From Bacteroidota bacterium (lineage in GTDB: Bacteria; Bacteroidota; Bacteroidia; B-17B0; Aurantibacillaceae), in assembly GCA_947450025.1 (NCBI GenBank), contig CANFTW010000017.1:1-64000 (forward strand): 64,000 bases of DNA, in the 5' to 3' direction. Of this stretch, positions 1 to 64,000 are shown in pieces. How positions within the stretch are numbered: position 1 is the first letter of the stretch; every line of letters begins with the position of its first letter. Position numbers and translations under genes: made by a program. The notes beneath the pieces are model-generated. The model saw nothing but the letters and a program-made list of their open reading frames with translations. It did no database searches and was not told where the DNA came from.

Positions 1-1
1 C

Positions 2-11
2 GTTAGCTGTG
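2..11 (+). repeat. Left boundary of cassette 1 (GTT core)
   Basis: GTTAGCTGTG at 2-11 is the exact reverse complement of CACAGCTAAC at 962-971, which closes the same unit. In integron cassettes the bases after the GTT crossover point are complementary to the R'' end of the cassette's own attC, and that is what is seen here. The preceding attC lies outside the window. Confidence 0.6.
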
Positions 12-16
12 ATTTT

Positions 17-970
17 ATGACGACACAAACAGAATATATATATGAAGTAGGATTTTCGTTTTTAAAACAAGACGAAGCAATTGCCTATGACCTTAATGAC
101 CATATACAAGACAGACTTTCAACATTTATTTATTCAAAGAAACAAGAAGAACTTGGCGGAACAGACGGAGAAAGGAAATTCAATAAAGTATTTTATGAAG
201 AATGCAGAGTTGTAGTTGTCTTATATCGAGACGGCTGGGGTGAAACCCCTTGGACAAGAATTGAAGAGACTGCAATAAAAAACAGAGCCCTCGACAAAGG
301 TTGGGACTTTTTACTTTTTGTGAATCTTGACTCAAATTCGTCATTACCTACCTGGATTCCGAGAACCTACATTTGGTTGGACTATCAAAGATTTAAAACC
401 GAAGGTGCAATTGCGGTTATTGACCAAAAAGTAAAAGAAACAGGCGGTACTAGTCGTAAAGAAACCATTGCAGAAGCAGCGGAAAGACTCAAACGATCAA
501 GAAAAGCTGAGAAAGAGAGAGAGTTATTTCTTAAAAGTCAGGAAGCTGTTACAGAAGCAAATAGAGAACTTAGAATTATAATCGAAAAATTAAAAGTGCT
601 TAAGCCTATTATTGAAGACACTGAAACATGTCTTGATTTAGCAACTTCAGAACGAACAAACCTTCCAATGTATGAATTTGGATTTAACGGATATTATCTA
701 TGCTTTAATAGCAGTTATCCAATTCAACACGATATTGCCAACGGTACCTTAAAAGTAAGTATTTATGAAAAGCAAGGCCACGACCAAACAGAATATAAAG
801 AATACATACATAAACAATCGATATTAAGTTTTGACAGAGATTTGATTGGAAATAATGGTTGGTCTGAACACAATACAGGCAATGATTTTTTAACAACAGA
901 CGAACTAATTGACAAATGGGTAAAACAGTTTATTCATGACCTTGGAAAAAGAAAGAAAAACCACAGCTAA
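17..970 (+). CDS. TIR-domain protein with C-terminal coiled coil (cassette 1)
   Basis: The 317-residue protein has a TIR-like N-terminal domain (about residues 8-125). It shows strand A VGFSF (11-15), a strand ending in VVVVLY (65-70), a helix with RIEETAI (81-87) carrying the candidate catalytic glutamate E83 or E84, and strand FLLFVNLD (98-105). A charged helix (about 147-200) is probably coiled coil, and the remainder is unrecognised. TIR domains of bacterial defence proteins cleave NAD+ or act in signalling, so NADase or anti-phage activity is an inference. The start codon lies only 15 bases inside the cassette boundary, leaving almost no room for its own promoter, so transcription probably comes from upstream. 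The stop codon TAA (968-970) is inside the closing repeat. No partner gene is adjacent. Confidence 0.7.
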   Translation: MTTQTEYIYEVGFSFLKQDEAIAYDLNDHIQDRLSTFIYSKKQEELGGTDGERKFNKVFYEECRVVVVLYRDGWGETPWTRIEETAIKNRALDKGWDFLLFVNLDSNSSLPTWIPRTYIWLDYQRFKTEGAIAVIDQKVKETGGTSRKETIAEAAERLKRSRKAEKERELFLKSQEAVTEANRELRIIIEKLKVLKPIIEDTETCLDLATSERTNLPMYEFGFNGYYLCFNSSYPIQHDIANGTLKVSIYEKQGHDQTEYKEYIHKQSILSFDRDLIGNNGWSEHNTGNDFLTTDELIDKWVKQFIHDLGKRKKNHS

Positions 971-1056
971 CAGCGTGCAAGCGCCATAACCCAGCCGTCC
1001 AGAAGCATCGGGACAACACAGGGTTACGATCGCCTGCACGCAAAACGTTGGGCGCA
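962..1056 (+). repeat. attC-like recombination site 1
   Basis: The site opens with CACAGCTAAC (962-971) and ends at GTTGGGC (1048-1054), which fits the integron core GTTRRRY. Between them GCGTGCA pairs with TGCACGC, and the arms continue through GCGCC...AACCC against GGGTT...CGC around a short loop near 1000. The result is one long imperfect hairpin with bulges, the geometry of attC sites. It is more GC-rich than its surroundings. No integron integrase lies next to it. Confidence 0.65.
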
Positions 1057-1077
1057 ATGCTTGTAGACACAGATAAA

Positions 1078-1108
1078 TTGGAATTATCCTTCTTATTTTG
1101 TATCTTTA
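1078..1108 (+). promoter_or_regulatory. Candidate Bacteroidota promoter for the GNAT-like gene
   Basis: TTG at 1078-1080 and TATCTTTA at 1101-1108 are separated by 20 bases, matching the Bacteroidota -33/-7 layout apart from the last base. The predicted transcript would start at or just before the GTG at 1113, giving a leaderless or nearly leaderless mRNA. The cassette therefore seems to carry its own promoter. Confidence 0.45.
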
Positions 1109-1112
1109 TTAC

Positions 1113-1634
1113 GTGAAAAAGAACACATATCTCATAGAGATCGAAGTTGACAAGCTAACGAATTCAATTGAAAACGTTATTACTAGTGACAGCTTTCCGA
1201 CTGACGTTTTGCCTTTGACAAAAAACGATTTAAAGACAATTACAAAAAAGAACGGTTGGAAATTTGACTGGAAATCTGAGTTCTTAAAACCAGACCGCGA
1301 CGTTTATAAACTGACCATTACCAATAATACAGACGTAATTCAAGGTCTAGTGAGTTTAGCCGTGACACCAGACAATGTTTATATGCATTTGGTTGAAAAT
1401 GCTCCATTTAATATTGGTGAAAATAAAGTTTATGCTGGTGTTGCTGGTAATTTAGTTGCTTATGCATGTAAACTTTCTTTTCAGCATGGTACAGACGGTT
1501 TCGTTTCTTTCAGAGCAAAAACAATTCTTATAGACCACTATGTGAAAAAATTAGGTGCAATTCATTTCGGTGGACACCTTTTAGTTCTAGACACCAAAGC
1601 AGCATTAAATCTTTTAAATAAATACAAGCTATGA
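1113..1634 (+). CDS. GNAT-like protein (cassette 2)
   Basis: This is a predicted soluble protein of 173 residues from GTG 1113; the frame also opens at TTG 1098, but that codon overlaps the promoter region. The C-terminal half has a helix resembling the acetyl-CoA-binding loop and helix of GNAT folds (AGVAGNLVAYACKLSF), then FVSFRAKT, a helix IDHYVKKLGA and a final strand HLLVLD. The assignment rests on pattern only and no active site can be named. The stop codon overlaps the ATG of a 58-codon ORF (ATGA), so the two are probably translationally coupled. Cassette location and tight pairing fit a toxin-antitoxin module, but this is inference. Confidence 0.55.
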   Translation: MKKNTYLIEIEVDKLTNSIENVITSDSFPTDVLPLTKNDLKTITKKNGWKFDWKSEFLKPDRDVYKLTITNNTDVIQGLVSLAVTPDNVYMHLVENAPFNIGENKVYAGVAGNLVAYACKLSFQHGTDGFVSFRAKTILIDHYVKKLGAIHFGGHLLVLDTKAALNLLNKYKL

Positions 1635-1807
1635 AAAAGAAAGAAATATTAGAGGACTTAGAAATTTATGTTGACCCGAAACCATTGACTGAAGACGAAA
1701 GTATTGCCTTAAGCTTGTTCATTAGACAACTTAAATCGAAAAAAGCACAGCGCCCAACACACGCTAAGCAAACAGTTTGGCAGACATCAAAGCTTTTGCA
1801 AAAGTAG
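1631..1807 (+). CDS. Small ORF overlapping the GNAT-like gene
   Basis: A 58-residue ORF starts at an ATGA overlap with the upstream stop. The first 40 residues are highly charged (MKKKEILEDL at the start, then a helix about 22-38 ending in RQLKSKK). The last 18 residues are encoded by the attC-like site itself, which is common for cassette genes running into their recombination site. I do not recognise a family. It could be the second member of a two-gene toxin-antitoxin or immunity cassette. Confidence 0.4.
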   Translation: MKKKEILEDLEIYVDPKPLTEDESIALSLFIRQLKSKKAQRPTHAKQTVWQTSKLLQK

Positions 1808-1932
1808 TCGCTTCGCGAAAGATAGTTATTTATGCTTTGCAAAAGTCCAATTAGCAGTTATCTTTGTTAATACCATTTCGGCAAGACACGGTTCCAAATC
1901 CGCACAAGTTCTAGCTGCCATCCGTTAACAGT
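1750..1932 (+). repeat. attC-like recombination site 2
   Basis: The site opens with GCGCCCAAC (1750-1758), the exact reverse complement of GTTGGGCGC (1048-1056) that opens the cassette, and closes at GTTAACAGT (1924-1932). Internal pairing is weaker than in the other two sites: AAAGATA with TATCTTT, and GCTA and TTTGG with TAGC and CCAAA. It holds TTTGGCAGACATC, which recurs near 61.94 kb, and TCGCTTCGCGAAA, which recurs in attC-like site 3. The length (about 180 bases) is at the long end for attC. Confidence 0.5.
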
Positions 1933-1974
1933 AATGGTGGAACAAATCCCAGACTTACATTTCAAGAAATTTCG

Positions 1975-1982
1975 TATCTTTA
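1975..1982 (+). promoter_or_regulatory. -7 box upstream of mntA
   Basis: TATCTTTA lies 8 bases before the ATG at 1991. With the usual distance from a Bacteroidota -7 box to the transcription start, the mRNA would begin at or next to the start codon. No clear TTG -33 element is visible. Confidence 0.4.
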
Positions 1983-1990
1983 CATTATCA

Positions 1991-2299
1991 ATGAAACTGA
2001 TTACTTTAAATATCGACACCATTAAAGCTCTTTGCGACAAATATCACGTAAAGACTTTATTTGCATTTGGCTCGGTGACAAGGGACGAACTAAGATCTAC
2101 TAGCGACATAGACCTGGTTGTAGATATTGACAGTAATGATCCTCTATCCTATTCCGATGATTATTTTGGCTTAAAGTTTCAGCTCGAACAATTGCTAAAA
2201 AGACAAGTAGACCTGCTTGAGCAACACGCAATAAAAAATCAGTACCTAAGACAGAATATCGAAAATTCAAAAGTTCTTGTTTATGGAAAAGGAAATTAA
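1991..2299 (+). CDS. mntA: MntA-type nucleotidyltransferase antitoxin (cassette 3)
   Basis: This is a 102-residue minimal nucleotidyltransferase starting MKLITLNIDT. The family signature GSx10DxD is intact in FAFGSVTRDELRSTSDIDLVVD. MntA antitoxins modify (AMPylate) a tyrosine next to the HEPN toxin active site. An upstream in-frame ATG at 1934 exists, but it lies inside the cassette boundary and before the -7 box, so 1991 is preferred. The gene overlaps the start of the HepT frame (ATG 2283). The antitoxin looks functional although its partner is interrupted. Confidence 0.8.
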   Translation: MKLITLNIDTIKALCDKYHVKTLFAFGSVTRDELRSTSDIDLVVDIDSNDPLSYSDDYFGLKFQLEQLLKRQVDLLEQHAIKNQYLRQNIENSKVLVYGKGN

Positions 2300-2618
2300 G
2301 GTTTGGCTCTCGGACATTAAACAAGCTATTTCTGAAATAAATCAATTTCTTCCCGACAAAAAAGTATTCCAAGACTTTCAAAAAGATCTTAAAGTCAAAC
2401 GCGCCATCGAAAGAAATATCGAAATCATTGGCGAGGCTGTCAATAGAATTTAAAGCCAAAATCCCAATATTGAAATAACAAATTCTCGCAAAATCGTCGA
2501 CACAAGAAATAGAATTTCTCACGGCTACGACAGTGTTTCTGACGACATCATTTGGGCAATTGTAATTCGCGACATCCCGAAACTTCAAGCAGAAATCGAC
2601 GACCTGTTAGCTAGATGA
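2283..2618 (+). pseudogene. hepT: HepT-type HEPN toxin with an in-frame stop
   Basis: The frame beginning ATG 2283 reads MEKEIKVWLSDIKQ... for 56 codons, meets TAA at 2451-2453, and continues in the same frame for another 54 codons to TGA 2616. The second part contains RNRISHGY, the RX4HXY signature of HepT: HEPN catalytic Arg and His plus the tyrosine modified by MntA. Overall length and arrangement match DUF86/HepT. A single nonsense codon separates the N-terminal helices from the catalytic motif, so the toxin is probably inactive unless the stop is suppressed or the position is a sequencing error. Confidence 0.75.
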
Positions 2619-2636
2619 AACTGTGTGTCCGCCACA

Positions 2637-2821
2637 ACTGGTAACAGCACCTACTGGCCATTGGGCGGAAGTATCTCATCGCCGCGCGCTATTAGCAAGC
2701 TCGCTTCGCGAAATTTAATTTGCAGCGGCTAAAAAACTTGGGTATCTTTAAATAACTTTTGTCGGTTAAGAAAGTTGGTGCTTCGAAAGCCCAATAGCCA
2801 GAAGCTGCCAAACGTTAAAAC
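2637..2821 (+). repeat. attC-like recombination site 3
   Basis: It opens with ACTGGTAAC (2637-2645), 8 of 9 matched to the reverse complement of the cassette opening GTTAACAGT (1924-1932), and ends at GTTAAAAC (2814-2821). CTGGCCATTGGGC in the left arm pairs with GCCCAATAGCCAG in the right arm with one mismatch. The middle holds TCGCTTCGCGAAA, shared with site 2, and GC-rich sequence flanked by AT-rich DNA. Length is about 185 bases. Confidence 0.6.
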
Positions 2822-2828
2822 TCATCAT

Positions 2829-2996
2829 ATGTTTAGACTGTATATTCCTCTTGCATTTCTTATTGTTTTTGTTGGTTGGTGTTTGTATAGGTTACTCATT
2901 AAAAAGGATCTTCTAAAAAACCTAAATACCTTGTTTCTTGGTGTATTCTTTATTGGTATTTGGACCGTAATTTATTGGTTTATATTGAAGAACTAA
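2829..2996 (+). CDS. Small two-helix membrane protein (cassette 4)
   Basis: This is a 55-residue protein with two hydrophobic segments (about 4-20 and 33-52) separated by the basic loop RLLIKKDLLKN. ATG 2829 lies 13 bases after the GTT boundary at 2814. No function is recognised. I find no copy of GTTTTAAC downstream that would close a fourth cassette, so this gene is either the last unit with a lost site or the array ends here. Confidence 0.5.
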   Translation: MFRLYIPLAFLIVFVGWCLYRLLIKKDLLKNLNTLFLGVFFIGIWTVIYWFILKN

Positions 2997-3124
2997 GAAA
3001 AAAACTGTGTTAAAAAAAACGCCAAGAATCCAATCTAAACTTCGAATAGCTTTTGTGATTTTTTAAGATTAGACCTCACAAGCATACCCTAAATTTCAAT
3101 AGCTTTACTTTAAATACAAGTATC

Positions 3125-3313
3125 ATGACATACGATTGGATCATAGGAGTTATTGTTTATTTATTTGCTACGCAATTCATAGCAAAAACCATTGGTACTC
3201 ACCGTCAAATTGGTTATCAAAAATCGGTGTATTGGTGTATAGTATTAACACCGGTTATTGGTTTGATAGTAACCTTATCAAGTCCAAAAATTAAAATGAA
3301 AGATGTCTGTTAG
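3125..3313 (+). CDS. Small conserved-type membrane protein
   Basis: The 62-residue protein has two hydrophobic helices (about 4-22 and 37-53) and a short basic loop KTIGTHRQIGYQKS. This architecture is common for small uncharacterised Bacteroidota proteins; I cannot assign a role. It sits outside the cassette array and just upstream of the VWA/MoxR pair. Confidence 0.55.
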   Translation: MTYDWIIGVIVYLFATQFIAKTIGTHRQIGYQKSVYWCIVLTPVIGLIVTLSSPKIKMKDVC

Positions 3314-3402
3314 GTTTTGGTCAATGAAAAAAGTTAATTGCTAACTCATCTGAAAAGAGCCCTCATACTAAACAAAAGCCTTCTTTTACTGTTAATGAAA
3401 TT

Positions 3403-4497
3403 ATGATAGGATTTAGATTTTCTAACTACACAAAACCAAATCAAACCCCGTTTGATAAACTATTTGATGTTTTCAAACAGTTGATTACCTATACCAGCGG
3501 AGATTTTGATGAAGCCATTGATTGGTTAAAACAATTAGATCAAGAATACAAACTAACAGAGCCAGATTATACCATACAAGATTTTATACAGGAGTTAAAA
3601 GATAGAGACTATATTAAATATGATTCTCCAAACTCTGGTAATATTATCATCACTTCCAAAACAGAACAAGCCATTAGAGAGCAAGCACTCGAAAAGATAT
3701 TTGGCAAACTAAAAAGAGGAACTTCTGGCAATCATTCAACAAAATTTACGGGTCAAGGTGATGAAATGACAAATGATACCAGGCCCTTTCAATTTGGAGA
3801 TTCGCTCGAACAAATTTCGATGCTCGAATCGTTTAAAAACGCCCAAGTGAACCATGGCATTGCTGATTTTAGAATGACAGAAAATGATTTAGCGGTTTCT
3901 GAAAAAGAACACAAAAGTCAAACGTCTACCGTTTTAATGATTGATATTTCGCATTCCATGATTTTGTATGGCGAAGATAGAATTACGCCCGCTAAAAATG
4001 TGGCTATGGCATTATCGGAATTAATTAAACGCAAGTATGCTAAGGATACTTTAGATATTTTAGTGTTTGGTGATGATGCCTGGCAAATAGAAGTGAAAGA
4101 CCTCCCCTATTTACAAGTTGGGCCATACCATACAAACACGGTTGCTGGTTTAGAACTAGCGATGGATTTATTGCGCCGACGAAAAAATGCCAACAAACAA
4201 ATTTTTATGATTACCGATGGTAAGCCAACTTGCCTTAAAGAAAACGGTCGCTATTACAAAAACAGCAATGGTTTAGATACCAAGATTGTCAATAAATGTT
4301 TAACGCTTGCACAAAGTTGCCGCCGATTAAAAATACCTATTACCACTTTTATGGTGGCTAACGATCCTTATTTACAAAATTTCGTTCACGACTTCACAGA
4401 AGCTAATAACGGTAAAGCTTTCTATACCTCTTTACAAGGTTTAGGAGAATTTATTTTTGAAGATTTTGAACGCAATAAAAAAAGAAATTATAAATAA
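3403..4497 (+). CDS. VWA domain protein partner of MoxR ATPase
   Basis: This is a 364-residue protein. The C-terminal von Willebrand A domain (about 175-355) carries the MIDAS motif DISHS (in MIDISHSM) and a later ITDGKPT. The N-terminal half is helical, with a short polar linker. The next gene starts 14 bases downstream and encodes a MoxR-type AAA+ ATPase, the usual partner: such pairs act as chaperone-like complexes that insert metal or remodel targets, in the manner of magnesium chelatase BchD/BchI. The protein has no signal peptide and is probably cytoplasmic. The target is unknown. Confidence 0.8.
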   Translation: MIGFRFSNYTKPNQTPFDKLFDVFKQLITYTSGDFDEAIDWLKQLDQEYKLTEPDYTIQDFIQELKDRDYIKYDSPNSGNIIITSKTEQAIREQALEKIFGKLKRGTSGNHSTKFTGQGDEMTNDTRPFQFGDSLEQISMLESFKNAQVNHGIADFRMTENDLAVSEKEHKSQTSTVLMIDISHSMILYGEDRITPAKNVAMALSELIKRKYAKDTLDILVFGDDAWQIEVKDLPYLQVGPYHTNTVAGLELAMDLLRRRKNANKQIFMITDGKPTCLKENGRYYKNSNGLDTKIVNKCLTLAQSCRRLKIPITTFMVANDPYLQNFVHDFTEANNGKAFYTSLQGLGEFIFEDFERNKKRNYK

Positions 4498-4511
4498 AAA
4501 CATATTATACA

Positions 4512-5999
4512 ATGGCACCTACAATCCACACCTTAGGAGAATTAAAAAAATCAGGATACATCAGTAAATCTATTAAAGATGAATTGAGAGATAACCTGAT
4601 ACAAAAAATCAAACAAAAAGAATCTATTTTTAAAGGTATTTTAGGATACGAAGATACGGTGATTCCAGAAATTGAGCGCGCCATCCTATCTCGTCACAAC
4701 ATGAATTTATTGGGTTTAAGAGGGCAAGCTAAAACGCGTATTGCCCGTCAAATCGTTGAATTATTAGATGAGTACACACCCATTATTGCAGGCAGCGACT
4801 TAAATGATGATCCTTTAAATCCTATTTCTAATTCAAGTAAACAGCTGATTGCTGAACATGGTGATAAAACCCCTATTGCTTGGTTACATCGTTCAGAACG
4901 TTATGTCGAAAAATTAGCCACACCCGATGTATCTATTTCTGATTTAATTGGTGATGTCGATCCCATCAAAGCTGCCAATTTAAAACTAAGTTATGCCGAT
5001 GAACGCGTCATTCATTATGGAATTATTCCAAGAAGTAATCGTTGCATTTTTGTGATAAATGAATTACCGGATTTACAAGCACGTATTCAGGTAGCCTTAT
5101 TTAATATTTTACAAGAAGGTGATATTCAAATAAGAGGTTTTAAATTAAGAATTCCCTTAGATATTGAATTTATATTTACAGCTAATCCTGAAGATTATAC
5201 TAACAGAGGAAGCATTGTAACACCTTTAAAGGATCGTATTGGCAGTCAAATTTTAACACATTATCCAAAGAGTATTAGTCTTTCCAAACAAATAACGAAG
5301 CAAGAAGCAAAACTAACGGAGCTGCAACAAAAAAATATTGAGGTAAGTGATTTATTAGCAACGCTTATTGAACGTATTTCGTTTGAAGCAAGAGAAAGCG
5401 AATTTGTGGATTCAAAAAGTGGCGTATCCGCAAGGTTAACTATTTCGGCTTACGAAAATTTAGTAAGTACCGCCGAAAGAAGAATGCTCATGAACGGAGA
5501 AGATAAAACGGTTGCTCGTGTGAGTGATTTGGTTGGTGTGATACCAGCTGTGAATGGAAAAATTGAATTAGTATACGAAGGCGAACAAGAAGGCGCTGGC
5601 ATTGTAGCTCATAATTTATTGAGCAAAGCCATTCGAAATGAATTTGTGGCCATTTTCCCTGACCCAACTAAACTAAAGCAACGCAAAGAAGCAAGTCCTT
5701 ATCAGCAAATAATAAACTGGTTTGGCGAAGGTCATGTTATAGATTTACTATTAGCAGAAAACGACAAAACCTATAAAAAAGGATTAGAAAGCATTCCGGC
5801 ACTTGGCGATTTAGTTGATACCTATACAGAGAAATTAACAAAAGCTCAAAAATTAGTGATGATGGAGTTTGTGTTATTTGGCTTAGCAGAACATTCTTTA
5901 ATTGGCAAAAATAATTTAGAAAGAGGGATTCAGTTCAAGGATATTTTAGGCTCCATGTTTTCTGAGAAAGATTTTTTTGGTGAACAATCCGACAACTAG
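4512..5999 (+). CDS. MoxR-family AAA+ ATPase
   Basis: A 495-residue AAA+ protein with Walker A GLRGQAKTR (about 72-80) and Walker B region FVINELPDL (about 179-187). Sensor-type residues occur around FTANPEDYTNRG, and a helical C-terminal lid follows. It resembles the magnesium-chelatase ChlI / MoxR branch. It forms an evident operon with the preceding VWA gene (14-base spacing). ATP hydrolysis drives conformational change of the VWA partner or its client; the client cannot be named from this context. Confidence 0.85.
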   Translation: MAPTIHTLGELKKSGYISKSIKDELRDNLIQKIKQKESIFKGILGYEDTVIPEIERAILSRHNMNLLGLRGQAKTRIARQIVELLDEYTPIIAGSDLNDDPLNPISNSSKQLIAEHGDKTPIAWLHRSERYVEKLATPDVSISDLIGDVDPIKAANLKLSYADERVIHYGIIPRSNRCIFVINELPDLQARIQVALFNILQEGDIQIRGFKLRIPLDIEFIFTANPEDYTNRGSIVTPLKDRIGSQILTHYPKSISLSKQITKQEAKLTELQQKNIEVSDLLATLIERISFEARESEFVDSKSGVSARLTISAYENLVSTAERRMLMNGEDKTVARVSDLVGVIPAVNGKIELVYEGEQEGAGIVAHNLLSKAIRNEFVAIFPDPTKLKQRKEASPYQQIINWFGEGHVIDLLLAENDKTYKKGLESIPALGDLVDTYTEKLTKAQKLVMMEFVLFGLAEHSLIGKNNLERGIQFKDILGSMFSEKDFFGEQSDN

Positions 6000-6160
6000 A
6001 AATACTATAGGTTATAAACCATTAGGAACATTTAAAATTCGTCGGTCGTTTTGAGATTTAGTTTATAATCAATCGTAAATTAAAAATCAAAAAATAAGTT
6101 TAATGCTATTATTAAACTTAATCTCATATCATCTGTTTGTAGTATATAAACTATCATAAC

Positions 6161-6769
6161 ATGAAATTATTTTTCATTATAACATCAATAGCGCTGGTAT
6201 TAATTACTATTTTTCAATCATTTACGATCATGTCTTCCAAAAAAACAGAAGAACAAAAATATACTGTCATCCTAAAAGATGGTGATTTCGAAGTAAGATT
6301 CTATCCATCTACGACAATTGCTAAAATTAATTCGTCTGCAAAAACCTATAAAGAACTCTCAGGGCCAGGATTTAGAAAACTAGCGGGATATATTTTTGGC
6401 GGTAACGATGAAAATAAAAGCATCTCTATGACCTCTCCTGTTCATATGAATATTAACGATTCTATTTCAAGTATGAGTTTTGTGATGCCTTCAACTTATT
6501 CAAAAGAAAATCTTCCAAAGCCAAATGATTCAACCATTGTTATAGAAAAAACACCAGATGAGTATGCCGCTGTTTTGCAATTTAGCGGATTTGCTTCTGA
6601 TAAAGATTTACAAATCTATTCTCAAAAGCTCCTTGATATTCTATCAGAAAAAGGCATCAAGCCGTATGGCAATACTAGATTTTTGGGATATAATCCACCA
6701 TATCAATTATTAGCAAGAAGAAATGAAATAATAGTTTCAATTAATTGGAATAAGGAACAACAAAAGTAG
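6161..6769 (+). CDS. SOUL-type heme-binding family protein
   Basis: The 202-residue protein has an N-terminal hydrophobic segment (about 3-22) acting as signal anchor, followed by a SOUL domain with the family opening YTVILKDGDFEVRFYPS and the central SMTSPVHMN. SOUL proteins bind heme or related tetrapyrroles; a role here is inferred only. It has its own 160-base upstream region containing a 9-bp perfect inverted repeat (AAGTTTAAT / ATTAAACTT, 6099-6122) without a U-tract. Confidence 0.8.
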   Translation: MKLFFIITSIALVLITIFQSFTIMSSKKTEEQKYTVILKDGDFEVRFYPSTTIAKINSSAKTYKELSGPGFRKLAGYIFGGNDENKSISMTSPVHMNINDSISSMSFVMPSTYSKENLPKPNDSTIVIEKTPDEYAAVLQFSGFASDKDLQIYSQKLLDILSEKGIKPYGNTRFLGYNPPYQLLARRNEIIVSINWNKEQQK

Positions 6770-6791
6770 TTGACTATTATTATTTAAAATT

Positions 6792-7175
6792 CTAGTTCTC
6801 TGAAACCTGAATCATTGTAAAAGGTAAATCAACCATACCTTCAAAGTTTTTACCTGCGTTTAAAATATCTTCGTCATTCTCTTCGTATAACCAATTAATT
6901 AAAACAGGTCTATCAGCTGCTTTTTTAATTTTCTCTAATCGCTTAAATAAACTTAATAAACAAGCAGAAGAACTACTATTAAAATATTCTAATTGAATAT
7001 TTAAAGTCGTGCTTTTAGGATTTTTCGAATATAAATCTATCGCTGAAAATAAAGGATTATAAAATTCAACTGAATTTTCTGGAATAGACCTTCCTGAAAT
7101 ACTCAGTTCACCTTTTTCTAAATCAAACTCAATTGTTGGTGTATTTGATGTTGCCTTTATTGTATATTTTTCCAT
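6792..7175 (-). CDS. siaC: SiaC-family regulatory phosphoprotein (orphan copy)
   Basis: This 127-residue protein (DUF1987) begins MEKYTIKATSNTPTIEFDL and has the family block GRSIPENSVEFY (about 28-39). EYFNSSSSAC (about 63-72) corresponds to the loop that holds the phosphorylated threonine or serine in characterised SiaC. It is a clear paralog of the protein encoded at 47677-48057 but stands alone, without SiaB or a phosphatase beside it. The serine at the NSSSS position, where the other copy has NTSSS, may change kinase preference. Confidence 0.85.
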   Translation of the reverse strand: MEKYTIKATSNTPTIEFDLEKGELSISGRSIPENSVEFYNPLFSAIDLYSKNPKSTTLNIQLEYFNSSSSACLLSLFKRLEKIKKAADRPVLINWLYEENDEDILNAGKNFEGMVDLPFTMIQVSEN

Positions 7176-7284
7176 GATAAACCTCTATTCAATTTAATCT
7201 TTATTTAACTCTTTACAAAGTTATTACTTTTAATTGAATGATTTTTAAAATACTAGCCAAATAGCCTTACACGTATTTAAGATG

Positions 7285-7980
7285 CTAGGTCAATTGAGCG
7301 AAGAGTTCTTTTAGCTCCTCTTCTGTTAAATCTCTCCACTGGCCAACTTTTAATTTATCTAAATGAATATTCATAACACGCACCCTTTGTAATTTTATAA
7401 CCTGATAATCATAGGCATTGCACATCCTACGGATTTGCCTGTTTAGGCCTTGAGTTAAAATAATTCTAAAAATGCGTTTTGAATTTGGTTCCCGAGACAC
7501 CACACAGGGTTTTGTTTTTACCCCCTGAATTTCAATACCTTCAGCAATCTCTTTCAAAAAAGCCGTTCTTACTGGCAAATTAAGTGTCACTATATATTCT
7601 TTTTCGTGCTCAAACTTAGAATTTCCAATTTTATTAATAATCTCTCCATGATTCGTTAACAAAATCAATCCTTCCGAATCTTTGTCTAACCTCCCCACAG
7701 GGTAAATCGCTTGTGAATGCCCAATGGCATCAATAATATTATCCTCTATTTTTTCAGAAGTACATTCAATTCCTTTAGGTTTATTGTAAACGATATAAGT
7801 TGGGATAAATTCTTTTTTCTTAAGTTCTTGGCCGTCAATCAAAATCACGTCACCTTCTTTTATTTTAGTACTGAAGGTGGCTAATTTTCCATTCACTAGA
7901 ACGCGCTTGGCATCAATTAAATCATAAGCCTTTCGACGAGAAGTATAACCAGATTGACCTATGTATTTATCTACTTTCAT
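7285..7980 (-). CDS. rluF: 23S rRNA pseudouridine synthase, RluF-type
   Basis: The 231-residue protein has an N-terminal S4 RNA-binding domain (about 1-45, with GYTSRRKAYDLI and RVLVNGK) and an RsuA/RluF catalytic domain. The catalytic aspartate is in GRLDKDSEGL (about 97-106). The C-terminal block GLNRQIRRMC is typical of RluF, which isomerises U2604 in E. coli 23S rRNA. Length is close to other compact Bacteroidota RluF proteins. The start matches the S4 domain opening MKVDKYIGQSG. Confidence 0.85.
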   Translation of the reverse strand: MKVDKYIGQSGYTSRRKAYDLIDAKRVLVNGKLATFSTKIKEGDVILIDGQELKKKEFIPTYIVYNKPKGIECTSEKIEDNIIDAIGHSQAIYPVGRLDKDSEGLILLTNHGEIINKIGNSKFEHEKEYIVTLNLPVRTAFLKEIAEGIEIQGVKTKPCVVSREPNSKRIFRIILTQGLNRQIRRMCNAYDYQVIKLQRVRVMNIHLDKLKVGQWRDLTEEELKELFAQLT

Positions 7981-8002
7981 TATATTATTGTTTTTTTAAA
8001 AA

Positions 8003-8030
8003 GTCACTTAGAGCGAAGTCGAGAAGCGAC
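8003..8030 (+). repeat. REP-like palindrome
   Basis: GTCACTT (8003-8009) and AAGCGAC (8024-8030) form an imperfect stem around AGAGCGAAGTCGAG. A related sequence in inverted orientation occurs at 8234-8252, bracketing the GIY-YIG remnant. Sequences of this kind (GAGCGAAGTCGAGAAG) are recurrent extragenic repeats in many Bacteroidota as far as I recall; copy number cannot be checked here. Confidence 0.5.
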
Positions 8031-8038
8031 ATATTATC

Positions 8039-8254
8039 TTAATTTTTTATATATCTAAAAGTATTTTTATGTGAACCTTCGTTCCTAAATTCTCCATTTT
8101 CTTTCAATTTACCCCAATTCTCTTTTATTAAGGCTTCTTTTTTGGCTTGACTCCAATTCTTTATTTTTTTCTCCGATTCTATTGCTAGATTAAAATCTGT
8201 AAATAATTCATAATAAACTAATTTTCTTATAATCGACTTAGCTCGAACTGACAA
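8039..8254 (-). pseudogene. GIY-YIG endonuclease remnant (C-terminal part)
   Basis: The 71-codon frame contains KLVYYELFTDFNLAIESEKK and WSQAKKEALIKENWG, the C-terminal half of the small GIY-YIG (UvrC/YhbQ-like) family. The N-terminal GIY...YIG strands and catalytic arginine helix are missing: upstream of residue 11 the frame runs into a REP-like sequence (8234-8252). The frame opens only at TTG within that repeat. It is best read as a decayed fragment rather than a functional gene. Confidence 0.7.
8234..8252 (-). repeat. REP-like half-palindrome, inverted copy
   Basis: On the minus strand this reads GTCAGTTCGAGCTAAGTCG, closely related to the plus-strand repeat at 8003-8030. The two copies face each other around the GIY-YIG remnant and supply its first codons. 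Confidence 0.45.
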
Positions 8255-8304
8255 ATCAAAAGAACTATTTTTTATCTACTTCGCATGAACTAACTAATAA
8301 AATA

Positions 8305-9537
8305 TTACTTTTTCTTCTTCTTTTTAGCTTTATACAACTTATCTTCTTTTTCAGCATCAGCAATTAATTTTTTCCAATTATCATTCACGTCGTCCGTTAA
8401 GGCTAATGTTTCTGAATAATCTGCTTTAGCAACTTCTAAAACTGAAATTTCTTTATTCATAAATTGCTCAATCTCTTCCAAAATAGGTTTTTCTTCAGGG
8501 CTACAAAATGACACCGCAACGCCTTTATTGTTTCCACGTCCTGTTCGTCCTACCCGATGCACGTAATTTTCTGCCACATCTGGCAAATCATAATTAATCA
8601 CATAATCTACATTGGCAATATCGACACCTCGAGCACTAATATCAGTGGCAATTAAAAGTTTAAAATCTCCATTTTTATAGCCATTCATCACTTCTAAACG
8701 ACTGCCTTGATCCTTTCCTCCATGCATAGTTTGACTTTTAATCCCCACACGATTCATGGCTTCAAATACTCTTTCTGCACGAACCTTTGTTCGCACAAAT
8801 ACTAAAATTCTACTTTCAGGATTTTCGTTAACGACACGTTCTAAAAAAAATCGTTTATCATCCATACTCACAAACATGACTGAATGTGTCACATTTTTTG
8901 AAACTGGATCTTTGGGTGAAATTTGAATACGGATGGCATTACGAACTAAAGAATAGGCCAGTTTTTTAATTTTCTCGTTAATGGTTGCTGAGAAAAATAA
9001 AGTCTGACGGTATCGAGGAAGATATTTAATTAAATCATTAATGTCTTGATAAAAGCCTAAATCCAACATCAAATCAGCCTCATCCAATACCAATACTTTT
9101 ATATCTCTTAAGTTTAAATAGCCTTGATTAACTAAATCAAATACCCGACCTGGGGTTGCAATCACAATATCCACACCCTGCTTTAGCTGCTCAATTTGAG
9201 GATCTTGATCAACCCCGCCATAAATCCCTAAGGTTTTTATGTCCGTGTACTTTCCTAGTTTATCAAATACTTCTGTAATTTGAATGGCTAGTTCATGAGT
9301 AGGAACCATCACGATAGCTTGAACGCCTTGACCTACACCTGCCTTTGAAATTAAATGCAAAATCGGTATAGCAAAAGCGGCTGTTTTACCAGTTCCTGTT
9401 TGAGCAATCGCCAAAACATCTTCGCCATTTAAAATATTAGGAATCGCTTTAAACTGAATATCTGTTGGGCGCTTAAATCCTAAGTCATTTAAACTTTGTT
9501 TTATTTCTGGGATGATATGGTATTCTTCAAACTTCAT
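8305..9537 (-). CDS. DEAD-box RNA helicase
   Basis: The 410-residue ATP-dependent RNA helicase shows the motif series in order: Q motif (GFKRPTDIQ), motif I AQTGTGKT (about 44-51), motif Ia/b PTHELA, DEAD (about 152-155), SAT, and motif VI HRVGRTGRG. The C-terminus ends in a lysine-rich tail (KAKKKKKK) that probably binds RNA. RhlE- and CsdA-like proteins of this size act in ribosome assembly and cold adaptation; the specific subclass cannot be fixed by eye. It is the first gene of a minus-strand run and has no obvious SD. Confidence 0.92.
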   Translation of the reverse strand: MKFEEYHIIPEIKQSLNDLGFKRPTDIQFKAIPNILNGEDVLAIAQTGTGKTAAFAIPILHLISKAGVGQGVQAIVMVPTHELAIQITEVFDKLGKYTDIKTLGIYGGVDQDPQIEQLKQGVDIVIATPGRVFDLVNQGYLNLRDIKVLVLDEADLMLDLGFYQDINDLIKYLPRYRQTLFFSATINEKIKKLAYSLVRNAIRIQISPKDPVSKNVTHSVMFVSMDDKRFFLERVVNENPESRILVFVRTKVRAERVFEAMNRVGIKSQTMHGGKDQGSRLEVMNGYKNGDFKLLIATDISARGVDIANVDYVINYDLPDVAENYVHRVGRTGRGNNKGVAVSFCSPEEKPILEEIEQFMNKEISVLEVAKADYSETLALTDDVNDNWKKLIADAEKEDKLYKAKKKKKK

Positions 9538-9574
9538 AATACAAAGGTAACATAATTAGTATTATGAATAAGTG

Positions 9575-9838
9575 CTAGACAATCCTTTCTAAATAAAACA
9601 ATAACAAATCATACTGTGATTGATACTCTCTGGCGTAACTAGATGATGTATACTCTTTAGGATTTGAATAGGTTAAACTTTCAAAGCGCTTTAATACATG
9701 ATTAAAATTATCGACGTTCATCTTACTTAAAAAAACATCTCGATTGCTATCTAATAATTTGTAAATATCTAATGCTGACTTATGAATAGAAGCATTTTTA
9801 TAGTTCTTTATTTCAAGAATAACGTCGTTGATTAGCAT
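9575..9838 (-). CDS. Small hypothetical protein
   Basis: This predicted helical protein has 87 residues with no signal peptide and no recognised motif. It lies between the helicase gene (37 bases away) and the divergent ridA gene. Its composition and start (MLINDVILEI) look like those of a real gene, but there is no functional clue. The possibility that it is spurious remains. Confidence 0.45.
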   Translation of the reverse strand: MLINDVILEIKNYKNASIHKSALDIYKLLDSNRDVFLSKMNVDNFNHVLKRFESLTYSNPKEYTSSSYAREYQSQYDLLLFYLERIV

Positions 9839-9922
9839 AAGACAAACATAGTAAAAGTAACCTATAAGTTTGGTTTAAATTTAAAGCTTAGTATATTTAA
9901 CCTATCAATTAAACCTTTTTAT

Positions 9923-10309
9923 ATGAAAACAATTATTACTTCAGAAAATGCCCCTCTTCCTATCGGACCTTACAGTCATGCAAATATGGTTCCTGCTTCA
10001 GGAAACATGTTATTTGTATCTGGACAAGTTGCTAAAGATGCTAAAACAGGAGAACTAATATTAAGTGATATTCAAAGTGAAACTAAAAAAGTCATGGAAA
10101 ATGTATCGGCTATTTTAAAAGATGCTGGTATGGATTTAACCAATGTTGTTAAAACCACCATTTTCATGAAAGACATGAATAATTTCTCATCCATGAACGA
10201 GGTTTACGGTTCATTTTTTACGGGCAATTTTCCAGCCCGCGAAACTGTTCAAGTATCAAGATTACCATTGGATGTCAATGTTGAAATTTCGGTAATTGCG
10301 GTAAAATAA
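9923..10309 (+). CDS. ridA: RidA family imine/enamine deaminase
   Basis: The 128-residue protein spans the whole RidA/YjgF fold: GPYSHA near the start (about 14-19), LFVSGQVA, and the conserved arginine in PARETVQVSRLP (about 105-116). RidA hydrolyses reactive 2-aminoacrylate and related imines generated by PLP enzymes. It probably acts as a cytoplasmic homotrimer. It is monocistronic here, divergent from the small gene upstream. Confidence 0.9.
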   Translation: MKTIITSENAPLPIGPYSHANMVPASGNMLFVSGQVAKDAKTGELILSDIQSETKKVMENVSAILKDAGMDLTNVVKTTIFMKDMNNFSSMNEVYGSFFTGNFPARETVQVSRLPLDVNVEISVIAVK

Positions 10310-10365
10310 ATTGCATTTTTTAAATTCAAGTATTTTATTATATTTGGTATACTAAAACTTATAAT

Positions 10366-11046
10366 ATGAAAAAGATATTTACAAGCACTCTATCCATTGT
10401 TCTTTTTGCTATCCTATCCATCTTTCATACTTCGGTAAATGCACAAGCATTTAAAAAAGGGGCATTATTAATTAGTCTCTCCGAAGGTTCTACCCTTGCT
10501 AATTATAGTACGAATGATATTGGAGGTCCGAAACCAACATTAATTCATAGCGAGTGTATTCATGGAGATAGGGACCCAATCATTATTGAGTATGCTGTAT
10601 CAAATCGTTGGGGCTTAGGATTAACATCAGGTAACGATGTATTCAATGTAAACCCTTCAACCTATTATGGATTTTCAACTAGCAACAATTTAATCAAAAT
10701 GAAAACTTCGGAGTTTACTTTTGATTGTAGTTATCATGTGTTTGTCAATAAACGATTAGATTTATCGGTGTTTGCCTCTGCAGGATTATTTTCTATTGCT
10801 ACAAAAGGGAATGATTATGATCGATCTTATCAATACAACTCAAATGGCACCACCGCTAGGTATGGAACAAGAGTAAGATACTATTTTTATAAACGTTTTG
10901 GTGCTTTTGGAATGATTAGTAATTATTTTGCAAGCAGCTCTCCTAAAGATGTCCAAGGTAACTCTGTGGGTAAAACCTACTCAACTTCTATTAATGGCAT
11001 AGCTATTGAAGGCGGCTTATGTTACCGTATAAACTTCTTTAAATAA
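10366..11046 (+). CDS. Probable outer-membrane beta-barrel protein
   Basis: The 226-residue protein has a signal peptide (about 1-26, ending VNAQA). Alternating aromatic and small residues typical of outer-membrane strands follow (for example NRWGLGLTSGND, FTFDCSYHVF, VRYYFYKRFGAFGMIS). The C-terminus ends LCYRINFFK, like the terminal strand of a porin-type barrel. The size would suit an 8- to 10-stranded barrel. No specific family or ligand is recognised. Confidence 0.65.
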   Translation: MKKIFTSTLSIVLFAILSIFHTSVNAQAFKKGALLISLSEGSTLANYSTNDIGGPKPTLIHSECIHGDRDPIIIEYAVSNRWGLGLTSGNDVFNVNPSTYYGFSTSNNLIKMKTSEFTFDCSYHVFVNKRLDLSVFASAGLFSIATKGNDYDRSYQYNSNGTTARYGTRVRYYFYKRFGAFGMISNYFASSSPKDVQGNSVGKTYSTSINGIAIEGGLCYRINFFK

Positions 11047-11061
11047 TTTTACTTTTATTTC

Positions 11062-13095
11062 TTAAATCAATCCTGATCTTCTTAATAAGGCTTTAGGATC
11101 TGCATCTCTGCCTCTAAATCTTTTATAGAGTATGGACGGATGTTCGCTACCCCCAGCTGATAAAATATTTTTATAAAATGAACTAGACACTTCTTGATTA
11201 AAGATTCCTTTTTCTTTAAACGCTTCAAAGGCATCAGCATCAATTACTTCTGCCCATTTATATGAATAATAACCTGAAGAGTATCCTCCTGAAAAAATAT
11301 GAGAGAACGAACAAGCTGTGCATGTCTCAGGAACAGAAGGCATTAAATCGGTTTTTGAGGTTACTTGAATTTCAAACTCTTTAACATTAGATATACATGA
11401 AGGATTTTGACTATGCCAAGCCATATCCAAAGTGGCTAAACCAATTTGACGAATCGTAGCTAGGCCACTTTGAAAATTAGAGGAGTCTACTATTTTTTGA
11501 ATATAATCAGCAGGAATGGCTTCACCAGTTAGATAATGTTTCGCAAATAAATCCAAGCATTCTTTTTCATAACACCAATTTTCTAATATCTGAGATGGTA
11601 ATTCTACAAAATCCCAATAAACACTTGTTCCAGTCATGCTACCATATTGTCCATTAGCGCACATACCATGTAAAGCATGCCCGAATTCATGAAACAAGGT
11701 TGTCACTTCATCAAAACTTAATAAGGATGGTTTACTATCTGTTGGTTTCGTAAAATTACAAACAATAGAAACATGCGGTCTAACATTTATGCCATTATCC
11801 ATTTTTTGATTAATGAACGAAGTCATCCATGCTCCCTGACGTTTACCTGCACGTGGAAAGAAATCAGCATAAAATACGGCTAAAAATTCTCCCTGTGCAT
11901 TTTTAACTTCGTAAGTGGTAACATCTTTATGATATAAAGGAATATCGTTTCGTTGAATAAAACTTAAGCCATATAATTTTTTGGCAGTTTCAAATACACC
12001 ATCAATCACATTTTCTAATTTAAAATAAGGACGAAGCAACTCATCATCAATGGCAAATTTTTCTTTCTTTAATTTTTCAGCATAAAACGGTAAATCCCAT
12101 TTTTTTATATCCTCGGGCCCATTGTTTAAGTTGATGTAAGATTTTAATTCTTCTAACTCTTTCTTGGCAAAAGGTAAAGCGTTATCCAATAAATTTTCTA
12201 AAAATGAAAACACCTTAGTAGGAGATTCTGCCATTCGCTCTTCTAAAACAAAATCAGCATGTGATTGATATCCTAATAACAAAGCACGTTCATGGCGTAA
12301 CACAGCTATTTGTTTTAAGACTTGCTGATTATCATGGTTGTTATTCTTAAAAGCTTTAGAGCCATAGGCTTTAAATAGTTGTTCTTTCAATTCTCGGTTT
12401 TCAGAATAGGTAATAAAAGGCCCGTAACTTGGGTAATCTAAAGTAAACACCCAAGCATTTTCTTTCCCTTTTTCTTTCGCTGTAATTTTAGCAGCCTCAA
12501 CGACCCCTTCCGGTAATCCTGCTAAATTTTCTAAATCAGTTATAACTAATTCATACGCATTGCTTTCTTCTAGCACATTTTCACTAAAGGTTAATGACAA
12601 TTGAGAAGTTTCCTTATCGATAGCTCTTAACTTTTCTTTTTGAGAGTCATTTAATTTAGAACCATTACGCACAAAACTTTTATATGTTTTATCAAGTAAG
12701 GTAATCTGCTCTGTATTTAAGTCTAAAGAAGATTGATGATTGAATACAATTTCTACTTTTTTAAATAGACCCATATTCAACATTATATCATTCGCATAAT
12801 CACTAAGCTTTGGAGAAATAACTTTAGCTAGGGCTTGCATCTCTTTTGATGTTTCGCAAGAGTTTAAATTAAAAAAAGTATTACTAACTAAATCTAATAA
12901 ACTACCTGCTTTCTCAAGCGCTTCAATGGTATTTACAAAATTTGGAGCCGCTGTATTTTCAACAATTGCCTGTATATCTGCCAATCCTTGTTTAATACCT
13001 TCTTCAAAAGAAGGTAAATAATGTTCCATTGAAATTTTATCAAAAGGAATGGTTTGAAATGGCGTATTGAATGATGAAAAAAAAGGGTTACTCAT
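11062..13095 (-). CDS. M3 family peptidase (Dcp/oligopeptidase A-like)
   Basis: The 677-residue metallopeptidase has the zinc motif HEFGH in TLFHEFGHALHGM and a downstream glutamate ligand region (SQILENWCYE). The C-terminal block SHIFSGGYSSGYYSYKWAEV is characteristic of M3 peptidyl-dipeptidases. Length agrees with Dcp/PrlC. There is no signal peptide, so it is probably a cytoplasmic enzyme degrading short peptides. Dcp and oligopeptidase A cannot be separated by inspection. Confidence 0.9.
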   Translation of the reverse strand: MSNPFFSSFNTPFQTIPFDKISMEHYLPSFEEGIKQGLADIQAIVENTAAPNFVNTIEALEKAGSLLDLVSNTFFNLNSCETSKEMQALAKVISPKLSDYANDIMLNMGLFKKVEIVFNHQSSLDLNTEQITLLDKTYKSFVRNGSKLNDSQKEKLRAIDKETSQLSLTFSENVLEESNAYELVITDLENLAGLPEGVVEAAKITAKEKGKENAWVFTLDYPSYGPFITYSENRELKEQLFKAYGSKAFKNNNHDNQQVLKQIAVLRHERALLLGYQSHADFVLEERMAESPTKVFSFLENLLDNALPFAKKELEELKSYINLNNGPEDIKKWDLPFYAEKLKKEKFAIDDELLRPYFKLENVIDGVFETAKKLYGLSFIQRNDIPLYHKDVTTYEVKNAQGEFLAVFYADFFPRAGKRQGAWMTSFINQKMDNGINVRPHVSIVCNFTKPTDSKPSLLSFDEVTTLFHEFGHALHGMCANGQYGSMTGTSVYWDFVELPSQILENWCYEKECLDLFAKHYLTGEAIPADYIQKIVDSSNFQSGLATIRQIGLATLDMAWHSQNPSCISNVKEFEIQVTSKTDLMPSVPETCTACSFSHIFSGGYSSGYYSYKWAEVIDADAFEAFKEKGIFNQEVSSSFYKNILSAGGSEHPSILYKRFRGRDADPKALLRRSGLI

Positions 13096-13215
13096 ATTAA
13101 TTTTTTAAAGAATTGTTTGCTTACAAGATACTATGAAAAAACACAAACCTAGAAGGAAAAATTAAAAAAAAATGAGCGGCGACCTGTTTAAAACAATCTC
13201 AAATAAAAGAATAAA

Positions 13216-13665
13216 CTACAAGGTCACTGAGGTTTTACTGACATTTCTGTATAAAAAAGAAGTATAAATATGACGACGTGCAAAACGCCCTTGAGAATCG
13301 GCATTTACTAATTTAACATAGGTATTCTCTGGAACTCCAAAATATTCATACACACTTCCATCCTGAAAATCAATTCGTAAACGTTTACCTTGATAATTTA
13401 TATCAGCAATGTTAGAACTTGACGTGGTTTTGTTGTATTGTTCTAATGTAGCTTCTTGAGTTTCGGGAGCAATACTCACTAAAAAATGATACGCTTCGAT
13501 GATTTGTTTACTTTTTTCCTCTACCTCTAATTTCAACGCCTCATTATCCTGGATTTTATCAGGATGATATTCTTTCATAAAATTACGATATACGCTTTTT
13601 AGTTCATTCAATGTCACGGCTTTATCCACACCTAAAAGTTTTCTGTATTCAATAATTTTTCTCAT
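13216..13665 (-). CDS. J-domain plus KTSC-domain protein
   Basis: The protein has 149 residues. The N-terminal half is a J domain with the HPD motif (in EYHPDKI, about residue 34-36) and flanking helices, the part of DnaJ that stimulates Hsp70 ATPase. The C-terminal half (about 90-145) is a KTSC-like domain: LRIDFQDGSVYEYFGVPENTY followed by GRFARRHIYTSFLYR. KTSC has been linked to RNA or nucleoprotein contexts, but its role is unclear. The combination suggests a co-chaperone recruiting DnaK to a specific target. It is separated from the MMPL gene by about 50 bases and is probably independent. Confidence 0.75.
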   Translation of the reverse strand: MRKIIEYRKLLGVDKAVTLNELKSVYRNFMKEYHPDKIQDNEALKLEVEEKSKQIIEAYHFLVSIAPETQEATLEQYNKTTSSSNIADINYQGKRLRIDFQDGSVYEYFGVPENTYVKLVNADSQGRFARRHIYTSFLYRNVSKTSVTL

Positions 13666-13715
13666 TTTTAATTTTCGGCGAAGATAGGTTTTATTTAGGA
13701 AACAAAAGAATCCTA

Positions 13716-16700
13716 TTAGCCATTATACCTCGCTACATAAATAATATTAGAAGTCAGTTTTGTTGTATCTAATACTTCTAATGACAAATGAGGATATTTA
13801 GCAATAGTATCCTTTATTAAAGTTCCACTTACAAAATGCAAACCATCTGTTTTAGTTTTGTTAAAGCCAAATACCTTTGTACTCATAAACTCGGTGTACC
13901 AAGTTCCTTTTTGGCGATTAGCGATGTCTTTATCAGCATCCCTTATTACAAGCACGCCACCTTTATTTAATTTCGATACACAATTATCAATCACTTGAAT
14001 TTGTTGATCTTCTTTTAAATAATGTAAAACATCACTAATAATAAATCCATCAGCTTGAGGGAAATCATACACCGTAACATCTCCCACTGCAAATGATAAT
14101 TTATCAGATTTATCAGCACAATTATCGGCAACGGCTATTTTCTCATCATCATAATCAACACCTAAAATTTCACGTTGCCTGCCATTAAACATTAACATAT
14201 ACGGTAAAAAACCATAACCACAACCAACATCGACAATCTTACCTGTTTTAGGCATTAAGCTTTCGAATAATTGATAATTGTTTTCTAATCCAGTTTTAAT
14301 TCGGCAATACCATTCTAAAACAGGTCCCTTAAAAATATAATTACGAATTAAACGAGCACGAAAATAACTTACAGTTTCCCTTTCCTCTTTCAACCATTGA
14401 TATTCCTGACGCATTAATTTACATATTGCTTTAGAGCGCTCTTGATAGGTTGCACCAAAAGTTGTATCAGTTGGTTTTATTCTTTCTAAAATCTTTACAG
14501 CTAAAGAACCATCTTTAAAATGGAAGTCGCCTTTAGTCACAGTATCCGCTGCTCCATGCAATAATAAAGGTATAATATCTAATTGCATTTGTTCGGCTAA
14601 TAAAAAGGCACCTTTATGAAATCGCAAAATATCGCCTGTTACACTTCGAGTTCCTTCAGGGAAAATTAAAATAGAATAACCTTGTTTTACTAATTCGGTT
14701 AAAGACGGAATACAATTTTCGTAACCAGCTGATGCTCGGTAATAATCAGCTTTCTTTACAATCCATCCATAAAAAGGAGAATTATACACCCAATCATTTG
14801 TAAACACAACAATCTTAGGATACAGTTGTAAAGTGAGTGCTAAATCAATATGCGATTGATGATTTGAAATAATAATGGCAGGTTTTTGAAACGTTTCGTT
14901 TTGAGTATTAATAATAGTTTTCTTTACATTAAAGAAACATGCCAAAATAAATCGGAAGGTGTACATAATGATATAGTGAAATATCAATTTACGAGTGGCC
15001 GTTTTAGCTGGGAAGATTGTAAAGAGAACGATCCCGCAAAAGGTAATTAGTAAAGAACCTAATAAGAAGCCTACAAATCCAATAATGGTGATGAAAATGT
15101 ATTTAGCTGAATAAGGCAATAAACCTCTTTGTCTTCTATTTAATATCATCCAATTAAACAATAATGGCTGAACAATGAAGGAGATAAACACCACGCAAAC
15201 CATTCCTATTAATGTAATTAACGCAATAGATTGTAGTGCTGGATGTTTGGCAAACACCATCACGCCTATTCCAATAATGGTTATTAATGCCGATAAAAGA
15301 ATAGATGATTTAAAAGAGTCTAAATTCTTTTTACCAAACTTATATTCATTTAGTAAGCCATCCATGATGAAAATACTGTAATCGTCACCCAAACCAAAAA
15401 TAAACGTTGAAATAATAATATTAATAATATTAAACTTTATTCCAAACAAGGCCATAATTCCTAAAATCCATAGCCATGAAATTAGCATTGGTAAAAAGTT
15501 AATCACTGCTAATTCAATACGACCATGGTTTAATAACATGAACCCAAATACTAAAATAGAGGTCAGTAATAAAATAGTATTAAAATCAGAACTGATGATA
15601 TCAACAAACTTGGCTGTCAAATTTTGTTTATCAAATACTATAATATTAGGATTAGATTCAAAGGCTTGATATATTTTTTGACGATGTTCGGCATCTACTT
15701 TAACATGGATGATAATCGAAGGTTTTCCATCTACTTTTCCAATCCATTCTTTAAACAATAATTTATTTAGGGTATCAGAATCTTCTTTAGATAAAGGTTT
15801 GACTTCATTATCTAACAAATTATAAAATGTTTGAAAGGCGGTTTCTTTAAATTTAAAGTTGGCACCAGCCGAAATTAAATGCTTACGAATACTATCTTTT
15901 TTTGAAGTCGTAAAAAAATGATTCCATCGATTGATGCGAGCTTGCTGTTCCCTTTCGGAAATAAACAATGTGCTTACTGAAGAATATTTTTTAATAAACC
16001 CTTGCTGTTTTAATGCTTCAAGTTTTTCAGAAACTATAGTATTGTTATCTAACGCTTCGTTTAAATCTTTTCCATTACTAAATACATACACCGAACGGGC
16101 TGCAAAATTATTCACTTCATCTAGGTGTTTTTCGGCATCACGAGTTTCTTTGGTCATAAAACTCATTTTGTTCATGTCACTTTCAAACTGAACATCTCCA
16201 GCAAAAAACGTAAATAACAATGTCAATAGAAACGCTGAAATAACAATCACTTTATTCTTATCAAAACGATACGCTGTAAATCGATCTAAAACCGAATGTT
16301 TTGTATGTTCGTCTTCAATTTCAATTTTTTCTTTTCTAAAACTAAATTTCAATAATTGAGGAAGTACAAAAATTGAGAACAACATGGCACCTATTAATGA
16401 AAAGGCTGCAAATAAACCAAAATCATGCAAGGCTTCCGATTTAGCAAATAACAAACTTAAAAATGCACCAACCGTTGTAGTGCAACCAATTAACATCGGT
16501 ACCGTTAAATCTTTTAAAACGGTTTTAACATCTCGTGTGTGTTTGTAATGCGTAAAAAAATGAAGCGAATAATTAATAGCTATGCCCAACACCACAGCTC
16601 CTGCTCCAATAGCAATAGCGGAAACCACTCCTTTAAATAAAAATAAAAAACTTAAAGCGAATCCCATTCCAAAACCGACTGGAAATAAAATAAAAATGGT

Positions 16701-17573
16701 TACTAATGGATTTTTGAAATAGATTCCTAAAAGCAAAGCGATAACGATGACAGCTATACTTGATGTATAAATACTATCTTTTCTTAACTGACTAGCATTA
16801 CCAGCAGAAACGACACAAGCTCCAAAAGATTCTACTAATACCGTATCATTTGTAAAACGATGACAAGCACTATCTACTAGCTCAATTAATCGTTTGTTTC
16901 CTTTGGTATCATTTGGCAAATGAGAAGGCGTAATAAATAACAGAACATGTTTATGATCTTTGGTGACAATATGATTATTATAGGTTTCAAAATTTTCGTC
17001 TAACTGAATATTTTGAAGTTTTTTAAGCGCAATGGGTGTAAAGTTTAAAGGATCTCTTTGAATATATTTACCTAGTAAAACTCCAGAAGGCGACAATAAG
17101 GTGGCATAATCTCTTTCTATGGTAGCATCAATACTGTCTTTTAAAATTAAATTGGATAGTTTATCATAATCTTTTTCTTCTAAAAACAAAGGCAGGTTAT
17201 TATAAAACAAATCATAAACCTGCTGCATGCGATCATCAGATAAGGTGTAAGTCATATCTGAATAGTCATTTGAATCTGTTTGTTGAATTATTTGAGAATA
17301 AACAGAATCTGTTTGTTGAATTAACTCATCAATTTGATCAGCGTTTTTTATTGAACCATGAACGATGAGCTTATCCTTTGATTTTAAATTATCTAAAATT
17401 GAATTAACAGATTGAGAATTTTTATCAGAAGGAACAAAACGGGTGATATCTTCTTCTAACTTAATTTTAGATGCAAAATAACCTAATAGCCCACACGCTA
17501 ATAAAATAAGGACGACAAAAACGGCTTTACGTTTTTGAAAAAAGGTGTAAATAATATAAGAAATATTAAACAT
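13716..17573 (-). CDS. Trifunctional MMPL transporter / acyltransferase / methyltransferase
   Basis: The protein has 1285 residues from ATG 17573 (MFNISYIIYTF); an upstream in-frame ATG at 17651 adds 26 residues without the expected membrane start, so the later one is preferred. Residues about 1-860 form an RND/MMPL exporter with about 12 membrane helices in two repeats. About 870-1065 is a lysophospholipid acyltransferase with NHQSHID (HX4D) and FPEGTRS. About 1085-1285 is a class I SAM methyltransferase with VDVGCGYG. This three-domain protein is known in Bacteroidota, often near aryl-polyene or flexirubin genes; none of those is visible in this window. It probably moves and modifies a lipid at the inner membrane. 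Confidence 0.85.
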   Translation of the reverse strand: MFNISYIIYTFFQKRKAVFVVLILLACGLLGYFASKIKLEEDITRFVPSDKNSQSVNSILDNLKSKDKLIVHGSIKNADQIDELIQQTDSVYSQIIQQTDSNDYSDMTYTLSDDRMQQVYDLFYNNLPLFLEEKDYDKLSNLILKDSIDATIERDYATLLSPSGVLLGKYIQRDPLNFTPIALKKLQNIQLDENFETYNNHIVTKDHKHVLLFITPSHLPNDTKGNKRLIELVDSACHRFTNDTVLVESFGACVVSAGNASQLRKDSIYTSSIAVIVIALLLGIYFKNPLVTIFILFPVGFGMGFALSFLFLFKGVVSAIAIGAGAVVLGIAINYSLHFFTHYKHTRDVKTVLKDLTVPMLIGCTTTVGAFLSLLFAKSEALHDFGLFAAFSLIGAMLFSIFVLPQLLKFSFRKEKIEIEDEHTKHSVLDRFTAYRFDKNKVIVISAFLLTLLFTFFAGDVQFESDMNKMSFMTKETRDAEKHLDEVNNFAARSVYVFSNGKDLNEALDNNTIVSEKLEALKQQGFIKKYSSVSTLFISEREQQARINRWNHFFTTSKKDSIRKHLISAGANFKFKETAFQTFYNLLDNEVKPLSKEDSDTLNKLLFKEWIGKVDGKPSIIIHVKVDAEHRQKIYQAFESNPNIIVFDKQNLTAKFVDIISSDFNTILLLTSILVFGFMLLNHGRIELAVINFLPMLISWLWILGIMALFGIKFNIINIIISTFIFGLGDDYSIFIMDGLLNEYKFGKKNLDSFKSSILLSALITIIGIGVMVFAKHPALQSIALITLIGMVCVVFISFIVQPLLFNWMILNRRQRGLLPYSAKYIFITIIGFVGFLLGSLLITFCGIVLFTIFPAKTATRKLIFHYIIMYTFRFILACFFNVKKTIINTQNETFQKPAIIISNHQSHIDLALTLQLYPKIVVFTNDWVYNSPFYGWIVKKADYYRASAGYENCIPSLTELVKQGYSILIFPEGTRSVTGDILRFHKGAFLLAEQMQLDIIPLLLHGAADTVTKGDFHFKDGSLAVKILERIKPTDTTFGATYQERSKAICKLMRQEYQWLKEERETVSYFRARLIRNYIFKGPVLEWYCRIKTGLENNYQLFESLMPKTGKIVDVGCGYGFLPYMLMFNGRQREILGVDYDDEKIAVADNCADKSDKLSFAVGDVTVYDFPQADGFIISDVLHYLKEDQQIQVIDNCVSKLNKGGVLVIRDADKDIANRQKGTWYTEFMSTKVFGFNKTKTDGLHFVSGTLIKDTIAKYPHLSLEVLDTTKLTSNIIYVARYNG

Positions 17574-17762
17574 AGGCTTTAAAGATAATAAAAAAGAGGT
17601 TTTTACTATATGTTTGACTCTTAAAAAACACAAATGCACATTTTTGAGCATAAAACACTTGATAAAAACATGTCATAATCCTTTATTTCAAATGAAAAAA
17701 ATTGTAAACTTGAACATCATCCTAATTTAATTAGATGATTAAAAAATTTATAGTCAAAATAT

Positions 17763-18605
17763 ATGGCAATTTTAATAGCGGATAGCGGTTCCACCAAAAC
17801 TGATTGGGTTTTATTAGATAATAATAACATCATTATTCAATTTCAAACCATTGGATTTAACCCGTATTTTCAAAGTAGCGAAGACATTTATCATGAATTG
17901 AAGAACACTTTACTTCCTGTTTTAAGTAATCAGCTAAATTCAATTTCAAAAATTGCCTATTATGGCGCTGGATGCTCTACCCCCGATAAAGTACAGGTAG
18001 TAAAACAAGGATTATATTTAGCATTTGGAAATATATCCTCTGAAGTAAATCACGACTTGTTAGCTGCTGCTAGGGCATTATGTGGTAAAGAAAGAGGAAT
18101 TGCGTGTATTTTAGGAACTGGAAGTAATAGTTGCTTATACAACGGAACTGAGGTAACTGAAAACGTCCCTTCTGTTGGTTACTTATTTGGCGATCATGGC
18201 AGTGGAGCGACCATTGGAAAAACATTTGTTCAGCACTATTTTGATGGTAAATTACCGATTCATTTAACTAAAGCATTTGAAAATGCTGGTTATGATAGAG
18301 AGATAATTTTAGAAAATGTCTACAAAAAGCCCATGCCTAGTAAGTATTTAGCGAGCATTATGAAATTTTTATCTGAAATTAGAAATGACAGTTACGTGAA
18401 AGAATTAATTAAAAACTGTTTTTTAGTTTTTTTTGATGCTCAAGTCTCTAAATATTCAGATGCCAAAAATTTACCGGTCAATTCTGTTGGTTCTATTGGA
18501 TTTTATTATAAAGAATTATTAGCAGAAGCGGCTAAAGAAAAAGGGTTTGTGGTAGGAAATATTATAAAATCACCTATCGATGGCTTAATAAATTACCATA
18601 GCTAA
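17763..18605 (+). CDS. BadF/BadG/BcrA/BcrD-type ATPase, N-acetylglucosamine kinase-like
   Basis: The 280-residue protein has the ASKHA sugar-kinase fold, with phosphate-1 loop ADSGSTKTDWVLL (about 6-18) and phosphate-2 loop ILGTGSNS (about 118-125). A GDHGSGATIGK block follows the position of the sugar-binding region. Bacteroidota proteins of this size are usually annotated as N-acetylglucosamine kinases, which phosphorylate GlcNAc recovered from peptidoglycan; the substrate here is inferred. It is monocistronic, 190 bases downstream of the divergent MMPL gene. Confidence 0.8.
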   Translation: MAILIADSGSTKTDWVLLDNNNIIIQFQTIGFNPYFQSSEDIYHELKNTLLPVLSNQLNSISKIAYYGAGCSTPDKVQVVKQGLYLAFGNISSEVNHDLLAAARALCGKERGIACILGTGSNSCLYNGTEVTENVPSVGYLFGDHGSGATIGKTFVQHYFDGKLPIHLTKAFENAGYDREIILENVYKKPMPSKYLASIMKFLSEIRNDSYVKELIKNCFLVFFDAQVSKYSDAKNLPVNSVGSIGFYYKELLAEAAKEKGFVVGNIIKSPIDGLINYHS

Positions 18606-18631
18606 TATCTTTTGATTAGGTTAACTAATTT

Positions 18632-18823
18632 TTAACCTAACACTAAAATATCATCTACCTGGTATAAATTTGATTTCCAATCATTGATGGTTTTTGACAA
18701 AATCCTTTTTTGTTCATCAAATGTTTGATGATGAATTGAAAGTAACAATTGCTTAAATGGTTTATACTTAAATTTTTTTCCTTTCGGTCCACCAAATTGA
18801 TAGGCATAGCCATCTGTAAACAT
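18632..18823 (-). pseudogene. Remnant of a SpoIIE-type PP2C phosphatase (C-terminus)
   Basis: The 63 codons read MFTDGYAYQFGGPKGKKFKY...YQVDDILVLG. This matches the last part of the SpoIIE phosphatase encoded at 42836-46132, where the equivalent is FSDGYADQFGGAKGKKF...FEQVDDVLIIG. A TGA sits one codon upstream of the ATG in this frame, and no further phosphatase sequence is found upstream. The key aspartates of the earlier catalytic part are absent, so this is a decayed fragment. Confidence 0.75.
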
Positions 18824-19120
18824 ATATCATTAGTTTTTATTGGTTATTTTCAAATTAAGGTAAAAAAGCAATTATCAAATTTTTTTAATATCTAAATTCA
18901 ATTTAAGTATAAATTTTTTATAGACAAATTAACAAAATATACAAACTAATGTAATTAAAATAGTTTAATGATTAATTAACAAACATAAATATAATTTTTT
19001 AAAGTTTTTATCTTTAAATTTACAAATAATAGCCCCTGTATATTTAAAGATAAAACATCATTACTAGCATTAATCAATTAGGTACTTGGGTTTAAAACTT
19101 ACTAATAAACTATAATTAAT
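18824..19120. other. AT-rich gene-free stretch
   Basis: This 297-base stretch is very AT-rich and holds no credible ORF, tRNA or clear terminator. TATCTTTA at about 19008-19015 could serve as a distant promoter box for the dinB-like gene. Nothing else is seen. Confidence 0.5.
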
Positions 19121-19606
19121 ATGAATTCAAACCTTAATTTTTTTAAGACATGCTTTAAAAGCGAAAGGCAATCAACCATAAATTTATTGGCATGTATGCC
19201 AGATGATTCCTTACATTATAAACCACATCCCATTAATCGATCAGCACAAGAAATTACAGAACACTTATTGGCTCACCTTTTTGATTTAAAAATAATTATT
19301 GAAAATAATCAATGTGATGAAACATTAAGTTTTAGTTTCAAAGATGCTAAGGAGGCTAGCGAAATATTAAATCAATTGTGGGCCGATGTAGAGAAAGCTC
19401 TTGACAAGCTAACAAATGAGCAATGGGAAACAGAAATGGTTGAACTCTTAATTTCTGGGAAATCATTTGCAACAATGCCCCGCACAAATATGATGTGGTT
19501 TTTCTTTTTCGATATAATCCATCACCGTGGTCAATTATCCTCTTATATTAGGCCTATGGGAGGGAAAAACCCAGCCATATACGGCTATAGTGCCGATACC
19601 GTGTAA
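19121..19606 (+). CDS. DinB superfamily protein
   Basis: The 161-residue four-helix protein is of the DinB/YfiT type. Histidines fit the metal-binding triad: one in EHLLAH (about 47-52) and a pair in DIIHHRGQLSSYIR (about 135-148), the latter being the family hallmark HxxxQ-type C-terminal block. DinB proteins bind a divalent metal and several act as thiol-dependent S-transferases; the substrate is unknown. It precedes the histidine kinase gene by 121 bases and is probably separate. Confidence 0.8.
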   Translation: MNSNLNFFKTCFKSERQSTINLLACMPDDSLHYKPHPINRSAQEITEHLLAHLFDLKIIIENNQCDETLSFSFKDAKEASEILNQLWADVEKALDKLTNEQWETEMVELLISGKSFATMPRTNMMWFFFFDIIHHRGQLSSYIRPMGGKNPAIYGYSADTV

Positions 19607-19727
19607 CATTTAAACAAATCCATCACAAAAATAATTTTACAGTTTTATTTGATTCACAAACATACTAGTAAGGATCTATAAACATAAACACTATTAAACA
19701 CGCTATAAACATAATTGTAAAATTTAA

Positions 19728-22700
19728 ATGGAAAACGATTTAATAAGCACTCTAACTGTTATTGAAAAACTTGTTGAAAGCTTTGCTAATATTGAAAGTT
19801 TTGATTTGCTGATTGAAACGATTAAGGTTCAAATTGATTTAATTGCCAAACATGATACAACTGGCCTATACCTCTATAATGAAAATGAACATAAATTAAA
19901 ATTATTTTACGCCAAAGGATTTTCAAAAGAGGAAATTGAAAACGCCGAAGCTACTGCGTTGGAAAGGCACCCTGGTTATGTATTTAAAACAGGTGAAGTA
20001 TTATGGGTAAATGATCAAGATCTTGAAAAAAACCCTTTTTCTATTAATTCTATTAAACAATCACATACACGCTCGCGTTTATATGTTCCTGTTAAATCAA
20101 ACAATAAAATTATTGGAGCTTTTGGTTTACAAAGCGAAAAACCATATGCTTTTACTGAAAAACATTTAGCACTATTAAAAGTATTTGCATCATTAGCAGG
20201 AGATGCCTATTTATCTATTAAGAGAAACACACTCATTAAATTTCAAAATGAACAAAATGAAAAGCTCTCCATTTTAGCAAAACACACCACTAATAATGTT
20301 ATCTATTGCGACAAAGAAGGTAAAATAACATGGGTAAATAAACATTTTGAAGAAGATACAGGTTACTTATTAAACGAAGTTATTGGAAAAAAGCCCGGTA
20401 GTTTTTTAACAGGAGAGGCCACCGAACCTGAAAAAACAATGGAATTAAGTAATGCCATTAAAAAGCAAAAACCATGTAATGTTATTATTACTAACTACAG
20501 AAAAAATGGTGAATTATATAAAATAGCCATTCAATTAAATCCAGTTTTTAACCAGTATGGTGTGCTCTCCAATTATGTATCCATACAACAAGATGTTACT
20601 GAATTAGAAAACAAAAAACTACTAATAGAACAAAATCAGAAAAAACTTCAAGAAACTATTATTAAAATAACTGAAACTCAAGAGAAGTATAGTTATTTTC
20701 TAAAAACTACCAACGACTTAATTATTTCGTTAGATCATACAGGTAATATAAAATTTGCAAATAATTCATGGCTTACTAAAATGAATTATACCTTAAAAGA
20801 AATTTTAGGCACAAATATATTCAATTACATTCATCCAGATTCTAAAGAACATTGTGCCACTTTTTTTAAACACATTACCTCTAGTCAAATACCCAATATT
20901 ACCGTAGAATATAGCTTAATCAGTAAAGACGGAAAAAAAATAGAATTAGAAGGAGATGTGATTTGTAAATTTCAAAATAATCAAATTTCTGAAATCAACT
21001 CATTTTTAAAAGATGTTTCAGATATAAATAGAATTAAACTATCTGAAGAAATTAAACAAAAAAGAATACTTCTTAATAATTATACACTCAATAGAATTAA
21101 CTCGATTAACTTTATTGAATATGATTCTTTTAACAAAGTTCTTCAGGAAATTACTAACCGAGCTTCAACTTGTTTAGATGCTCATAGAATCAGTGTTTGG
21201 CATTATACAGGACACAGTATTAAATGCCTAGATTTATTAAACTGTGTTAATAAGGAACATACTTTAGGTTCAGAAATATTAGAAACCGATTTTCCAAAAT
21301 ATTTTGAAGGTATAAAATCGCAATTAATAATTGATGCAAGCGATGCACATCATCATGAATTTACAAAAGAATTATCCATATCCTATTTAAAACCATTAGG
21401 TATAAATTCAATGTTGGATATTCCTATAAAAATTAATAATAAATTATGGGGAGTAATATGTGTTGAATATATTGGAAATAAAATAACATGGACAAGCGAA
21501 GACATCTCATTTACAAAGGCAATTGCCGATATTATTTCGGCAACGAGTGCGGCATTTTCCGTTCAAGAAACTGCGAAAAAATTAGAAAATGTATTAGGCT
21601 CATTAACCGAAACTGTTTGGGGAGTTAGTTTACCAGACTACAAGCTTCAATATATCAGCCAATCAGCTATTGAACTATACGAAAGACCATTAGACGAATG
21701 GTATGAAAATATTAATTTATGGTGGGATGTTATTCATCCAGAAGATAAGGAACGTGTTCTAAAAGAAACTGAAAGATTACCAGTTGATGGAAAAACTAAT
21801 TTAGAATATAGAATTGTAACACCAGATCATCAAATAAAATGGATTTTTAGTAATACCCAAATCATCAAAGATATTAATGGAATTCATACTTTAATGACAG
21901 GTATATCTGGAGATATTACTAATAAAAAAAATATTGAAAATAAATTAGTAGATTATAAAAAAGCAATTGACGAATCTGCCATTGTTAGCATAACCGATGT
22001 TAAAGGAAAAATTATTTATGTAAACGATAAGTTTATCAATATTTCTAAATACTCAAAAGAAGAATTATTAGGAGCAGATCATCGAATCGTAAATTCAGGT
22101 TTTCATTCAAAGGAATATTTTAAAGATATGTGGCAAACCATTTCGTCAGGAAATATTTGGAAAGGTGAAATAAAAAATAAAGCCAAAGATGGAACAGAAT
22201 ACTTTGTAGAATCAACCATTGTTCCATTTATGAATGAAGAAGGAAAACCTTATCAATATGTGGCAATTCGCTATGAATCAACAGATATCGTTCAACAAAA
22301 ATTAGCTATTGAAAATCAAAAGAAGTTTTACGAGACAATTTTAAATAATATACCAATTGATATTGCTGTGTTTAGTAAGGATCATAAATATTTATTTTTA
22401 AATAAAGAGGCTATTAAGGACGAGTCAACTAGAAACTGGCTCATAGGAAAAGATGATTTTGATTATGCTAAACTTAAAAATTTACCAGATAACTTTGCTC
22501 AAGAACGAAGAGATTTTTTCAATACCCTCCTTCAGTCTCAAGATGAAATTATTTGGTTAGATGAAAATCAAAAAAACGGAACACATCATTACAAAGAAAG
22601 ACGCTATTATTCATTTAACAATAAAGAAATTATTATTGGATATGGCGTTGATGTCACAAAATTTAAAAAACAAGAAATTCAATTAGCCGATTCCATTTTT

Positions 22701-23309
22701 GAAAAGGAAACTCTTTTAGGAGAAATTCACCATCGCGTAAAAAATAATTTAGCAATTATTGATGGGATGGTTGAGCTAAAAAAAGTTGGTGTAACTGATT
22801 TAAAATTAAAAGAAGCACTTAAAGATATTCAATCAAGAATAAAAACCGTAGCCCTCGTTCATCAAAAACTTTATCAAAGTTCTATGTTCTCTAACATCAA
22901 TATCGAGGACTATTTATCAGAACTATTAAATTATCATAAAAATATTTACGCAAAAACAAATACCAATCAGTTTAAATATAATTTAAACGTTAAAAATATT
23001 AACACTGATATCTCAAAAGCCATAACATTTGGATTAATCTTTAATGAGCTATTATCAAACAGTTTCAAGTATGCCTTTATCAATAATTATCTAGAATTAA
23101 ATATATCCATGGAAGTAAAAGACAATATTGCTTTTTTTGAATATGCAGATTCAGGTAATGGGATAACTAAAAACACCAATCAAAGTGGTTTTGGATTAAA
23201 ATTAATTAAAACTTTGTCAAAACAATTAAAGGCTAATATTAATTATCCTGAAGTTGATTACTTTAAAGTTGAACTTAATTTTCCTTTAATAAATTCAAAT
23301 GACATGTAA
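19728..23309 (+). CDS. Multi-PAS/GAF sensor histidine kinase (HisKA_2 type)
   Basis: The protein has 1193 residues without membrane helices. Domains in order: GAF (about 15-165), PAS (about 175-295), PAS (about 310-430), second GAF (about 450-615), PAS with a PAC-like end (about 620-735), PAS (about 740-865) and PAS (about 865-980). A HisKA_2 dimerisation block follows with the phospho-acceptor in LLGEIHHRVKNNLA, then a HATPase_c domain ending at 1193 (NELLSNSFKYAF N-box, GNGIT and GFGLKL G-boxes). It is likely cytoplasmic and senses small ligands or redox state. No response regulator is adjacent, so it is an orphan kinase. Confidence 0.9.
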   Translation: MENDLISTLTVIEKLVESFANIESFDLLIETIKVQIDLIAKHDTTGLYLYNENEHKLKLFYAKGFSKEEIENAEATALERHPGYVFKTGEVLWVNDQDLEKNPFSINSIKQSHTRSRLYVPVKSNNKIIGAFGLQSEKPYAFTEKHLALLKVFASLAGDAYLSIKRNTLIKFQNEQNEKLSILAKHTTNNVIYCDKEGKITWVNKHFEEDTGYLLNEVIGKKPGSFLTGEATEPEKTMELSNAIKKQKPCNVIITNYRKNGELYKIAIQLNPVFNQYGVLSNYVSIQQDVTELENKKLLIEQNQKKLQETIIKITETQEKYSYFLKTTNDLIISLDHTGNIKFANNSWLTKMNYTLKEILGTNIFNYIHPDSKEHCATFFKHITSSQIPNITVEYSLISKDGKKIELEGDVICKFQNNQISEINSFLKDVSDINRIKLSEEIKQKRILLNNYTLNRINSINFIEYDSFNKVLQEITNRASTCLDAHRISVWHYTGHSIKCLDLLNCVNKEHTLGSEILETDFPKYFEGIKSQLIIDASDAHHHEFTKELSISYLKPLGINSMLDIPIKINNKLWGVICVEYIGNKITWTSEDISFTKAIADIISATSAAFSVQETAKKLENVLGSLTETVWGVSLPDYKLQYISQSAIELYERPLDEWYENINLWWDVIHPEDKERVLKETERLPVDGKTNLEYRIVTPDHQIKWIFSNTQIIKDINGIHTLMTGISGDITNKKNIENKLVDYKKAIDESAIVSITDVKGKIIYVNDKFINISKYSKEELLGADHRIVNSGFHSKEYFKDMWQTISSGNIWKGEIKNKAKDGTEYFVESTIVPFMNEEGKPYQYVAIRYESTDIVQQKLAIENQKKFYETILNNIPIDIAVFSKDHKYLFLNKEAIKDESTRNWLIGKDDFDYAKLKNLPDNFAQERRDFFNTLLQSQDEIIWLDENQKNGTHHYKERRYYSFNNKEIIIGYGVDVTKFKKQEIQLADSIFEKETLLGEIHHRVKNNLAIIDGMVELKKVGVTDLKLKEALKDIQSRIKTVALVHQKLYQSSMFSNINIEDYLSELLNYHKNIYAKTNTNQFKYNLNVKNINTDISKAITFGLIFNELLSNSFKYAFINNYLELNISMEVKDNIAFFEYADSGNGITKNTNQSGFGLKLIKTLSKQLKANINYPEVDYFKVELNFPLINSNDM

Positions 23310-23353
23310 TTCAGTTATACATGCGCTAAATCAGATTTAACTTAAAACAAAAA

Positions 23354-23377
23354 AGAGGCTATTAGCCTCTTTTTTTG
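23354..23377. terminator. Bidirectional intrinsic terminator
   Basis: AGAGGC/GCCTCT stem (23354-23370) is flanked by A-runs on the left and T-runs on the right, so it works for both the histidine kinase (plus) and the thrS-rplT operon (minus). Confidence 0.85.
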
Positions 23378-23396
23378 TTTATTATTTATTGTAAAA

Positions 23397-23741
23397 CTAT
23401 TTTACTTGTTCTACAACTGCTTTAAAAGCTTCTGGATGATTCATTGCTAAATCAGCTAACACTTTACGGTTTAAGTTGATGTTTTTAGCATTTACTTTTC
23501 CGATAAATTCAGAATAGCTCATACCATATTGGCGCACACCTGCATTGATACGTTGAATCCATAAAGAACGCATTGTACGTTTTTTGTTTTTACGATCGCG
23601 GTATGCGTATGTTAAACCTTTTTCTAGAGTATTTTTGGCAATTGTCCAAACATTACCTCTAGCACCCCAATAACCTTTAGTTAAATTAAGGATTTTTTTT
23701 CTGCGAGCTCTACTAGCTACATGATTGACTGAACGTGGCAT
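23397..23741 (-). CDS. rplT: 50S ribosomal protein L20
   Basis: The 114-residue protein matches L20 end to end: [19 protein letters not shown], the basic N-terminal arm, then [11 protein letters not shown] and a C-terminal globular part. L20 binds 23S rRNA early in 50S assembly and in several phyla represses its own operon. It is the last gene of thrS-infC-rpmI-rplT, 101 bases after rpmI and followed by a strong terminator. Confidence 0.97.
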
Positions 23742-23842
23742 TTCTTTTTTTTAATTTTTTGATTTTACGTGGCTAATTTTTAGCACTTTTAAAACGTAGT
23801 TTCTGGTTAATTGAATAACCGTTGTACCGGGTAATGTAAAGA
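23742..23842 (-). promoter_or_regulatory. Structured rpmI-rplT spacer, possible L20 control element
   Basis: The spacer contains nested inverted repeats: TACGT/ACGTA (23766-23770 with 23794-23798) enclosing GCTAA/TTAGC (23772-23776 with 23780-23784), and GGTTA/TAACC (23805-23809 with 23816-23820). A stem of this kind just before rplT could serve autoregulation by L20, as known for this operon in other bacteria by different structures. This is inference. Confidence 0.35.
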
Positions 23843-24037
23843 TTACATTGCTAATAAAAACTTGATGTTATTCATATCACGCTCATGTACTAAGCCTGAT
23901 TTGGTTAACGCACGTTTTCCTTTAGTTGTTTTCTTAGTCAAGATATGACTTTTGAAAGCATGTTTTCTTTTGATTTTGCCGGTCCCAGTTACAGAGAATC
24001 TCTTCTTTGCACTAGAGTTTGTTTTCATTTTTGGCAT
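23843..24037 (-). CDS. rpmI: 50S ribosomal protein L35
   Basis: The 64-residue, very basic protein [18 protein letters not shown]... matches L35 throughout, including [17 protein letters not shown]. It lies between infC and rplT as in most bacteria. The spacer to infC is 67 bases. Confidence 0.97.
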
Positions 24038-24104
24038 TTGATGTTATTTATTTATTTGTTAGTACTCTCTTTTATTATTTTCTAGTTCAAGTATGCTAAT
24101 CCTA

Positions 24105-24761
24105 CTATTTACTTACTTTTTTAGGCGCTAGCACCATCAACATTTTTTTACCTTCTAATACAGGTAATTGTTCTGCTTTACCCCACTCTTCTAATTCAGA
24201 AGCAAAACGAAGTAATAAAATAGTTCCTTGTTCTTTAAATACAATCTCACGACCTCTAAAAAATACAAAGGCTTTTACTTTACTACCTTCTTGTAAAAAC
24301 TTCATCGCGTGATTTTTCTTAAATTGATAATCATGCTCATCCGTATGTGGTCCAAAACGAATATCTTTTACAACTACTTTTGATGCTTTTGCTTTTACTT
24401 CTTTGGCTTTCTTTTTTAATTCGTATAAATACTTACCGTAGTCAATAATTTTACAAACAGGAGGATCAACATTTGGTGCAATTTCCACTAAATCTACACC
24501 TAGTTCTTCAGCCATTTCAATAGCCTTTGCAATAGGATATACACCTGCTTCAATATCATCACCAACAACACGAACCATAGGAGTATTTCTAATATTCCCA
24601 TTTATTCTATGTTGTTCTTCTCTCACACCAGGACGTTTAAATCCTTCTCTTAATCCACGAGGACGCTTTACTACTGGAGTTTGTCCAGGTGCAACAGTAC
24701 CAGGTTTTACAGGCCCAGTATTTTTGTTGTTGTTGTTTATTGGTTTTTTAAAAACGCTAAT
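24105..24761 (-). CDS. infC: Translation initiation factor IF-3, predicted AUU start
   Basis: The conserved IF-3 core begins at [12 protein letters not shown] and runs through [17 protein letters not shown] and [15 protein letters not shown] to the C-terminal domain. A GTG just before the core would give 173 residues, but the frame stays open upstream and encodes a basic, Asn/Pro-rich extension (KKPINNNN...[16 protein letters not shown]). No ATG, GTG or TTG occurs in that extension. The best start is ATT at 24759-24761, four bases after GGAGGT (24766-24771). This gives 218 residues. AUU is the known start of E. coli infC, where IF-3 discriminates against it to repress its own synthesis; the same logic is inferred here. 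It is 22 bases downstream of thrS. Confidence 0.85.
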
Positions 24762-24765
24762 AACT

Positions 24766-24771
24766 ACCTCC
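24766..24771 (-). promoter_or_regulatory. Strong Shine-Dalgarno before the infC AUU codon
   Basis: GGAGGT on the minus strand is four bases from the AUU. Almost no other gene in this window has a recognisable SD, so its presence supports initiation at this non-canonical codon. Confidence 0.7.
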
Positions 24772-24783
24772 GCTTTTTATTTA

Positions 24784-26733
24784 TTAATTAATTGTTTTTT
24801 GTTTAAAATCATTGTCAATTGTTGTTTGTACTAGTTTTGCAAAGTCTGCTATAGTCATTGTTCCTATATCTCCTTTACCATGTTCTCGCACAGCAACTGT
24901 TCCATCTTCCGCTTCTTTCTCACCAACGATAAGCATAAACGGTATTTTGTTTACTTCATTATCGCGAATTTTCTTCCCTATTTTTTCGTTTCTCTCATCA
25001 ACAAGGCCGCGAATATCGGAAATATTTAATAATTCTGAAACTTTTTTTGCATAATCGTTATATTTTTCACTAATCGGCAAAATCGCATACTGATCTGGAG
25101 TTAACCAAAGAGGGAAATTTCCACCGCAATGCTCAATTAACACTGCAATAAAACGTTCTAAAGAACCAAATGGTGCTCTGTGAATCATCACTGGGCGATG
25201 TTTTAAATTATCTGAACCCGTGTATTCTAATTCGAAACGCTCAGGTAAGTTATAATCTACCTGAATAGTTCCTAATTGCCATTTACGTCCCAAAGCATCT
25301 TTTACCATGAAATCTAATTTTGGGCCATAAAAAGCAGCTTCACCAGTTTCAACAACTGTTCTTAAGCCTTTTTCGGCTGCGGAATCAATAATTGCTTGCT
25401 CTGCCATTGCCCAATTTTCATCAGTTCCAATGTACTTCGCTTTGTTTTCTGGGTCACGTAAAGAAATTTGAGCTGTATAATCTTTAAAATCTAATGCATT
25501 AAATACATAAAGCACTAAATCAATCACTTTTAAAAACTCTTCTTTTACCTGATCAGGGCGAACAAATAAATGAGCATCATCTTGAGTAAATCCGCGTACA
25601 CGCGTTAAACCATGTAATTCTCCTTTTTGCTCATAGCGATAAACCGTTCCAAACTCTGCATAACGAACCGGTAAATCTTTATAGGATTTAGGTGATGATT
25701 TATAAATTTCGCAGTGATGCGGGCAATTCATTGGTTTTAAGTAAAACTCTTCGCCTTCGTGAGGTGTTTTAATTGGTTGAAATGAATCGGCGCCATATTT
25801 TTCGTAATGTCCAGAACAAACGTATAATTCCTTTTGGGCAATATGAGGCGTAACAACTGGTAAATAACCAGCTTTCATTTGCGCCTTTTGCATAAACTGA
25901 ATTAAACGTTCACGCAACATTGCACCTTTAGGTAACCATAAAGGTAAGCCTAAACCAACTTTTTCTGAAAATGTAAATAATTCTAATTCTTTACCTAATT
26001 TTCGATGATCACGTTTTTTAGCTTCTTCTAATAAAGTTAAATATTCTTTTAACTCCTTATCCTTTGGAAAAGCAATACCATAAATACGAGTTAACATTTT
26101 ATTTTTCTCGTCGCCTTTCCAATAAGCACCAGCAATATTTAAAACCTTAACAGCTTTAATAAATCCAGTATTTGGAATATGTGGGCCACGACATAAATCT
26201 GTGAAATTTCCTTGATTGTATAAAGAAATGTTTCCATCCTCTAAACGCTCTAATAAATCTAATTTATATTCATCACCTTTATCAGCAAAATATTTAATAG
26301 CATCTGCCTTAGTAATGTCAATGCGCTTATATTCGTTATTTTGACGAGCTAACTCTAACATTTTAGCTTCAATTTTCTCAAAATCAGCTGGTGTTAAAGT
26401 TTGTCCATTTAAATCAACATCATAATAAAACCCATTTTCCAATGGTGGCCCAACCCAAAATTTTACTCCTGGATATAATAATTCCAAAGCCTCTGCTAAT
26501 AAATGGGCTGATGAATGCCACAAGGTGTTTTTACCTTCTGCATCATTCCAGGTTAACAAACTTAAGCTTGAATCTTGATTAATTGGTTTGCTAGCATCTA
26601 CTACTTCGTTGCTAACTTTAGCGGCTAATACATTTCTTGCTAAGCCTTCGCTGATACTCTGTGCAACTTGCATAGAGGTGGTTCCTTTTGGGTATTCGCG
26701 AACAGAACCATCTGGTAAAGTTATTTTTATCAT
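24784..26733 (-). CDS. thrS: Threonyl-tRNA synthetase
   Basis: The 649-residue enzyme comprises a TGS domain (about 1-60) and an editing domain with HSSAH (about 74-78) and DLCRGPH. A class II catalytic core carries zinc ligands in [15 protein letters not shown] and [11 protein letters not shown], and a C-terminal anticodon-binding domain follows (about 540-649). It charges tRNA-Thr and clears Ser-tRNA-Thr. It is the first gene of the thrS-infC-rpmI-rplT operon. Its leader carries a tRNA-Thr anticodon-arm mimic overlapping the SD region, pointing to autoregulation of translation. Confidence 0.97.
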
Positions 26734-26742
26734 ATACTTGCT

Positions 26743-26759
26743 CCCACTTACAACGTGGG
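26743..26759 (-). promoter_or_regulatory. thrS leader hairpin mimicking the tRNA-Thr anticodon arm
   Basis: On the mRNA, CCCAC-GUUGUAA-GUGGG folds into a perfect 5-bp stem with a 7-nt loop. In tRNA numbering the loop is G32 U33 U34 G35 U36 A37 A38: the invariant U33, anticodon UGU (threonine) and purine 37 all fall in place. The 3' strand of the stem runs into GGGAG, the only SD-like sequence, about 8 bases before the ATG. Binding of ThrRS would therefore block ribosome access, as in the E. coli thrS operator. The mimicry is seen in sequence; the regulation is inferred. Confidence 0.6.
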
Positions 26760-26775
26760 TTTTAATTTAGGGGAA

Positions 26776-26783
26776 CAAAGATA
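26776..26783 (-). promoter_or_regulatory. -7 box of the thrS operon promoter
   Basis: TATCTTTG on the minus strand is a perfect TAnnTTTG box. A start site about 5-7 bases downstream would give a leader of roughly 35-40 bases that consists essentially of the anticodon-like hairpin. No well-spaced TTG -33 box is visible. Confidence 0.55.
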
Positions 26784-26871
26784 GTAGAATTTGTCAATTT
26801 ATATGGCTTTCAAGACGAAATATTAAAAATTAATACGTAATAATAAATTTAACATTTATTTAAAATTAGAT

Positions 26872-26903
26872 GTTGTAACATTAAATGTTATAACGTATAT
26901 TTG
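26872..26903 (+). promoter_or_regulatory. yceI promoter with embedded MarR-like operator
   Basis: TTG (26873-26875) and TATATTTG (26896-26903) are spaced by 20 bases, a textbook Bacteroidota promoter. Filling the spacer is a palindrome with 11-base arms, GTTGTAACATT (26872-26882) and AATGTTATAAC (26884-26894), around a single A, with 10 of 11 positions paired. Size and position fit a MarR-family dimer site that would exclude RNA polymerase; a MarR gene follows yceI. Confidence 0.65.
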
Positions 26904-26938
26904 CAGCGTATTTAAAAACAACTAACAAAAAAACATTT

Positions 26939-27538
26939 ATGAAAACAACTTTTCCAACATTATTAGCTGTAGCGGCTATTTCTTTAAGTGCAAAAGCACA
27001 AACAAACTGGAATTTAGATGCCTCTCACAGTAAATTAGGATTTTCTGTAACACACATGATGGTAAGCGAAACAGAAGGTAAATTTAAAATCTATGAAGGA
27101 AAAGTATCATCTGTAAAAGAAGGAATTGATTTTACAGATGCTAAAATTGACTTTAATGTTGATGCGGCTAGCATTAATACTGACGATGAAAAAAGAGATG
27201 GTCATTTAAAATCTCCTGACTTTTTTGATGTAGAAAAATTTCCAAAAATCACTTTCGTAAGTACTTCAATGAAACCAGGAAAAGTAAAAGGAACGTATAC
27301 TTTAACTGGTAATTTAACAATGCATGGTGTTACTAAGCCAGTTACATTAACAGCTTATGGTGCATCAAAAATTGTAAAAGATCCTTATGGAATGGAACGT
27401 TATGCCTTTAAAGTAGTTGGTAAATTAAACCGCAAAGATTACGGATTATCATGGAATGCTGCTCTTGAAGCTGGTGGAGTTGCAGTTAGTGAAGAAGTGA
27501 AAATAGATATCAATGTTGAAATTACTAAAGCAAAATAA
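26939..27538 (+). CDS. YceI family periplasmic protein
   Basis: The 199-residue protein has a signal peptide (about 1-20, ending SAKAQ) followed by the YceI lipocalin-like barrel: WNLDASHSKLGFSVTHMM near the start, DDEKRDGHLKSPDFF in the middle, and NRKDYGLSWNAAL near the end. YceI proteins bind isoprenoid or amphiphilic lipids in the periplasm. It is led by a strong promoter with a palindromic operator and followed by a terminator and a marR gene, a pairing suggesting repression lifted by a lipophilic ligand (inference). Confidence 0.9.
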   Translation: MKTTFPTLLAVAAISLSAKAQTNWNLDASHSKLGFSVTHMMVSETEGKFKIYEGKVSSVKEGIDFTDAKIDFNVDAASINTDDEKRDGHLKSPDFFDVEKFPKITFVSTSMKPGKVKGTYTLTGNLTMHGVTKPVTLTAYGASKIVKDPYGMERYAFKVVGKLNRKDYGLSWNAALEAGGVAVSEEVKIDINVEITKAK

Positions 27539-27556
27539 CTTTAATTAATTATTTTT

Positions 27557-27588
27557 GTCCCTAGCCCAAAACTAGGGACATTTTTTTT
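27557..27588 (+). terminator. Intrinsic terminator between yceI and marR
   Basis: GTCCCTAG (27557-27564) pairs perfectly with CTAGGGAC (27572-27579), followed by A and eight T residues. It ends only 9 bases before the marR start codon. Confidence 0.85.
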
Positions 27589-27597
27589 ACTCCAATT

Positions 27598-28047
27598 TTG
27601 AATTTAGAAGACGAAATACAACAAAAAAAATTTAAATCAAACGAACAAAAGTTAATGGTTAACTTGTTGTATACAACCAATTGGTTGAATGCACAGTACG
27701 ACTGCTTTTTTAAACATTCAGATATTACCATTCAACAATATAATGTCCTTAGAATTCTAAGAGGTCAGCATCCAAACCCAAGTAATATCAAATTAATTAA
27801 GGAACGAATGCTGGATAGGATGAGTGATGCCTCGAGAATTGTGGACAAATTAAATACGAAAGGACTATTAATTAGGAGAGAATGTCCTAATGATCGAAGA
27901 AGTGTGGATGTAATCATTACAGATAAAGGATTAGAGTTACTCCAGTCTTTAGATTACATTGATGAAAGCGCCAAACAATTATTCAAATCTTTAAGCTCAG
28001 AGGAGATTAAACAGCTTAATCACTTATTAAATAAATTAAGAGATTAA
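27598..28047 (+). CDS. MarR family transcriptional regulator
   Basis: The 149-residue winged-helix protein has its recognition region around NPSNIKLIKERMLDRMSDASRIVDKLNTKGL and wing RRECPNDRRSVDVIITDKG. The start is TTG 27598: the N-terminal residues NLEDEIQQKKFKSNEQKL resemble other Bacteroidota MarR proteins of this group, whereas the next ATG (27655) would cut into the first helix. With the yceI terminator ending 9 bases upstream there is no space for a promoter, so expression probably depends on read-through. It likely regulates yceI and thereby itself. Confidence 0.85.
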   Translation: MNLEDEIQQKKFKSNEQKLMVNLLYTTNWLNAQYDCFFKHSDITIQQYNVLRILRGQHPNPSNIKLIKERMLDRMSDASRIVDKLNTKGLLIRRECPNDRRSVDVIITDKGLELLQSLDYIDESAKQLFKSLSSEEIKQLNHLLNKLRD

Positions 28048-28125
28048 ATCTTAAAGTACTAGCAGGTTGTTGATTTATGTTCTAATTTTGCCTTAAGTTA
28101 TTGTGCAAATTATCTGCTGTAAATT

Positions 28126-28713
28126 ATGTTAGGACTAAAATTAGAAACGGACCCACGTTGGGTTAATATCGTAGAAACAAACATCGAAGAAATTTTAACC
28201 GATCATGCCTATTGTGAGCAAAAAGCTGCCACAAATGCTATTTCTATTATGATCAGCTACCCGTATTACACGGATTTAGTGGAAGAAATGGTAAAATTAG
28301 CTCAAGAAGAACTTTCACATTTTGAAATGGTACACCAAAAAATAAAGGACCGAGGATTTAAACTTGGCTTTGAAAGAAAAGATGAATACGTTGGCGAACT
28401 TTATAAATTCATGAGAAAAGGAGATCACCGCAAAGAAATCGTATTAATTGACCGTTTATTATTTGGCGCTATGATTGAAGCAAGAAGTTGTGAGCGCTTT
28501 AAATTACTTTCAGAAAACATTAATGACCTAGAATTAAAATCTTTTTATAAAGATTTAATGATTAGCGAAGCCACTCATTATACCTTGTTTATAGGCTTTG
28601 CTCGAAAATACGGCAGCCATGTGGAAGATATTGATAAAAGATGGCAACAATGGTTATCTTTTGAAGCCGAATTGATAAAAAACTATGGAAAGAAAGAAAC
28701 GGTTCACGGATAA
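28126..28713 (+). CDS. miaE: tRNA-(ms2io6A)-hydroxylase MiaE
   Basis: The 195-residue ferritin-like di-iron protein has ligand positions visible in DHAYCEQKA, QEELSHFEMV, EARSCERFK and SEATHYTLF, the MiaE pattern. MiaE hydroxylates the isopentenyl group at A37 of tRNAs reading U-starting codons. A TAATTTTG box at 28083-28090 is a plausible promoter element. The gene is monocistronic. Confidence 0.88.
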   Translation: MLGLKLETDPRWVNIVETNIEEILTDHAYCEQKAATNAISIMISYPYYTDLVEEMVKLAQEELSHFEMVHQKIKDRGFKLGFERKDEYVGELYKFMRKGDHRKEIVLIDRLLFGAMIEARSCERFKLLSENINDLELKSFYKDLMISEATHYTLFIGFARKYGSHVEDIDKRWQQWLSFEAELIKNYGKKETVHG

Positions 28714-28767
28714 TTTAATATATTTGGAATAATAACATTCTATCATTCACTTATTAAAAATATTCTC

Positions 28768-28956
28768 ATGAAAAAAATAATTCTTTTAGTATTTATTGCA
28801 TCTAGTTTTGCTTCATGCAAAAAAGACCGAGTATGTACTTGCACGAATCAAGATGGAAGTATCAGTTCTCAGGCGACCTATATAAACGTTACAAAAAAGG
28901 AAGCTAGAAATTTATGTACAACAACCCTTACTGGGGTAACATGCTCCGTTAAGTAA
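28768..28956 (+). CDS. Small Cys-rich lipoprotein (copy 1)
   Basis: The 62-residue precursor has a signal peptide and lipobox SFASC (lipidated Cys about 17), followed immediately by KKDRVCTCTNQDGS. Four more cysteines form two candidate disulfides. It is a paralog of the protein encoded at 29093-29332: the shared blocks are CKKDRVCTC, VTKKEAR/VTKKDAR and a final TC-containing tail. The +2/+3 lysines after the lipidated Cys fit a surface or outer-membrane lipoprotein. Function unknown. Confidence 0.7.
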   Translation: MKKIILLVFIASSFASCKKDRVCTCTNQDGSISSQATYINVTKKEARNLCTTTLTGVTCSVK

Positions 28957-29092
28957 CCAATTAACCTGTTAATTAATGGTTAAATAGCAAAAGTTATATT
29001 AACTTTAAATCAAATTTCATGAATTATCTCATGATTTTTATTCAATATTCTAAATATTAATATATTTGTTTAAACTTTAAAAACTAAAAAAA

Positions 29093-29332
29093 ATGAAAAA
29101 AATTACTTTATTAGCACTTGCTTTCGTAGCAATTTCTTTTGCTTCTTGCAAAAAAGACAGAGTTTGTACTTGTGAAACATCTGGTACATTAGGAACAACT
29201 AAAGATGTTACTACAATGTATAAAGTTACTAAAAAAGACGCTCGCTTAATGTGTGTAGGTTCTCAAAATGTTCACACTAACCAAGCTGGACAATCTTCTA
29301 CAGGAGACAAAACAACTTGTACATTAAAATAA
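29093..29332 (+). CDS. Small Cys-rich lipoprotein (copy 2)
   Basis: The 79-residue precursor has lipobox SFASC and the same CKKDRVCTC motif, then a longer Ser/Thr/Gly-rich insert before the last cysteine (TTCTLK at the end). It derives from tandem duplication with the gene 136 bases upstream. A strong terminator follows (29353-29384). Family unrecognised, but the conserved cysteine spacing between the copies supports selection on a folded disulfide-bonded domain. Confidence 0.7.
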   Translation: MKKITLLALAFVAISFASCKKDRVCTCETSGTLGTTKDVTTMYKVTKKDARLMCVGSQNVHTNQAGQSSTGDKTTCTLK

Positions 29333-29352
29333 TTTGATTTCTAATTATTTAA

Positions 29353-29384
29353 AACTTCCACCAAAAAGTGGAAGTTTTTTTTTA
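29353..29384 (+). terminator. Intrinsic terminator
   Basis: AACTTCCAC (29353-29361) pairs with GTGGAAGTT (29368-29376), followed by a long T-run. It ends the lipoprotein gene. Confidence 0.85.
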
Positions 29385-29421
29385 CTCAATTTTACCCTGA
29401 AAAAAAATAGTAATTAAAATT

Positions 29422-30363
29422 ATGAAACCTCTCATTATAAAAATAGTTTTCTTTTTTATTAGTTCTTTAATGGGTTTGGTATTCATTTATAGCGCTTACA
29501 CAAAACTGTATCCTATCGAACCATTTGAATTTACGTTTGTAGATTTAGGGATTGGTGGCTGGCGATTAGCTCCTTTTATAGCTCGATTTATGATTGGATT
29601 AGAATTCTTTATTGGATTTCTTTTAATTTTTGGTTTATATATTAAACGCTTTACCATTAAATTAACCATTGGGTCACTGCTGTTTTTTTCAATTTATTTA
29701 TTTTTTATTATTATCAGAAATGGAAATAATGGAAATTGTGGGTGCTTTGGGAACGCTATTGCGATGACTCCAAGCCAAGCTTTAATAAAAAATGCTATCA
29801 TGTTATTAATAGCCTTTATTATTTTAAAATATTATGAAGGTTTTTCTTATGGTAAAATACAAAAATGGTTTTTTGGGATGACGTGTATCATGGCATTTGC
29901 TTTACCTCATATTTTAAATTATGTTGACTTAGAATATACACAAGCATACTTATCAAAACCTGAAAATGAATTTAAATTAGAATTAGAAACTGTCTATAAA
30001 AACGCTAAAGTTCATCAAGTTCCAACATCACTAAGTAAAGGCAAACATATTATTGCTTTTATGAGTATGACTTGTCCCCACTGCCGCATTGCTGCAAAAA
30101 AGATGCGTATTATTAAAGAAAAAAATCCTGCAATTTCTATGTTTTTAATATTAAATGGCGAATACGATAAAATACAACCATTTTTTGAAGATACGAAAGC
30201 TAGAAATATTGGATATTGCTTATTAAACGGAAGAAGTTTTATTTACCTAGCCGGGCTTAATCTACCAGTTATTTATATGGTCAATAATTCAGTCGTTGAA
30301 AACGAAGTTGATTATATGAGGCTAGATCAACTTGAAATAGAGAAATGGTTACAAAAACCTTAA
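29422..30363 (+). CDS. MauE/DoxX-type membrane protein fused to a thioredoxin-like domain
   Basis: The protein has 313 residues. The N-terminal part (about 1-165) has 4-5 membrane helices with the MauE-type motif NCGCFGNA between helices. The C-terminal part (about 185-313) is a thioredoxin fold with CPHC in SMTCPHCRIAAKKM and a cis-proline region LPVIYMV. The combination suggests a membrane electron-transfer unit for disulfide chemistry in the periplasm, comparable in logic to DsbD-type or VKOR-Trx fusions. The upstream Cys-rich lipoproteins are possible clients, but this is only proximity. Confidence 0.75.
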   Translation: MKPLIIKIVFFFISSLMGLVFIYSAYTKLYPIEPFEFTFVDLGIGGWRLAPFIARFMIGLEFFIGFLLIFGLYIKRFTIKLTIGSLLFFSIYLFFIIIRNGNNGNCGCFGNAIAMTPSQALIKNAIMLLIAFIILKYYEGFSYGKIQKWFFGMTCIMAFALPHILNYVDLEYTQAYLSKPENEFKLELETVYKNAKVHQVPTSLSKGKHIIAFMSMTCPHCRIAAKKMRIIKEKNPAISMFLILNGEYDKIQPFFEDTKARNIGYCLLNGRSFIYLAGLNLPVIYMVNNSVVENEVDYMRLDQLEIEKWLQKP

Positions 30364-30365
30364 AC

Positions 30366-31058
30366 CTATAAAATAGTTTTTAATACACTTAATTCATTTA
30401 TTTGAGTTAAATTTTGGATGATATTTTCTTTATGAGAATCTGTATTAGCCAGATAAATAGCTTTCCAATTCGCATTTAAAGCACCTTCAATATCTGTTTC
30501 AAAATTATCTCCAATCATCACACATTCATGATTTTGAGCTTGCGCAAGACTCTCTGCTAAATTAAAAATTTGAAGATCAGGTTTGTTAAACCCATGTTCT
30601 TCAGATATAATAATCTGCTTAAAAAATGGCTTAAGTTGGCAGCTATCTAATTTTATATGTTGTACTTCTTTAAACCCATTTGTAATAATGTGTAATTCGT
30701 ATTTATCTTTTAGATAATCTAATACATCCATCGCCCCATCAATTAAATGAGTCTTAAAAGGTGAAATCTTCAAATAATCATCTGCCCACTGATGAGCCAA
30801 TTCTAAATTATCATATTTAAAATGTAAAAATGATTTGTAAAATCGTTGGTACCTTAATTCCTCTTTTTTAATTTGATTCAAACTATACAATCTCCATAAC
30901 TCATGATTAATAGATTCATAAACCTCAATAAACTCATCAAAACTAACTTTACAGAAATATTGAATATTATGTTCATGAAACAAGTGAGATAAAGCCTCTC
31001 TCGAGTTTTTTTCAAAATCCCAAAGTGTATTATCTAAATCAAAAAATATGTGTTTAAT
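30366..31058 (-). CDS. HAD hydrolase, YjjG-like, predicted AUU start
   Basis: The protein has 230 residues from ATT 31058 (IKHIFFDLDNTLWDFE). HAD motif I (DLDNT) is intact, followed by an alpha-helical cap, motif II IITNG, the motif III lysine and motif IV GDNFETDI. YjjG-type enzymes dephosphorylate (non-canonical) nucleoside monophosphates. No ATG, GTG or TTG lies upstream of motif I in this frame; the first TTG (30983) would delete the catalytic aspartates. ATT at 31058 or at 31067, the latter overlapping the stop of the preceding gene, are the only reasonable starts. Translational coupling to the GSCFA gene is likely. Confidence 0.75.
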   Translation of the reverse strand: MKHIFFDLDNTLWDFEKNSREALSHLFHEHNIQYFCKVSFDEFIEVYESINHELWRLYSLNQIKKEELRYQRFYKSFLHFKYDNLELAHQWADDYLKISPFKTHLIDGAMDVLDYLKDKYELHIITNGFKEVQHIKLDSCQLKPFFKQIIISEEHGFNKPDLQIFNLAESLAQAQNHECVMIGDNFETDIEGALNANWKAIYLANTDSHKENIIQNLTQINELSVLKTIL

Positions 31059-31062
31059 CTCT

Positions 31063-32046
31063 TTAATCTTCGTAATTATTAAAATAATGTAATTCTTTAC
31101 TTAAATCTAAATAGCTATATTCTGCTTGCAACGTCACACATTTTTGATAAAAATTATGTTTAAACTTAACCGATGATTCTGTTGCTTTATTAAATAAACG
31201 ATGATGGTAGGCTTGATGAATTTGCAACACTCGCTCATTAATTTCCATTGTTTTATCATTAAAAAAAACTTCAGAAAACTTTTTCCAAACATAATTAATT
31301 GCTTGTGTATTTGGATGAGCCAAATCTGATTCATAAAATCGATAATCTCTTAAATCATCATTTACCAACTCATATGCTGGAAAATAAGAACAATCTGTAT
31401 TTTGTTTTACTAGTTGGTGCACGGATTGAATTAAGATTGCTTTACTTAAATTATTCTCCACTACTCCATCTCGCAAATGTTTTACTGGCGATACAGTGAA
31501 TACTATTTTTATTTTGGGATTGATGGCTTTTAAATCATTTATCATTTCTTGAAAATCAACAATGATTTCATGGTTTTCTAATAATAATTTGTCAAATTCA
31601 CTTTGCGGTAATTTATGGCAATTAGCCACTACTTTCTCTTGTACTTTATGGTAATAAGCAAATGCGGATCCAACTGTTAGCATTAAATAAGACGTGGTAT
31701 GTAATTGTTGATTCCAGATATCAATCAATCTATTAAGTTCATTCAGTAAATCTTCTTTTTTTTCGCTACTCACTGAGCTATGCGCCTCTAAGAGATACCA
31801 CGCTCCTTCTTTTTCAAACACTTCATTTTCAGAAAAGTATTTTTTATGAATGATCCGATTAAGAGCGTTTGCCATGCTCTTTGGATTAAAAACAATACCA
31901 AAAGGATTAGCCTGAACCTTAAATTTCAAATCTCCTAATCGAGATGCGATATGCTCACTAAAACATGAACCGATTAACAACAAACCGTCCTGGTGAGTTA
32001 TTTTATTAAGGCTAATAGTTGGTTGAAATCCTAAGTGAAATTGCAT
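31063..32046 (-). CDS. GSCFA domain protein
   Basis: The 327-residue protein carries the family motif GSCFSEHIASRLG (about 27-39) and the downstream blocks NPFGIVFNP, TSYLMLTVGSAFAY and TVSPVKHLRDG. GSCFA proteins belong to the SGNH-hydrolase-like group found mostly in Bacteroidota and may act on acylated glycans, but no activity is established to my knowledge. The gene overlaps or abuts the HAD gene downstream, suggesting co-translation. Confidence 0.85.
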   Translation of the reverse strand: MQFHLGFQPTISLNKITHQDGLLLIGSCFSEHIASRLGDLKFKVQANPFGIVFNPKSMANALNRIIHKKYFSENEVFEKEGAWYLLEAHSSVSSEKKEDLLNELNRLIDIWNQQLHTTSYLMLTVGSAFAYYHKVQEKVVANCHKLPQSEFDKLLLENHEIIVDFQEMINDLKAINPKIKIVFTVSPVKHLRDGVVENNLSKAILIQSVHQLVKQNTDCSYFPAYELVNDDLRDYRFYESDLAHPNTQAINYVWKKFSEVFFNDKTMEINERVLQIHQAYHHRLFNKATESSVKFKHNFYQKCVTLQAEYSYLDLSKELHYFNNYED

Positions 32047-32061
32047 GACTAAATATAAAAC

Positions 32062-32092
32062 AAAAAAGGATTCCTAAATAGAAATCCTTTTT
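32062..32092. terminator. Terminator after ndk
   Basis: AAAAGGATT and AATCCTTTT pair around a short loop, with A-run and T-run on either side. On the minus strand it ends ndk transcription before the GSCFA gene. Confidence 0.7.
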
Positions 32093-32112
32093 TTATATAC
32101 TATTCTAATTAA

Positions 32113-32532
32113 TTAGAAACGCTCTATTTGAGAGAAAAAGAAATTAGCTTCGATATTAGCGTTTTCATCGCTATCAGATCCGTGAACGGCATTTGCAGCA
32201 ATTGATTTTGCAAATAATTTACGAATTGTTCCTTCGTCTGCTTTAGTTGGATCAGTTGCTCCAATTAAAGTTCTATATTCAGCAACAGCATTATCTTTAG
32301 ATAAAACAGCTGCAACAATAGGTCCACTACTCATATAACTTACTAATTCTCCGTAAAAAGGACGTTCTTTGTGAACTTCATAAAATTTACCTGCTGTTTC
32401 AGCGCTTAATTTCATGTATTTCATAGCTACAATTTTAAAACCTGATTGGTTTATTTTAGCTAAAATTGGCCCGATATTGTTTGCTTCAACTGCATCGGGT
32501 TTAATCATTGTAAAAGTGATATTTCCTGCCAT
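32113..32532 (-). CDS. ndk: Nucleoside-diphosphate kinase
   Basis: The 139-residue enzyme covers [15 protein letters not shown] at the start through the active-site histidine in NAVHGSDS to the C-terminus SQIERF. It transfers phosphate from ATP to NDPs via phospho-histidine. The in-frame TTG at 32553 is rejected as a start because it is part of the promoter -7 box TATCTTTG; ATG 32532 is correct. It stands next to nrnA, transcribed divergently. Confidence 0.96.
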
Positions 32533-32550
32533 TATTAATTTTTTAGGCTG

Positions 32551-32558
32551 CAAAGATA
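32551..32558 (-). promoter_or_regulatory. -7 box of ndk
   Basis: TATCTTTG on the minus strand, 18 bases before the ATG, is a perfect TAnnTTTG box and settles the start codon choice. Confidence 0.6.
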
Positions 32559-32624
32559 CAAATATTGTGTGAATATAAAATAATCGAGCTAAAATAGCCT
32601 AAATTTGTACTTCAAATTTTAATC

Positions 32625-33644
32625 ATGCAAAAAGACTCGTTTTCGAAATTCAAAGCCCTTGTAAAAAAATCAAACAATATTGTTATAGTCACACATTTTA
32701 ACCCGGATGGCGATGCAATGGGCTCTTCATTGGCTTTATATAATTATTTAGTAAAAACCGATAAAAAAGTTACCGTTATTACGCCAAACGATTATCCGGA
32801 ATTTTTGCATTGGTTAGCAGGTAACAAAAAGGTCGTTGAATATAGTAAACAGCCTAAAAAAGCGGCAACATTAGTTGCAAATAGTGATTTAATATTTACG
32901 TTAGACTTTAACAACTATTCAAGATTAGAGGGCTTAGGACAATTACTTCAATCATCAACAGCAAAAAAGGTAATCATTGATCATCATCAACAACCCGATA
33001 ATTATGCAGATTTATATTACCATGATGTTAAAGCGTGCTCAACCTGTGAATTGGTATATGAGTTTATTGTTGGATTGGGCGGTAAAAAATTAATTGATAA
33101 ACATATCGCGGCTTGTTTATATACGGGCATTATGACTGATACCGGCTCATTTAGATTTGATAGTGTAACTCCTAAAACCCATTTAATACTTGCTGATTTA
33201 TTATCTACCGGCTTAAAACCAAGCGACATTCACACTTCTATATATGATACCTATAGTGAAAGCAGAGTGAAATTATTAGGATATTGCTTAACCGAAAAAA
33301 TGGTAGTAATTCCTGAATTACAAACAGCCTATATTTCATTATCTGAAAAAGAATTGAAAAGATTCAATCATCAAAAAGGTGATACAGAGGGAATTGTTAA
33401 TTATCCTTTTTCTATAAAAGGCATCACGTTTTGCGCATTTTTTTCTGAAGGAGATGGGAAAATAAAAATTTCATTTAGAAGTAAAGGTAAATTTGATGTT
33501 AATCAATTTGCTAGAAAACACTTTAATGGTGGAGGTCACATTAATGCCGCTGGCGGGAGAAGTAATGTCAATGATTTACAGAAAACAATCAATGAATTTC
33601 TTAATTTATTACCTACTTATAAAAAAGATATCTTAAAAAAATAA
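32625..33644 (+). CDS. nrnA: DHH-family phosphoesterase, NrnA-like
   Basis: The protein has 339 residues. The DHH domain shows NPDGDAMGSS (about 25-34), a metal-binding aspartate region TLDFNN, and IIDHHQQ with the DHH motif. The DHHA1 domain ends with GGGHINAAGG (about 299-308). NrnA-type enzymes degrade nanoRNA oligonucleotides and dephosphorylate pAp. The promoter box TAAATTTG is visible upstream (about 32600). The parvulin gene follows 8 bases after the stop, so the two are probably cotranscribed. Confidence 0.88.
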   Translation: MQKDSFSKFKALVKKSNNIVIVTHFNPDGDAMGSSLALYNYLVKTDKKVTVITPNDYPEFLHWLAGNKKVVEYSKQPKKAATLVANSDLIFTLDFNNYSRLEGLGQLLQSSTAKKVIIDHHQQPDNYADLYYHDVKACSTCELVYEFIVGLGGKKLIDKHIAACLYTGIMTDTGSFRFDSVTPKTHLILADLLSTGLKPSDIHTSIYDTYSESRVKLLGYCLTEKMVVIPELQTAYISLSEKELKRFNHQKGDTEGIVNYPFSIKGITFCAFFSEGDGKIKISFRSKGKFDVNQFARKHFNGGGHINAAGGRSNVNDLQKTINEFLNLLPTYKKDILKK

Positions 33645-33652
33645 ATGTTAAG

Positions 33653-34054
33653 ATGAAACTATTTATTTTTCCAATACTTGCATTCATGACAGTTAATCTA
33701 GGAAACCAATTTCTGGAAAATGGTAACAAAACAAGTATGTCTAAAATACAATTTGTAAAAAAAGACGCTAAAAAATTAGCAGAATATTACAGACAAAGAG
33801 CTCTTAAAGGAGAGAGTGTTGCTTCCTTAGCGAAATTATATAGTGAAGACCCTGGTTCTGCTAGTAATGGTGGGCAATATGATGGAATAATAAAAGGGAT
33901 GATGGTTCCGGAATTTGAAGCTGTAGCATTTAGATTAAAACCCGGAGAAATATCGGAAGTATTTGAAACTCAATTTGGATTTCATTTTATTCAACTAATT
34001 TCTAGAAAAGGAGATGTCTTAAGTTTACGACACTTATTAATTACTAGAGATTAG
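33653..34054 (+). CDS. Parvulin-type peptidyl-prolyl isomerase, compact
   Basis: The 133-residue protein has an N-terminal hydrophobic segment (about 1-16) that may be a signal or anchor. A rotamase core follows: VASLAKLYSEDPGSASNGGQYDGI, GMMVPEFEAVAFRLKPGEISEVFETQFGFHFIQL. It ends with LSLRHLLITRD, which resembles the first strand of a further PpiC domain, as in larger two-domain SurA-like proteins. The protein may therefore be a truncated or circularly shuffled derivative. It probably acts in the periplasm on outer-membrane protein folding. Confidence 0.75.
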   Translation: MKLFIFPILAFMTVNLGNQFLENGNKTSMSKIQFVKKDAKKLAEYYRQRALKGESVASLAKLYSEDPGSASNGGQYDGIIKGMMVPEFEAVAFRLKPGEISEVFETQFGFHFIQLISRKGDVLSLRHLLITRD

Positions 34055-34177
34055 TATAATGACAACTTAAACTTTGATTCCGTTTATAGTAATATTATCT
34101 AATTGCTCAGTCTTACCTAAATTGTTTATATGATTACATATTTTCAAAAGTAAATATTCAATTAACATTACAAAAAA

Positions 34178-34209
34178 ATCCCCCTGTTAAATAACAGAGG
34201 GATTTTTAT
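34178..34209. terminator. Bidirectional terminator
   Basis: AATCCCCCTGTTA pairs with TAACAGAGGGATT (one mismatch) with A- and T-runs on both sides, serving the parvulin gene (plus) and acnA (minus). Confidence 0.75.
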
Positions 34210-34216
34210 ATTTGGT

Positions 34217-34245
34217 AGCTTCGCTTCGAGAGCCTCAGCGGCCGC
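34217..34245. repeat. GC-rich REP-like sequence
   Basis: A short GC-rich segment containing CTTCGCTTCGAGAGCC and GCGGCCGC stands out in AT-rich intergenic DNA between the terminator and the acnA stop codon. It resembles extragenic palindromic repeats of Bacteroidota. Copy number is not testable here. Confidence 0.35.
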
Positions 34246-34259
34246 CTATCAATTATTAA

Positions 34260-36527
34260 TTAAGCTTTCACACTCGCACGAATAATATTTAAAGCACCAC
34301 CAGCTTTAAACCACTCAATTTGTTGAGCGTTATAGCTATGGTTAACTTTAAATTCTTCTTTGCTACCATCAGCATGAGTTAGAGCAATGGTTAACTGAAC
34401 TCCTGGTGCAAAGCTAGTTAAGCCTAAAACATCAATTGTATCATCTTCTTTAATTTTATCGTAATCTGCAGTGTTGGCAAATGTAATTCCCAACATACCT
34501 TGTTTCTTTAAGTTTGTTTCGTGAATACGAGCAAAAGATTTTACTAATACCACTTTTACACCTAAATGACGAGGCTCCATCGCTGCATGCTCACGAGATG
34601 AACCTTCACCATAGTTTTCATCACCTACTACAATCGACCCAATGTTTTGAGCTTTGTAAGCACGTTGCACTACAGGAACACCTTCGTAAGTTCCAGTGAT
34701 TTGGTTTTTTACGTTATCAGTTTTATCATTAAATGCATTTACTGCACCAATTAACATGTTGTTTGAAATGTTATCTAAGTGACCACGGAATTTTAACCAT
34801 GGACCAGCCATAGAGATATGATCTGTTGTACACTTACCTTTTGCTTTAATTAATAATTTTAATCCTTTAAAGTCTACACCATTCCATGCAGCAAATGGAT
34901 CTAATAATTGTAAACGTTTAGAAGTTGGCTCTACTAAAACTTGAACTTTACTTCCATCAGCTGCTGGCGCTTGGTATCCAGCATCTTCAACAGCAAAACC
35001 ATTTGGAGGTAATTCGTAACCAGTTGGCTCGTCTAATTTAACTTGCTCACCTTTTTCGTTAGTTAAAGTATCTGTTAATGGATTAAAACTTAAATCACCT
35101 GCAATGGCCATTGCTGCTACAACTTCAGGAGAAGCTACAAATGCAAACGTATTTGGATTACCATCTGCACGCTTCGCAAAGTTACGGTTAAAAGAATGGA
35201 TGATTGTATTTTTCTCTTGTTTCTCAGCACCTACTCTATCCCACATACCAATACATGGTCCACAAGCGTTAGTAAACACAGTTGCTCCTACTTCATCAAA
35301 TGTTTTTAAGAAACCGTCACGCTCAATCGTGTAACGAATTTGCTCAGAACCTGGATTAATTAAAAATTCAGCTTTTGACTTTAAACCTTTGGCAGAAACT
35401 TGTTTCGCTAAAGATACAGCACGAGAAATATCTTCGTAAGAAGAGTTTGTACAAGAGCCAATTAGACCTGCCTCAATTTTTAAAGGCCAGCCATTAGCAA
35501 TAGCTGCATCTTTTAATTTAGAAATAGGCGTTGCTAAATCTGGAGTAAAAGGACCATTTACATATGGTTCTAATTCTGATAAATTAATTTCAATGACTTC
35601 GTCAAAATATTTAGAAGGATTAGCATAAACTTCAGCATCACCTGTTAAATGTTCTTTAATTCCATCTGCTAAAGCAGCAACATCAGCACGGCCAGTTGCT
35701 GTTAAGTAGCGGCTCATACTTTCGTCGTAACCAAATGTAGAAGTCGTAGCTCCAATTTCAGCACCCATGTTACAAATCGTTCCTTTACCAGTACAAGATA
35801 AGCTAATAGCACCTTCTCCAAAATATTCAACCACTTTATCAGTACCACCTTTAACGGTTAAGATACCAGCTACTTTTAAAATAACATCTTTAGCACTTGC
35901 CCATCCATTTAATTTACCTGTTAATTTGATACCAATTAATTTTGGCATTTTAAGTTCCCAAGGTAAACCAGCCATGACGTCGCAAGCATCCGCTCCACCA
36001 ACACCAATCGCAATCATACCTAAACCACCAGCATTTACTGTATGAGAATCTGTACCAATCATCATTCCACCAGGGAACGCATAATTTTCTAATACAATTT
36101 GGTGAATGATCCCAGCACCTGGTTTCCAGAAACCAATACCATATTTATTAGATACAGATGCTAGGAAATTAAATACTTCTTCGCTCTCTGTTTTAGCTCT
36201 TGATAAATCGGCATTTGCACCAACTTTTGCTTGAATTAAGTGATCGCAGTGAACTGAAGAAGGAACTGCTACCGTTGGGCGACCTGCTTGCATAAATTGC
36301 AATAAAGCCATTTGGGCTGTTGCATCTTGCATAGCTACTCTATCTGGATTAAAATCAACGTAAGACGACCCACGAGGATAATCAGTTAATTTCATATCAG
36401 CATCTAAATGTGAATACAAGATTTTTTCTGCTAAAGTTAAAGGACGACCTAAGGTTTTACGAGCAGCTTCAATGCGCGCAGGCATGTTAGCGTAAACCTT
36501 CTTAATCATTTCAATGTCAAATGCCAT
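34260..36527 (-). CDS. acnA: Aconitate hydratase (mitochondrial/AcnA-type)
   Basis: The 755-residue enzyme has three cysteines for the [4Fe-4S] cluster, in [10 protein letters not shown] and in [10 protein letters not shown]. The swivel domain contains [11 protein letters not shown] with the substrate-binding arginine. It isomerises citrate to isocitrate in the TCA cycle. The N-terminus [19 protein letters not shown] is typical of the Bacteroidota mitochondrial-like type. It is monocistronic and followed by a terminator. Confidence 0.96.
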
Positions 36528-36823
36528 AGGATTAGTGTTATTGATTATTTATAATTTGTGATTTTAGATTTAATGCTTTTAATGTTTCGTGAAAAAACAA
36601 ACAAATTGCGGTACGAATTTACAAATTTATTGCATTATGAGTCTATGTTTTTGGAATAAAAATTGGGTAAATTAGTATATCAGGTTGATCCTATTTTTTT
36701 ATTTCTTAAAAACGAGAGCATAAACGTTTGCATAACAATCTAAAAAATAAAAATCAGCTAATTACTTGCGTTCATTAGCTGATTTTCTTAAAGATGAATA
36801 TTGTGTGATATAGTCTATTTAGA
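36528..36823. other. Intergenic region acnA / PUR gene
   Basis: Nearly 300 bases hold the acnA promoter region on the minus strand and the terminator of the PUR-type gene (36751-36788). No ORF, RNA gene or other palindrome is seen. Confidence 0.5.
36751..36788 (-). terminator. Terminator of the PUR-type gene
   Basis: AAATCAGCTAAT (36751-36762) pairs perfectly with ATTAGCTGATTT (36774-36785); the minus strand has a U-rich tail. Confidence 0.75.
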
Positions 36824-37168
36824 TTATTTTCCTAAATCCTCGAAATTAACTTCGCCAGAATTTGATGAATTCCCTTCACTTGAATAGGACTCTCTTTCTA
36901 CAATAGGAGGTGCATTTTCTTTAATCACTTCAATGGATTCGTTTAATCCTTCCATAAATTTTTCGAAGTCTTCTTTATATAAAAAGATTTTATGCTTTTC
37001 ATATGTAAACTTCCCATCTGTTCCGAAACGTTTTTTACTCTCCGTAATCGTTAAGTAATAATCATTTCCTCTTGTTGATTTCACGTCAAAAAAATACGTG
37101 CGTTTTCCAGCTTTTACCGCTTTTGAAAATAAATCTTCTCTTTCTGTTCTTTCTATCTCTTCAGACAT
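36824..37168 (-). CDS. PUR-alpha-like nucleic-acid-binding protein (DUF3276)
   Basis: The 114-residue protein is typical of Bacteroidota: EDLFSKAVKAGKRTYFFDVK, then NDYYLTITESKKRF and HKIFLYKEDFEKF form one PUR repeat with a beta-beta-beta-beta-alpha pattern. PUR proteins bind single-stranded DNA and RNA as dimers. The acidic, Ser/Asn-rich tail is probably disordered. It is monocistronic with its own terminator. Confidence 0.85.
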   Translation of the reverse strand: MSEEIERTEREDLFSKAVKAGKRTYFFDVKSTRGNDYYLTITESKKRFGTDGKFTYEKHKIFLYKEDFEKFMEGLNESIEVIKENAPPIVERESYSSEGNSSNSGEVNFEDLGK

Positions 37169-37280
37169 AATCTTTCTTATATTTTTAAGTACATAACAAA
37201 TATTTACATTTTTTATGGAAACTTTTCATCGTGTTGAAAATTAGTTGATAAATATCATTTTTATCATGTTTCATAAAAAA

Positions 37281-37302
37281 AGCTGCTCTATAAAGAGCAG
37301 CT
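37281..37302 (-). terminator. Terminator of the M43 protease gene
   Basis: AGCTGCTCT (37281-37289) and AGAGCAGCT (37294-37302) form a perfect 9-bp stem; the minus-strand tail is U-rich. Confidence 0.85.
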
Positions 37303-37311
37303 AAAATTACA

Positions 37312-39477
37312 TTATTGAATAATTAATTTTTTGGAAATACGTTGATTATTTACATCAATGTTAACAATATAAATACCAGCTGCTAAATTTCCTGATTGAT
37401 TTAAAATATGATTAACATGACCACTATTATCAGCTATTTTAGAAGATTCCTCTACAACTCTTCCTGTGACATCTAACAAACTAATTTTGTATGATTGAGC
37501 ACTTGATAAATTAAAATCCAAAGTAGATGACGAAGAAGTTGGATTTGGATAAATCATTAAATCCATTGATTTTTCAAAATCTGTCATCGCAGTAACCAGA
37601 TTTCCGGTAATATTAATTTGATCAAGATACATATTATTTGCCGTTGTTTTTGTCGGATCTACTCTAAAATAAAAACGGAACTTCACACTTGGCTTATTGT
37701 TTAAAGTGGTTATTAAAGCCGCTACAATTGTTTTATTTACCCACTGACTAGCTGTTGGCACAAAAGCACTTGTTAGGGTGCCTCCTGAAGATGCCGCCAT
37801 TAAAGGGGCTGAAGAAACTCCTAGCACATTAGTCCAAGTTCCACCGCAATCTAATGAATATTGAATTTTAAAGGTATCTATTTGAGCTGCTACTTTTTTA
37901 GCGTAGGCATAATAATACGACATAGAAAGTCCTGTAGTATTAGAGAAGTCATAGATAGGTGTTTCAAAAATATCAATTTGGCCCCCAATATTAGAACTAG
38001 CAGCATTATTTAAATAGATACTCTTTGCTGTTGAATTACCTCCATTAGTAGAGTTTAATGCCCAAGCAACAGTTCCTGCATTATTATTTAATATAGAAAT
38101 ATTGGATGGAAGTGTTGATGCTTCAAAATCATACATCGTTGGAGCTAAAACACCATTTGTACCATTTACAATGGTAACATAAGATGTTTTGTTCATGGTA
38201 TTAGTTCCAATAGGATTTGTAGCTTTTAAACTAACTGAATAAGTTCCTGGTGTTGCATAAGATACTGCTACAGATGTTGCCGTTGAAGTTGCGGGAGTTC
38301 CACCTTGAAACGTCCATAATAAACTTCCTGAGCTACCAACTTGACTAGTGCTTGTATAAGTAAACGTATTACCTGCACAATTAATTAATTTATTTGCAGA
38401 AAAATCAGCTACTGGAGTACAAGTATATCCAGATGTAATTCCAGTTGCTAATAAATTAGCCGCTGACCATAAATTATTTCTACCGGCCGTAGAGCTAGCT
38501 AAAGCAGCTCTCATTTTTGTAACTTGTCCTTGAGTAAACATTTTAGTGCAAGACGAATAATCCATAATATTCTCTACATTGGCATTCCCTGAAGCATCAC
38601 AAGAGTTACCTCCAACACTTGCCGGACAAGTACTAAAATGACATTGAGTTGGAGGTGTATCCGAAATACCATCATCTCCACAGGTAGTTCCTGTACAATT
38701 ATTATTACCAAAAACGTGTGATAAGTTCAACCAGTGGCCCATTTCATGACTTAAAGTTCTTGAATCTGTAGGATTGGTTTGCGCTAATTGATTTCTTAAC
38801 ATAACAATGGCATCTGCACTAGTTGATGGTGCTGAACCCGGCAAATAAGTGTAACCTCCTATAAAAGAACCTGTGGGAGGACAAGGATTTGATGGTCCTG
38901 AGATACATTCTACAATATAAACATTTAAATATTTATTGACAGGCCAACGATTAGTACCTGTTCCTGAATAATTATAGGCTGGATTAGTTTGATCCCAATA
39001 AATATTGTCACTATTGTGACGGATAACTCCATTGGTACAATTTCCATTAGGATCTTTTTTAGCTAAGGCAAATCTAATTTCAGCATCTACATATAAAGAA
39101 GAAAATGCAGGACTAATAGAAGATACATCTGCTCCTGTTTTAGCGTAATCATTATTGATATACGTTAATAAATCAACAAAAGTTTGATCGGTTATATTTA
39201 ATGGTCCCATAATATGAAATACAACAGGGATTGTATAAATAGGAACAGCAGCTAATTTACCATTTGTCTTCGTTTTATTTAATTCTTTCTGATAATCAAG
39301 TTCTAATTGGGATTGAACAAGATTGTATTTAACCTTTAAGTTTTGGTCCTTTTTAAAGGCTTCTTCCATTGCATCATATGTGGCACATGGAATTAAATTA
39401 GGATCTCTTTTTTCTTGAGCCAATGAACTGAAGCTTAACGCTAGGGCTCCAAAAATACATAATAGTTGTTTTTTCAT
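37312..39477 (-). CDS. M43 family secreted zinc metalloprotease with PKD and T9SS sorting domain
   Basis: The protein has 721 residues from ATG 39477 (MKKQLLCIFGALALS..., a signal peptide); an in-frame upstream ATG at 39555 would bury the signal, so it is rejected. The catalytic domain (about 60-345) has HEMGHWLNLSH (HExxHxxGxxH) and the Met-turn region ENIMDYSS. A PKD-like domain follows (about 355-440, FSANKLINCAGN...), then a jelly-roll-like region. A type A T9SS C-terminal domain starts at LMIYPNPTSS. The protein is predicted to be secreted through the outer membrane and anchored or released after CTD cleavage. Pappalysin/ulilysin-type enzymes cleave proteins. Confidence 0.9.
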   Translation of the reverse strand: MKKQLLCIFGALALSFSSLAQEKRDPNLIPCATYDAMEEAFKKDQNLKVKYNLVQSQLELDYQKELNKTKTNGKLAAVPIYTIPVVFHIMGPLNITDQTFVDLLTYINNDYAKTGADVSSISPAFSSLYVDAEIRFALAKKDPNGNCTNGVIRHNSDNIYWDQTNPAYNYSGTGTNRWPVNKYLNVYIVECISGPSNPCPPTGSFIGGYTYLPGSAPSTSADAIVMLRNQLAQTNPTDSRTLSHEMGHWLNLSHVFGNNNCTGTTCGDDGISDTPPTQCHFSTCPASVGGNSCDASGNANVENIMDYSSCTKMFTQGQVTKMRAALASSTAGRNNLWSAANLLATGITSGYTCTPVADFSANKLINCAGNTFTYTSTSQVGSSGSLLWTFQGGTPATSTATSVAVSYATPGTYSVSLKATNPIGTNTMNKTSYVTIVNGTNGVLAPTMYDFEASTLPSNISILNNNAGTVAWALNSTNGGNSTAKSIYLNNAASSNIGGQIDIFETPIYDFSNTTGLSMSYYYAYAKKVAAQIDTFKIQYSLDCGGTWTNVLGVSSAPLMAASSGGTLTSAFVPTASQWVNKTIVAALITTLNNKPSVKFRFYFRVDPTKTTANNMYLDQINITGNLVTAMTDFEKSMDLMIYPNPTSSSSTLDFNLSSAQSYKISLLDVTGRVVEESSKIADNSGHVNHILNQSGNLAAGIYIVNIDVNNQRISKKLIIQ

Positions 39478-39583
39478 GATAGGTCGTATATATGTTTGTG
39501 TTTTAGTTAGTGCATAATAATAAATTAAATTTAAAGAATAATTATTAAAAATCAAATTCTAAAGATTAACAATAAGTTCATTC

Positions 39584-40504
39584 TTATTTTAAATTATCTT
39601 TTTGATTAAGTGCCATCATTTGTTTCATTGTTTTGTCCATTCCCTCAACGCTTCCATCCAAAAAGATAACATTTCCTTTTCCTTCTTGAGCGAAATTTTT
39701 AACAGCTTCTGTCCACATACTAAATAAAATTAATGAAGAATCTAGCTTAGCCTCTTCCATTTCTTTAGCAGCACCTGCCATCCCTTTAGCCACTTCTTGG
39801 CGGAATAAGGCTATCCCCTCTCCTTTTAATCTTGAAGCATCCTTTTCTGCCTGAGCTGAAATCTTGATAAAATTACCTTCAGCTTCTGCTGCTTTTGTTC
39901 GAGTAATCAACAAGGCTTGTCCTTCGTTTTCTGCGGCTGCTTTTAAATTATTACTAGCAACTACTTTTGCCATCGATCGCATCACTTCTTCATCAAATGT
40001 GATGTCATTTAATTGTAAATCGATTAAATGATAACCCCATTCCTCTAGCATGACATCTAATTGTTCTTTCACGGCCTCAACGATATCTCTTCTTAATGAT
40101 AAAACTTCAGATTGCTTTTTTGTAGCAACAAAAGCTCTGACTGACCCTTCAATCGAACGAACTAATGCTTGCATTAAATTCTTATCATCTATAAATTTAA
40201 ATGCCACATTTTTGATTGATTCTTCTTGTTGATTAACAACCGCATACAATAACATGGCAGTAAAATTCACATTCGCTTGATCTATTGTTACAGCTTGAAA
40301 TCCTAATTCGGCACTACGATTTTGAATCGATATTTTTTTATACACCTTTTCAATGAAAGGAATTTTCATATTTAACCCTGGAGTTAATATCCGTTTGTAT
40401 TTTCCGAACACGGTTATTACAGCAACTGTACCTTGTTGAACTGTAACAAAACTCAATAAAACCGCAAGCAAAGCAAGTACTAAGATGAAAATAAAAAATG
40501 GCAT
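39584..40504 (-). CDS. SPFH/Band 7 (stomatin-like) membrane protein
   Basis: The 306-residue protein has an N-terminal membrane segment (FFIFILVLALLAVLLSFVTV, about 3-22). A Band 7 domain (FGKYKRILTPGLNMKIPFIEKVYKK, EEVMRSMAKVVASNNLKAAAENEGQ) and a helical C-terminal region (about 200-300) follow. SPFH proteins form membrane-associated oligomeric cages that organise microdomains or regulate proteases. No NfeD partner is adjacent, so its client is unknown. Confidence 0.9.
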   Translation of the reverse strand: MPFFIFILVLALLAVLLSFVTVQQGTVAVITVFGKYKRILTPGLNMKIPFIEKVYKKISIQNRSAELGFQAVTIDQANVNFTAMLLYAVVNQQEESIKNVAFKFIDDKNLMQALVRSIEGSVRAFVATKKQSEVLSLRRDIVEAVKEQLDVMLEEWGYHLIDLQLNDITFDEEVMRSMAKVVASNNLKAAAENEGQALLITRTKAAEAEGNFIKISAQAEKDASRLKGEGIALFRQEVAKGMAGAAKEMEEAKLDSSLILFSMWTEAVKNFAQEGKGNVIFLDGSVEGMDKTMKQMMALNQKDNLK

Positions 40505-40570
40505 AATTTTAAATATTAAATTGTTTTATGTAAATTTAGTCATCCAAAACCAAATACAAAATATTATTTT

Positions 40571-41629
40571 ATGAACGGTATCTTTCGTTTGATATTAGGC
40601 ATAATGATGTGTTTTTTATGGTGCTTTGGATTCTCTCAAGCAGACACTTCTAAAACAAAAAATATTGGATTAGATTTTTACAAAAACGCTTGTCATTTAA
40701 TTGATTCGGCTAAATTTAAAGAAGCAATTCCTTTATTAAAAAAAGCGATTAAAATCAATCCTGAGTATTTAGAGGCCTATAACAAAATGGCTTTAGCAAA
40801 AATAAAAAACCATGATTATAAAGGGGCGGAAAAAGATTTACAAACAGCTCTGAAACTTGTTCCTGATAATTATGAAAGCCTAAAAAATATGGGTATTTTG
40901 TATTATGAAACAAAAAAATTTAAAGAAGCGAAAGCTACCTTAGATTCTGCGTCTATTTTAAATACAGAAGATGTTGAATTAATTTATTATCAAGCAAAAC
41001 TGATGTACGATGGCAAAGCTTATAAAAGTGCTTTAGACGTATGTGTCAGAGGACTTGATTTAAATCCAAGAAACTTAGATATTCTATTTTTAAGAGGCGA
41101 AGTTAGATTTGCCATGAAAGACTACGCTTATTGTGTAAGAGAATTAAACGAGGCATTTAAAATAATGCCAGCAACCAATCCAAATTACAATGCCTATAAA
41201 ACAAGGGCTAAAGCTAGGTTTGAAATTAAAGATTATAAAAACGCCATCAATGATTGGAACGTTTATCTAGAAGCGTTTCCCGAAGAAGAAACGGCTCTAG
41301 TTGCTCGAGGTGCTTGTAAAATTGAAGTTGCAGAATATACCAATGCGATTATTGATTTTGATGAAGCTATTAAATTAAATCCTAAAAATCCTGTTAGCTA
41401 CAATTATAGAGGCGTTGCAAAAGGTGAAAACAAACAATTTGTTGAAGCTTTAAAGGATTTTGACTATTCGATTAAGCTTAAATACAATTATGCGGAGGCT
41501 TTTGTGAATAGAGCGGCTGTAAAATTTGCGAGTAAAGATAAAAGAGGGGCCTGTGAAGACTTAAACAAAGCTGATAGCCTTGGTGATGATATGGCTATTC
41601 AATTGATTGAAACTTATTGTAAACATTAA
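40571..41629 (+). CDS. TPR-repeat periplasmic protein
   Basis: The 352-residue protein has a signal peptide (about 1-23, ending GFSQA) followed by about nine consecutive TPR units spanning 35-340; examples are FKEAIPLLKKAIKINPEYLEAYNKM and YNYRGVAKGENKQFVEALKDFDYSIKLK. It is a protein-protein scaffold of unknown partners. It is convergent with nothing; queD follows by 54 bases on the same strand. Confidence 0.85.
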   Translation: MNGIFRLILGIMMCFLWCFGFSQADTSKTKNIGLDFYKNACHLIDSAKFKEAIPLLKKAIKINPEYLEAYNKMALAKIKNHDYKGAEKDLQTALKLVPDNYESLKNMGILYYETKKFKEAKATLDSASILNTEDVELIYYQAKLMYDGKAYKSALDVCVRGLDLNPRNLDILFLRGEVRFAMKDYAYCVRELNEAFKIMPATNPNYNAYKTRAKARFEIKDYKNAINDWNVYLEAFPEEETALVARGACKIEVAEYTNAIIDFDEAIKLNPKNPVSYNYRGVAKGENKQFVEALKDFDYSIKLKYNYAEAFVNRAAVKFASKDKRGACEDLNKADSLGDDMAIQLIETYCKH

Positions 41630-41683
41630 AGAACATAAATTACCTTACCTTTACGGACTATTTAAACAAATAAACACATCATT

Positions 41684-42094
41684 ATGAAAACAGCTGTTCT
41701 AAGAAAAGCAAATTTTAACTCTGCTCATCGTTTATACAACCCACTATTTGATGACAAAAAAAATGATGAAGTGTTTGGATTATGCAATAACCCAAATTTC
41801 CATGGACATAATTATGAGCTAATTGTGAAAATTATTGGAGAAGTTGATGAACAAACGGGATATGTTTATGATCTAAAAATATTAAATGACCTTATCAAAG
41901 ATGAAATTATAGAAAGATTCGATCACAAAAATTTGAATTTAGATACCATAGAATTTAAATCCCTAAATCCCACTGCTGAAAATATTGCCAGAATCATTTA
42001 CGAAATCCTTCGCTCTAAAATTAAATTGGTTTATGAAATAGAAATTACCCTATACGAAACGCCTAGAAATTATGTGATTTATCCCGTAAAATAA
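41684..42094 (+). CDS. queD: 6-carboxytetrahydropterin synthase
   Basis: The 136-residue protein of the PTPS/QueD family has zinc ligands in FNSAHRL and HGHNYEL, the catalytic cysteine region FGLCNNPN, and FDHKNLN and PTAENIA in the C-terminal half. It makes the queuosine/7-deazaguanine precursor carboxytetrahydropterin from dihydroneopterin triphosphate. The convergent neighbour is a queuosine-precursor transporter, supporting the queuosine rather than biopterin role. Confidence 0.88.
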   Translation: MKTAVLRKANFNSAHRLYNPLFDDKKNDEVFGLCNNPNFHGHNYELIVKIIGEVDEQTGYVYDLKILNDLIKDEIIERFDHKNLNLDTIEFKSLNPTAENIARIIYEILRSKIKLVYEIEITLYETPRNYVIYPVK

Positions 42095-42096
42095 AA

Positions 42097-42768
42097 TTAA
42101 TTAATGAGATGATCTTTTTTATTTAAAAATTTACCAATCAAGTAATGTCCCAAATATATCATTGGGATTAAGGCGAGAGCGACCAATAATTTAAAAGCAT
42201 AACCCCAACTTGCATTTACCAAGAAATCAGAAAACAACCATTTACCAGGCAATACAAAAGCAATGTATTGCACAACAAATGTATCTACTAACTGACTAAC
42301 TAGGGTACTACCTGTAGCTCTTAACCAAATATGTTTGTTACCGGTTACTTTTTTAAAGGCCCAAAACACATACACATCAATTAATTGAGAGCATAAAAAT
42401 GCAATAATACTACCTACAATAATCCATTGTGACTGACCAAACACAACCCTAAAATTATTATCAGAAACAGGAGAAAATGAAGTTGCAGGAATGTTTAAGG
42501 CAATTGTTAATAAAATAAACGTGAATGATATTAAACCTACCGTTATATACGTCAATTTCCGAACACCATCCTTACCATAATATTCATTAATTAAATCGGT
42601 TAACAAAAATATAACTGGCCACAAAATAATACCAATGCTTTGGGTAAATAGCCCAAAAAACTGAACTAACTTACCTCCTATTAATTCAGCAACAATAGCG
42701 TTAGTAATAAAAAAACCAGCTAACACTAAAAAAACAATATCTTTTCTGTTTTTTAAATCCACAATCAA
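42097..42768 (-). CDS. Queuosine precursor transporter (YhhQ/VUT family)
   Basis: The 223-residue integral membrane protein has about six helices. The family blocks LIGGKLVQFFG, WPVIFLLTDLINEYYGK and STLVSQLVDTFVVQ are present. YhhQ-type proteins import preQ0/preQ1. The gene is convergent with queD, their stops two bases apart. Having both a synthesis gene and a transporter suggests the cell can make and salvage queuosine precursors. Confidence 0.88.
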   Translation of the reverse strand: MIVDLKNRKDIVFLVLAGFFITNAIVAELIGGKLVQFFGLFTQSIGIILWPVIFLLTDLINEYYGKDGVRKLTYITVGLISFTFILLTIALNIPATSFSPVSDNNFRVVFGQSQWIIVGSIIAFLCSQLIDVYVFWAFKKVTGNKHIWLRATGSTLVSQLVDTFVVQYIAFVLPGKWLFSDFLVNASWGYAFKLLVALALIPMIYLGHYLIGKFLNKKDHLIN

Positions 42769-42835
42769 TTAATTTATACAAGAATATAAAAAATAACAAT
42801 GGTTTACACATTTTTATTAATTTTATAGGCCTGTT

Positions 42836-45800
42836 ATGTCCATTAAAAACAATCAAACTATAAAATGGTTTTGTGTTTCACTAATTTATTTTTTAGTGAT
42901 ACCATTTGGATATTCTCAAAATATAAAATTCAAACGTCTCAGCATTGATGAAGGGTTATCTGCAGTAACGGTTAATACCATTTTTCAAGATTCTCAGGAT
43001 TTTATTTGGGTTGGCACTCAAGATGGCTTAAATCGTTATGATGGCTATCATTTCAAATCCTTTAAAAATGATCCATTTAATACAAAAAGTATTTCATCAA
43101 ATGATGTAAAATGTATTTTTGAAGACAATACTGGTAACTTATACTTTGGAAGCAATGGTGGTGGATTATCGATATATAACAAATACACCGAAGACTTTAC
43201 CAATTATATAGCCAATTCAAGCAAAAATTCATTAACTAGTAATATTATCAGAGATATTATCCTTGTTAACTCTAATGAAATTCTTATTTCAACAGCCAAT
43301 GGTATTAATATTTATGATAAAACAACCAAGTATTTTAAACAACTTTATTATAAAAACGCACAACAAGAAATTAGCTTTACGAAGTTTTTTAAAGATTCGT
43401 TTGGAAATATATGGATAGGTTCAGAAAACAACTATATTTTTGAGTACGATGCAAAAAATAAAAAACTAATTAACTATGAATTACCAAAGCAATTTTTAGA
43501 AGTTGATAAGCTAAATAATAATATTAGCGCTCGTCGAAAAACAATTTTTAACATAACTCAAAAACAAGGTAATTTAATTTGTGGGTCTGATGGAGGACTT
43601 TTGTTTTTTAATATCAAACAAAAAATATTTTATAATGTATTTTCTTTCAATGAGTCTAACCGATATAATAATCGCGTTAAATGTTTCATCAACTCTAACG
43701 ATACATCAAAACTAGTATTTGGAACTTGGGGAGGATTAGTTACCTTAAATTTAAAAGACTTTTCATACCGAATTGAACAAAAAAGTGAAACAGAAATTAA
43801 CTCACTTTCGAGCGATAAAATATCGTGTGTATTAAAAGACAAACAAAGTAATTTATGGATCGGTACTGAAGAAAATGGCCTGAACATTTATTTCAATTCT
43901 TTAAATAAATTCTCTTTATACAATAAAAGCAATGGCTTAGCAAATGATTTTATTTATTCAATTTATCAACTTGGCAATAAAAACATATTAATTGGAACAG
44001 AAGACGGCTTATTTAACTTAAATCCTAAAACCAATGAAGTTTCTAATTACAATCCTATTCTTAAAAAATACGATGTAAAAACCGTTTTAAGTTTACTGGA
44101 AGATCGAGATAAAAACATTTGGATTGGAAGTTATGGTCAAGGAATTATCATTTATAATCCCTCAACAAAAAAAGAAACTAAATTATTAGCAGACAAAAAC
44201 TTAGGTGGTACCATTATGAAAATGATTCAAGATAAAAATGGGATCGTTTGGGTAGCAACTTATAAAGATGGCTTGTATGCCATTAATCCATTTAATAATT
44301 ATTCTATTAAACGTTACACAACCGATCAAGGCTTATCATCCAATAATATTTATTTTGTTTATGAAAACCAAGATGATCATACCTTAATGCTAGGCACTGA
44401 TGGTGGTGGACTTTGCATTGTTGATTTTATTACTGATGTTAACAAACCCTTTGTCACCGTATTTAAACATCTTGATCATAAAAACTCAATTAGTTCAAAT
44501 AGTATTAATAATATATACAAAGATAAAACTGGAATTTATTGGATTGCCACAAGTAATGGACTTAATAAATTTGATTTAAAGAAAAAATTATTCACCATTT
44601 ATACCGAAAAAGATGGGCTACCAAATAGTTATATATACGATGTCATTCCAGATAAAGAAAATAATTTATGGCTACCAAGCAACTTTGGATTAACAAAATT
44701 CAATCCATATGATAAAAATGAAAATGGATCAGCTTTCAAAAATTACAATACCAATGATGGTCTTCAAGCAAGAGAATTTAACCAAGGAGCTTCTTTTTTA
44801 TGTCAGGATGGAAAAATATTAGTAGGTGGTATTAATGGATTGAATTATTTTGACCCATTATTAATTAAGGAAAGTAAAATAACACCAAATTCTTTTATTT
44901 ATTCATTTTCCCGTCAAGGAAAAAACATTACTATTGATACTAATATCATTTACAAAAGGCACTTAGAGCTTAATTATAAAGAAAATTATTTCACTTTTGA
45001 GTTAGTTGCGTTAGACTATGTTTCTTCCGAAAAAACCAAATTCATGTATTATTTAGAAGGTTATGATAAAGATTGGTCATCTCCTACTACAGTTAGATAT
45101 GTTTCATACACCGAATTACCTGGAGGGAAATATACCTTTAAGGTAAAAGCAACAAATAGCGACGGGATTTGGAATAAAACCTCCTATGAAATAACCATAA
45201 AAGTAATTCCGCCTTGGTGGAAAACAATTTGGTTTTATATCACGACTGCTGTTTTATCCCTGACTGGTGTAATAGGATTTATTAGATACCGAACTAGCTT
45301 TATTAAAAAAGAAAATAAACTATTAGAAAACAAAGTTGCTGAACGCACAAAAGAATTAGCCGAAAAAAATAGAGATATCACCAGTAGTATTGAATATGCT
45401 AAACGTATTCAGGAAGCAATTTTACCTTCAAAAGATTTAATTTTCTCGAAATTAAAACAAGCTTTTATATTATATAAACCAAAAGATATCGTTAGTGGTG
45501 ATTTTTATTGGTTTGGTGAAAAAGAAAATTATAAAATCATTGCCGTTGTAGATTGTACTGGACATGGTGTTCCAGGTGCTTTTATGAGCATGATTGGACA
45601 TAACTTATTGAATCAAATAATTTCCGAAAAGGGAATTCATGAACCTGGTTTGATTTTAGAAGAGTTACATAAAGGTGTTCAGTCAGCTTTAAAACAAGGT
45701 AAGAACGATGTTGATACAAATGACGGAATGGATGTTTCCATTTTAGCCATCAATATCGAAACTTATGAGTGTCTATGGGCTGGTGCTTTCAGAAGTTTGG

Positions 45801-46132
45801 TTATAATTGACAAACAAGGTCATCTAACCAAAATTGAAGGTGATAAATACCCTGTAGGTGGCGCACAGTTAGATTTTGACAGAATTTTCACTACACATAC
45901 TCGTCATTTAGAAGAAAATTGCAGTTTATACATGTTCTCTGATGGCTACGCTGATCAATTTGGAGGGGCAAAAGGTAAAAAATTTATGGTAAAACAATTT
46001 TATGACGATTTAAAAGCTATTCATACATTATCAATTAACGAACAGCAAAGGCTAATTGAACAAAAATTCAATTCTTGGAAAGGGAATTTTGAGCAAGTTG
46101 ATGATGTTTTAATTATTGGAATAAAATTGTAA
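42836..46132 (+). CDS. Two-component-regulator propeller sensor fused to SpoIIE PP2C phosphatase (SiaA-like output)
   Basis: The protein has 1098 residues: a signal peptide (about 1-28), a periplasmic double seven-bladed Reg_prop propeller (about 30-665, recurring blocks such as DFIWVGTQDGLNRYDG and NIWIGSYGQGI), and a Y_Y_Y domain (about 690-785). One membrane helix (about 795-818) and a coiled coil (825-860) follow, then a cytoplasmic SpoIIE/PP2C domain (865-1098). The phosphatase carries metal aspartates in DIVSGDFYW, VVDCTGHGVPGAFMS and MFSDGYADQFGG. SiaB and SiaC genes follow, so it most likely dephosphorylates SiaC in response to an extracellular signal, perhaps a glycan. Confidence 0.9.
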   Translation: MSIKNNQTIKWFCVSLIYFLVIPFGYSQNIKFKRLSIDEGLSAVTVNTIFQDSQDFIWVGTQDGLNRYDGYHFKSFKNDPFNTKSISSNDVKCIFEDNTGNLYFGSNGGGLSIYNKYTEDFTNYIANSSKNSLTSNIIRDIILVNSNEILISTANGINIYDKTTKYFKQLYYKNAQQEISFTKFFKDSFGNIWIGSENNYIFEYDAKNKKLINYELPKQFLEVDKLNNNISARRKTIFNITQKQGNLICGSDGGLLFFNIKQKIFYNVFSFNESNRYNNRVKCFINSNDTSKLVFGTWGGLVTLNLKDFSYRIEQKSETEINSLSSDKISCVLKDKQSNLWIGTEENGLNIYFNSLNKFSLYNKSNGLANDFIYSIYQLGNKNILIGTEDGLFNLNPKTNEVSNYNPILKKYDVKTVLSLLEDRDKNIWIGSYGQGIIIYNPSTKKETKLLADKNLGGTIMKMIQDKNGIVWVATYKDGLYAINPFNNYSIKRYTTDQGLSSNNIYFVYENQDDHTLMLGTDGGGLCIVDFITDVNKPFVTVFKHLDHKNSISSNSINNIYKDKTGIYWIATSNGLNKFDLKKKLFTIYTEKDGLPNSYIYDVIPDKENNLWLPSNFGLTKFNPYDKNENGSAFKNYNTNDGLQAREFNQGASFLCQDGKILVGGINGLNYFDPLLIKESKITPNSFIYSFSRQGKNITIDTNIIYKRHLELNYKENYFTFELVALDYVSSEKTKFMYYLEGYDKDWSSPTTVRYVSYTELPGGKYTFKVKATNSDGIWNKTSYEITIKVIPPWWKTIWFYITTAVLSLTGVIGFIRYRTSFIKKENKLLENKVAERTKELAEKNRDITSSIEYAKRIQEAILPSKDLIFSKLKQAFILYKPKDIVSGDFYWFGEKENYKIIAVVDCTGHGVPGAFMSMIGHNLLNQIISEKGIHEPGLILEELHKGVQSALKQGKNDVDTNDGMDVSILAINIETYECLWAGAFRSLVIIDKQGHLTKIEGDKYPVGGAQLDFDRIFTTHTRHLEENCSLYMFSDGYADQFGGAKGKKFMVKQFYDDLKAIHTLSINEQQRLIEQKFNSWKGNFEQVDDVLIIGIKL

Positions 46133-46154
46133 AAAAAAAATTGCAAAGTGTTTT

Positions 46155-46180
46155 TATATTTGATATTGTTTATATATTTG
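46155..46180 (+). promoter_or_regulatory. Two -7-like boxes 18 bases apart
   Basis: TATATTTG occurs at 46155-46162 and again at 46173-46180, each followed by ATA, upstream of the lipoprotein gene. Either could be a Bacteroidota -7 element; they may mark an internal promoter for the lipoprotein-siaB-siaC part. Confidence 0.35.
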
Positions 46181-46231
46181 ATACAACTTTTAGCAATTTT
46201 TTTGACCGTTAAATCACAAAAAACAATTAAA

Positions 46232-47089
46232 ATGAAAAAGAAATTTCTTTTATCAGCAAGTATTATTTTTTCTTCTATATTAATTTTAAATTCTTGTAAG
46301 AAAAAAACTGAGGTTGACACTGAGACTCAATCAGTGGTTGATAATGCCATCTGTGAACAACAATTTATGGCAATTGCCCCTGTTGTAAATGAAAAAGGGA
46401 TTAATCAAGCTGGTATTAAAAAAACGGCTGCAACCTGCGAAACCTGGACGATTTTAGGTGCTATTAGCGGAACTAATACTCCAAATGTCAGTTTAGATAC
46501 CGTAGTGAATGCCAATGGATTTTTTCAAAATGGTCCAGTTACTTTCCAAATTGATTATGGAACGATTGGTTGTGTTGGTTTTGATGGAGTATACAGAACC
46601 GGAAAAATCAATATTACTACAGCTAAAAAATGGTCAGCCCTCAATAATCAAGTAACCGTTGATTTAGTATCCTTTAAAGCAAATACAGTAAGCTATACAG
46701 GTCAAATAACTATTACAAAACCTGATTCAATAACTTACACGATTAATGTTATTAATGGTCACTGTGCAAACGGTGCTTGGAACATTGATTATACTGGAAC
46801 AAAAACAGTTAAACAAATAGGCGGCTATTCTACAAAAATTGATGAGTCGGATGACATTATCTCAATTACAGGAAGTTCATCAGGAAAAAACAGAGAAGGT
46901 CGTAATTTTACTTCTAACATTACTAGTCCTTTAATCAAAAAATCGAATTGTAAATGGATAACGTCTGGAACATTAGATTTAACGCCAGATGGATTTAAAA
47001 CCAGAACAGTTGATTTTGGTAACGGAACTTGCGATGACGATGCGACTTATTCAGTTAATGGTCAAACCATCTCTTTTAAACTTAAGTAA
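46232..47089 (+). CDS. Lipoprotein of unknown function in the sia cluster
   Basis: The protein has 285 residues from ATG 46232 (MKKKFLLSASIIF...), with lipobox LILNSC. An upstream in-frame ATG (46148) would add a second hydrophobic stretch and is not preferred. The mature part is beta-rich with repeated Thr/Ser/Gly and no recognised domain; it includes YTGQITITKPDSITY and SGTLDLTPDGFKTRTVDFG. It lies between the phosphatase-sensor gene and siaB, so it may be a surface component of that signalling unit, but this is only context. Confidence 0.7.
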   Translation: MKKKFLLSASIIFSSILILNSCKKKTEVDTETQSVVDNAICEQQFMAIAPVVNEKGINQAGIKKTAATCETWTILGAISGTNTPNVSLDTVVNANGFFQNGPVTFQIDYGTIGCVGFDGVYRTGKINITTAKKWSALNNQVTVDLVSFKANTVSYTGQITITKPDSITYTINVINGHCANGAWNIDYTGTKTVKQIGGYSTKIDESDDIISITGSSSGKNREGRNFTSNITSPLIKKSNCKWITSGTLDLTPDGFKTRTVDFGNGTCDDDATYSVNGQTISFKLK

Positions 47090-47110
47090 TTGACCTAACA
47101 ATCATCCACT

Positions 47111-47665
47111 ATGATTGATGCCTACAAGATATTTGACAACATGGACCAGAATAACATTCTGTTGTCCTTTAAGGGAGACATTACCTCTGATTTACTAACC
47201 TCTATTCTTCAAATTATGGAGAATAAAATGGATCATATGCATGAGGAACCTAAAACTAAACGAAAAGTATATAATGTTTTGGTAGAATGCCTTCAAAATT
47301 TATATCATCATATGGATGATGCTGCAAATTGTCAGGGAGACATGCATCGAAGTGCCATATTTATCATTTCAAAAAATGATGGTGCCTATAATATTATCAC
47401 AGGAAATTATATTTTAAACGAAAACATCTATGGTTTAAAATCTCGTTTAGATGAAGTGAATGAATTAAGTAAGGACCAACTAAAAGACTACTATAAATCC
47501 GTATTGAATAATGGGGAAATGTCTTTAAAAGGAGGAGGTGGATTAGGGATGATAGACATTGCTAGAAAAACTGGTGAAAAATTAGACTATAATTTTTTGG
47601 AAATTGACAATAAAGTTTCGTTCTTTACACTTATTATAAAAGTAACACAACCACAATTAATATAA
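47111..47665 (+). CDS. siaB: SiaB family protein kinase
   Basis: The 184-residue protein has a GHKL-like fold. The N-box region VLVECLQNLYHHMDD (about 56-70) and the glycine-rich KGGGGLGMIDIARKTG (about 144-159) match SiaB/DUF6272. In the SiaABC system SiaB phosphorylates the partner protein SiaC. It ends 11 bases before siaC, so the two are cotranscribed. Confidence 0.85.
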   Translation: MIDAYKIFDNMDQNNILLSFKGDITSDLLTSILQIMENKMDHMHEEPKTKRKVYNVLVECLQNLYHHMDDAANCQGDMHRSAIFIISKNDGAYNIITGNYILNENIYGLKSRLDEVNELSKDQLKDYYKSVLNNGEMSLKGGGGLGMIDIARKTGEKLDYNFLEIDNKVSFFTLIIKVTQPQLI

Positions 47666-47676
47666 ATAAAGTAACT

Positions 47677-48057
47677 ATGGAAAAATACACTATCGAAGGT
47701 ACGCCAAAAACACCAACTATATCATTTGATATTCAAGCTGGGGTATTAGAAATAAAAGGACGTTCAATCCCTGAAAATTCAATTGAGTTTTACAAACCTT
47801 TAGTAGATGCGTTAGATAAATATTCTGCTGCTTCAAAACCTGCGACAACAGTTAATATTCAATTAGAATACTTCAATACAAGTTCATCTAAATGCATTTT
47901 AGATGTTTTCAAAAAATTAGAAGCAATTCACAAAAACGGTAGCGCTGTAACAATTAACTGGCATTACGAAGAAGATGATGAGGATATGTTGGAAGCTGGA
48001 GAAGATTATCAAGCGATTATTAACGTTCCCTTCAAAATGGTTCAAGTATCTGAGTAA
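47677..48057 (+). CDS. siaC: SiaC family regulatory phosphoprotein
   Basis: The 126-residue DUF1987 protein contains GRSIPENSIEFYKP and the phospho-site loop EYFNTSSSKC, with the threonine as likely acceptor. The C-terminal half is EEDDEDMLEAGEDYQAI. It is the substrate of SiaB and of the SpoIIE phosphatase in this cluster; the effector that SiaC controls (a diguanylate cyclase in Pseudomonas) is not present here. A terminator follows at 48077. Confidence 0.88.
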   Translation: MEKYTIEGTPKTPTISFDIQAGVLEIKGRSIPENSIEFYKPLVDALDKYSAASKPATTVNIQLEYFNTSSSKCILDVFKKLEAIHKNGSAVTINWHYEEDDEDMLEAGEDYQAIINVPFKMVQVSE

Positions 48058-48076
48058 TTTTAAAGATATATTTATA

Positions 48077-48102
48077 AAACCCCGAACTTTCGGGGTTTTT
48101 TT
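48077..48102 (+). terminator. Intrinsic terminator of the sia cluster
   Basis: AAACCCCGA and TCGGGGTTT form a stem (48077-48085 with 48090-48098) followed by T residues. Confidence 0.85.
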
Positions 48103-48159
48103 ATGCATTTTTATTAATATTTCACTAAATTTGTATCCTTAAAAAAAAAGAATTTATTT

Positions 48160-49212
48160 ATGTCAAAAATAACCGATTTATTAGGAGCACAAGCTGATAG
48201 TTTATTAAACCACACTTGTAAAACCATATCTAAAGAGCATATTGTTTTACCAAACGAGAACTTTATTGACCAAACATTTGTGTATAGCAATAGAAATCCT
48301 CAAGTTCTTAGAAGCCTTGCGCAGTTATACGGTAATGGTAGACTAGCAAATTCTGGTTACATGAGTATTTTACCTGTAGATCAAGGTATTGAGCACAGTG
48401 CAGGTGCATCTTTTGCCCCAAATCCTATTTATTTTGACAGCGAAAATATTGTAAAATTAGCAATTGAAGGTGGTTGCAATGCGGTTGCTTCAACTTATGG
48501 CGTTTTAGGCTCTGTGGCTCGAAAATATGCTCACAAAATTCCTTTTATTGTAAAAATTAATCATAACGAATTTATTTCATATCCAAATAAGTTTGACCAA
48601 ATCATGTTTGGTACAGTTGAAGATGCTTATAACATGGGTGCTGTAGCTGTTGGAGCAACTATTTATTTTGGTTCTCCTGAATCAGGCCGTCAAATTATTG
48701 AAGTAGCTCAAGCTTTTGAGCGCGCTCATCAATTAGGGATGGCAACCATTTTATGGTGCTATACCCGAAATAATGCATTCAAAAAAGATGGGGTGGATTA
48801 CCACACAGCAGCCGATTTATCTTCACAAGCCAATCACTTAGGGGTAACTATTCAGGCAGATATTATCAAACAAAAAATGTCTGATAAAAATGGTGGTTAC
48901 ACCGCTCTAAATTACGGAAAAACACATCCTAAGGTTTATTCTGAATTAACAACCGATCATCCAATTGACTTATGCCGTTACCAAGTAGCTAATTGCTATA
49001 TGGGTAAAGTTGGCTTAATCAATAGTGGTGGCGAGAGTAAAGGAGCATCTGATTTAGCAGAAGCAGTTACAACTGCTGTAATTAACAAACGTGGTGGTGG
49101 ACAAGGATTAATTTCTGGGCGTAAAGCTTTCCAAAAACCAATGAAAGAAGGTGTTGAATTATTAAATACAATTCAAGACGTTTACTTAGATAAAACAATT
49201 ACAGTAGCTTAA
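48160..49212 (+). CDS. fbaB: Class I fructose-bisphosphate aldolase (DhnA/FbaB type)
   Basis: The 350-residue protein has the archaeal-type class I aldolase layout: [21 protein letters not shown], the Schiff-base lysine region [11 protein letters not shown], and [19 protein letters not shown]. It cleaves fructose-1,6-bisphosphate in glycolysis. The promoter box TAAATTTG at 48126-48133 is the usual Bacteroidota form. The N-terminal 35 residues are an extension common in this group. Confidence 0.9.
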
Positions 49213-49284
49213 ACATTGTTGAATGCTAAATTTTAAATGTAGAATAAACTTCATTTATTATTTATAATTTATAATATTAAAAAA

Positions 49285-50130
49285 ATGGGTTGGTTTAAAA
49301 GATTAAAAGAAGGTATTACTACCACAACTACTGAGAAGAGAGAAACTCCTGAAGGATTATGGTATAAATGTCCTTCCTGTAAAAAAATTCATACAGCACA
49401 AGAGCATAAGGCTCATCAGCATGTTTGTTTAGATTGCGGCTATCACGAAAGAATTAATAGCGAACAGTATTTTGAAATTATTTTTGACGATAATCAATTT
49501 ACTGAATTACATGAAAATTTAGTGAGCGGTGATCCTTTAGAATTTACAGACACAAAAAAATACGCTGATAGATTAGTAGATACAATTAAAAAATCAGGAT
49601 TAAATGATGCTTTAAGAAGTGGCTATGGTAAAGTGAACGGAAATGATTTGGTAGTTTGCTGTATGGACTTTGGGTTTATTGGTGGATCAATGGGAAGTGT
49701 TGTAGGAGAAAAAATTTCTCGCTCCATTGATTTTTGTTTAAAAACAAAAACACCTTTATTAATCATTTCAAAATCAGGTGGCGCTCGAATGATGGAAGCC
49801 GCATTTTCGCTAATGCAAATGGCTAAAACCTCAGCAAAATTATCATTAATGGATAAGGCTGGTATCCCTTATATTTCATTATGTACAGATCCTACCACTG
49901 GTGGGGTTACCGCAAGTTATGCTATGTTAGGGGATTTAAATATTTCTGAACCTGGAGCGTTAATTGGATTTGCTGGACCACGTGTGGTAAAAGAAACCAT
50001 CGGTAAAGATTTACCAAAAGGATTTCAAACAGCCGAGTTCGTTTTAGAACATGGATTTTTAGATAAAATTATTCCTAGAACTGAATTAAAAAGTCAATTA
50101 GGAACATTACTACAAATGTTTAAAAACTAA
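49285..50130 (+). CDS. accD: Acetyl-CoA carboxylase carboxyltransferase subunit beta
   Basis: The 281-residue AccD has an N-terminal four-cysteine zinc ribbon (KCPSCKK and VCLDCGYH) and the carboxyltransferase core: [42 protein letters not shown] and [12 protein letters not shown]. It joins AccA to make malonyl-CoA for fatty-acid synthesis in the cytoplasm. It follows fbaB by 72 bases and ends at a strong bidirectional terminator. Confidence 0.96.
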
Positions 50131-50144
50131 CATTTTAAATAAAT

Positions 50145-50178
50145 AAAAAAGCCCATCAACATGTTGATGGGCTTTTTT
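50145..50178. terminator. Bidirectional terminator
   Basis: A perfect 22-base palindrome at 50151-50172 (arms GCCCATCAACA / TGTTGATGGGC) is flanked by A-run and T-run. It serves accD and the convergent O-antigen ligase gene. Confidence 0.9.
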
Positions 50179-50193
50179 TATAAACTGTTTCGG

Positions 50194-51648
50194 CTAAATC
50201 AATTTTTCATTTTCTATTTGAGAATCTTTATAATAAAGGTCGATACACACCAACATTGCTAAAAATCCCCAAAAAGGAATGGAGGCTTTATCGGTATCTA
50301 AAAAATTATTCAAAAAACCATGCACAAAATAGGTGCTTAAACCCATTAAAATTGTAATCGTTAAAATCTTAAGTGACTTATCCTGTATCGTATGCACCAA
50401 TCTATAACCCAAAAACATCACAGCTAATACCAACACTAAAACAATACTAGCGCCAATAAATCCTTGTTCGCATAATGGTCCTAAATATTCGCTATGCGCA
50501 TTTCCTTTATCTCCAAAATTAGTTGAAATAACTGTTTTTTGATAACTTCTTTGGTAAGGTGCGTACAAAAATTGATAAGTACCAGGGCCAAAACCTAATA
50601 CAGGTTTTTCTTCGAACATTTGCAAAGCACAACTCCATCGATTTAAACGTTCTAAGTTGGAAGCATCTGTTGAAATATTTGACATCGATTCTATATTAGC
50701 GGTAATATCACCATCAGAGTCGGTATTATTTCTTCCCAAAATCAATAAAATTTCTGTTTGAAAAGACAAAAAGATAATCACGCCACCAATAATTGTAAGC
50801 AATATCGTTCGGAATTTAATTTTTAGTAATAATGTAGCTAAAACGCCTAAAGATACCACTAAACTCAACCACCCTGCTCTAGCAAATGAAATCACAATTG
50901 ACACTAAAAATATTATTAATAGCACTAAACAAATTAATTTTACCACTCTCGAAATATTTTTCATGAACAATAACCCACACATAACTGGAATATACATCGC
51001 TAAGGCTGCTCCGTAAGCTGTATGATCATTGTAAAAAGGAGACACAATCCAATCAGCAATTTTTTCATCAAATGCATAAGCCGCATGTTTGATGGTAGTA
51101 ATAATAGCTACTAATGCTAGAGCCAAAGAATAAAACATTAAGTGATAAATCATCGCTTTTTTCTTTTTAAACAACTCTGCACAAATAAAATAACAAGACG
51201 TTAAAAACCATATACGAGAAAGCATAAATTTTATCGATATCACTGGCATATCACTGGTTAAAGTGGTTACAAACATCCAAAGTAATTGAATAAAAATAAT
51301 GATGGTGATGGGATGTTTTAAAATTTTTCTGTCCGTTATATGAACATTCAATTCGTTTAAAATATAAATTAGAGTCACTCCTATCATTACTGGTTCAGAT
51401 GGTAGACTCAAATTTAAACCGTCAGAATATCCTAATTCTTTTAAACTAATTGCTAAGGGTGTTGAAAAAACCATGATGTACATCAGTTTTTCTATATCGA
51501 AAATAGCTAATAAAATAATCAGAACTGCAAAAGGCAGCATATTAAATACATAAAATAAATCTCTTGAAAAAAACAACGCATAAGCATTGATTAAAATGTA
51601 ACTAAACATTACAAAATAAAATACTTGGATATGTTTAAACTTACTCAA
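50194..51648 (-). CDS. O-antigen ligase/polymerase family membrane protein
   Basis: The 484-residue protein has about 12 membrane helices and a large extracytoplasmic loop (about 310-395). The loop contains NLERLNRWSCALQMFEEKP, VLGFGPGTYQF and GNAHSEYLGPLCEQG, the hallmark of Wzy_C/WaaL proteins. It attaches or polymerises surface polysaccharide at the periplasmic face. It forms a minus-strand cluster with the Wzz-like and Wzx-like genes. Confidence 0.85.
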   Translation of the reverse strand: MSKFKHIQVFYFVMFSYILINAYALFFSRDLFYVFNMLPFAVLIILLAIFDIEKLMYIMVFSTPLAISLKELGYSDGLNLSLPSEPVMIGVTLIYILNELNVHITDRKILKHPITIIIFIQLLWMFVTTLTSDMPVISIKFMLSRIWFLTSCYFICAELFKKKKAMIYHLMFYSLALALVAIITTIKHAAYAFDEKIADWIVSPFYNDHTAYGAALAMYIPVMCGLLFMKNISRVVKLICLVLLIIFLVSIVISFARAGWLSLVVSLGVLATLLLKIKFRTILLTIIGGVIIFLSFQTEILLILGRNNTDSDGDITANIESMSNISTDASNLERLNRWSCALQMFEEKPVLGFGPGTYQFLYAPYQRSYQKTVISTNFGDKGNAHSEYLGPLCEQGFIGASIVLVLVLAVMFLGYRLVHTIQDKSLKILTITILMGLSTYFVHGFLNNFLDTDKASIPFWGFLAMLVCIDLYYKDSQIENEKLI

Positions 51649-51702
51649 TGTATTAACTTAAGAGAGGTTGACTAAAAGAAAATGATTGCTAAATGCATAT
51701 CA

Positions 51703-52743
51703 CTAATCCTTGTTTTCTGAATTTAATTGAAGATTAATCTTCTTTTTTAATTCAACAATACGTTGAGTAAAGAGTAAATATAAAAAGGCTAATAAAAATG
51801 CAGAACCTGTAGATACAGCCACGATTAAAAATCGAACTGGTTTTGCTTTCTTTTCATTAGGAACAGCCTTATCTACAATAAATTTAGAAGGCATTGGCTT
51901 ACTATAATTAACTAAAGCCTCGTCAAATTTGTTTTTAATAATCGGATATTTTAATCGATATTTTTTTAAATCTCCATTAACTGCGTCATAAGCTGTACCA
52001 TATTTTTTTAAAACATCCAGTTTTTCTTGCAGTTTTTTCTGAGCCGATTCATTTCCTTTTTCAATAGCCTTTGCCATACCTTTGCTATAAGCTGCAATCT
52101 CAGCCTTATTATCTAAAACACCAAGTTCCTTAATTGCTTGTAAACTATCTTGTAATTCATTAATTCGAGCAATAGTATTTGAGTATTCTTCCTTTGTAAT
52201 GTCTAACGCTTGTTTTGCAACTTCTCTTTGCATTCTAAATTTAACCGAATCGGCATAAGCCACAATGGAATTAGCAATATCAGCAGAACGATTGGCTACA
52301 TAATCATAAACATCAATTCTAATAGAAACAAAATTGGTACGTTTAAAGCTTACCATATCATCCCATTTCAATTTCAAATAATGTTGGGCATAAGGCGATT
52401 TTTGGTCAATATTCCAATTGGCCCATAAATCATATTGATCAGCTACTTTGGTTCTAATCTCCGAAGAATTTAAAATTTGTAACAATTTCTCAGCATCATC
52501 TTCATCTCCCAAATCCATATAATCTTCTTGACCACCTTGATTTTGCTCAATTAAAAGTTTTGAAACTGAAAATGTACGAGATGGAAAAACAATTGCCGTT
52601 GACAAATATTGAGGCGTAATGACAAAAGCCACCACAATTGAAAGAATAGCTGCTGATAAAGTCACCACAATTAATGGTTTTCTCCAAGTATATAATTTAG
52701 CTATAAGCTTAATAGATTCGTTGTTAAAGTCTGATTGATTCAT
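51703..52743 (-). CDS. Wzz-type polysaccharide chain-length determinant
   Basis: The 346-residue protein has two terminal membrane helices (about 22-42 and 302-325) flanking a long periplasmic coiled-coil region (about 120-260). The N-terminal PST block ITPQYLSTAIVFPS is recognisable, and the Pro-rich motif (AVPNEKKAKPVRF) precedes the second helix. There is no tyrosine-kinase domain. It probably sets the chain length of the glycan handled by the neighbouring ligase/polymerase and flippase. Confidence 0.82.
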   Translation of the reverse strand: MNQSDFNNESIKLIAKLYTWRKPLIVVTLSAAILSIVVAFVITPQYLSTAIVFPSRTFSVSKLLIEQNQGGQEDYMDLGDEDDAEKLLQILNSSEIRTKVADQYDLWANWNIDQKSPYAQHYLKLKWDDMVSFKRTNFVSIRIDVYDYVANRSADIANSIVAYADSVKFRMQREVAKQALDITKEEYSNTIARINELQDSLQAIKELGVLDNKAEIAAYSKGMAKAIEKGNESAQKKLQEKLDVLKKYGTAYDAVNGDLKKYRLKYPIIKNKFDEALVNYSKPMPSKFIVDKAVPNEKKAKPVRFLIVAVSTGSAFLLAFLYLLFTQRIVELKKKINLQLNSENKD

Positions 52744-52851
52744 GCGCCAAATATACTATTTTCAAATATATTTCATTCATTTTTTACAAGAAATAGCTTG
52801 CTTTAACCAATTTAATAATCAATAAGTTACATAAGGTATTAATATCTATAA

Positions 52852-54294
52852 CTACTTATATTTTACAAATCTAAAAATAGATTTGAGACTTAAGAGCCCT
52901 GATATAAATGCCCAAGCCCCGCAGAACAGGCACATAATAGCAAAATTCATCATCCAATTTTGTGTAAAGGATCTAGACATGTAATTGAAAATGACAATAC
53001 CAATAATAAAAATGACTAAAGAAATAATTAACCTCACGTTAACTTTGAACTTAAATATTTTGTAGGCGAAAAATATTTGAATACCCGCTGTGAAAAATTG
53101 AGTGATTAAACTTGAAAATGCACTTCCCATTGCCTTATATTGAGGTATTAAAATAAAATTCAAAATTAAGTTGATACAGATACCTATAATTGCCATGCTG
53201 TTTAATTGTCTTAAATTTCCGTTGGCAGTCAGTAAGGTTCCAAAAATATAGGTAGTCGATACCGCTGTAAAACATAACATTAGTATACTAAACTCGACAG
53301 CCGAATCGGTAACTCCATGATTAATCATGCTAGATAGTTCGTTGGAATAAAAGAAGCAGCCTACCGAAACCACTAAGGCAGGTGTAACTAGTAAAATAAA
53401 AGACAATTTTACTAATTGCTCAACATTCTCCTTATGTTTTATCATTCTGCTAAATACAGGAATTAACTGAACCGAGAATAAATAAGCTATCATATTCCCA
53501 GCTTCTAATAGACGAAAGGCTTTGGCATAAATCCCAGCTTGCTCCGACCCTACACCTTCTGGCAATAATACACCAAGCATCACACTATCTAATCGGTTAT
53601 AAAAGGTCATTAATAAGACTAGAATGGCAAACGGAAAACTCTGTTTCAAAATCATTAAACTAAATGGCCAGTTCCATTTCAATTTAAAATGATCGGTTTT
53701 ATAGTATACAGTCATAAAAGCAATAATAGCCGTTAATAAATAACCAAGGGTTTGAGAATACACAAACGTCATAATGTCAATCTCAATACCAAACCATCTT
53801 AATAACAAGCCCAAACATAAAAAAATCATAATTACCCTATCGGCAACGGATACAAAACTGTCAGTTTTAAAAAGATGAAGTCCTAGTAAACTAGAACGTA
53901 AATACAAAATCATGCTTATTAAAAACTGATTAACAGCTAAAATACTAAGCAATTTCATATACCTAAAATCATAGCCTATGATTAAGCCTAATACTACAGT
54001 AACTAAAAAATAGACTAAACCCAACACTAATTTCAGAGAAAACAAACTACTAAAATGCTTGGTCAGCAAATGATTATTTTGGGCAATGTTTTTATTATTG
54101 AATTGAGTAACCCCAAAATCCAAAATGATATTTAATAAGAAAGAGAAATTAAATAAAATGGCATACTCTCCATAAGAGGCATTTCCAACGGCATTTTGAA
54201 CCGAAGGCTCTATACCTAAAGGCCAAAAAGGCTTAATTAATAAATTAAGGACAATTAAAAAGGCAATATTTGTGACGAACTTTTTTTGTTGCAT
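52852..54294 (-). CDS. Oligosaccharide flippase (Wzx/MATE-like)
   Basis: The 480-residue membrane protein has 12-14 helices of the polysaccharide biosynthesis/MOP type, with NAVGNASYGEYAILFNFSFLLNIILDFGVTQF near the N-terminus and YKAMGSAFSSLITQF near helix 11-12. It transfers undecaprenyl-linked oligosaccharides across the inner membrane. Third gene of the polysaccharide cluster; no glycosyltransferases are in the window, so they must be elsewhere. Confidence 0.85.
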   Translation of the reverse strand: MQQKKFVTNIAFLIVLNLLIKPFWPLGIEPSVQNAVGNASYGEYAILFNFSFLLNIILDFGVTQFNNKNIAQNNHLLTKHFSSLFSLKLVLGLVYFLVTVVLGLIIGYDFRYMKLLSILAVNQFLISMILYLRSSLLGLHLFKTDSFVSVADRVIMIFLCLGLLLRWFGIEIDIMTFVYSQTLGYLLTAIIAFMTVYYKTDHFKLKWNWPFSLMILKQSFPFAILVLLMTFYNRLDSVMLGVLLPEGVGSEQAGIYAKAFRLLEAGNMIAYLFSVQLIPVFSRMIKHKENVEQLVKLSFILLVTPALVVSVGCFFYSNELSSMINHGVTDSAVEFSILMLCFTAVSTTYIFGTLLTANGNLRQLNSMAIIGICINLILNFILIPQYKAMGSAFSSLITQFFTAGIQIFFAYKIFKFKVNVRLIISLVIFIIGIVIFNYMSRSFTQNWMMNFAIMCLFCGAWAFISGLLSLKSIFRFVKYK

Positions 54295-54367
54295 ATGGCA
54301 AAGGGCAAATATATTGTTTTTTTAATGTTGCGTAATTAATTTTTAATGACAAAACGGATATAAAAAA

Positions 54368-54709
54368 TTATAAATCTAATTCTGTTGATGGATTCCAAAA
54401 ATGTTTCTGAAAATCAATAATAGAATCATTTTCAATTTGAATACTTTCTTTATCCAATAACTCTTGCATGACATAAGGAGTCGTAAAATGATGTTTTCCA
54501 GTAAGTTGACCATTTCTATTAACCACTCTGTGCGCTGGAACATATTCGTTTTGAAAATGAGCATGATTCATGGCATAACCAACTACCCGAGATGATGATT
54601 TAGCCCCTAAATAATTGGCAATAGCACCATAAGTGGTAACCTTTCCTTGAGGGATTAACCGAACCAATTGATAAACTTGATCAAAAAAATCAGACTGCTT
54701 CTTTACCAT
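54368..54709 (-). CDS. Alkyltransferase-like (ATL) protein
   Basis: The 113-residue MGMT-fold protein has a recognisable DNA-binding part (PQGKVTTYGAIANYLGAKSSSRVVGYAM), but the active-site PCHR motif reads PAHRVV, with alanine in place of the alkyl-accepting cysteine. Cys-less ATL proteins bind O6-alkylguanine and hand it to nucleotide excision repair. The start codon overlaps the stop of the upstream LuxE-like gene (TAATG), indicating co-translation. Confidence 0.85.
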   Translation of the reverse strand: MVKKQSDFFDQVYQLVRLIPQGKVTTYGAIANYLGAKSSSRVVGYAMNHAHFQNEYVPAHRVVNRNGQLTGKHHFTTPYVMQELLDKESIQIENDSIIDFQKHFWNPSTELDL

Positions 54710-55719
54710 TATCCTATCATTAAATTACAGCCTCTTAAATCGCTGTTATCAAATCGTCCAAGTATCTCAAAATCAAAATTTTGAGACTGTCTTCCCAAAT
54801 CTTTTGTTTCAATAAATGAACACGAATGGATATTCGCTAAATCAATCACATTGACGCCACCTGTTTTTTTATTTTTTATATAAGAAAATGGGTCATTAAT
54901 ATCTCTAATCAATACTTTCATCCATGGTGAGCATTGAAAGACACCATTACTTTTTGAATAGGCTTGAGACAACAATTCAGTCATACCATATTCACTATGG
55001 ATAGAAGATACTTTAAAACTATGCTTTAAAAATTGATGTAATTCTTCCTTTAATAATTCTTTCCTGAGCCCCTTCATACCTCCTGTTTCTATAACTATAA
55101 AATCATCTGTAAGCTCAATTCCTAATTCAGCCAAATCTAATAGCGCATAGGTTACTCCCAGTAAAATTGTTTTTTGTTTTCGTTGCTTGAGTTCTTGAAT
55201 AGTGTTTATTAATTCGTTTAGGTTATTAAGGTAAAATCCACTTAATGAATGAGTTGAGTCTTTTATTAATCGATCAAACATATAAACCAAGGATGAACCT
55301 GTGCGCTCCAAATAATTTGGCAATAAAGCTAAAATACAATAATCAGATGGGCTTCCATAAAAGAGTTCAAATCCCTTTTTAAAAGATTTTTCATAAATCG
55401 TCACCTCATTGACGATGTGTTGAGACGTTAGTTGCCCTGTGGTTCCACTACTTGAAAAACGAATAGCACTTGCCAATATTTGGCCGCAAACAACCTCTTT
55501 AGTTTTAAAAAACTCAATTGGCAAAAAAGGAATTTGACTGTAATGATGGATTGAATCACCTTGTAACTTAATCTCTTGAATATATTGACGGTAAATTAAA
55601 TTGGCTTGAGATTGATAGTGAAATACATCCAGAGCCACTCGATTAAAATCGTGTTCATAGGATTCTGCATGGGCATTTAATTCAAAAATCTGTTGTTGAA
55701 TATCTTTTAATTTTAACAA
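54709..55719 (-). CDS. LuxE-like acyl-protein synthetase / PaaK-type enzyme
   Basis: The 336-residue protein contains IPFLPIEFFKTKEV, the phosphate-loop-like FSSSGTTGQLTSQH (about 90-103), and a central IVIETGGMKG and SEYGMTELLSQAY, all matching the LuxE/adenylate-forming superfamily. It is likely to activate or transfer an acyl group; the substrate is unknown. It overlaps the ATL gene downstream by one base. Confidence 0.8.
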   Translation of the reverse strand: MLKLKDIQQQIFELNAHAESYEHDFNRVALDVFHYQSQANLIYRQYIQEIKLQGDSIHHYSQIPFLPIEFFKTKEVVCGQILASAIRFSSSGTTGQLTSQHIVNEVTIYEKSFKKGFELFYGSPSDYCILALLPNYLERTGSSLVYMFDRLIKDSTHSLSGFYLNNLNELINTIQELKQRKQKTILLGVTYALLDLAELGIELTDDFIVIETGGMKGLRKELLKEELHQFLKHSFKVSSIHSEYGMTELLSQAYSKSNGVFQCSPWMKVLIRDINDPFSYIKNKKTGGVNVIDLANIHSCSFIETKDLGRQSQNFDFEILGRFDNSDLRGCNLMIG

Positions 55720-55762
55720 GGATACTATATTAAATTTTTCGTAAATTTATGGTGATTTATTT

Positions 55763-56245
55763 ATGAAGAGATACTTTTTTAAATATTTATTATTTTTAAG
55801 CATATTGGGTGTATTTATATATTCTTGTGTAAAAAAAACATCATACCCTACTGTACCAGAAATTACGTATAAAGACTTTATTCCTTTTACTGGCGATTCG
55901 GCTGATATACAAGTAAAATTTACGGATGGAGATGGGGACATTGGAGCGTCTGGTTCAGATTCGACTAGAACATTTTGGGTAACTTATTATTACCGAGATA
56001 CGATTACCAATAAATACGTTGCCTATTATCGTCCTTTATTTAACGATACTCTAAGAACTGGCTATATCATTAAACTGCAAGACGGTGCCTACAAAGGAAA
56101 ACCCATTAGTGGTGAAATTAGCGTGAGATTGCAACAGTACCGCCATAGCAAAAAAATAAAGCATGTAAAATACGTGATGTATTTATTTGATGCTGCAGGA
56201 AACAAAAGCAATGTGTTAACCTCGCCCGAACTAACCGTTCCATAG
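55763..56245 (+). CDS. Lipoprotein of unknown function
   Basis: The 160-residue precursor has lipobox VFIYSC and a mature domain with the calcium-like stretch KFTDGDGDIGASGSDS (about 52-67), then beta-strands. Such proteins are frequent in Bacteroidota and predicted to be at the cell surface or periplasm. No function is recognised. It is divergent from the LuxE-like gene with only 43 bases between them. Confidence 0.7.
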   Translation: MKRYFFKYLLFLSILGVFIYSCVKKTSYPTVPEITYKDFIPFTGDSADIQVKFTDGDGDIGASGSDSTRTFWVTYYYRDTITNKYVAYYRPLFNDTLRTGYIIKLQDGAYKGKPISGEISVRLQQYRHSKKIKHVKYVMYLFDAAGNKSNVLTSPELTVP

Positions 56246-56338
56246 TCATCTCTGTTTTTCATGTTTTTTGTTTAGGGTTAAGCTATTTTTGTTTTTTCAT
56301 TTCATTATTTATATTTACTGAAATTAATAACCAACTAT

Positions 56339-57658
56339 ATGAAAAAACAATTACTGGTTCTTGGCTTCAACATATTAGCCTTTGCTATAGGAACAGCTCA
56401 AAATTCAGATAAGTGCGCCACAATGCCCGTTCATCAGCAACGTCTGCAAAACACTGCTTATCAAACTAATTTTACAAATACAGAAATAGCCGCTAAAAAC
56501 TGGTTAAGTAATTCTACTAACCAATTGAATGCCTCTAAACCTCAAAACACTATCATTACCATACCCGTTGTGGTGCATGTAGTTTATAAAAACGCAGCTC
56601 AAAACATTCCTGATACTCAGATTGTTAGACAAATACAAATTTTAAATACCTGCTTCAGATTACAAAATTCTAATTTCTCTTCAACAAGAGCCATTTTTGA
56701 TACCTTGGGTGCGGATACCGAAATTCAATTTTGTTTAGCAGCAACAGATCCTCAAGGTAATCCAACAACTGGGATAGTGAGAAAATCAGCCCCATCTAGT
56801 GCTGGATTTGATCCTATATTAAATATGGATAAGGTAAAAAGTTCAGCAACCAATGGAGATGATCCTTGGCCAAATGATAAATATTTAAACATTTGGGTAT
56901 GCGATATGAGCATTTTCGGTCAAGCTTTTGTTTTAGGCTATGCTACTTTTCCAGGAGAGGTACCTGCTTTAGATGGTGTGGTGATTCAAAGTGAATATTT
57001 TGGTTACGGAACCGCTGCGGCACCAAACAATTTAGCAAGAACTACGGTTCATGAAGTTGGTCATTTTTTTGGAATGCGTCATATTTGGGCGGATGATGAT
57101 GGAGGCACGACAGGTCAATGTGATTCAACTGACTTTGTGGACGACACTCCTAACCAAGCCGCAAAATCAGCTTCAGATTGTAATTTAACCATCAATTCAT
57201 GTTCTAATGAAGCGCCTTATTGGGGAACCATTGATCCACCAGACATGGTAGAAAACTATATGGATTACTCAGCAGATGGTTGCATGGCGTTATTTACCAA
57301 AGGACAAAAAGCTCGTATGTATTCCTATTTAAATACAGCTCCTGCCCGAATTGCCATTAAAACCTCTCCAGTTGGTTGCAGCACGGTTGGTATTAAAGAT
57401 TTGTATAGCAACTTTAACGATTACATATATGCGTATCCAAATCCAACTTCTGATATCTTGCATATTAACATTACACAATTTACGCCAGCTAACTTAAAAT
57501 GTGAGTTATACAATATCAATGGTCAATTAGTGAAAACGGTTACTCAACTAGATTATCAAAATACTTTACAATTGTCCGATTTATCTAATGGAATCTATGT
57601 TTTAAAAATTTACAATTCGGAGGTAAATGCCATTAAAAAAATTACAATTCAAAAATAA
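56339..57658 (+). CDS. M43 family secreted zinc metalloprotease with T9SS sorting domain
   Basis: The 439-residue protein has a signal peptide (about 1-20), a propeptide-like region, and a catalytic domain with HEVGHFFGMRH (HExxHxxGxxH) and Met-turn region ENYMDYSADGC. The C-terminal T9SS domain starts at YAYPNPTSD and ends IKKITIQK. It is a shorter relative of the protease at 37312-39477 and lacks its PKD domain. Predicted to be exported by T9SS and to act extracellularly. Confidence 0.9.
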   Translation: MKKQLLVLGFNILAFAIGTAQNSDKCATMPVHQQRLQNTAYQTNFTNTEIAAKNWLSNSTNQLNASKPQNTIITIPVVVHVVYKNAAQNIPDTQIVRQIQILNTCFRLQNSNFSSTRAIFDTLGADTEIQFCLAATDPQGNPTTGIVRKSAPSSAGFDPILNMDKVKSSATNGDDPWPNDKYLNIWVCDMSIFGQAFVLGYATFPGEVPALDGVVIQSEYFGYGTAAAPNNLARTTVHEVGHFFGMRHIWADDDGGTTGQCDSTDFVDDTPNQAAKSASDCNLTINSCSNEAPYWGTIDPPDMVENYMDYSADGCMALFTKGQKARMYSYLNTAPARIAIKTSPVGCSTVGIKDLYSNFNDYIYAYPNPTSDILHINITQFTPANLKCELYNINGQLVKTVTQLDYQNTLQLSDLSNGIYVLKIYNSEVNAIKKITIQK

Positions 57659-57700
57659 TTTGATATCTTATTAACAGATATTATAAAAATCGTTGAAATA

Positions 57701-57734
57701 AATCCCTCTAATTTGTTTGATTAGAGGGATTTTA
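57701..57734 (+). terminator. Intrinsic terminator
   Basis: AATCCCTCTAAT (57701-57712) pairs with ATTAGAGGGATT (57720-57731) followed by T residues; it ends the M43 gene. Confidence 0.85.
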
Positions 57735-57770
57735 TCGTTAAAATTGTGCCTTTATTAAACAAACTAAATT

Positions 57771-58118
57771 ATGGCAGATATTCATTTATTAGGAATAAAA
57801 TTTATAGAACAAAATACTCAAGATGGCTTAGAGTTTACTTACAAGCCTGATGTTCCGAAATTAAAAGTAATTGGTACTATATTAATTGCAGCGGAAGAAG
57901 AAGAAGATAATGGATGTGTGTTTTTAACTCAAAAACAATTAAATCAAATCTTATTAAATAAAGATGTTGATTTAAAATTGGTAGATGATACCTGGACTCC
58001 TGCAAAACCTTTAAGTAAAGAACAAATTAAAAAAATAGGTTTAGTTACCATTGATGCAGAATATTTAGGTACTGCTGGCGATGTGAGATGCTACGAAGCC
58101 TTAAAAATTTCTGAATAA
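57771..58118 (+). CDS. Hypothetical cytoplasmic protein
   Basis: The 115-residue soluble protein has no recognised domain: MADIHLLGIKFIEQNT..., an acidic run AAEEEEDNGC (about 43-52) and a C-terminal VTIDAEYLGTAGDVRCYEAL. It has the regular codon use and isolated context of a real gene, between two terminators. No function can be offered. Confidence 0.6.
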   Translation: MADIHLLGIKFIEQNTQDGLEFTYKPDVPKLKVIGTILIAAEEEEDNGCVFLTQKQLNQILLNKDVDLKLVDDTWTPAKPLSKEQIKKIGLVTIDAEYLGTAGDVRCYEALKISE

Positions 58119-58137
58119 TCCTCATTAAAACCCAATC

Positions 58138-58167
58138 ATCCCTCTCATACATGAGAGGGATTTTTTT
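58138..58167 (+). terminator. Intrinsic terminator abutting the cdsA start codon
   Basis: ATCCCTCTCAT (58138-58148) and ATGAGAGGGAT (58151-58161) form a perfect 11-bp stem followed by T7; the last T is immediately followed by the cdsA ATG at 58168. It is closely similar to the terminator at 57701-57734. Confidence 0.8.
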
Positions 58168-59049
58168 ATGGCATTAAATCTTAAAACCTTTGCTACCCGA
58201 ACAATTACAGCCGCTGTTTTTGTTGCTATTTTATTAGCGTGTATTTGTACAAACTACATCACCTTTATTAGTTTATTTTTTATTGTATCCATTTGGGGAT
58301 TACATGAATTTTATCAATTAGCAGAAAAACTAAAGGCTAAACCTTATAAACCCATTGGCTACCTAGCCGGAATTTGCCTTTTTAGCTATAGCGCTGTTTC
58401 AAATTCAAGCTTTTCGGTATACTTACCTACCGATACTATTTTAGCCTATGTGTTAATATTTGTGTTTTTTACCTTTATTATTGCCTTGTTTGATGATCAA
58501 AAGAACACCATCGTCAACATTACCTATACCCTAACTGGTTTAATATATGCGGTGTTACCATTTATGATATTAGTAAATATATCCTGTATGGATAAGTTTT
58601 ATAGCCCGCATGCCGATTCAACCCTATGGTACGAAACCTTTGCCCCGTATAATTTCCATTACATTTTAGGTGTTATCTTATTAATTTGGGCAAGCGACGC
58701 TGGCGCCTATATTGTTGGGAGTTTAATTGGTAAACATAAATTATATGAACGCATTTCGCCAGGCAAAACATGGGAAGGGACTATTGGAGCCACCATATTA
58801 ACCATGGGTGCTGCTTTTTTAATAGCTCATTGGTATCCAGAACTCGCTTTAAAACATTGGTTAATGATATCAATGATGGTATGTATATTTGGAACAATTG
58901 GAGATTTGGTGGAATCGATGCTAAAACGCCAAGCTGGTATCAAAGATTCGGGGAAAATTATGCCAGGGCATGGTGGAATACTTGATCGATTTGATAGTTT
59001 ACTCTTTGTTGCCCCATTTATATACGCATATATGATTTTAATCAAGTAA
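58168..59049 (+). CDS. cdsA: Phosphatidate cytidylyltransferase
   Basis: The 293-residue membrane enzyme has about eight helices. The C-terminal signature SMLKRQAGIKDSGKIMPGHGG plus ILDRFDSLLF is diagnostic of CdsA, which makes CDP-diacylglycerol from phosphatidate and CTP. The start MALNLKTFATRTITAAVF fits the family. Because the ATG directly follows the U-tract of the upstream terminator, the mRNA must come from read-through or a promoter inside the preceding gene region. Confidence 0.92.
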   Translation: MALNLKTFATRTITAAVFVAILLACICTNYITFISLFFIVSIWGLHEFYQLAEKLKAKPYKPIGYLAGICLFSYSAVSNSSFSVYLPTDTILAYVLIFVFFTFIIALFDDQKNTIVNITYTLTGLIYAVLPFMILVNISCMDKFYSPHADSTLWYETFAPYNFHYILGVILLIWASDAGAYIVGSLIGKHKLYERISPGKTWEGTIGATILTMGAAFLIAHWYPELALKHWLMISMMVCIFGTIGDLVESMLKRQAGIKDSGKIMPGHGGILDRFDSLLFVAPFIYAYMILIK

Positions 59050-59180
59050 TAGCCTTATTTCTCAACCGTAAAAGGTTTAAAACTAAAGCCATATTTACAC
59101 TAAATCGATATCATACATTATATTTTTTATTAAATTTGTAGCCCTAACTAAAACTTTTAAATTTTAAAAACAAAAACATT

Positions 59181-60452
59181 ATGTCGACACAAACTGCAAA
59201 TGTAACAGCTCACGAATCTATGTTCGAAGCCGTATTAGCTCGCTTAGACGTAGCTGCTAAATTGATGAATATGTCTGATGACGTTGCCACTATATTACGT
59301 AGCCCTATCAAACAAGTTAAAGTAAGTTTACCAGTAATGATGGATAACGGAAAAATTCAAGTATTTGAAGGTTACCGTGTTGTTCACTCTACCGTATTAG
59401 GTCCATCTAAAGGTGGTATCCGTTACGCGATGGATGTGAACCAAGATGAGGTAATGGCTTTAGCTGCTTGGATGAGTTTTAAATGCGCTGTAGCTAACTT
59501 ACCTTACGGTGGTGCTAAAGGCGGTATTAAATGTGATCCTCGTGCCATGAGTGTAGGAGAATTAGAAAGATTATCTCGTGCTTACGCTATGAGTATGAAA
59601 GATGTTTTTGGTGTGAATAAAGATATTCCTGCTCCAGATATGGGGACAAGCGGACGTGAGATGGCTTGGATTTTAGATGAGTTTAATAAAGTAACAGGCG
59701 AAGATAGCCCAGGTGTCATTACTGGGAAACCAATAGTTATTGGTGGATCATTAGGCCGTGATGCTGCAACTGGACGTGGTGTGATGGTGAATACCTTAGC
59801 TGCTTTAAAGAAAATGGGATTAAACCCTAAAGAAGTAACTGCTGCGGTACAAGGTTTTGGTAACGTGGGGTCACATGCTGCTCGATTATTATCTGAACAA
59901 GGTATTAAAATTGTAGCTATTGGCGACCACACTGCAACATTTTATAACGAAAAAGGAATTGATGTAGCGGCTGCTTTAGATTATGCTGCTAAAAATGGCC
60001 GTGTATTAAAAGGCTTTACTGGTGGAACAGTGATTGGATCGAATGATATCTTAACCTGTAAATGTGATGTATTAGTTCCAGCGGCTTTACAAAATGTTAT
60101 TTCTGAAGAAATTGCTCACAACATTCAAGCTAAATTAATTGTTGAAGGTGCTAACGGACCAACTATGCCAGAAGCAGATGCTGTATTAAACGATAAAAAA
60201 ATTATTGTTGTTCCAGATATCTTAGCTAACTCAGGTGGTGTAACGGTATCTTACTTTGAGTGGGTACAAAACAAAGCAGGTTATTACTGGAGTGAGAATG
60301 AAGTCAATACCAAGCATGATGAAAAAATGGAAATTGCTTTCTCAAGTGTTTGGGATAATGCTTCTAACTTTAAAACCTCTATGCGAATTGCAGCTTACAT
60401 TACTGCCTTACAAAAAATTGAGCAAGGTGTTCAATTAAAAGGTAACTACTAG
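59181..60452 (+). CDS. gdhA: Glutamate (Glu/Leu/Phe/Val) dehydrogenase
   Basis: The 423-residue protein has the substrate domain with GGAKGGIKCDP (catalytic lysine) and a Rossmann domain with AVQGFGNVGSHAARLL. GDH-type residues such as the PAALQNVISEEIA block are present. It interconverts glutamate with 2-oxoglutarate and ammonia. The promoter box TAAATTTG at 59131-59138 precedes it by 42 bases, and a strong terminator follows. Confidence 0.92.
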   Translation: MSTQTANVTAHESMFEAVLARLDVAAKLMNMSDDVATILRSPIKQVKVSLPVMMDNGKIQVFEGYRVVHSTVLGPSKGGIRYAMDVNQDEVMALAAWMSFKCAVANLPYGGAKGGIKCDPRAMSVGELERLSRAYAMSMKDVFGVNKDIPAPDMGTSGREMAWILDEFNKVTGEDSPGVITGKPIVIGGSLGRDAATGRGVMVNTLAALKKMGLNPKEVTAAVQGFGNVGSHAARLLSEQGIKIVAIGDHTATFYNEKGIDVAAALDYAAKNGRVLKGFTGGTVIGSNDILTCKCDVLVPAALQNVISEEIAHNIQAKLIVEGANGPTMPEADAVLNDKKIIVVPDILANSGGVTVSYFEWVQNKAGYYWSENEVNTKHDEKMEIAFSSVWDNASNFKTSMRIAAYITALQKIEQGVQLKGNY

Positions 60453-60510
60453 TTCCTACTCTGCTCCTTTTAGCTCAGCTAAGGGTTAGTATAGAAGTGA
60501 TTATAAATAT

Positions 60511-60547
60511 AAAAAAGCTCCTTTGACATCATCAAAGGAGCTTTTTT
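60511..60547 (+). terminator. Intrinsic terminator of gdhA
   Basis: AAGCTCCTTTGA and TCAAAGGAGCTT pair across a five-base loop (stem within 60511-60547), followed by T residues. Confidence 0.88.
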
Positions 60548-60566
60548 TATTACTTGTATTTTAAAA

Positions 60567-60583
60567 TGCTACAAATTGTAGCA
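60567..60583. promoter_or_regulatory. Operator-like palindrome upstream of the integrase
   Basis: TGCTACAA (60567-60574) and TTGTAGCA (60576-60583) are perfect inverted repeats around one A, about 35 bases before the integrase start codon. There is no T-tract, so it is unlikely to be a terminator and is a candidate repressor or recombinase binding site. Confidence 0.45.
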
Positions 60584-60601
60584 CAACACAAAAGTTATTT
60601 G

Positions 60602-60620
60602 CCATAATTTTATATTATGG
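60602..60620 (+). promoter_or_regulatory. Hairpin enclosing the integrase start codon
   Basis: CCATAAT (60602-60608) and ATTATGG (60614-60620) are perfect inverted repeats around TTTAT. The ATG start codon (60617-60619) lies in the right arm, so folded mRNA would hide it. Confidence 0.4.
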
Positions 60621-61750
60621 TAGACACAATTGACATAGAATATGGTCTTCATCAAGATAAGGTGAAGATATTTTTGAAATTTAAATTTGATGCGCGAACC
60701 ATTGAATTGGTAAAAAAAATAGCAGATGCCAAATGGAGCCAAAGCCATAAAGCATGGCATATCAGTTATTATGATGAGGCTTTGGATTTGATAAAAAGCA
60801 CCTTAACAAAAAACAATATCAGTCTAAAATTATTGAACAGCTATGATGACGTGGAAATACCAAAGCCGCGGGTTATAGTAAAAGCAAGTGATGGCCTAGA
60901 GCATTTAAAAATTGAATCGCTTGAAAAAATAAAACAGTTTAAATATTGGATGCGCAGCAGAAGGTATGGAGATAGCACCATAAAAACCTATACAGATTCA
61001 TTAGAAACTTTTTTGAGGTATTTTGCCCATAAACCAATTCATGAAATTACCAATGAAGATTTAATCAACTTTAATAACCGATACATTTTAGCCAATAGTT
61101 TTTCCTCATCCTATCAAAATCAAATAGTGAATGCTGTAAAATTATTTTTTAGAAGCATAGAAGATAAAAAACTACAGCCAGATTTGATTATGCGCCCAAA
61201 ACGCGAAAAACATTTGCCAAATGTATTAAGCAAAGAGGAGGTAAAAGCAATACTAAATGCGCATAGTAACATAAAACACAGAGCAATGTTGAGTTTAATA
61301 TACAGTTGTGGCTTGAGAAGAAGTGAGTTATTGAATTTAAAATTAAAAGACATTGATTCGAAACGAGGTTTGGTATTGATTAGGAATGCTAAAGGTAAAA
61401 AAGACCGAATAGCTCCCCTATCCTCAAAAGTATTGGAATTGCTTATGCACTATTATACAGAATATAAACCGGCTATTTGGTTATTTGAGGGAGAATTAGA
61501 TGGCGAAAAATATTCGGAACAAAGCTTACAAAGTGTTTTAAAGCAAGCTTTAAATAAAACAACTATTGTTAAGCCTGTAACTTTACATTGGTTGAGACAC
61601 AGTTTTGCTACGCATTTATTGGAAAATGGAACAGATTTAAGATATATACAAGAATTATTGGGGCATAGTAGTAGTAAAACAACAGAAATATATACTCATG
61701 TGAGCACAAAAAATCTACAACAAATTAAGAGTCCTTTTGATGATTTATAA
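60617..61750 (+). CDS. Tyrosine recombinase / integrase
   Basis: The protein has 377 residues. An N-terminal extra domain (about 14-62, KVKIFLKFKFD...KWSQSHKAWHISYYDEA) precedes a SAM-like core-binding domain (about 98-185) and a catalytic domain with R234 (CGLRR), lysine around 259-262, H324 and R327 (LHWLRH), H350 (LLGHSS) and nucleophile Y359 (IYTHV). The C-terminus KSPFDDL recalls the SP-x-D-x-L ends of integron integrases, but the IntI-specific insertion between the conserved boxes is not seen, so it is a Xer/IntI-related recombinase of Bacteroidota type. No phage genes surround it. A structured region downstream shares a motif with the cassette array at the left edge. Confidence 0.9.
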   Translation: MVDTIDIEYGLHQDKVKIFLKFKFDARTIELVKKIADAKWSQSHKAWHISYYDEALDLIKSTLTKNNISLKLLNSYDDVEIPKPRVIVKASDGLEHLKIESLEKIKQFKYWMRSRRYGDSTIKTYTDSLETFLRYFAHKPIHEITNEDLINFNNRYILANSFSSSYQNQIVNAVKLFFRSIEDKKLQPDLIMRPKREKHLPNVLSKEEVKAILNAHSNIKHRAMLSLIYSCGLRRSELLNLKLKDIDSKRGLVLIRNAKGKKDRIAPLSSKVLELLMHYYTEYKPAIWLFEGELDGEKYSEQSLQSVLKQALNKTTIVKPVTLHWLRHSFATHLLENGTDLRYIQELLGHSSSKTTEIYTHVSTKNLQQIKSPFDDL

Positions 61751-61811
61751 AATTCATTATATTTATACTAAATATGATGCTCATCATACAAAGCACCTCT
61801 ATTTTGGTTAG

Positions 61812-61836
61812 ATATGTATGACGTAGTCATACATAT
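61812..61836. repeat. Perfect 11-bp inverted repeat downstream of the integrase
   Basis: ATATGTATGAC (61812-61822) and GTCATACATAT (61826-61836) are separated by GTA. There is no T-run, so a terminator is unlikely; it fits a protein-binding or core recombination site. Confidence 0.6.
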
Positions 61837-62041
61837 AAACTAGTTATACGTAATTTGCCCATTGACAATCCTAAGACAATTACGTTAGACAATAAGCTTT
61901 TTCTTTCTAAACTTCTGCCATCTCCTAGACAAAATTTTTGGCAGACATCGGACAATCATTCTGACTTTTGACCTCGAGAACTGTTCATAGTTTTTTTCTC
62001 CCCCTTTTTTTCGGGTTTGACAAACCCGTTTTGGCTATCCT

Positions 62042-62095
62042 AATTTAGCACATTTGTTTTTGCAAAAAGACAGGCAAAATCAAATAAGCTAAATT
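62042..62095. repeat. Bulged hairpin, attC-like geometry
   Basis: AATTTAGCACATTTG (62042-62056) pairs with CAAATAAGCTAAATT (62081-62095) except for a 2-base internal bulge. An inner TTTTGC/GCAAAA stem follows. Paired segments separated by bulges resemble single-stranded attC folding, although the GTT/AAC ends are missing. Confidence 0.45.
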
Positions 62096-62176
62096 CCCAC
62101 CGCACATAATAGGTCTGCTCCGCAGTTATTGTGCGCGTGCACTTGCCGTGCCACAAAGCGCGCCACAAGCGTGTGG

Positions 62177-62221
62177 TATTTTACAATTTTGCTCGATTGA
62201 GGGTTCCCAAATTGTAAAATA
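62177..62221. repeat. Perfect 13-bp inverted repeat
   Basis: TATTTTACAATTT (62177-62189) and AAATTGTAAAATA (62209-62221) are perfect complements around a 19-base loop. TTGCTC (62189-62194) can alternatively pair with GAGCAA (62224-62229), so two folds compete. Confidence 0.55.
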
Positions 62222-62272
62222 TTGAGCAATTTCATTATATTTGATTTTACAAACTACTATTAAATTCTAATT

Positions 62273-62959
62273 ATGATGTATGAATCACTTACGGTTATCC
62301 ATGTCGGCTTTACTGGAATTGCTCTACTTTCAGGACTAATTGCGATGATTGCCTCTCCAAAGGGAAGTAGTCTTCATAAAAAATCAGGTCTTGTTTATTT
62401 CTATTCTTTTATTGGTGTCATATTAACAGGCTTCGTTATGGTTTCAATCCAATACAAAGATTTATTTCTAGGAATCACAATATTCAACTCATATCTTTTA
62501 TTTGTGGGTTACCGCGTTTTAAAACATAAACATGCAAAAGCAAATTGGCTGGTTTGGCTAATGCTGACGATTTTCGTCGGCAACGGTTTGCTCTTATTAT
62601 TTGGATCCTTTAGAATTGATGATGGTTTTTGGGATCATGGATATAAATGGAGTATTGTTCGTGCTTTTATGGCACTACTCACATTTTATCTCGCAGTAAA
62701 AGATTTTCGATCTTTTAGAAGTAAAACTCAAGATAAAAAAGAATGGCTTTTTACTCACATGGAAAAGATGTTGATTACTTATATTTCTCTTATCGCTGGA
62801 GTAATGCTAAGGATTTTAGATCATCTTCCATTTAAAGATAGTAAATGGTTATGTTGGATTGTTCCTTATCTTATTTGTATACCTCTAATTACTTATTGGA
62901 AAGGTAAGTATAAAACAAATAAGATTAAATCTGAAGTGGAAGTCGGATTAAAAAAATGA
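62273..62959 (+). CDS. DUF2306-like membrane protein
   Basis: The 228-residue protein has about seven membrane helices. It begins MMYESLTVIHVGFTGIALLSGL and contains the HKKSGLVYFYSFIGV block typical of the DUF2306-type family; histidines in the first and second helices (HVG, LHKK) could bind heme or metal. Function unknown. It lies directly after the inverted-repeat region, as accessory genes often do next to recombination sites. Confidence 0.65.
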   Translation: MMYESLTVIHVGFTGIALLSGLIAMIASPKGSSLHKKSGLVYFYSFIGVILTGFVMVSIQYKDLFLGITIFNSYLLFVGYRVLKHKHAKANWLVWLMLTIFVGNGLLLLFGSFRIDDGFWDHGYKWSIVRAFMALLTFYLAVKDFRSFRSKTQDKKEWLFTHMEKMLITYISLIAGVMLRILDHLPFKDSKWLCWIVPYLICIPLITYWKGKYKTNKIKSEVEVGLKK

Positions 62960-62991
62960 TGGTGGCCTTTATAAAACACTACAACTAAACA

Positions 62992-64000
62992 ATGAACACT
63001 AAAATAAATTCTTTATTTAAAATTATATTTCTGGTTTTCTATTGTGCAATTTTTAAACCTAGCTGGGGACAACAACGCCAAATAGATAGTTTGCTTTCCG
63101 TTTTAAAAACAGCAAAGAATGATACTAGTAAATTAAATTTATACTTTCAAATTTTAGACAAATGCGATTGGAAAGATAATTTAAAATATGCCCAAGCTGG
63201 ATTAGACATTACGGAGAATATTTTACAGCAAGCAAAAAGCGAAAATCAAAAAAGAAACCTGATAAAGAAAAAAGGCGATCTTTATAATTTCTGTGCGTTC
63301 TATTATCAACAATTGGGCGATACAGCCAACCAAAGAAATATTTTATTTAATGAATTAGAATTATTTAAAACTATTGATGATACAAATACTGTTTTTCAAA
63401 TCTACCAAACGATAACTAACTATTATTTTAATTTGGGAAATACACCATATGCAATTAAATATTTTAATAAAACCATTGATTTTGCCAAACTACATAGTCG
63501 CAAAGATCTCGTTTCTTATGGATATTTTCAAATGGCCGGTATGTTTGAGGACATTGGTGACTACAAAAATGCTAAAGACTATTATACAAAAGTAAAAGCG
63601 ATTTGGATAGAATTAAAAGATACGCGATTAGCTTGGGTAATAAACAAGATAGGTTCATGTTATGCAGGTTTACATGACTTGCCAAATGCTTTAAAATGTT
63701 TTAACGAATCTATAGATTTAAGCAAAAAAACTTCAGATTCAGATGAAAATAAATCAAAGGGAATAACTCGTACTATTTTAGAAATTGCTAATGCGTATAA
63801 ATTTAATAATGAATATAAAAACGCTGTAATCTCTTATCAAAAAGCGTTGGAAATGGCAAAAAAACTTAGTGGTTTTGAGGATGTGCAATTTCAATGTTTA
63901 AACCGAATAGGAAATACATACAGAGATGCCAAAAACTATGATTCTGCTTTGGTGTATATAGCGAGAGGTTTAAATTTAGCTAAAGAACTTAACAATGAAC
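62992..64000 (+). CDS. TPR-repeat protein, start only (runs off the window)
   Basis: The frame opens at ATG 62992 (MNTKINSLFKIIFLVFYC..., a signal peptide ending SWGQQ) and stays open to the window edge, giving 336 codons. The visible part is a chain of TPR units, for example YAIKYFNKTIDFAKLHSRKD, ALKCFNESIDLSKK and AVISYQKALEMAKKLSG. In Bacteroidota such N-termini usually precede a membrane helix and a histidine kinase, SpoIIE or LuxR-type output domain; the output here lies outside the window. Confidence 0.8.
   Translation, partial: MNTKINSLFKIIFLVFYCAIFKPSWGQQRQIDSLLSVLKTAKNDTSKLNLYFQILDKCDWKDNLKYAQAGLDITENILQQAKSENQKRNLIKKKGDLYNFCAFYYQQLGDTANQRNILFNELELFKTIDDTNTVFQIYQTITNYYFNLGNTPYAIKYFNKTIDFAKLHSRKDLVSYGYFQMAGMFEDIGDYKNAKDYYTKVKAIWIELKDTRLAWVINKIGSCYAGLHDLPNALKCFNESIDLSKKTSDSDENKSKGITRTILEIANAYKFNNEYKNAVISYQKALEMAKKLSGFEDVQFQCLNRIGNTYRDAKNYDSALVYIARGLNLAKELNNE

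Follow-up and report, generated by a model that had tools for sequence, protein, structure and literature searches.

The window, a stretch of 64,000 nucleotides, carries on its minus strand the thrS gene for threonyl-tRNA synthetase (ThrRS; 24,784–26,733), an open reading frame of 649 amino acids which is both the regulated gene and the proposed repressor. Solved ThrRS structures are matched over nearly the full length (1nyq, E 4.5e-197; 1qf6, E 1.9e-163), and 271 residues (42%) are identical to those of E. coli ThrRS. The E. coli residues N575, E600 and R609, which we take to be anticodon contacts, are all identical in the ThrRS of the window. Upstream of thrS is TATCTTTG (26,776–26,783, minus strand), a predicted −7 promoter box; the perfect TAnnTTTG that a preliminary description of this DNA had claimed at this point is indeed present.

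Between the box and the thrS AUG (at 26,733) lies a hairpin (26,743–26,759, minus strand), recognised from the sequence, from scans and from folding, which mimics the anticodon arm of tRNA-Thr. It consists of a 5-bp stem, CCCAC/GUGGG, and a 7-nt loop, GUUGUAA (26,748–26,754), which in tRNA numbering reads G32 U33 U34 G35 U36 A37 A38. The register put forward earlier, with U33, UGU at 34–36 and A at 37–38, was therefore borne out. A 9-nt spacer (26,734–26,742, minus strand) separates the arm from the AUG and, together with the 3′ strand of the stem, presumably occupies the ribosome-binding region. The Shine-Dalgarno-like GGGAG noted in the preliminary description is also there, at 26,741–26,745; its distance to the AUG is 7 nt and not the 8–9 nt first given.

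The anticodon loop of tRNA-Thr(UGU) in the same genome is UUUGUAA, equal to the leader loop at six of seven positions. The stems of both threonine tRNAs found (ACUGA/UCAGU and CCUCC/GGAGG) differ from the leader stem, so it is the loop which is shared and not the whole arm. The hairpin is predicted in the fold of the short leader (37 nt with 30 nt of coding sequence), with pair probabilities of 0.98–1.0. It is absent from the minimum-energy fold when 120 nt are added upstream, a stretch that is mostly promoter DNA and presumably untranscribed. A second arm was looked for in the window's leader and none was seen, and ARAGORN returned no tRNA within the window. The arm is not a terminator, since there is no run of U after it in the window.

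The gene after thrS is called infC from its own sequence and from its place behind thrS. No ATG, GTG or TTG stands ahead of its conserved N-terminus. The start may be AUU (24,761–24,759), preceded by a strong Shine-Dalgarno sequence, GGAGGU (24,766–24,771), within the region 24,756–24,771 of the minus strand. The 17 same-genus loci inspected have GGAGGU followed by AUU or AUC, and the infC of E. coli likewise begins at AUU.

Conservation and base-pairing within the order

The window's order was sampled through one family, yielding 61 thrS leaders, 60 of them distinct. A strict scan accepted stems of at least 5 pairs with U33 and GU at positions 35–36 in the tRNA register. Such an arm is present in 58 of the 60 distinct leaders (59 of 61 before duplicate removal). 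In 20 dinucleotide-preserving shuffles of the 61 leaders, GU arms averaged 0.4 and never exceeded 2. Since the scan itself demands GU, the weight rests on the rarity of the other 15 dinucleotides in the same scan, each of which was found at 35–36 in no more than 2 of the 61 leaders.

On the preliminary description, close relatives should keep both the hairpin and a threonine triplet in its loop. The triplet of the strict-scan arms is always a threonine anticodon (UGU in 58, CGU in one), and the hairpin is missing from only two of the 60 distinct leaders, L170 and L171, from two genera whose genomes have the least similar ThrRS of the order (74% and 71%). Of the 59 order arms, 16 have U at position 37. 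One order genome holds a second thrS (G052:C87:57285-59180), 54% identical to that of the window; the leader of this copy, L172, was the only one of its kind and has no arm (0/1).

The arm ends 7–15 nt before the start codon across the 59 leaders, and it is this placement which is the conserved feature. The arm of the order thus lies within the expected 30S footprint, in or beside the ribosome-binding region. Bacteroidota make little use of Shine-Dalgarno signals. The emphasis which the preliminary description had laid on overlap with a Shine-Dalgarno sequence did not survive the comparison, as a core of this type occurs at −18 to −4 in just 11 of the 59 arm-bearing leaders and is missing from the other 48. 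The conserved logic would accordingly be the occlusion of the initiation region rather than of a Shine-Dalgarno sequence. An exact TAnnTTTG is found 9–20 nt upstream of the arm in 35 of the 59 leaders and 40–45 nt upstream in two, while the remaining 22 have none within 60 nt. In most leaders the arm follows the promoter box by about 16 nt, near the predicted 5′ end of the mRNA.

Covariation was assessed over 52 distinct order arms of five pairs each, giving 260 pair cells, against 500 shuffles. All 260 cells are paired, with no broken pair and six G-U pairs. Cells changed on both sides number 40 against a shuffled mean of 11.5; the covariation score of 0.485 compares with 0.242. Neither value was reached in any of the 500 shuffles. 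When the 3′ partners were slid by 1–3 columns, pairing fell to 26–42%. Two further counts do not stand out, namely pairs with a double change (four of five against 2.6, reached by 31 of 500 shuffles) and further pair types (7 against 6.7, reached by 296 of 500). As 59 of the 61 leaders satisfied the pairing rule, the selection of arms explains little of the covariation in the order. The stem is maintained through base-pairing rather than sequence, and the covariation check suggested in the preliminary description thus came out in favour of the hairpin, which is kept while its stem changes in pairs. Strong covariation was also recorded in an alignment of arms from outside the order (A2; 27 distinct arms in 43 rows, including L021 and L022, which duplicate order leaders). 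The arms of A2 were chosen by the pairing rule from 140 leaders, so its covariation is in part built in and is given no weight; outside the order the evidence is the comparison of dinucleotides among the 137 distinct leaders given below.

Specificity for thrS and for positions 35–36

The total set comprised 201 thrS leaders, 61 from the order and 140 from the rest, with four duplicates among them; L019 and L077 (truncated genes) and the four duplicate leaders were dropped. GU occupies positions 35–36 in 110 of the 201 and every other dinucleotide in at most 16. With U33 required, these counts become 102 and at most 5. Among the 137 distinct leaders outside the order, GU was found in 45 and any other dinucleotide in at most 6 (stem of at least 4, loop of 7–9, U33 and A37). 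Shuffled versions of the 140 leaders gave GU in a mean of 1.15.

A looser scan (stem of 4, loop of 7–9, A37 free) makes the register less distinct and returned GU in 59, TA in 33 and TT in 19 of the 61 order leaders. The TA and TT counts are probably the same hairpins, read with a stem shorter by one pair and a loop of 9 nt. Outside the order the looser scan returned GU in 54 of 140 leaders and others in at most 12. The control scan of the opposite strand is hardly informative, picking up for the most part the arms in mirror image (CA in 45 leaders, GU in 4).

Within the sample the arm is specific to thrS. No hairpin with both U33 and GU was found in 42 control leaders of the same family, 14 each for serS, valS and ileS (L272 and L299 were excluded as the start pattern was not matched), nor did these leaders have a hairpin with the dinucleotide of their own anticodon. 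Two of the 14 serS leaders have a hairpin with GU and without U33. Common upstream blocks, which may be promoter or leader elements, are shared by the valS leaders L288, L289, L294, L296, L297 and L300 of the family; examples are GTGCCATAAAGATA (L294, L296, L297 and L300) and TTTTTGCGAAATTTAACA.

A covariance model of the arm, R1, was searched against 61 whole genomes under stricter filters, with only 119 first-pass candidates scored per genome. The top match was at the thrS leader in 56 of them. Of the other five genomes, G012 and G035 have no thrS match, G021 and G022 have no arm, and in G040 the arm was missed by the model and seen by the scan. Most of the thrS matches are training sequences of R1; the held-out check covers the four leaders kept out of the model (L235, L236, L252 and L253), all of which have the arm. 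Of the weaker matches away from thrS, seven with some of the best E-values were inspected. No leader is among them, six being in reading frames and one intergenic; the strongest of the seven (G026, 35.1 bits) lies within a reading frame. The intergenic one is a terminator-like hairpin at L249 638–668 which has the loop UUUGUAA, by apparent chance. The thrS search in the window's genus left two of 20 genomes without a match, G006 and G012. In G012, which is listed as 99% complete, no R1 match is better than E 0.079, and the absence of thrS is probably an assembly gap.

Arms in other Bacteroidota

Taxon groups outside the order were assigned partly by genus names. The group f9 is Cyclobacteriaceae-like by resemblance only, and f2 was counted as Sphingobacteriaceae because its leader L118 is identical to L058 from Mucilaginibacter. 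All 27 distinct leaders of Sphingobacteriaceae contain an arm enclosing the start codon, mostly AAUCAU-loop-AUGAUU, in which the start codon is inside the 3′ strand. A second, upstream arm is present in 24 of the 27, in 23 of these by the strict scan. Among hairpins of the 201 leaders that pair over the start codon, GU is found in 28 cases and no other dinucleotide in more than 3; none of the 60 distinct order leaders has a start-codon arm. Codon 2 is AUU in 26 of the 27 Sphingobacteriaceae leaders and AUC in one, and in the other groups outside the order it is AUA in 23, AUU in 22 and AUC in 11. This bias is as pairing would favour, and kinship contributes to it too. The start-codon arm appeared in none of three Sphingobacteriaceae leaders that were folded, where the upstream arm had an open loop in L034, had its loop closed by extra pairs in L038 and was absent in L062.

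An arm with GUUUGUAN is present in 11 of 17 Cyclobacteriaceae-like leaders, three of the 11 having only 4 pairs. The arm was further found in three of 17 other Cytophagales, one of six Chitinophagales, three of 12 unnamed or Bacteroidales MAGs and three of 29 leaders from other families of the same class, and in none of eight named Flavobacteriales or 20 leaders from other classes. GU hairpins without U33 were not counted as arms; they include L199, the upstream hairpin of L033 with the loop ACACGUAA, and L088, from a MAG of the Flavobacteriales, with 9 pairs and the loop GUAAGUAU. Loops of both 7 and 8 nt occur in Bacteroidota.

Position 34 is free, while G35 and U36 are constant. The 43 strict-scan rows outside the order have U34 in 34, A in six, C in two and G in one, the rows including two order members (L021 and L022) and a duplicate of L058 (L118), all with U. 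ARAGORN, run on 24 of the 30 tRNA loci (40 matches in all) of G279, whose arm carries AGU, found only threonine tRNAs with GGU and UGU. The ‘minimal one-arm version’ of the E. coli strategy proposed in the preliminary description fits the window's order, and does not extend to the Sphingobacteriaceae, which carry two arms and are nearer to E. coli.

A broader reading of this distribution, to which we give slightly less than an even chance, is that autorepression by ThrRS through an anticodon mimic is common across the class Bacteroidia and has an origin separate from that of E. coli, as a case of convergence in a phylum that makes little use of Shine-Dalgarno signals. There would be at least three layouts, with the arm at the ribosome-binding region, with the arm farther upstream and with a pair of arms, one of them enclosing the start codon. 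ThrRS would read only G35 and U36, and anticodons such as AGU, unseen among the threonine tRNAs found, would be tolerated.

Proposed mechanism and comparison with known systems

From the pattern in the leaders, the hairpin is very probably a translational operator through which ThrRS, bound to the arm, prevents initiation on the mRNA that encodes it, with tRNA-Thr as the competitor. Free ThrRS would bind through its anticodon-binding domain, as the arm imitates the anticodon arm of tRNA-Thr. The bound enzyme would cover the region 7–15 nt upstream of the AUG and so stop 30S loading. Plentiful uncharged tRNA-Thr would compete for ThrRS and free the mRNA, closing a negative feedback loop. Binding by ThrRS, repression and relief by tRNA are what we infer; the constancy of G35 and U36, which are common to all threonine anticodons, is what recognition by ThrRS would lead one to expect. 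Several points count against this mechanism. A single arm is unusual for a dimeric enzyme, the element is patchy across the phylum, the arm is missing from the fold of the longer stretch and the start-codon arm from the three folded Sphingobacteriaceae leaders, two of the five shuffle measures do not stand out, and some order arms have U at position 37.

There is a small chance that the arm does bind ThrRS and governs mRNA decay or transcription instead of translation initiation. It is close to the predicted 5′ end of the mRNA, where binding could affect decay. However, the tight spacing to the AUG in the order and the enclosure of the AUG by the Sphingobacteriaceae arm point to initiation.

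It is improbable that the arm is a general 5′ stability or translation-tuning hairpin with an NGU loop by chance, even though the arm is near the promoter box and an mRNA could be protected by a hairpin not far from its predicted 5′ end. Such a hairpin would not be expected to hold G35 and U36 constant with N34 free. It should also precede other genes, yet the 42 control leaders lack U33 with GU (the two serS hairpins having GU alone), and no leader is found among the seven non-thrS model matches read. Slightly less probable again is a DNA operator for a transcription factor, in favour of which the arm forms an inverted repeat that generally follows the promoter box by some 16 nt. A repressor should conserve its half-sites, whereas here the half-sites turn unrelated and the spacer is constant. 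In addition, a DNA palindrome would be interrupted by the G-U pairs found in six of the 260 cells, and one arm of the Sphingobacteriaceae takes in the start codon.

T-boxes sense uncharged tRNA through codon–anticodon pairing. Sensing of this type is very nearly excluded for the window: in the excerpted text of PMC2494555 a T-box controls thrS in nearly all Firmicutes examined and is found in none of seven Bacteroidetes/Chlorobi genomes, the Rfam search of the window gave no family at or above its gathering score, and the loop GUUGUAA carries an anticodon (NGU) and no threonine codon (ACN) as specifier, so the usual pairing with the tRNA-Thr anticodon is impossible.

Literature searches among open-licence papers listed none on autoregulation by ThrRS, or on mimicry of an anticodon, in Bacteroidota. 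In its main text PMC8040213 does not contain ‘thrS’, ‘threonyl’ or ‘tRNA synthetase’, and that of PMC2864571 does not contain ‘thrS’, ‘threonine’, ‘tRNA synthetase’ or ‘anticodon’. The putative operator with ThrRS as its reader would matter in several respects. The stems of the Bacteroidota arms are free and G35-U36 is fixed, which provides dozens of natural variants that would reveal what ThrRS recognises. The layouts with one arm and with a start-codon arm raise the question of how a dimeric enzyme represses through a single arm, and of how repression operates where Shine-Dalgarno pairing is little used. The arm would also be a part for feedback control in Bacteroidota and a means of annotating thrS leaders.

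For tRNA mimicry in the control of bacterial genes, the thrS operator of E. coli is the textbook example. According to excerpts of PMC11088916 and PMC9976931, two anticodon-like hairpins are bound by E. coli ThrRS, which thereby represses the mRNA that encodes it, and a change of the leader loop to the methionine anticodon moves control to MetRS; the operator is also described in an excerpt of PMC3858243. A looser scan of the E. coli thrS leader listed 20 hairpins, two of them with 7 pairs and GU in register, UUCGUGU (7 nt, loop beginning at −35) and AUUUGUUG (8 nt, at −99), which fit the anticodon-like hairpins described in the excerpt of PMC11088916. The Bacteroidota leaders likewise have anticodon-like hairpins with GU at 35–36, and the window's element would work like the E. 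coli operator. They differ in layout. Unlike E. coli, with its two arms, the window's order has one arm placed 7–15 nt before the AUG and in 48 of 59 leaders no Shine-Dalgarno-like core, and the Sphingobacteriaceae have the AUG inside one arm. The element of the window, having no second arm, is thus a variant and not a member of the two-arm E. coli type.

AspRS and HisRS of Saccharomyces cerevisiae also bind their own mRNA, through an anticodon-like element proposed or shown in the excerpted parts of PMC6542539 and PMC9976931; these systems are eukaryotic and concern other amino acids. The T-box of Firmicutes thrS, in the portion of PMC2494555 that covers it, resembles the proposed operator in exerting feedback control via the thrS leader. 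The T-box relies on codon–anticodon pairing, whereas the leader of the window carries the anticodon sequence itself.
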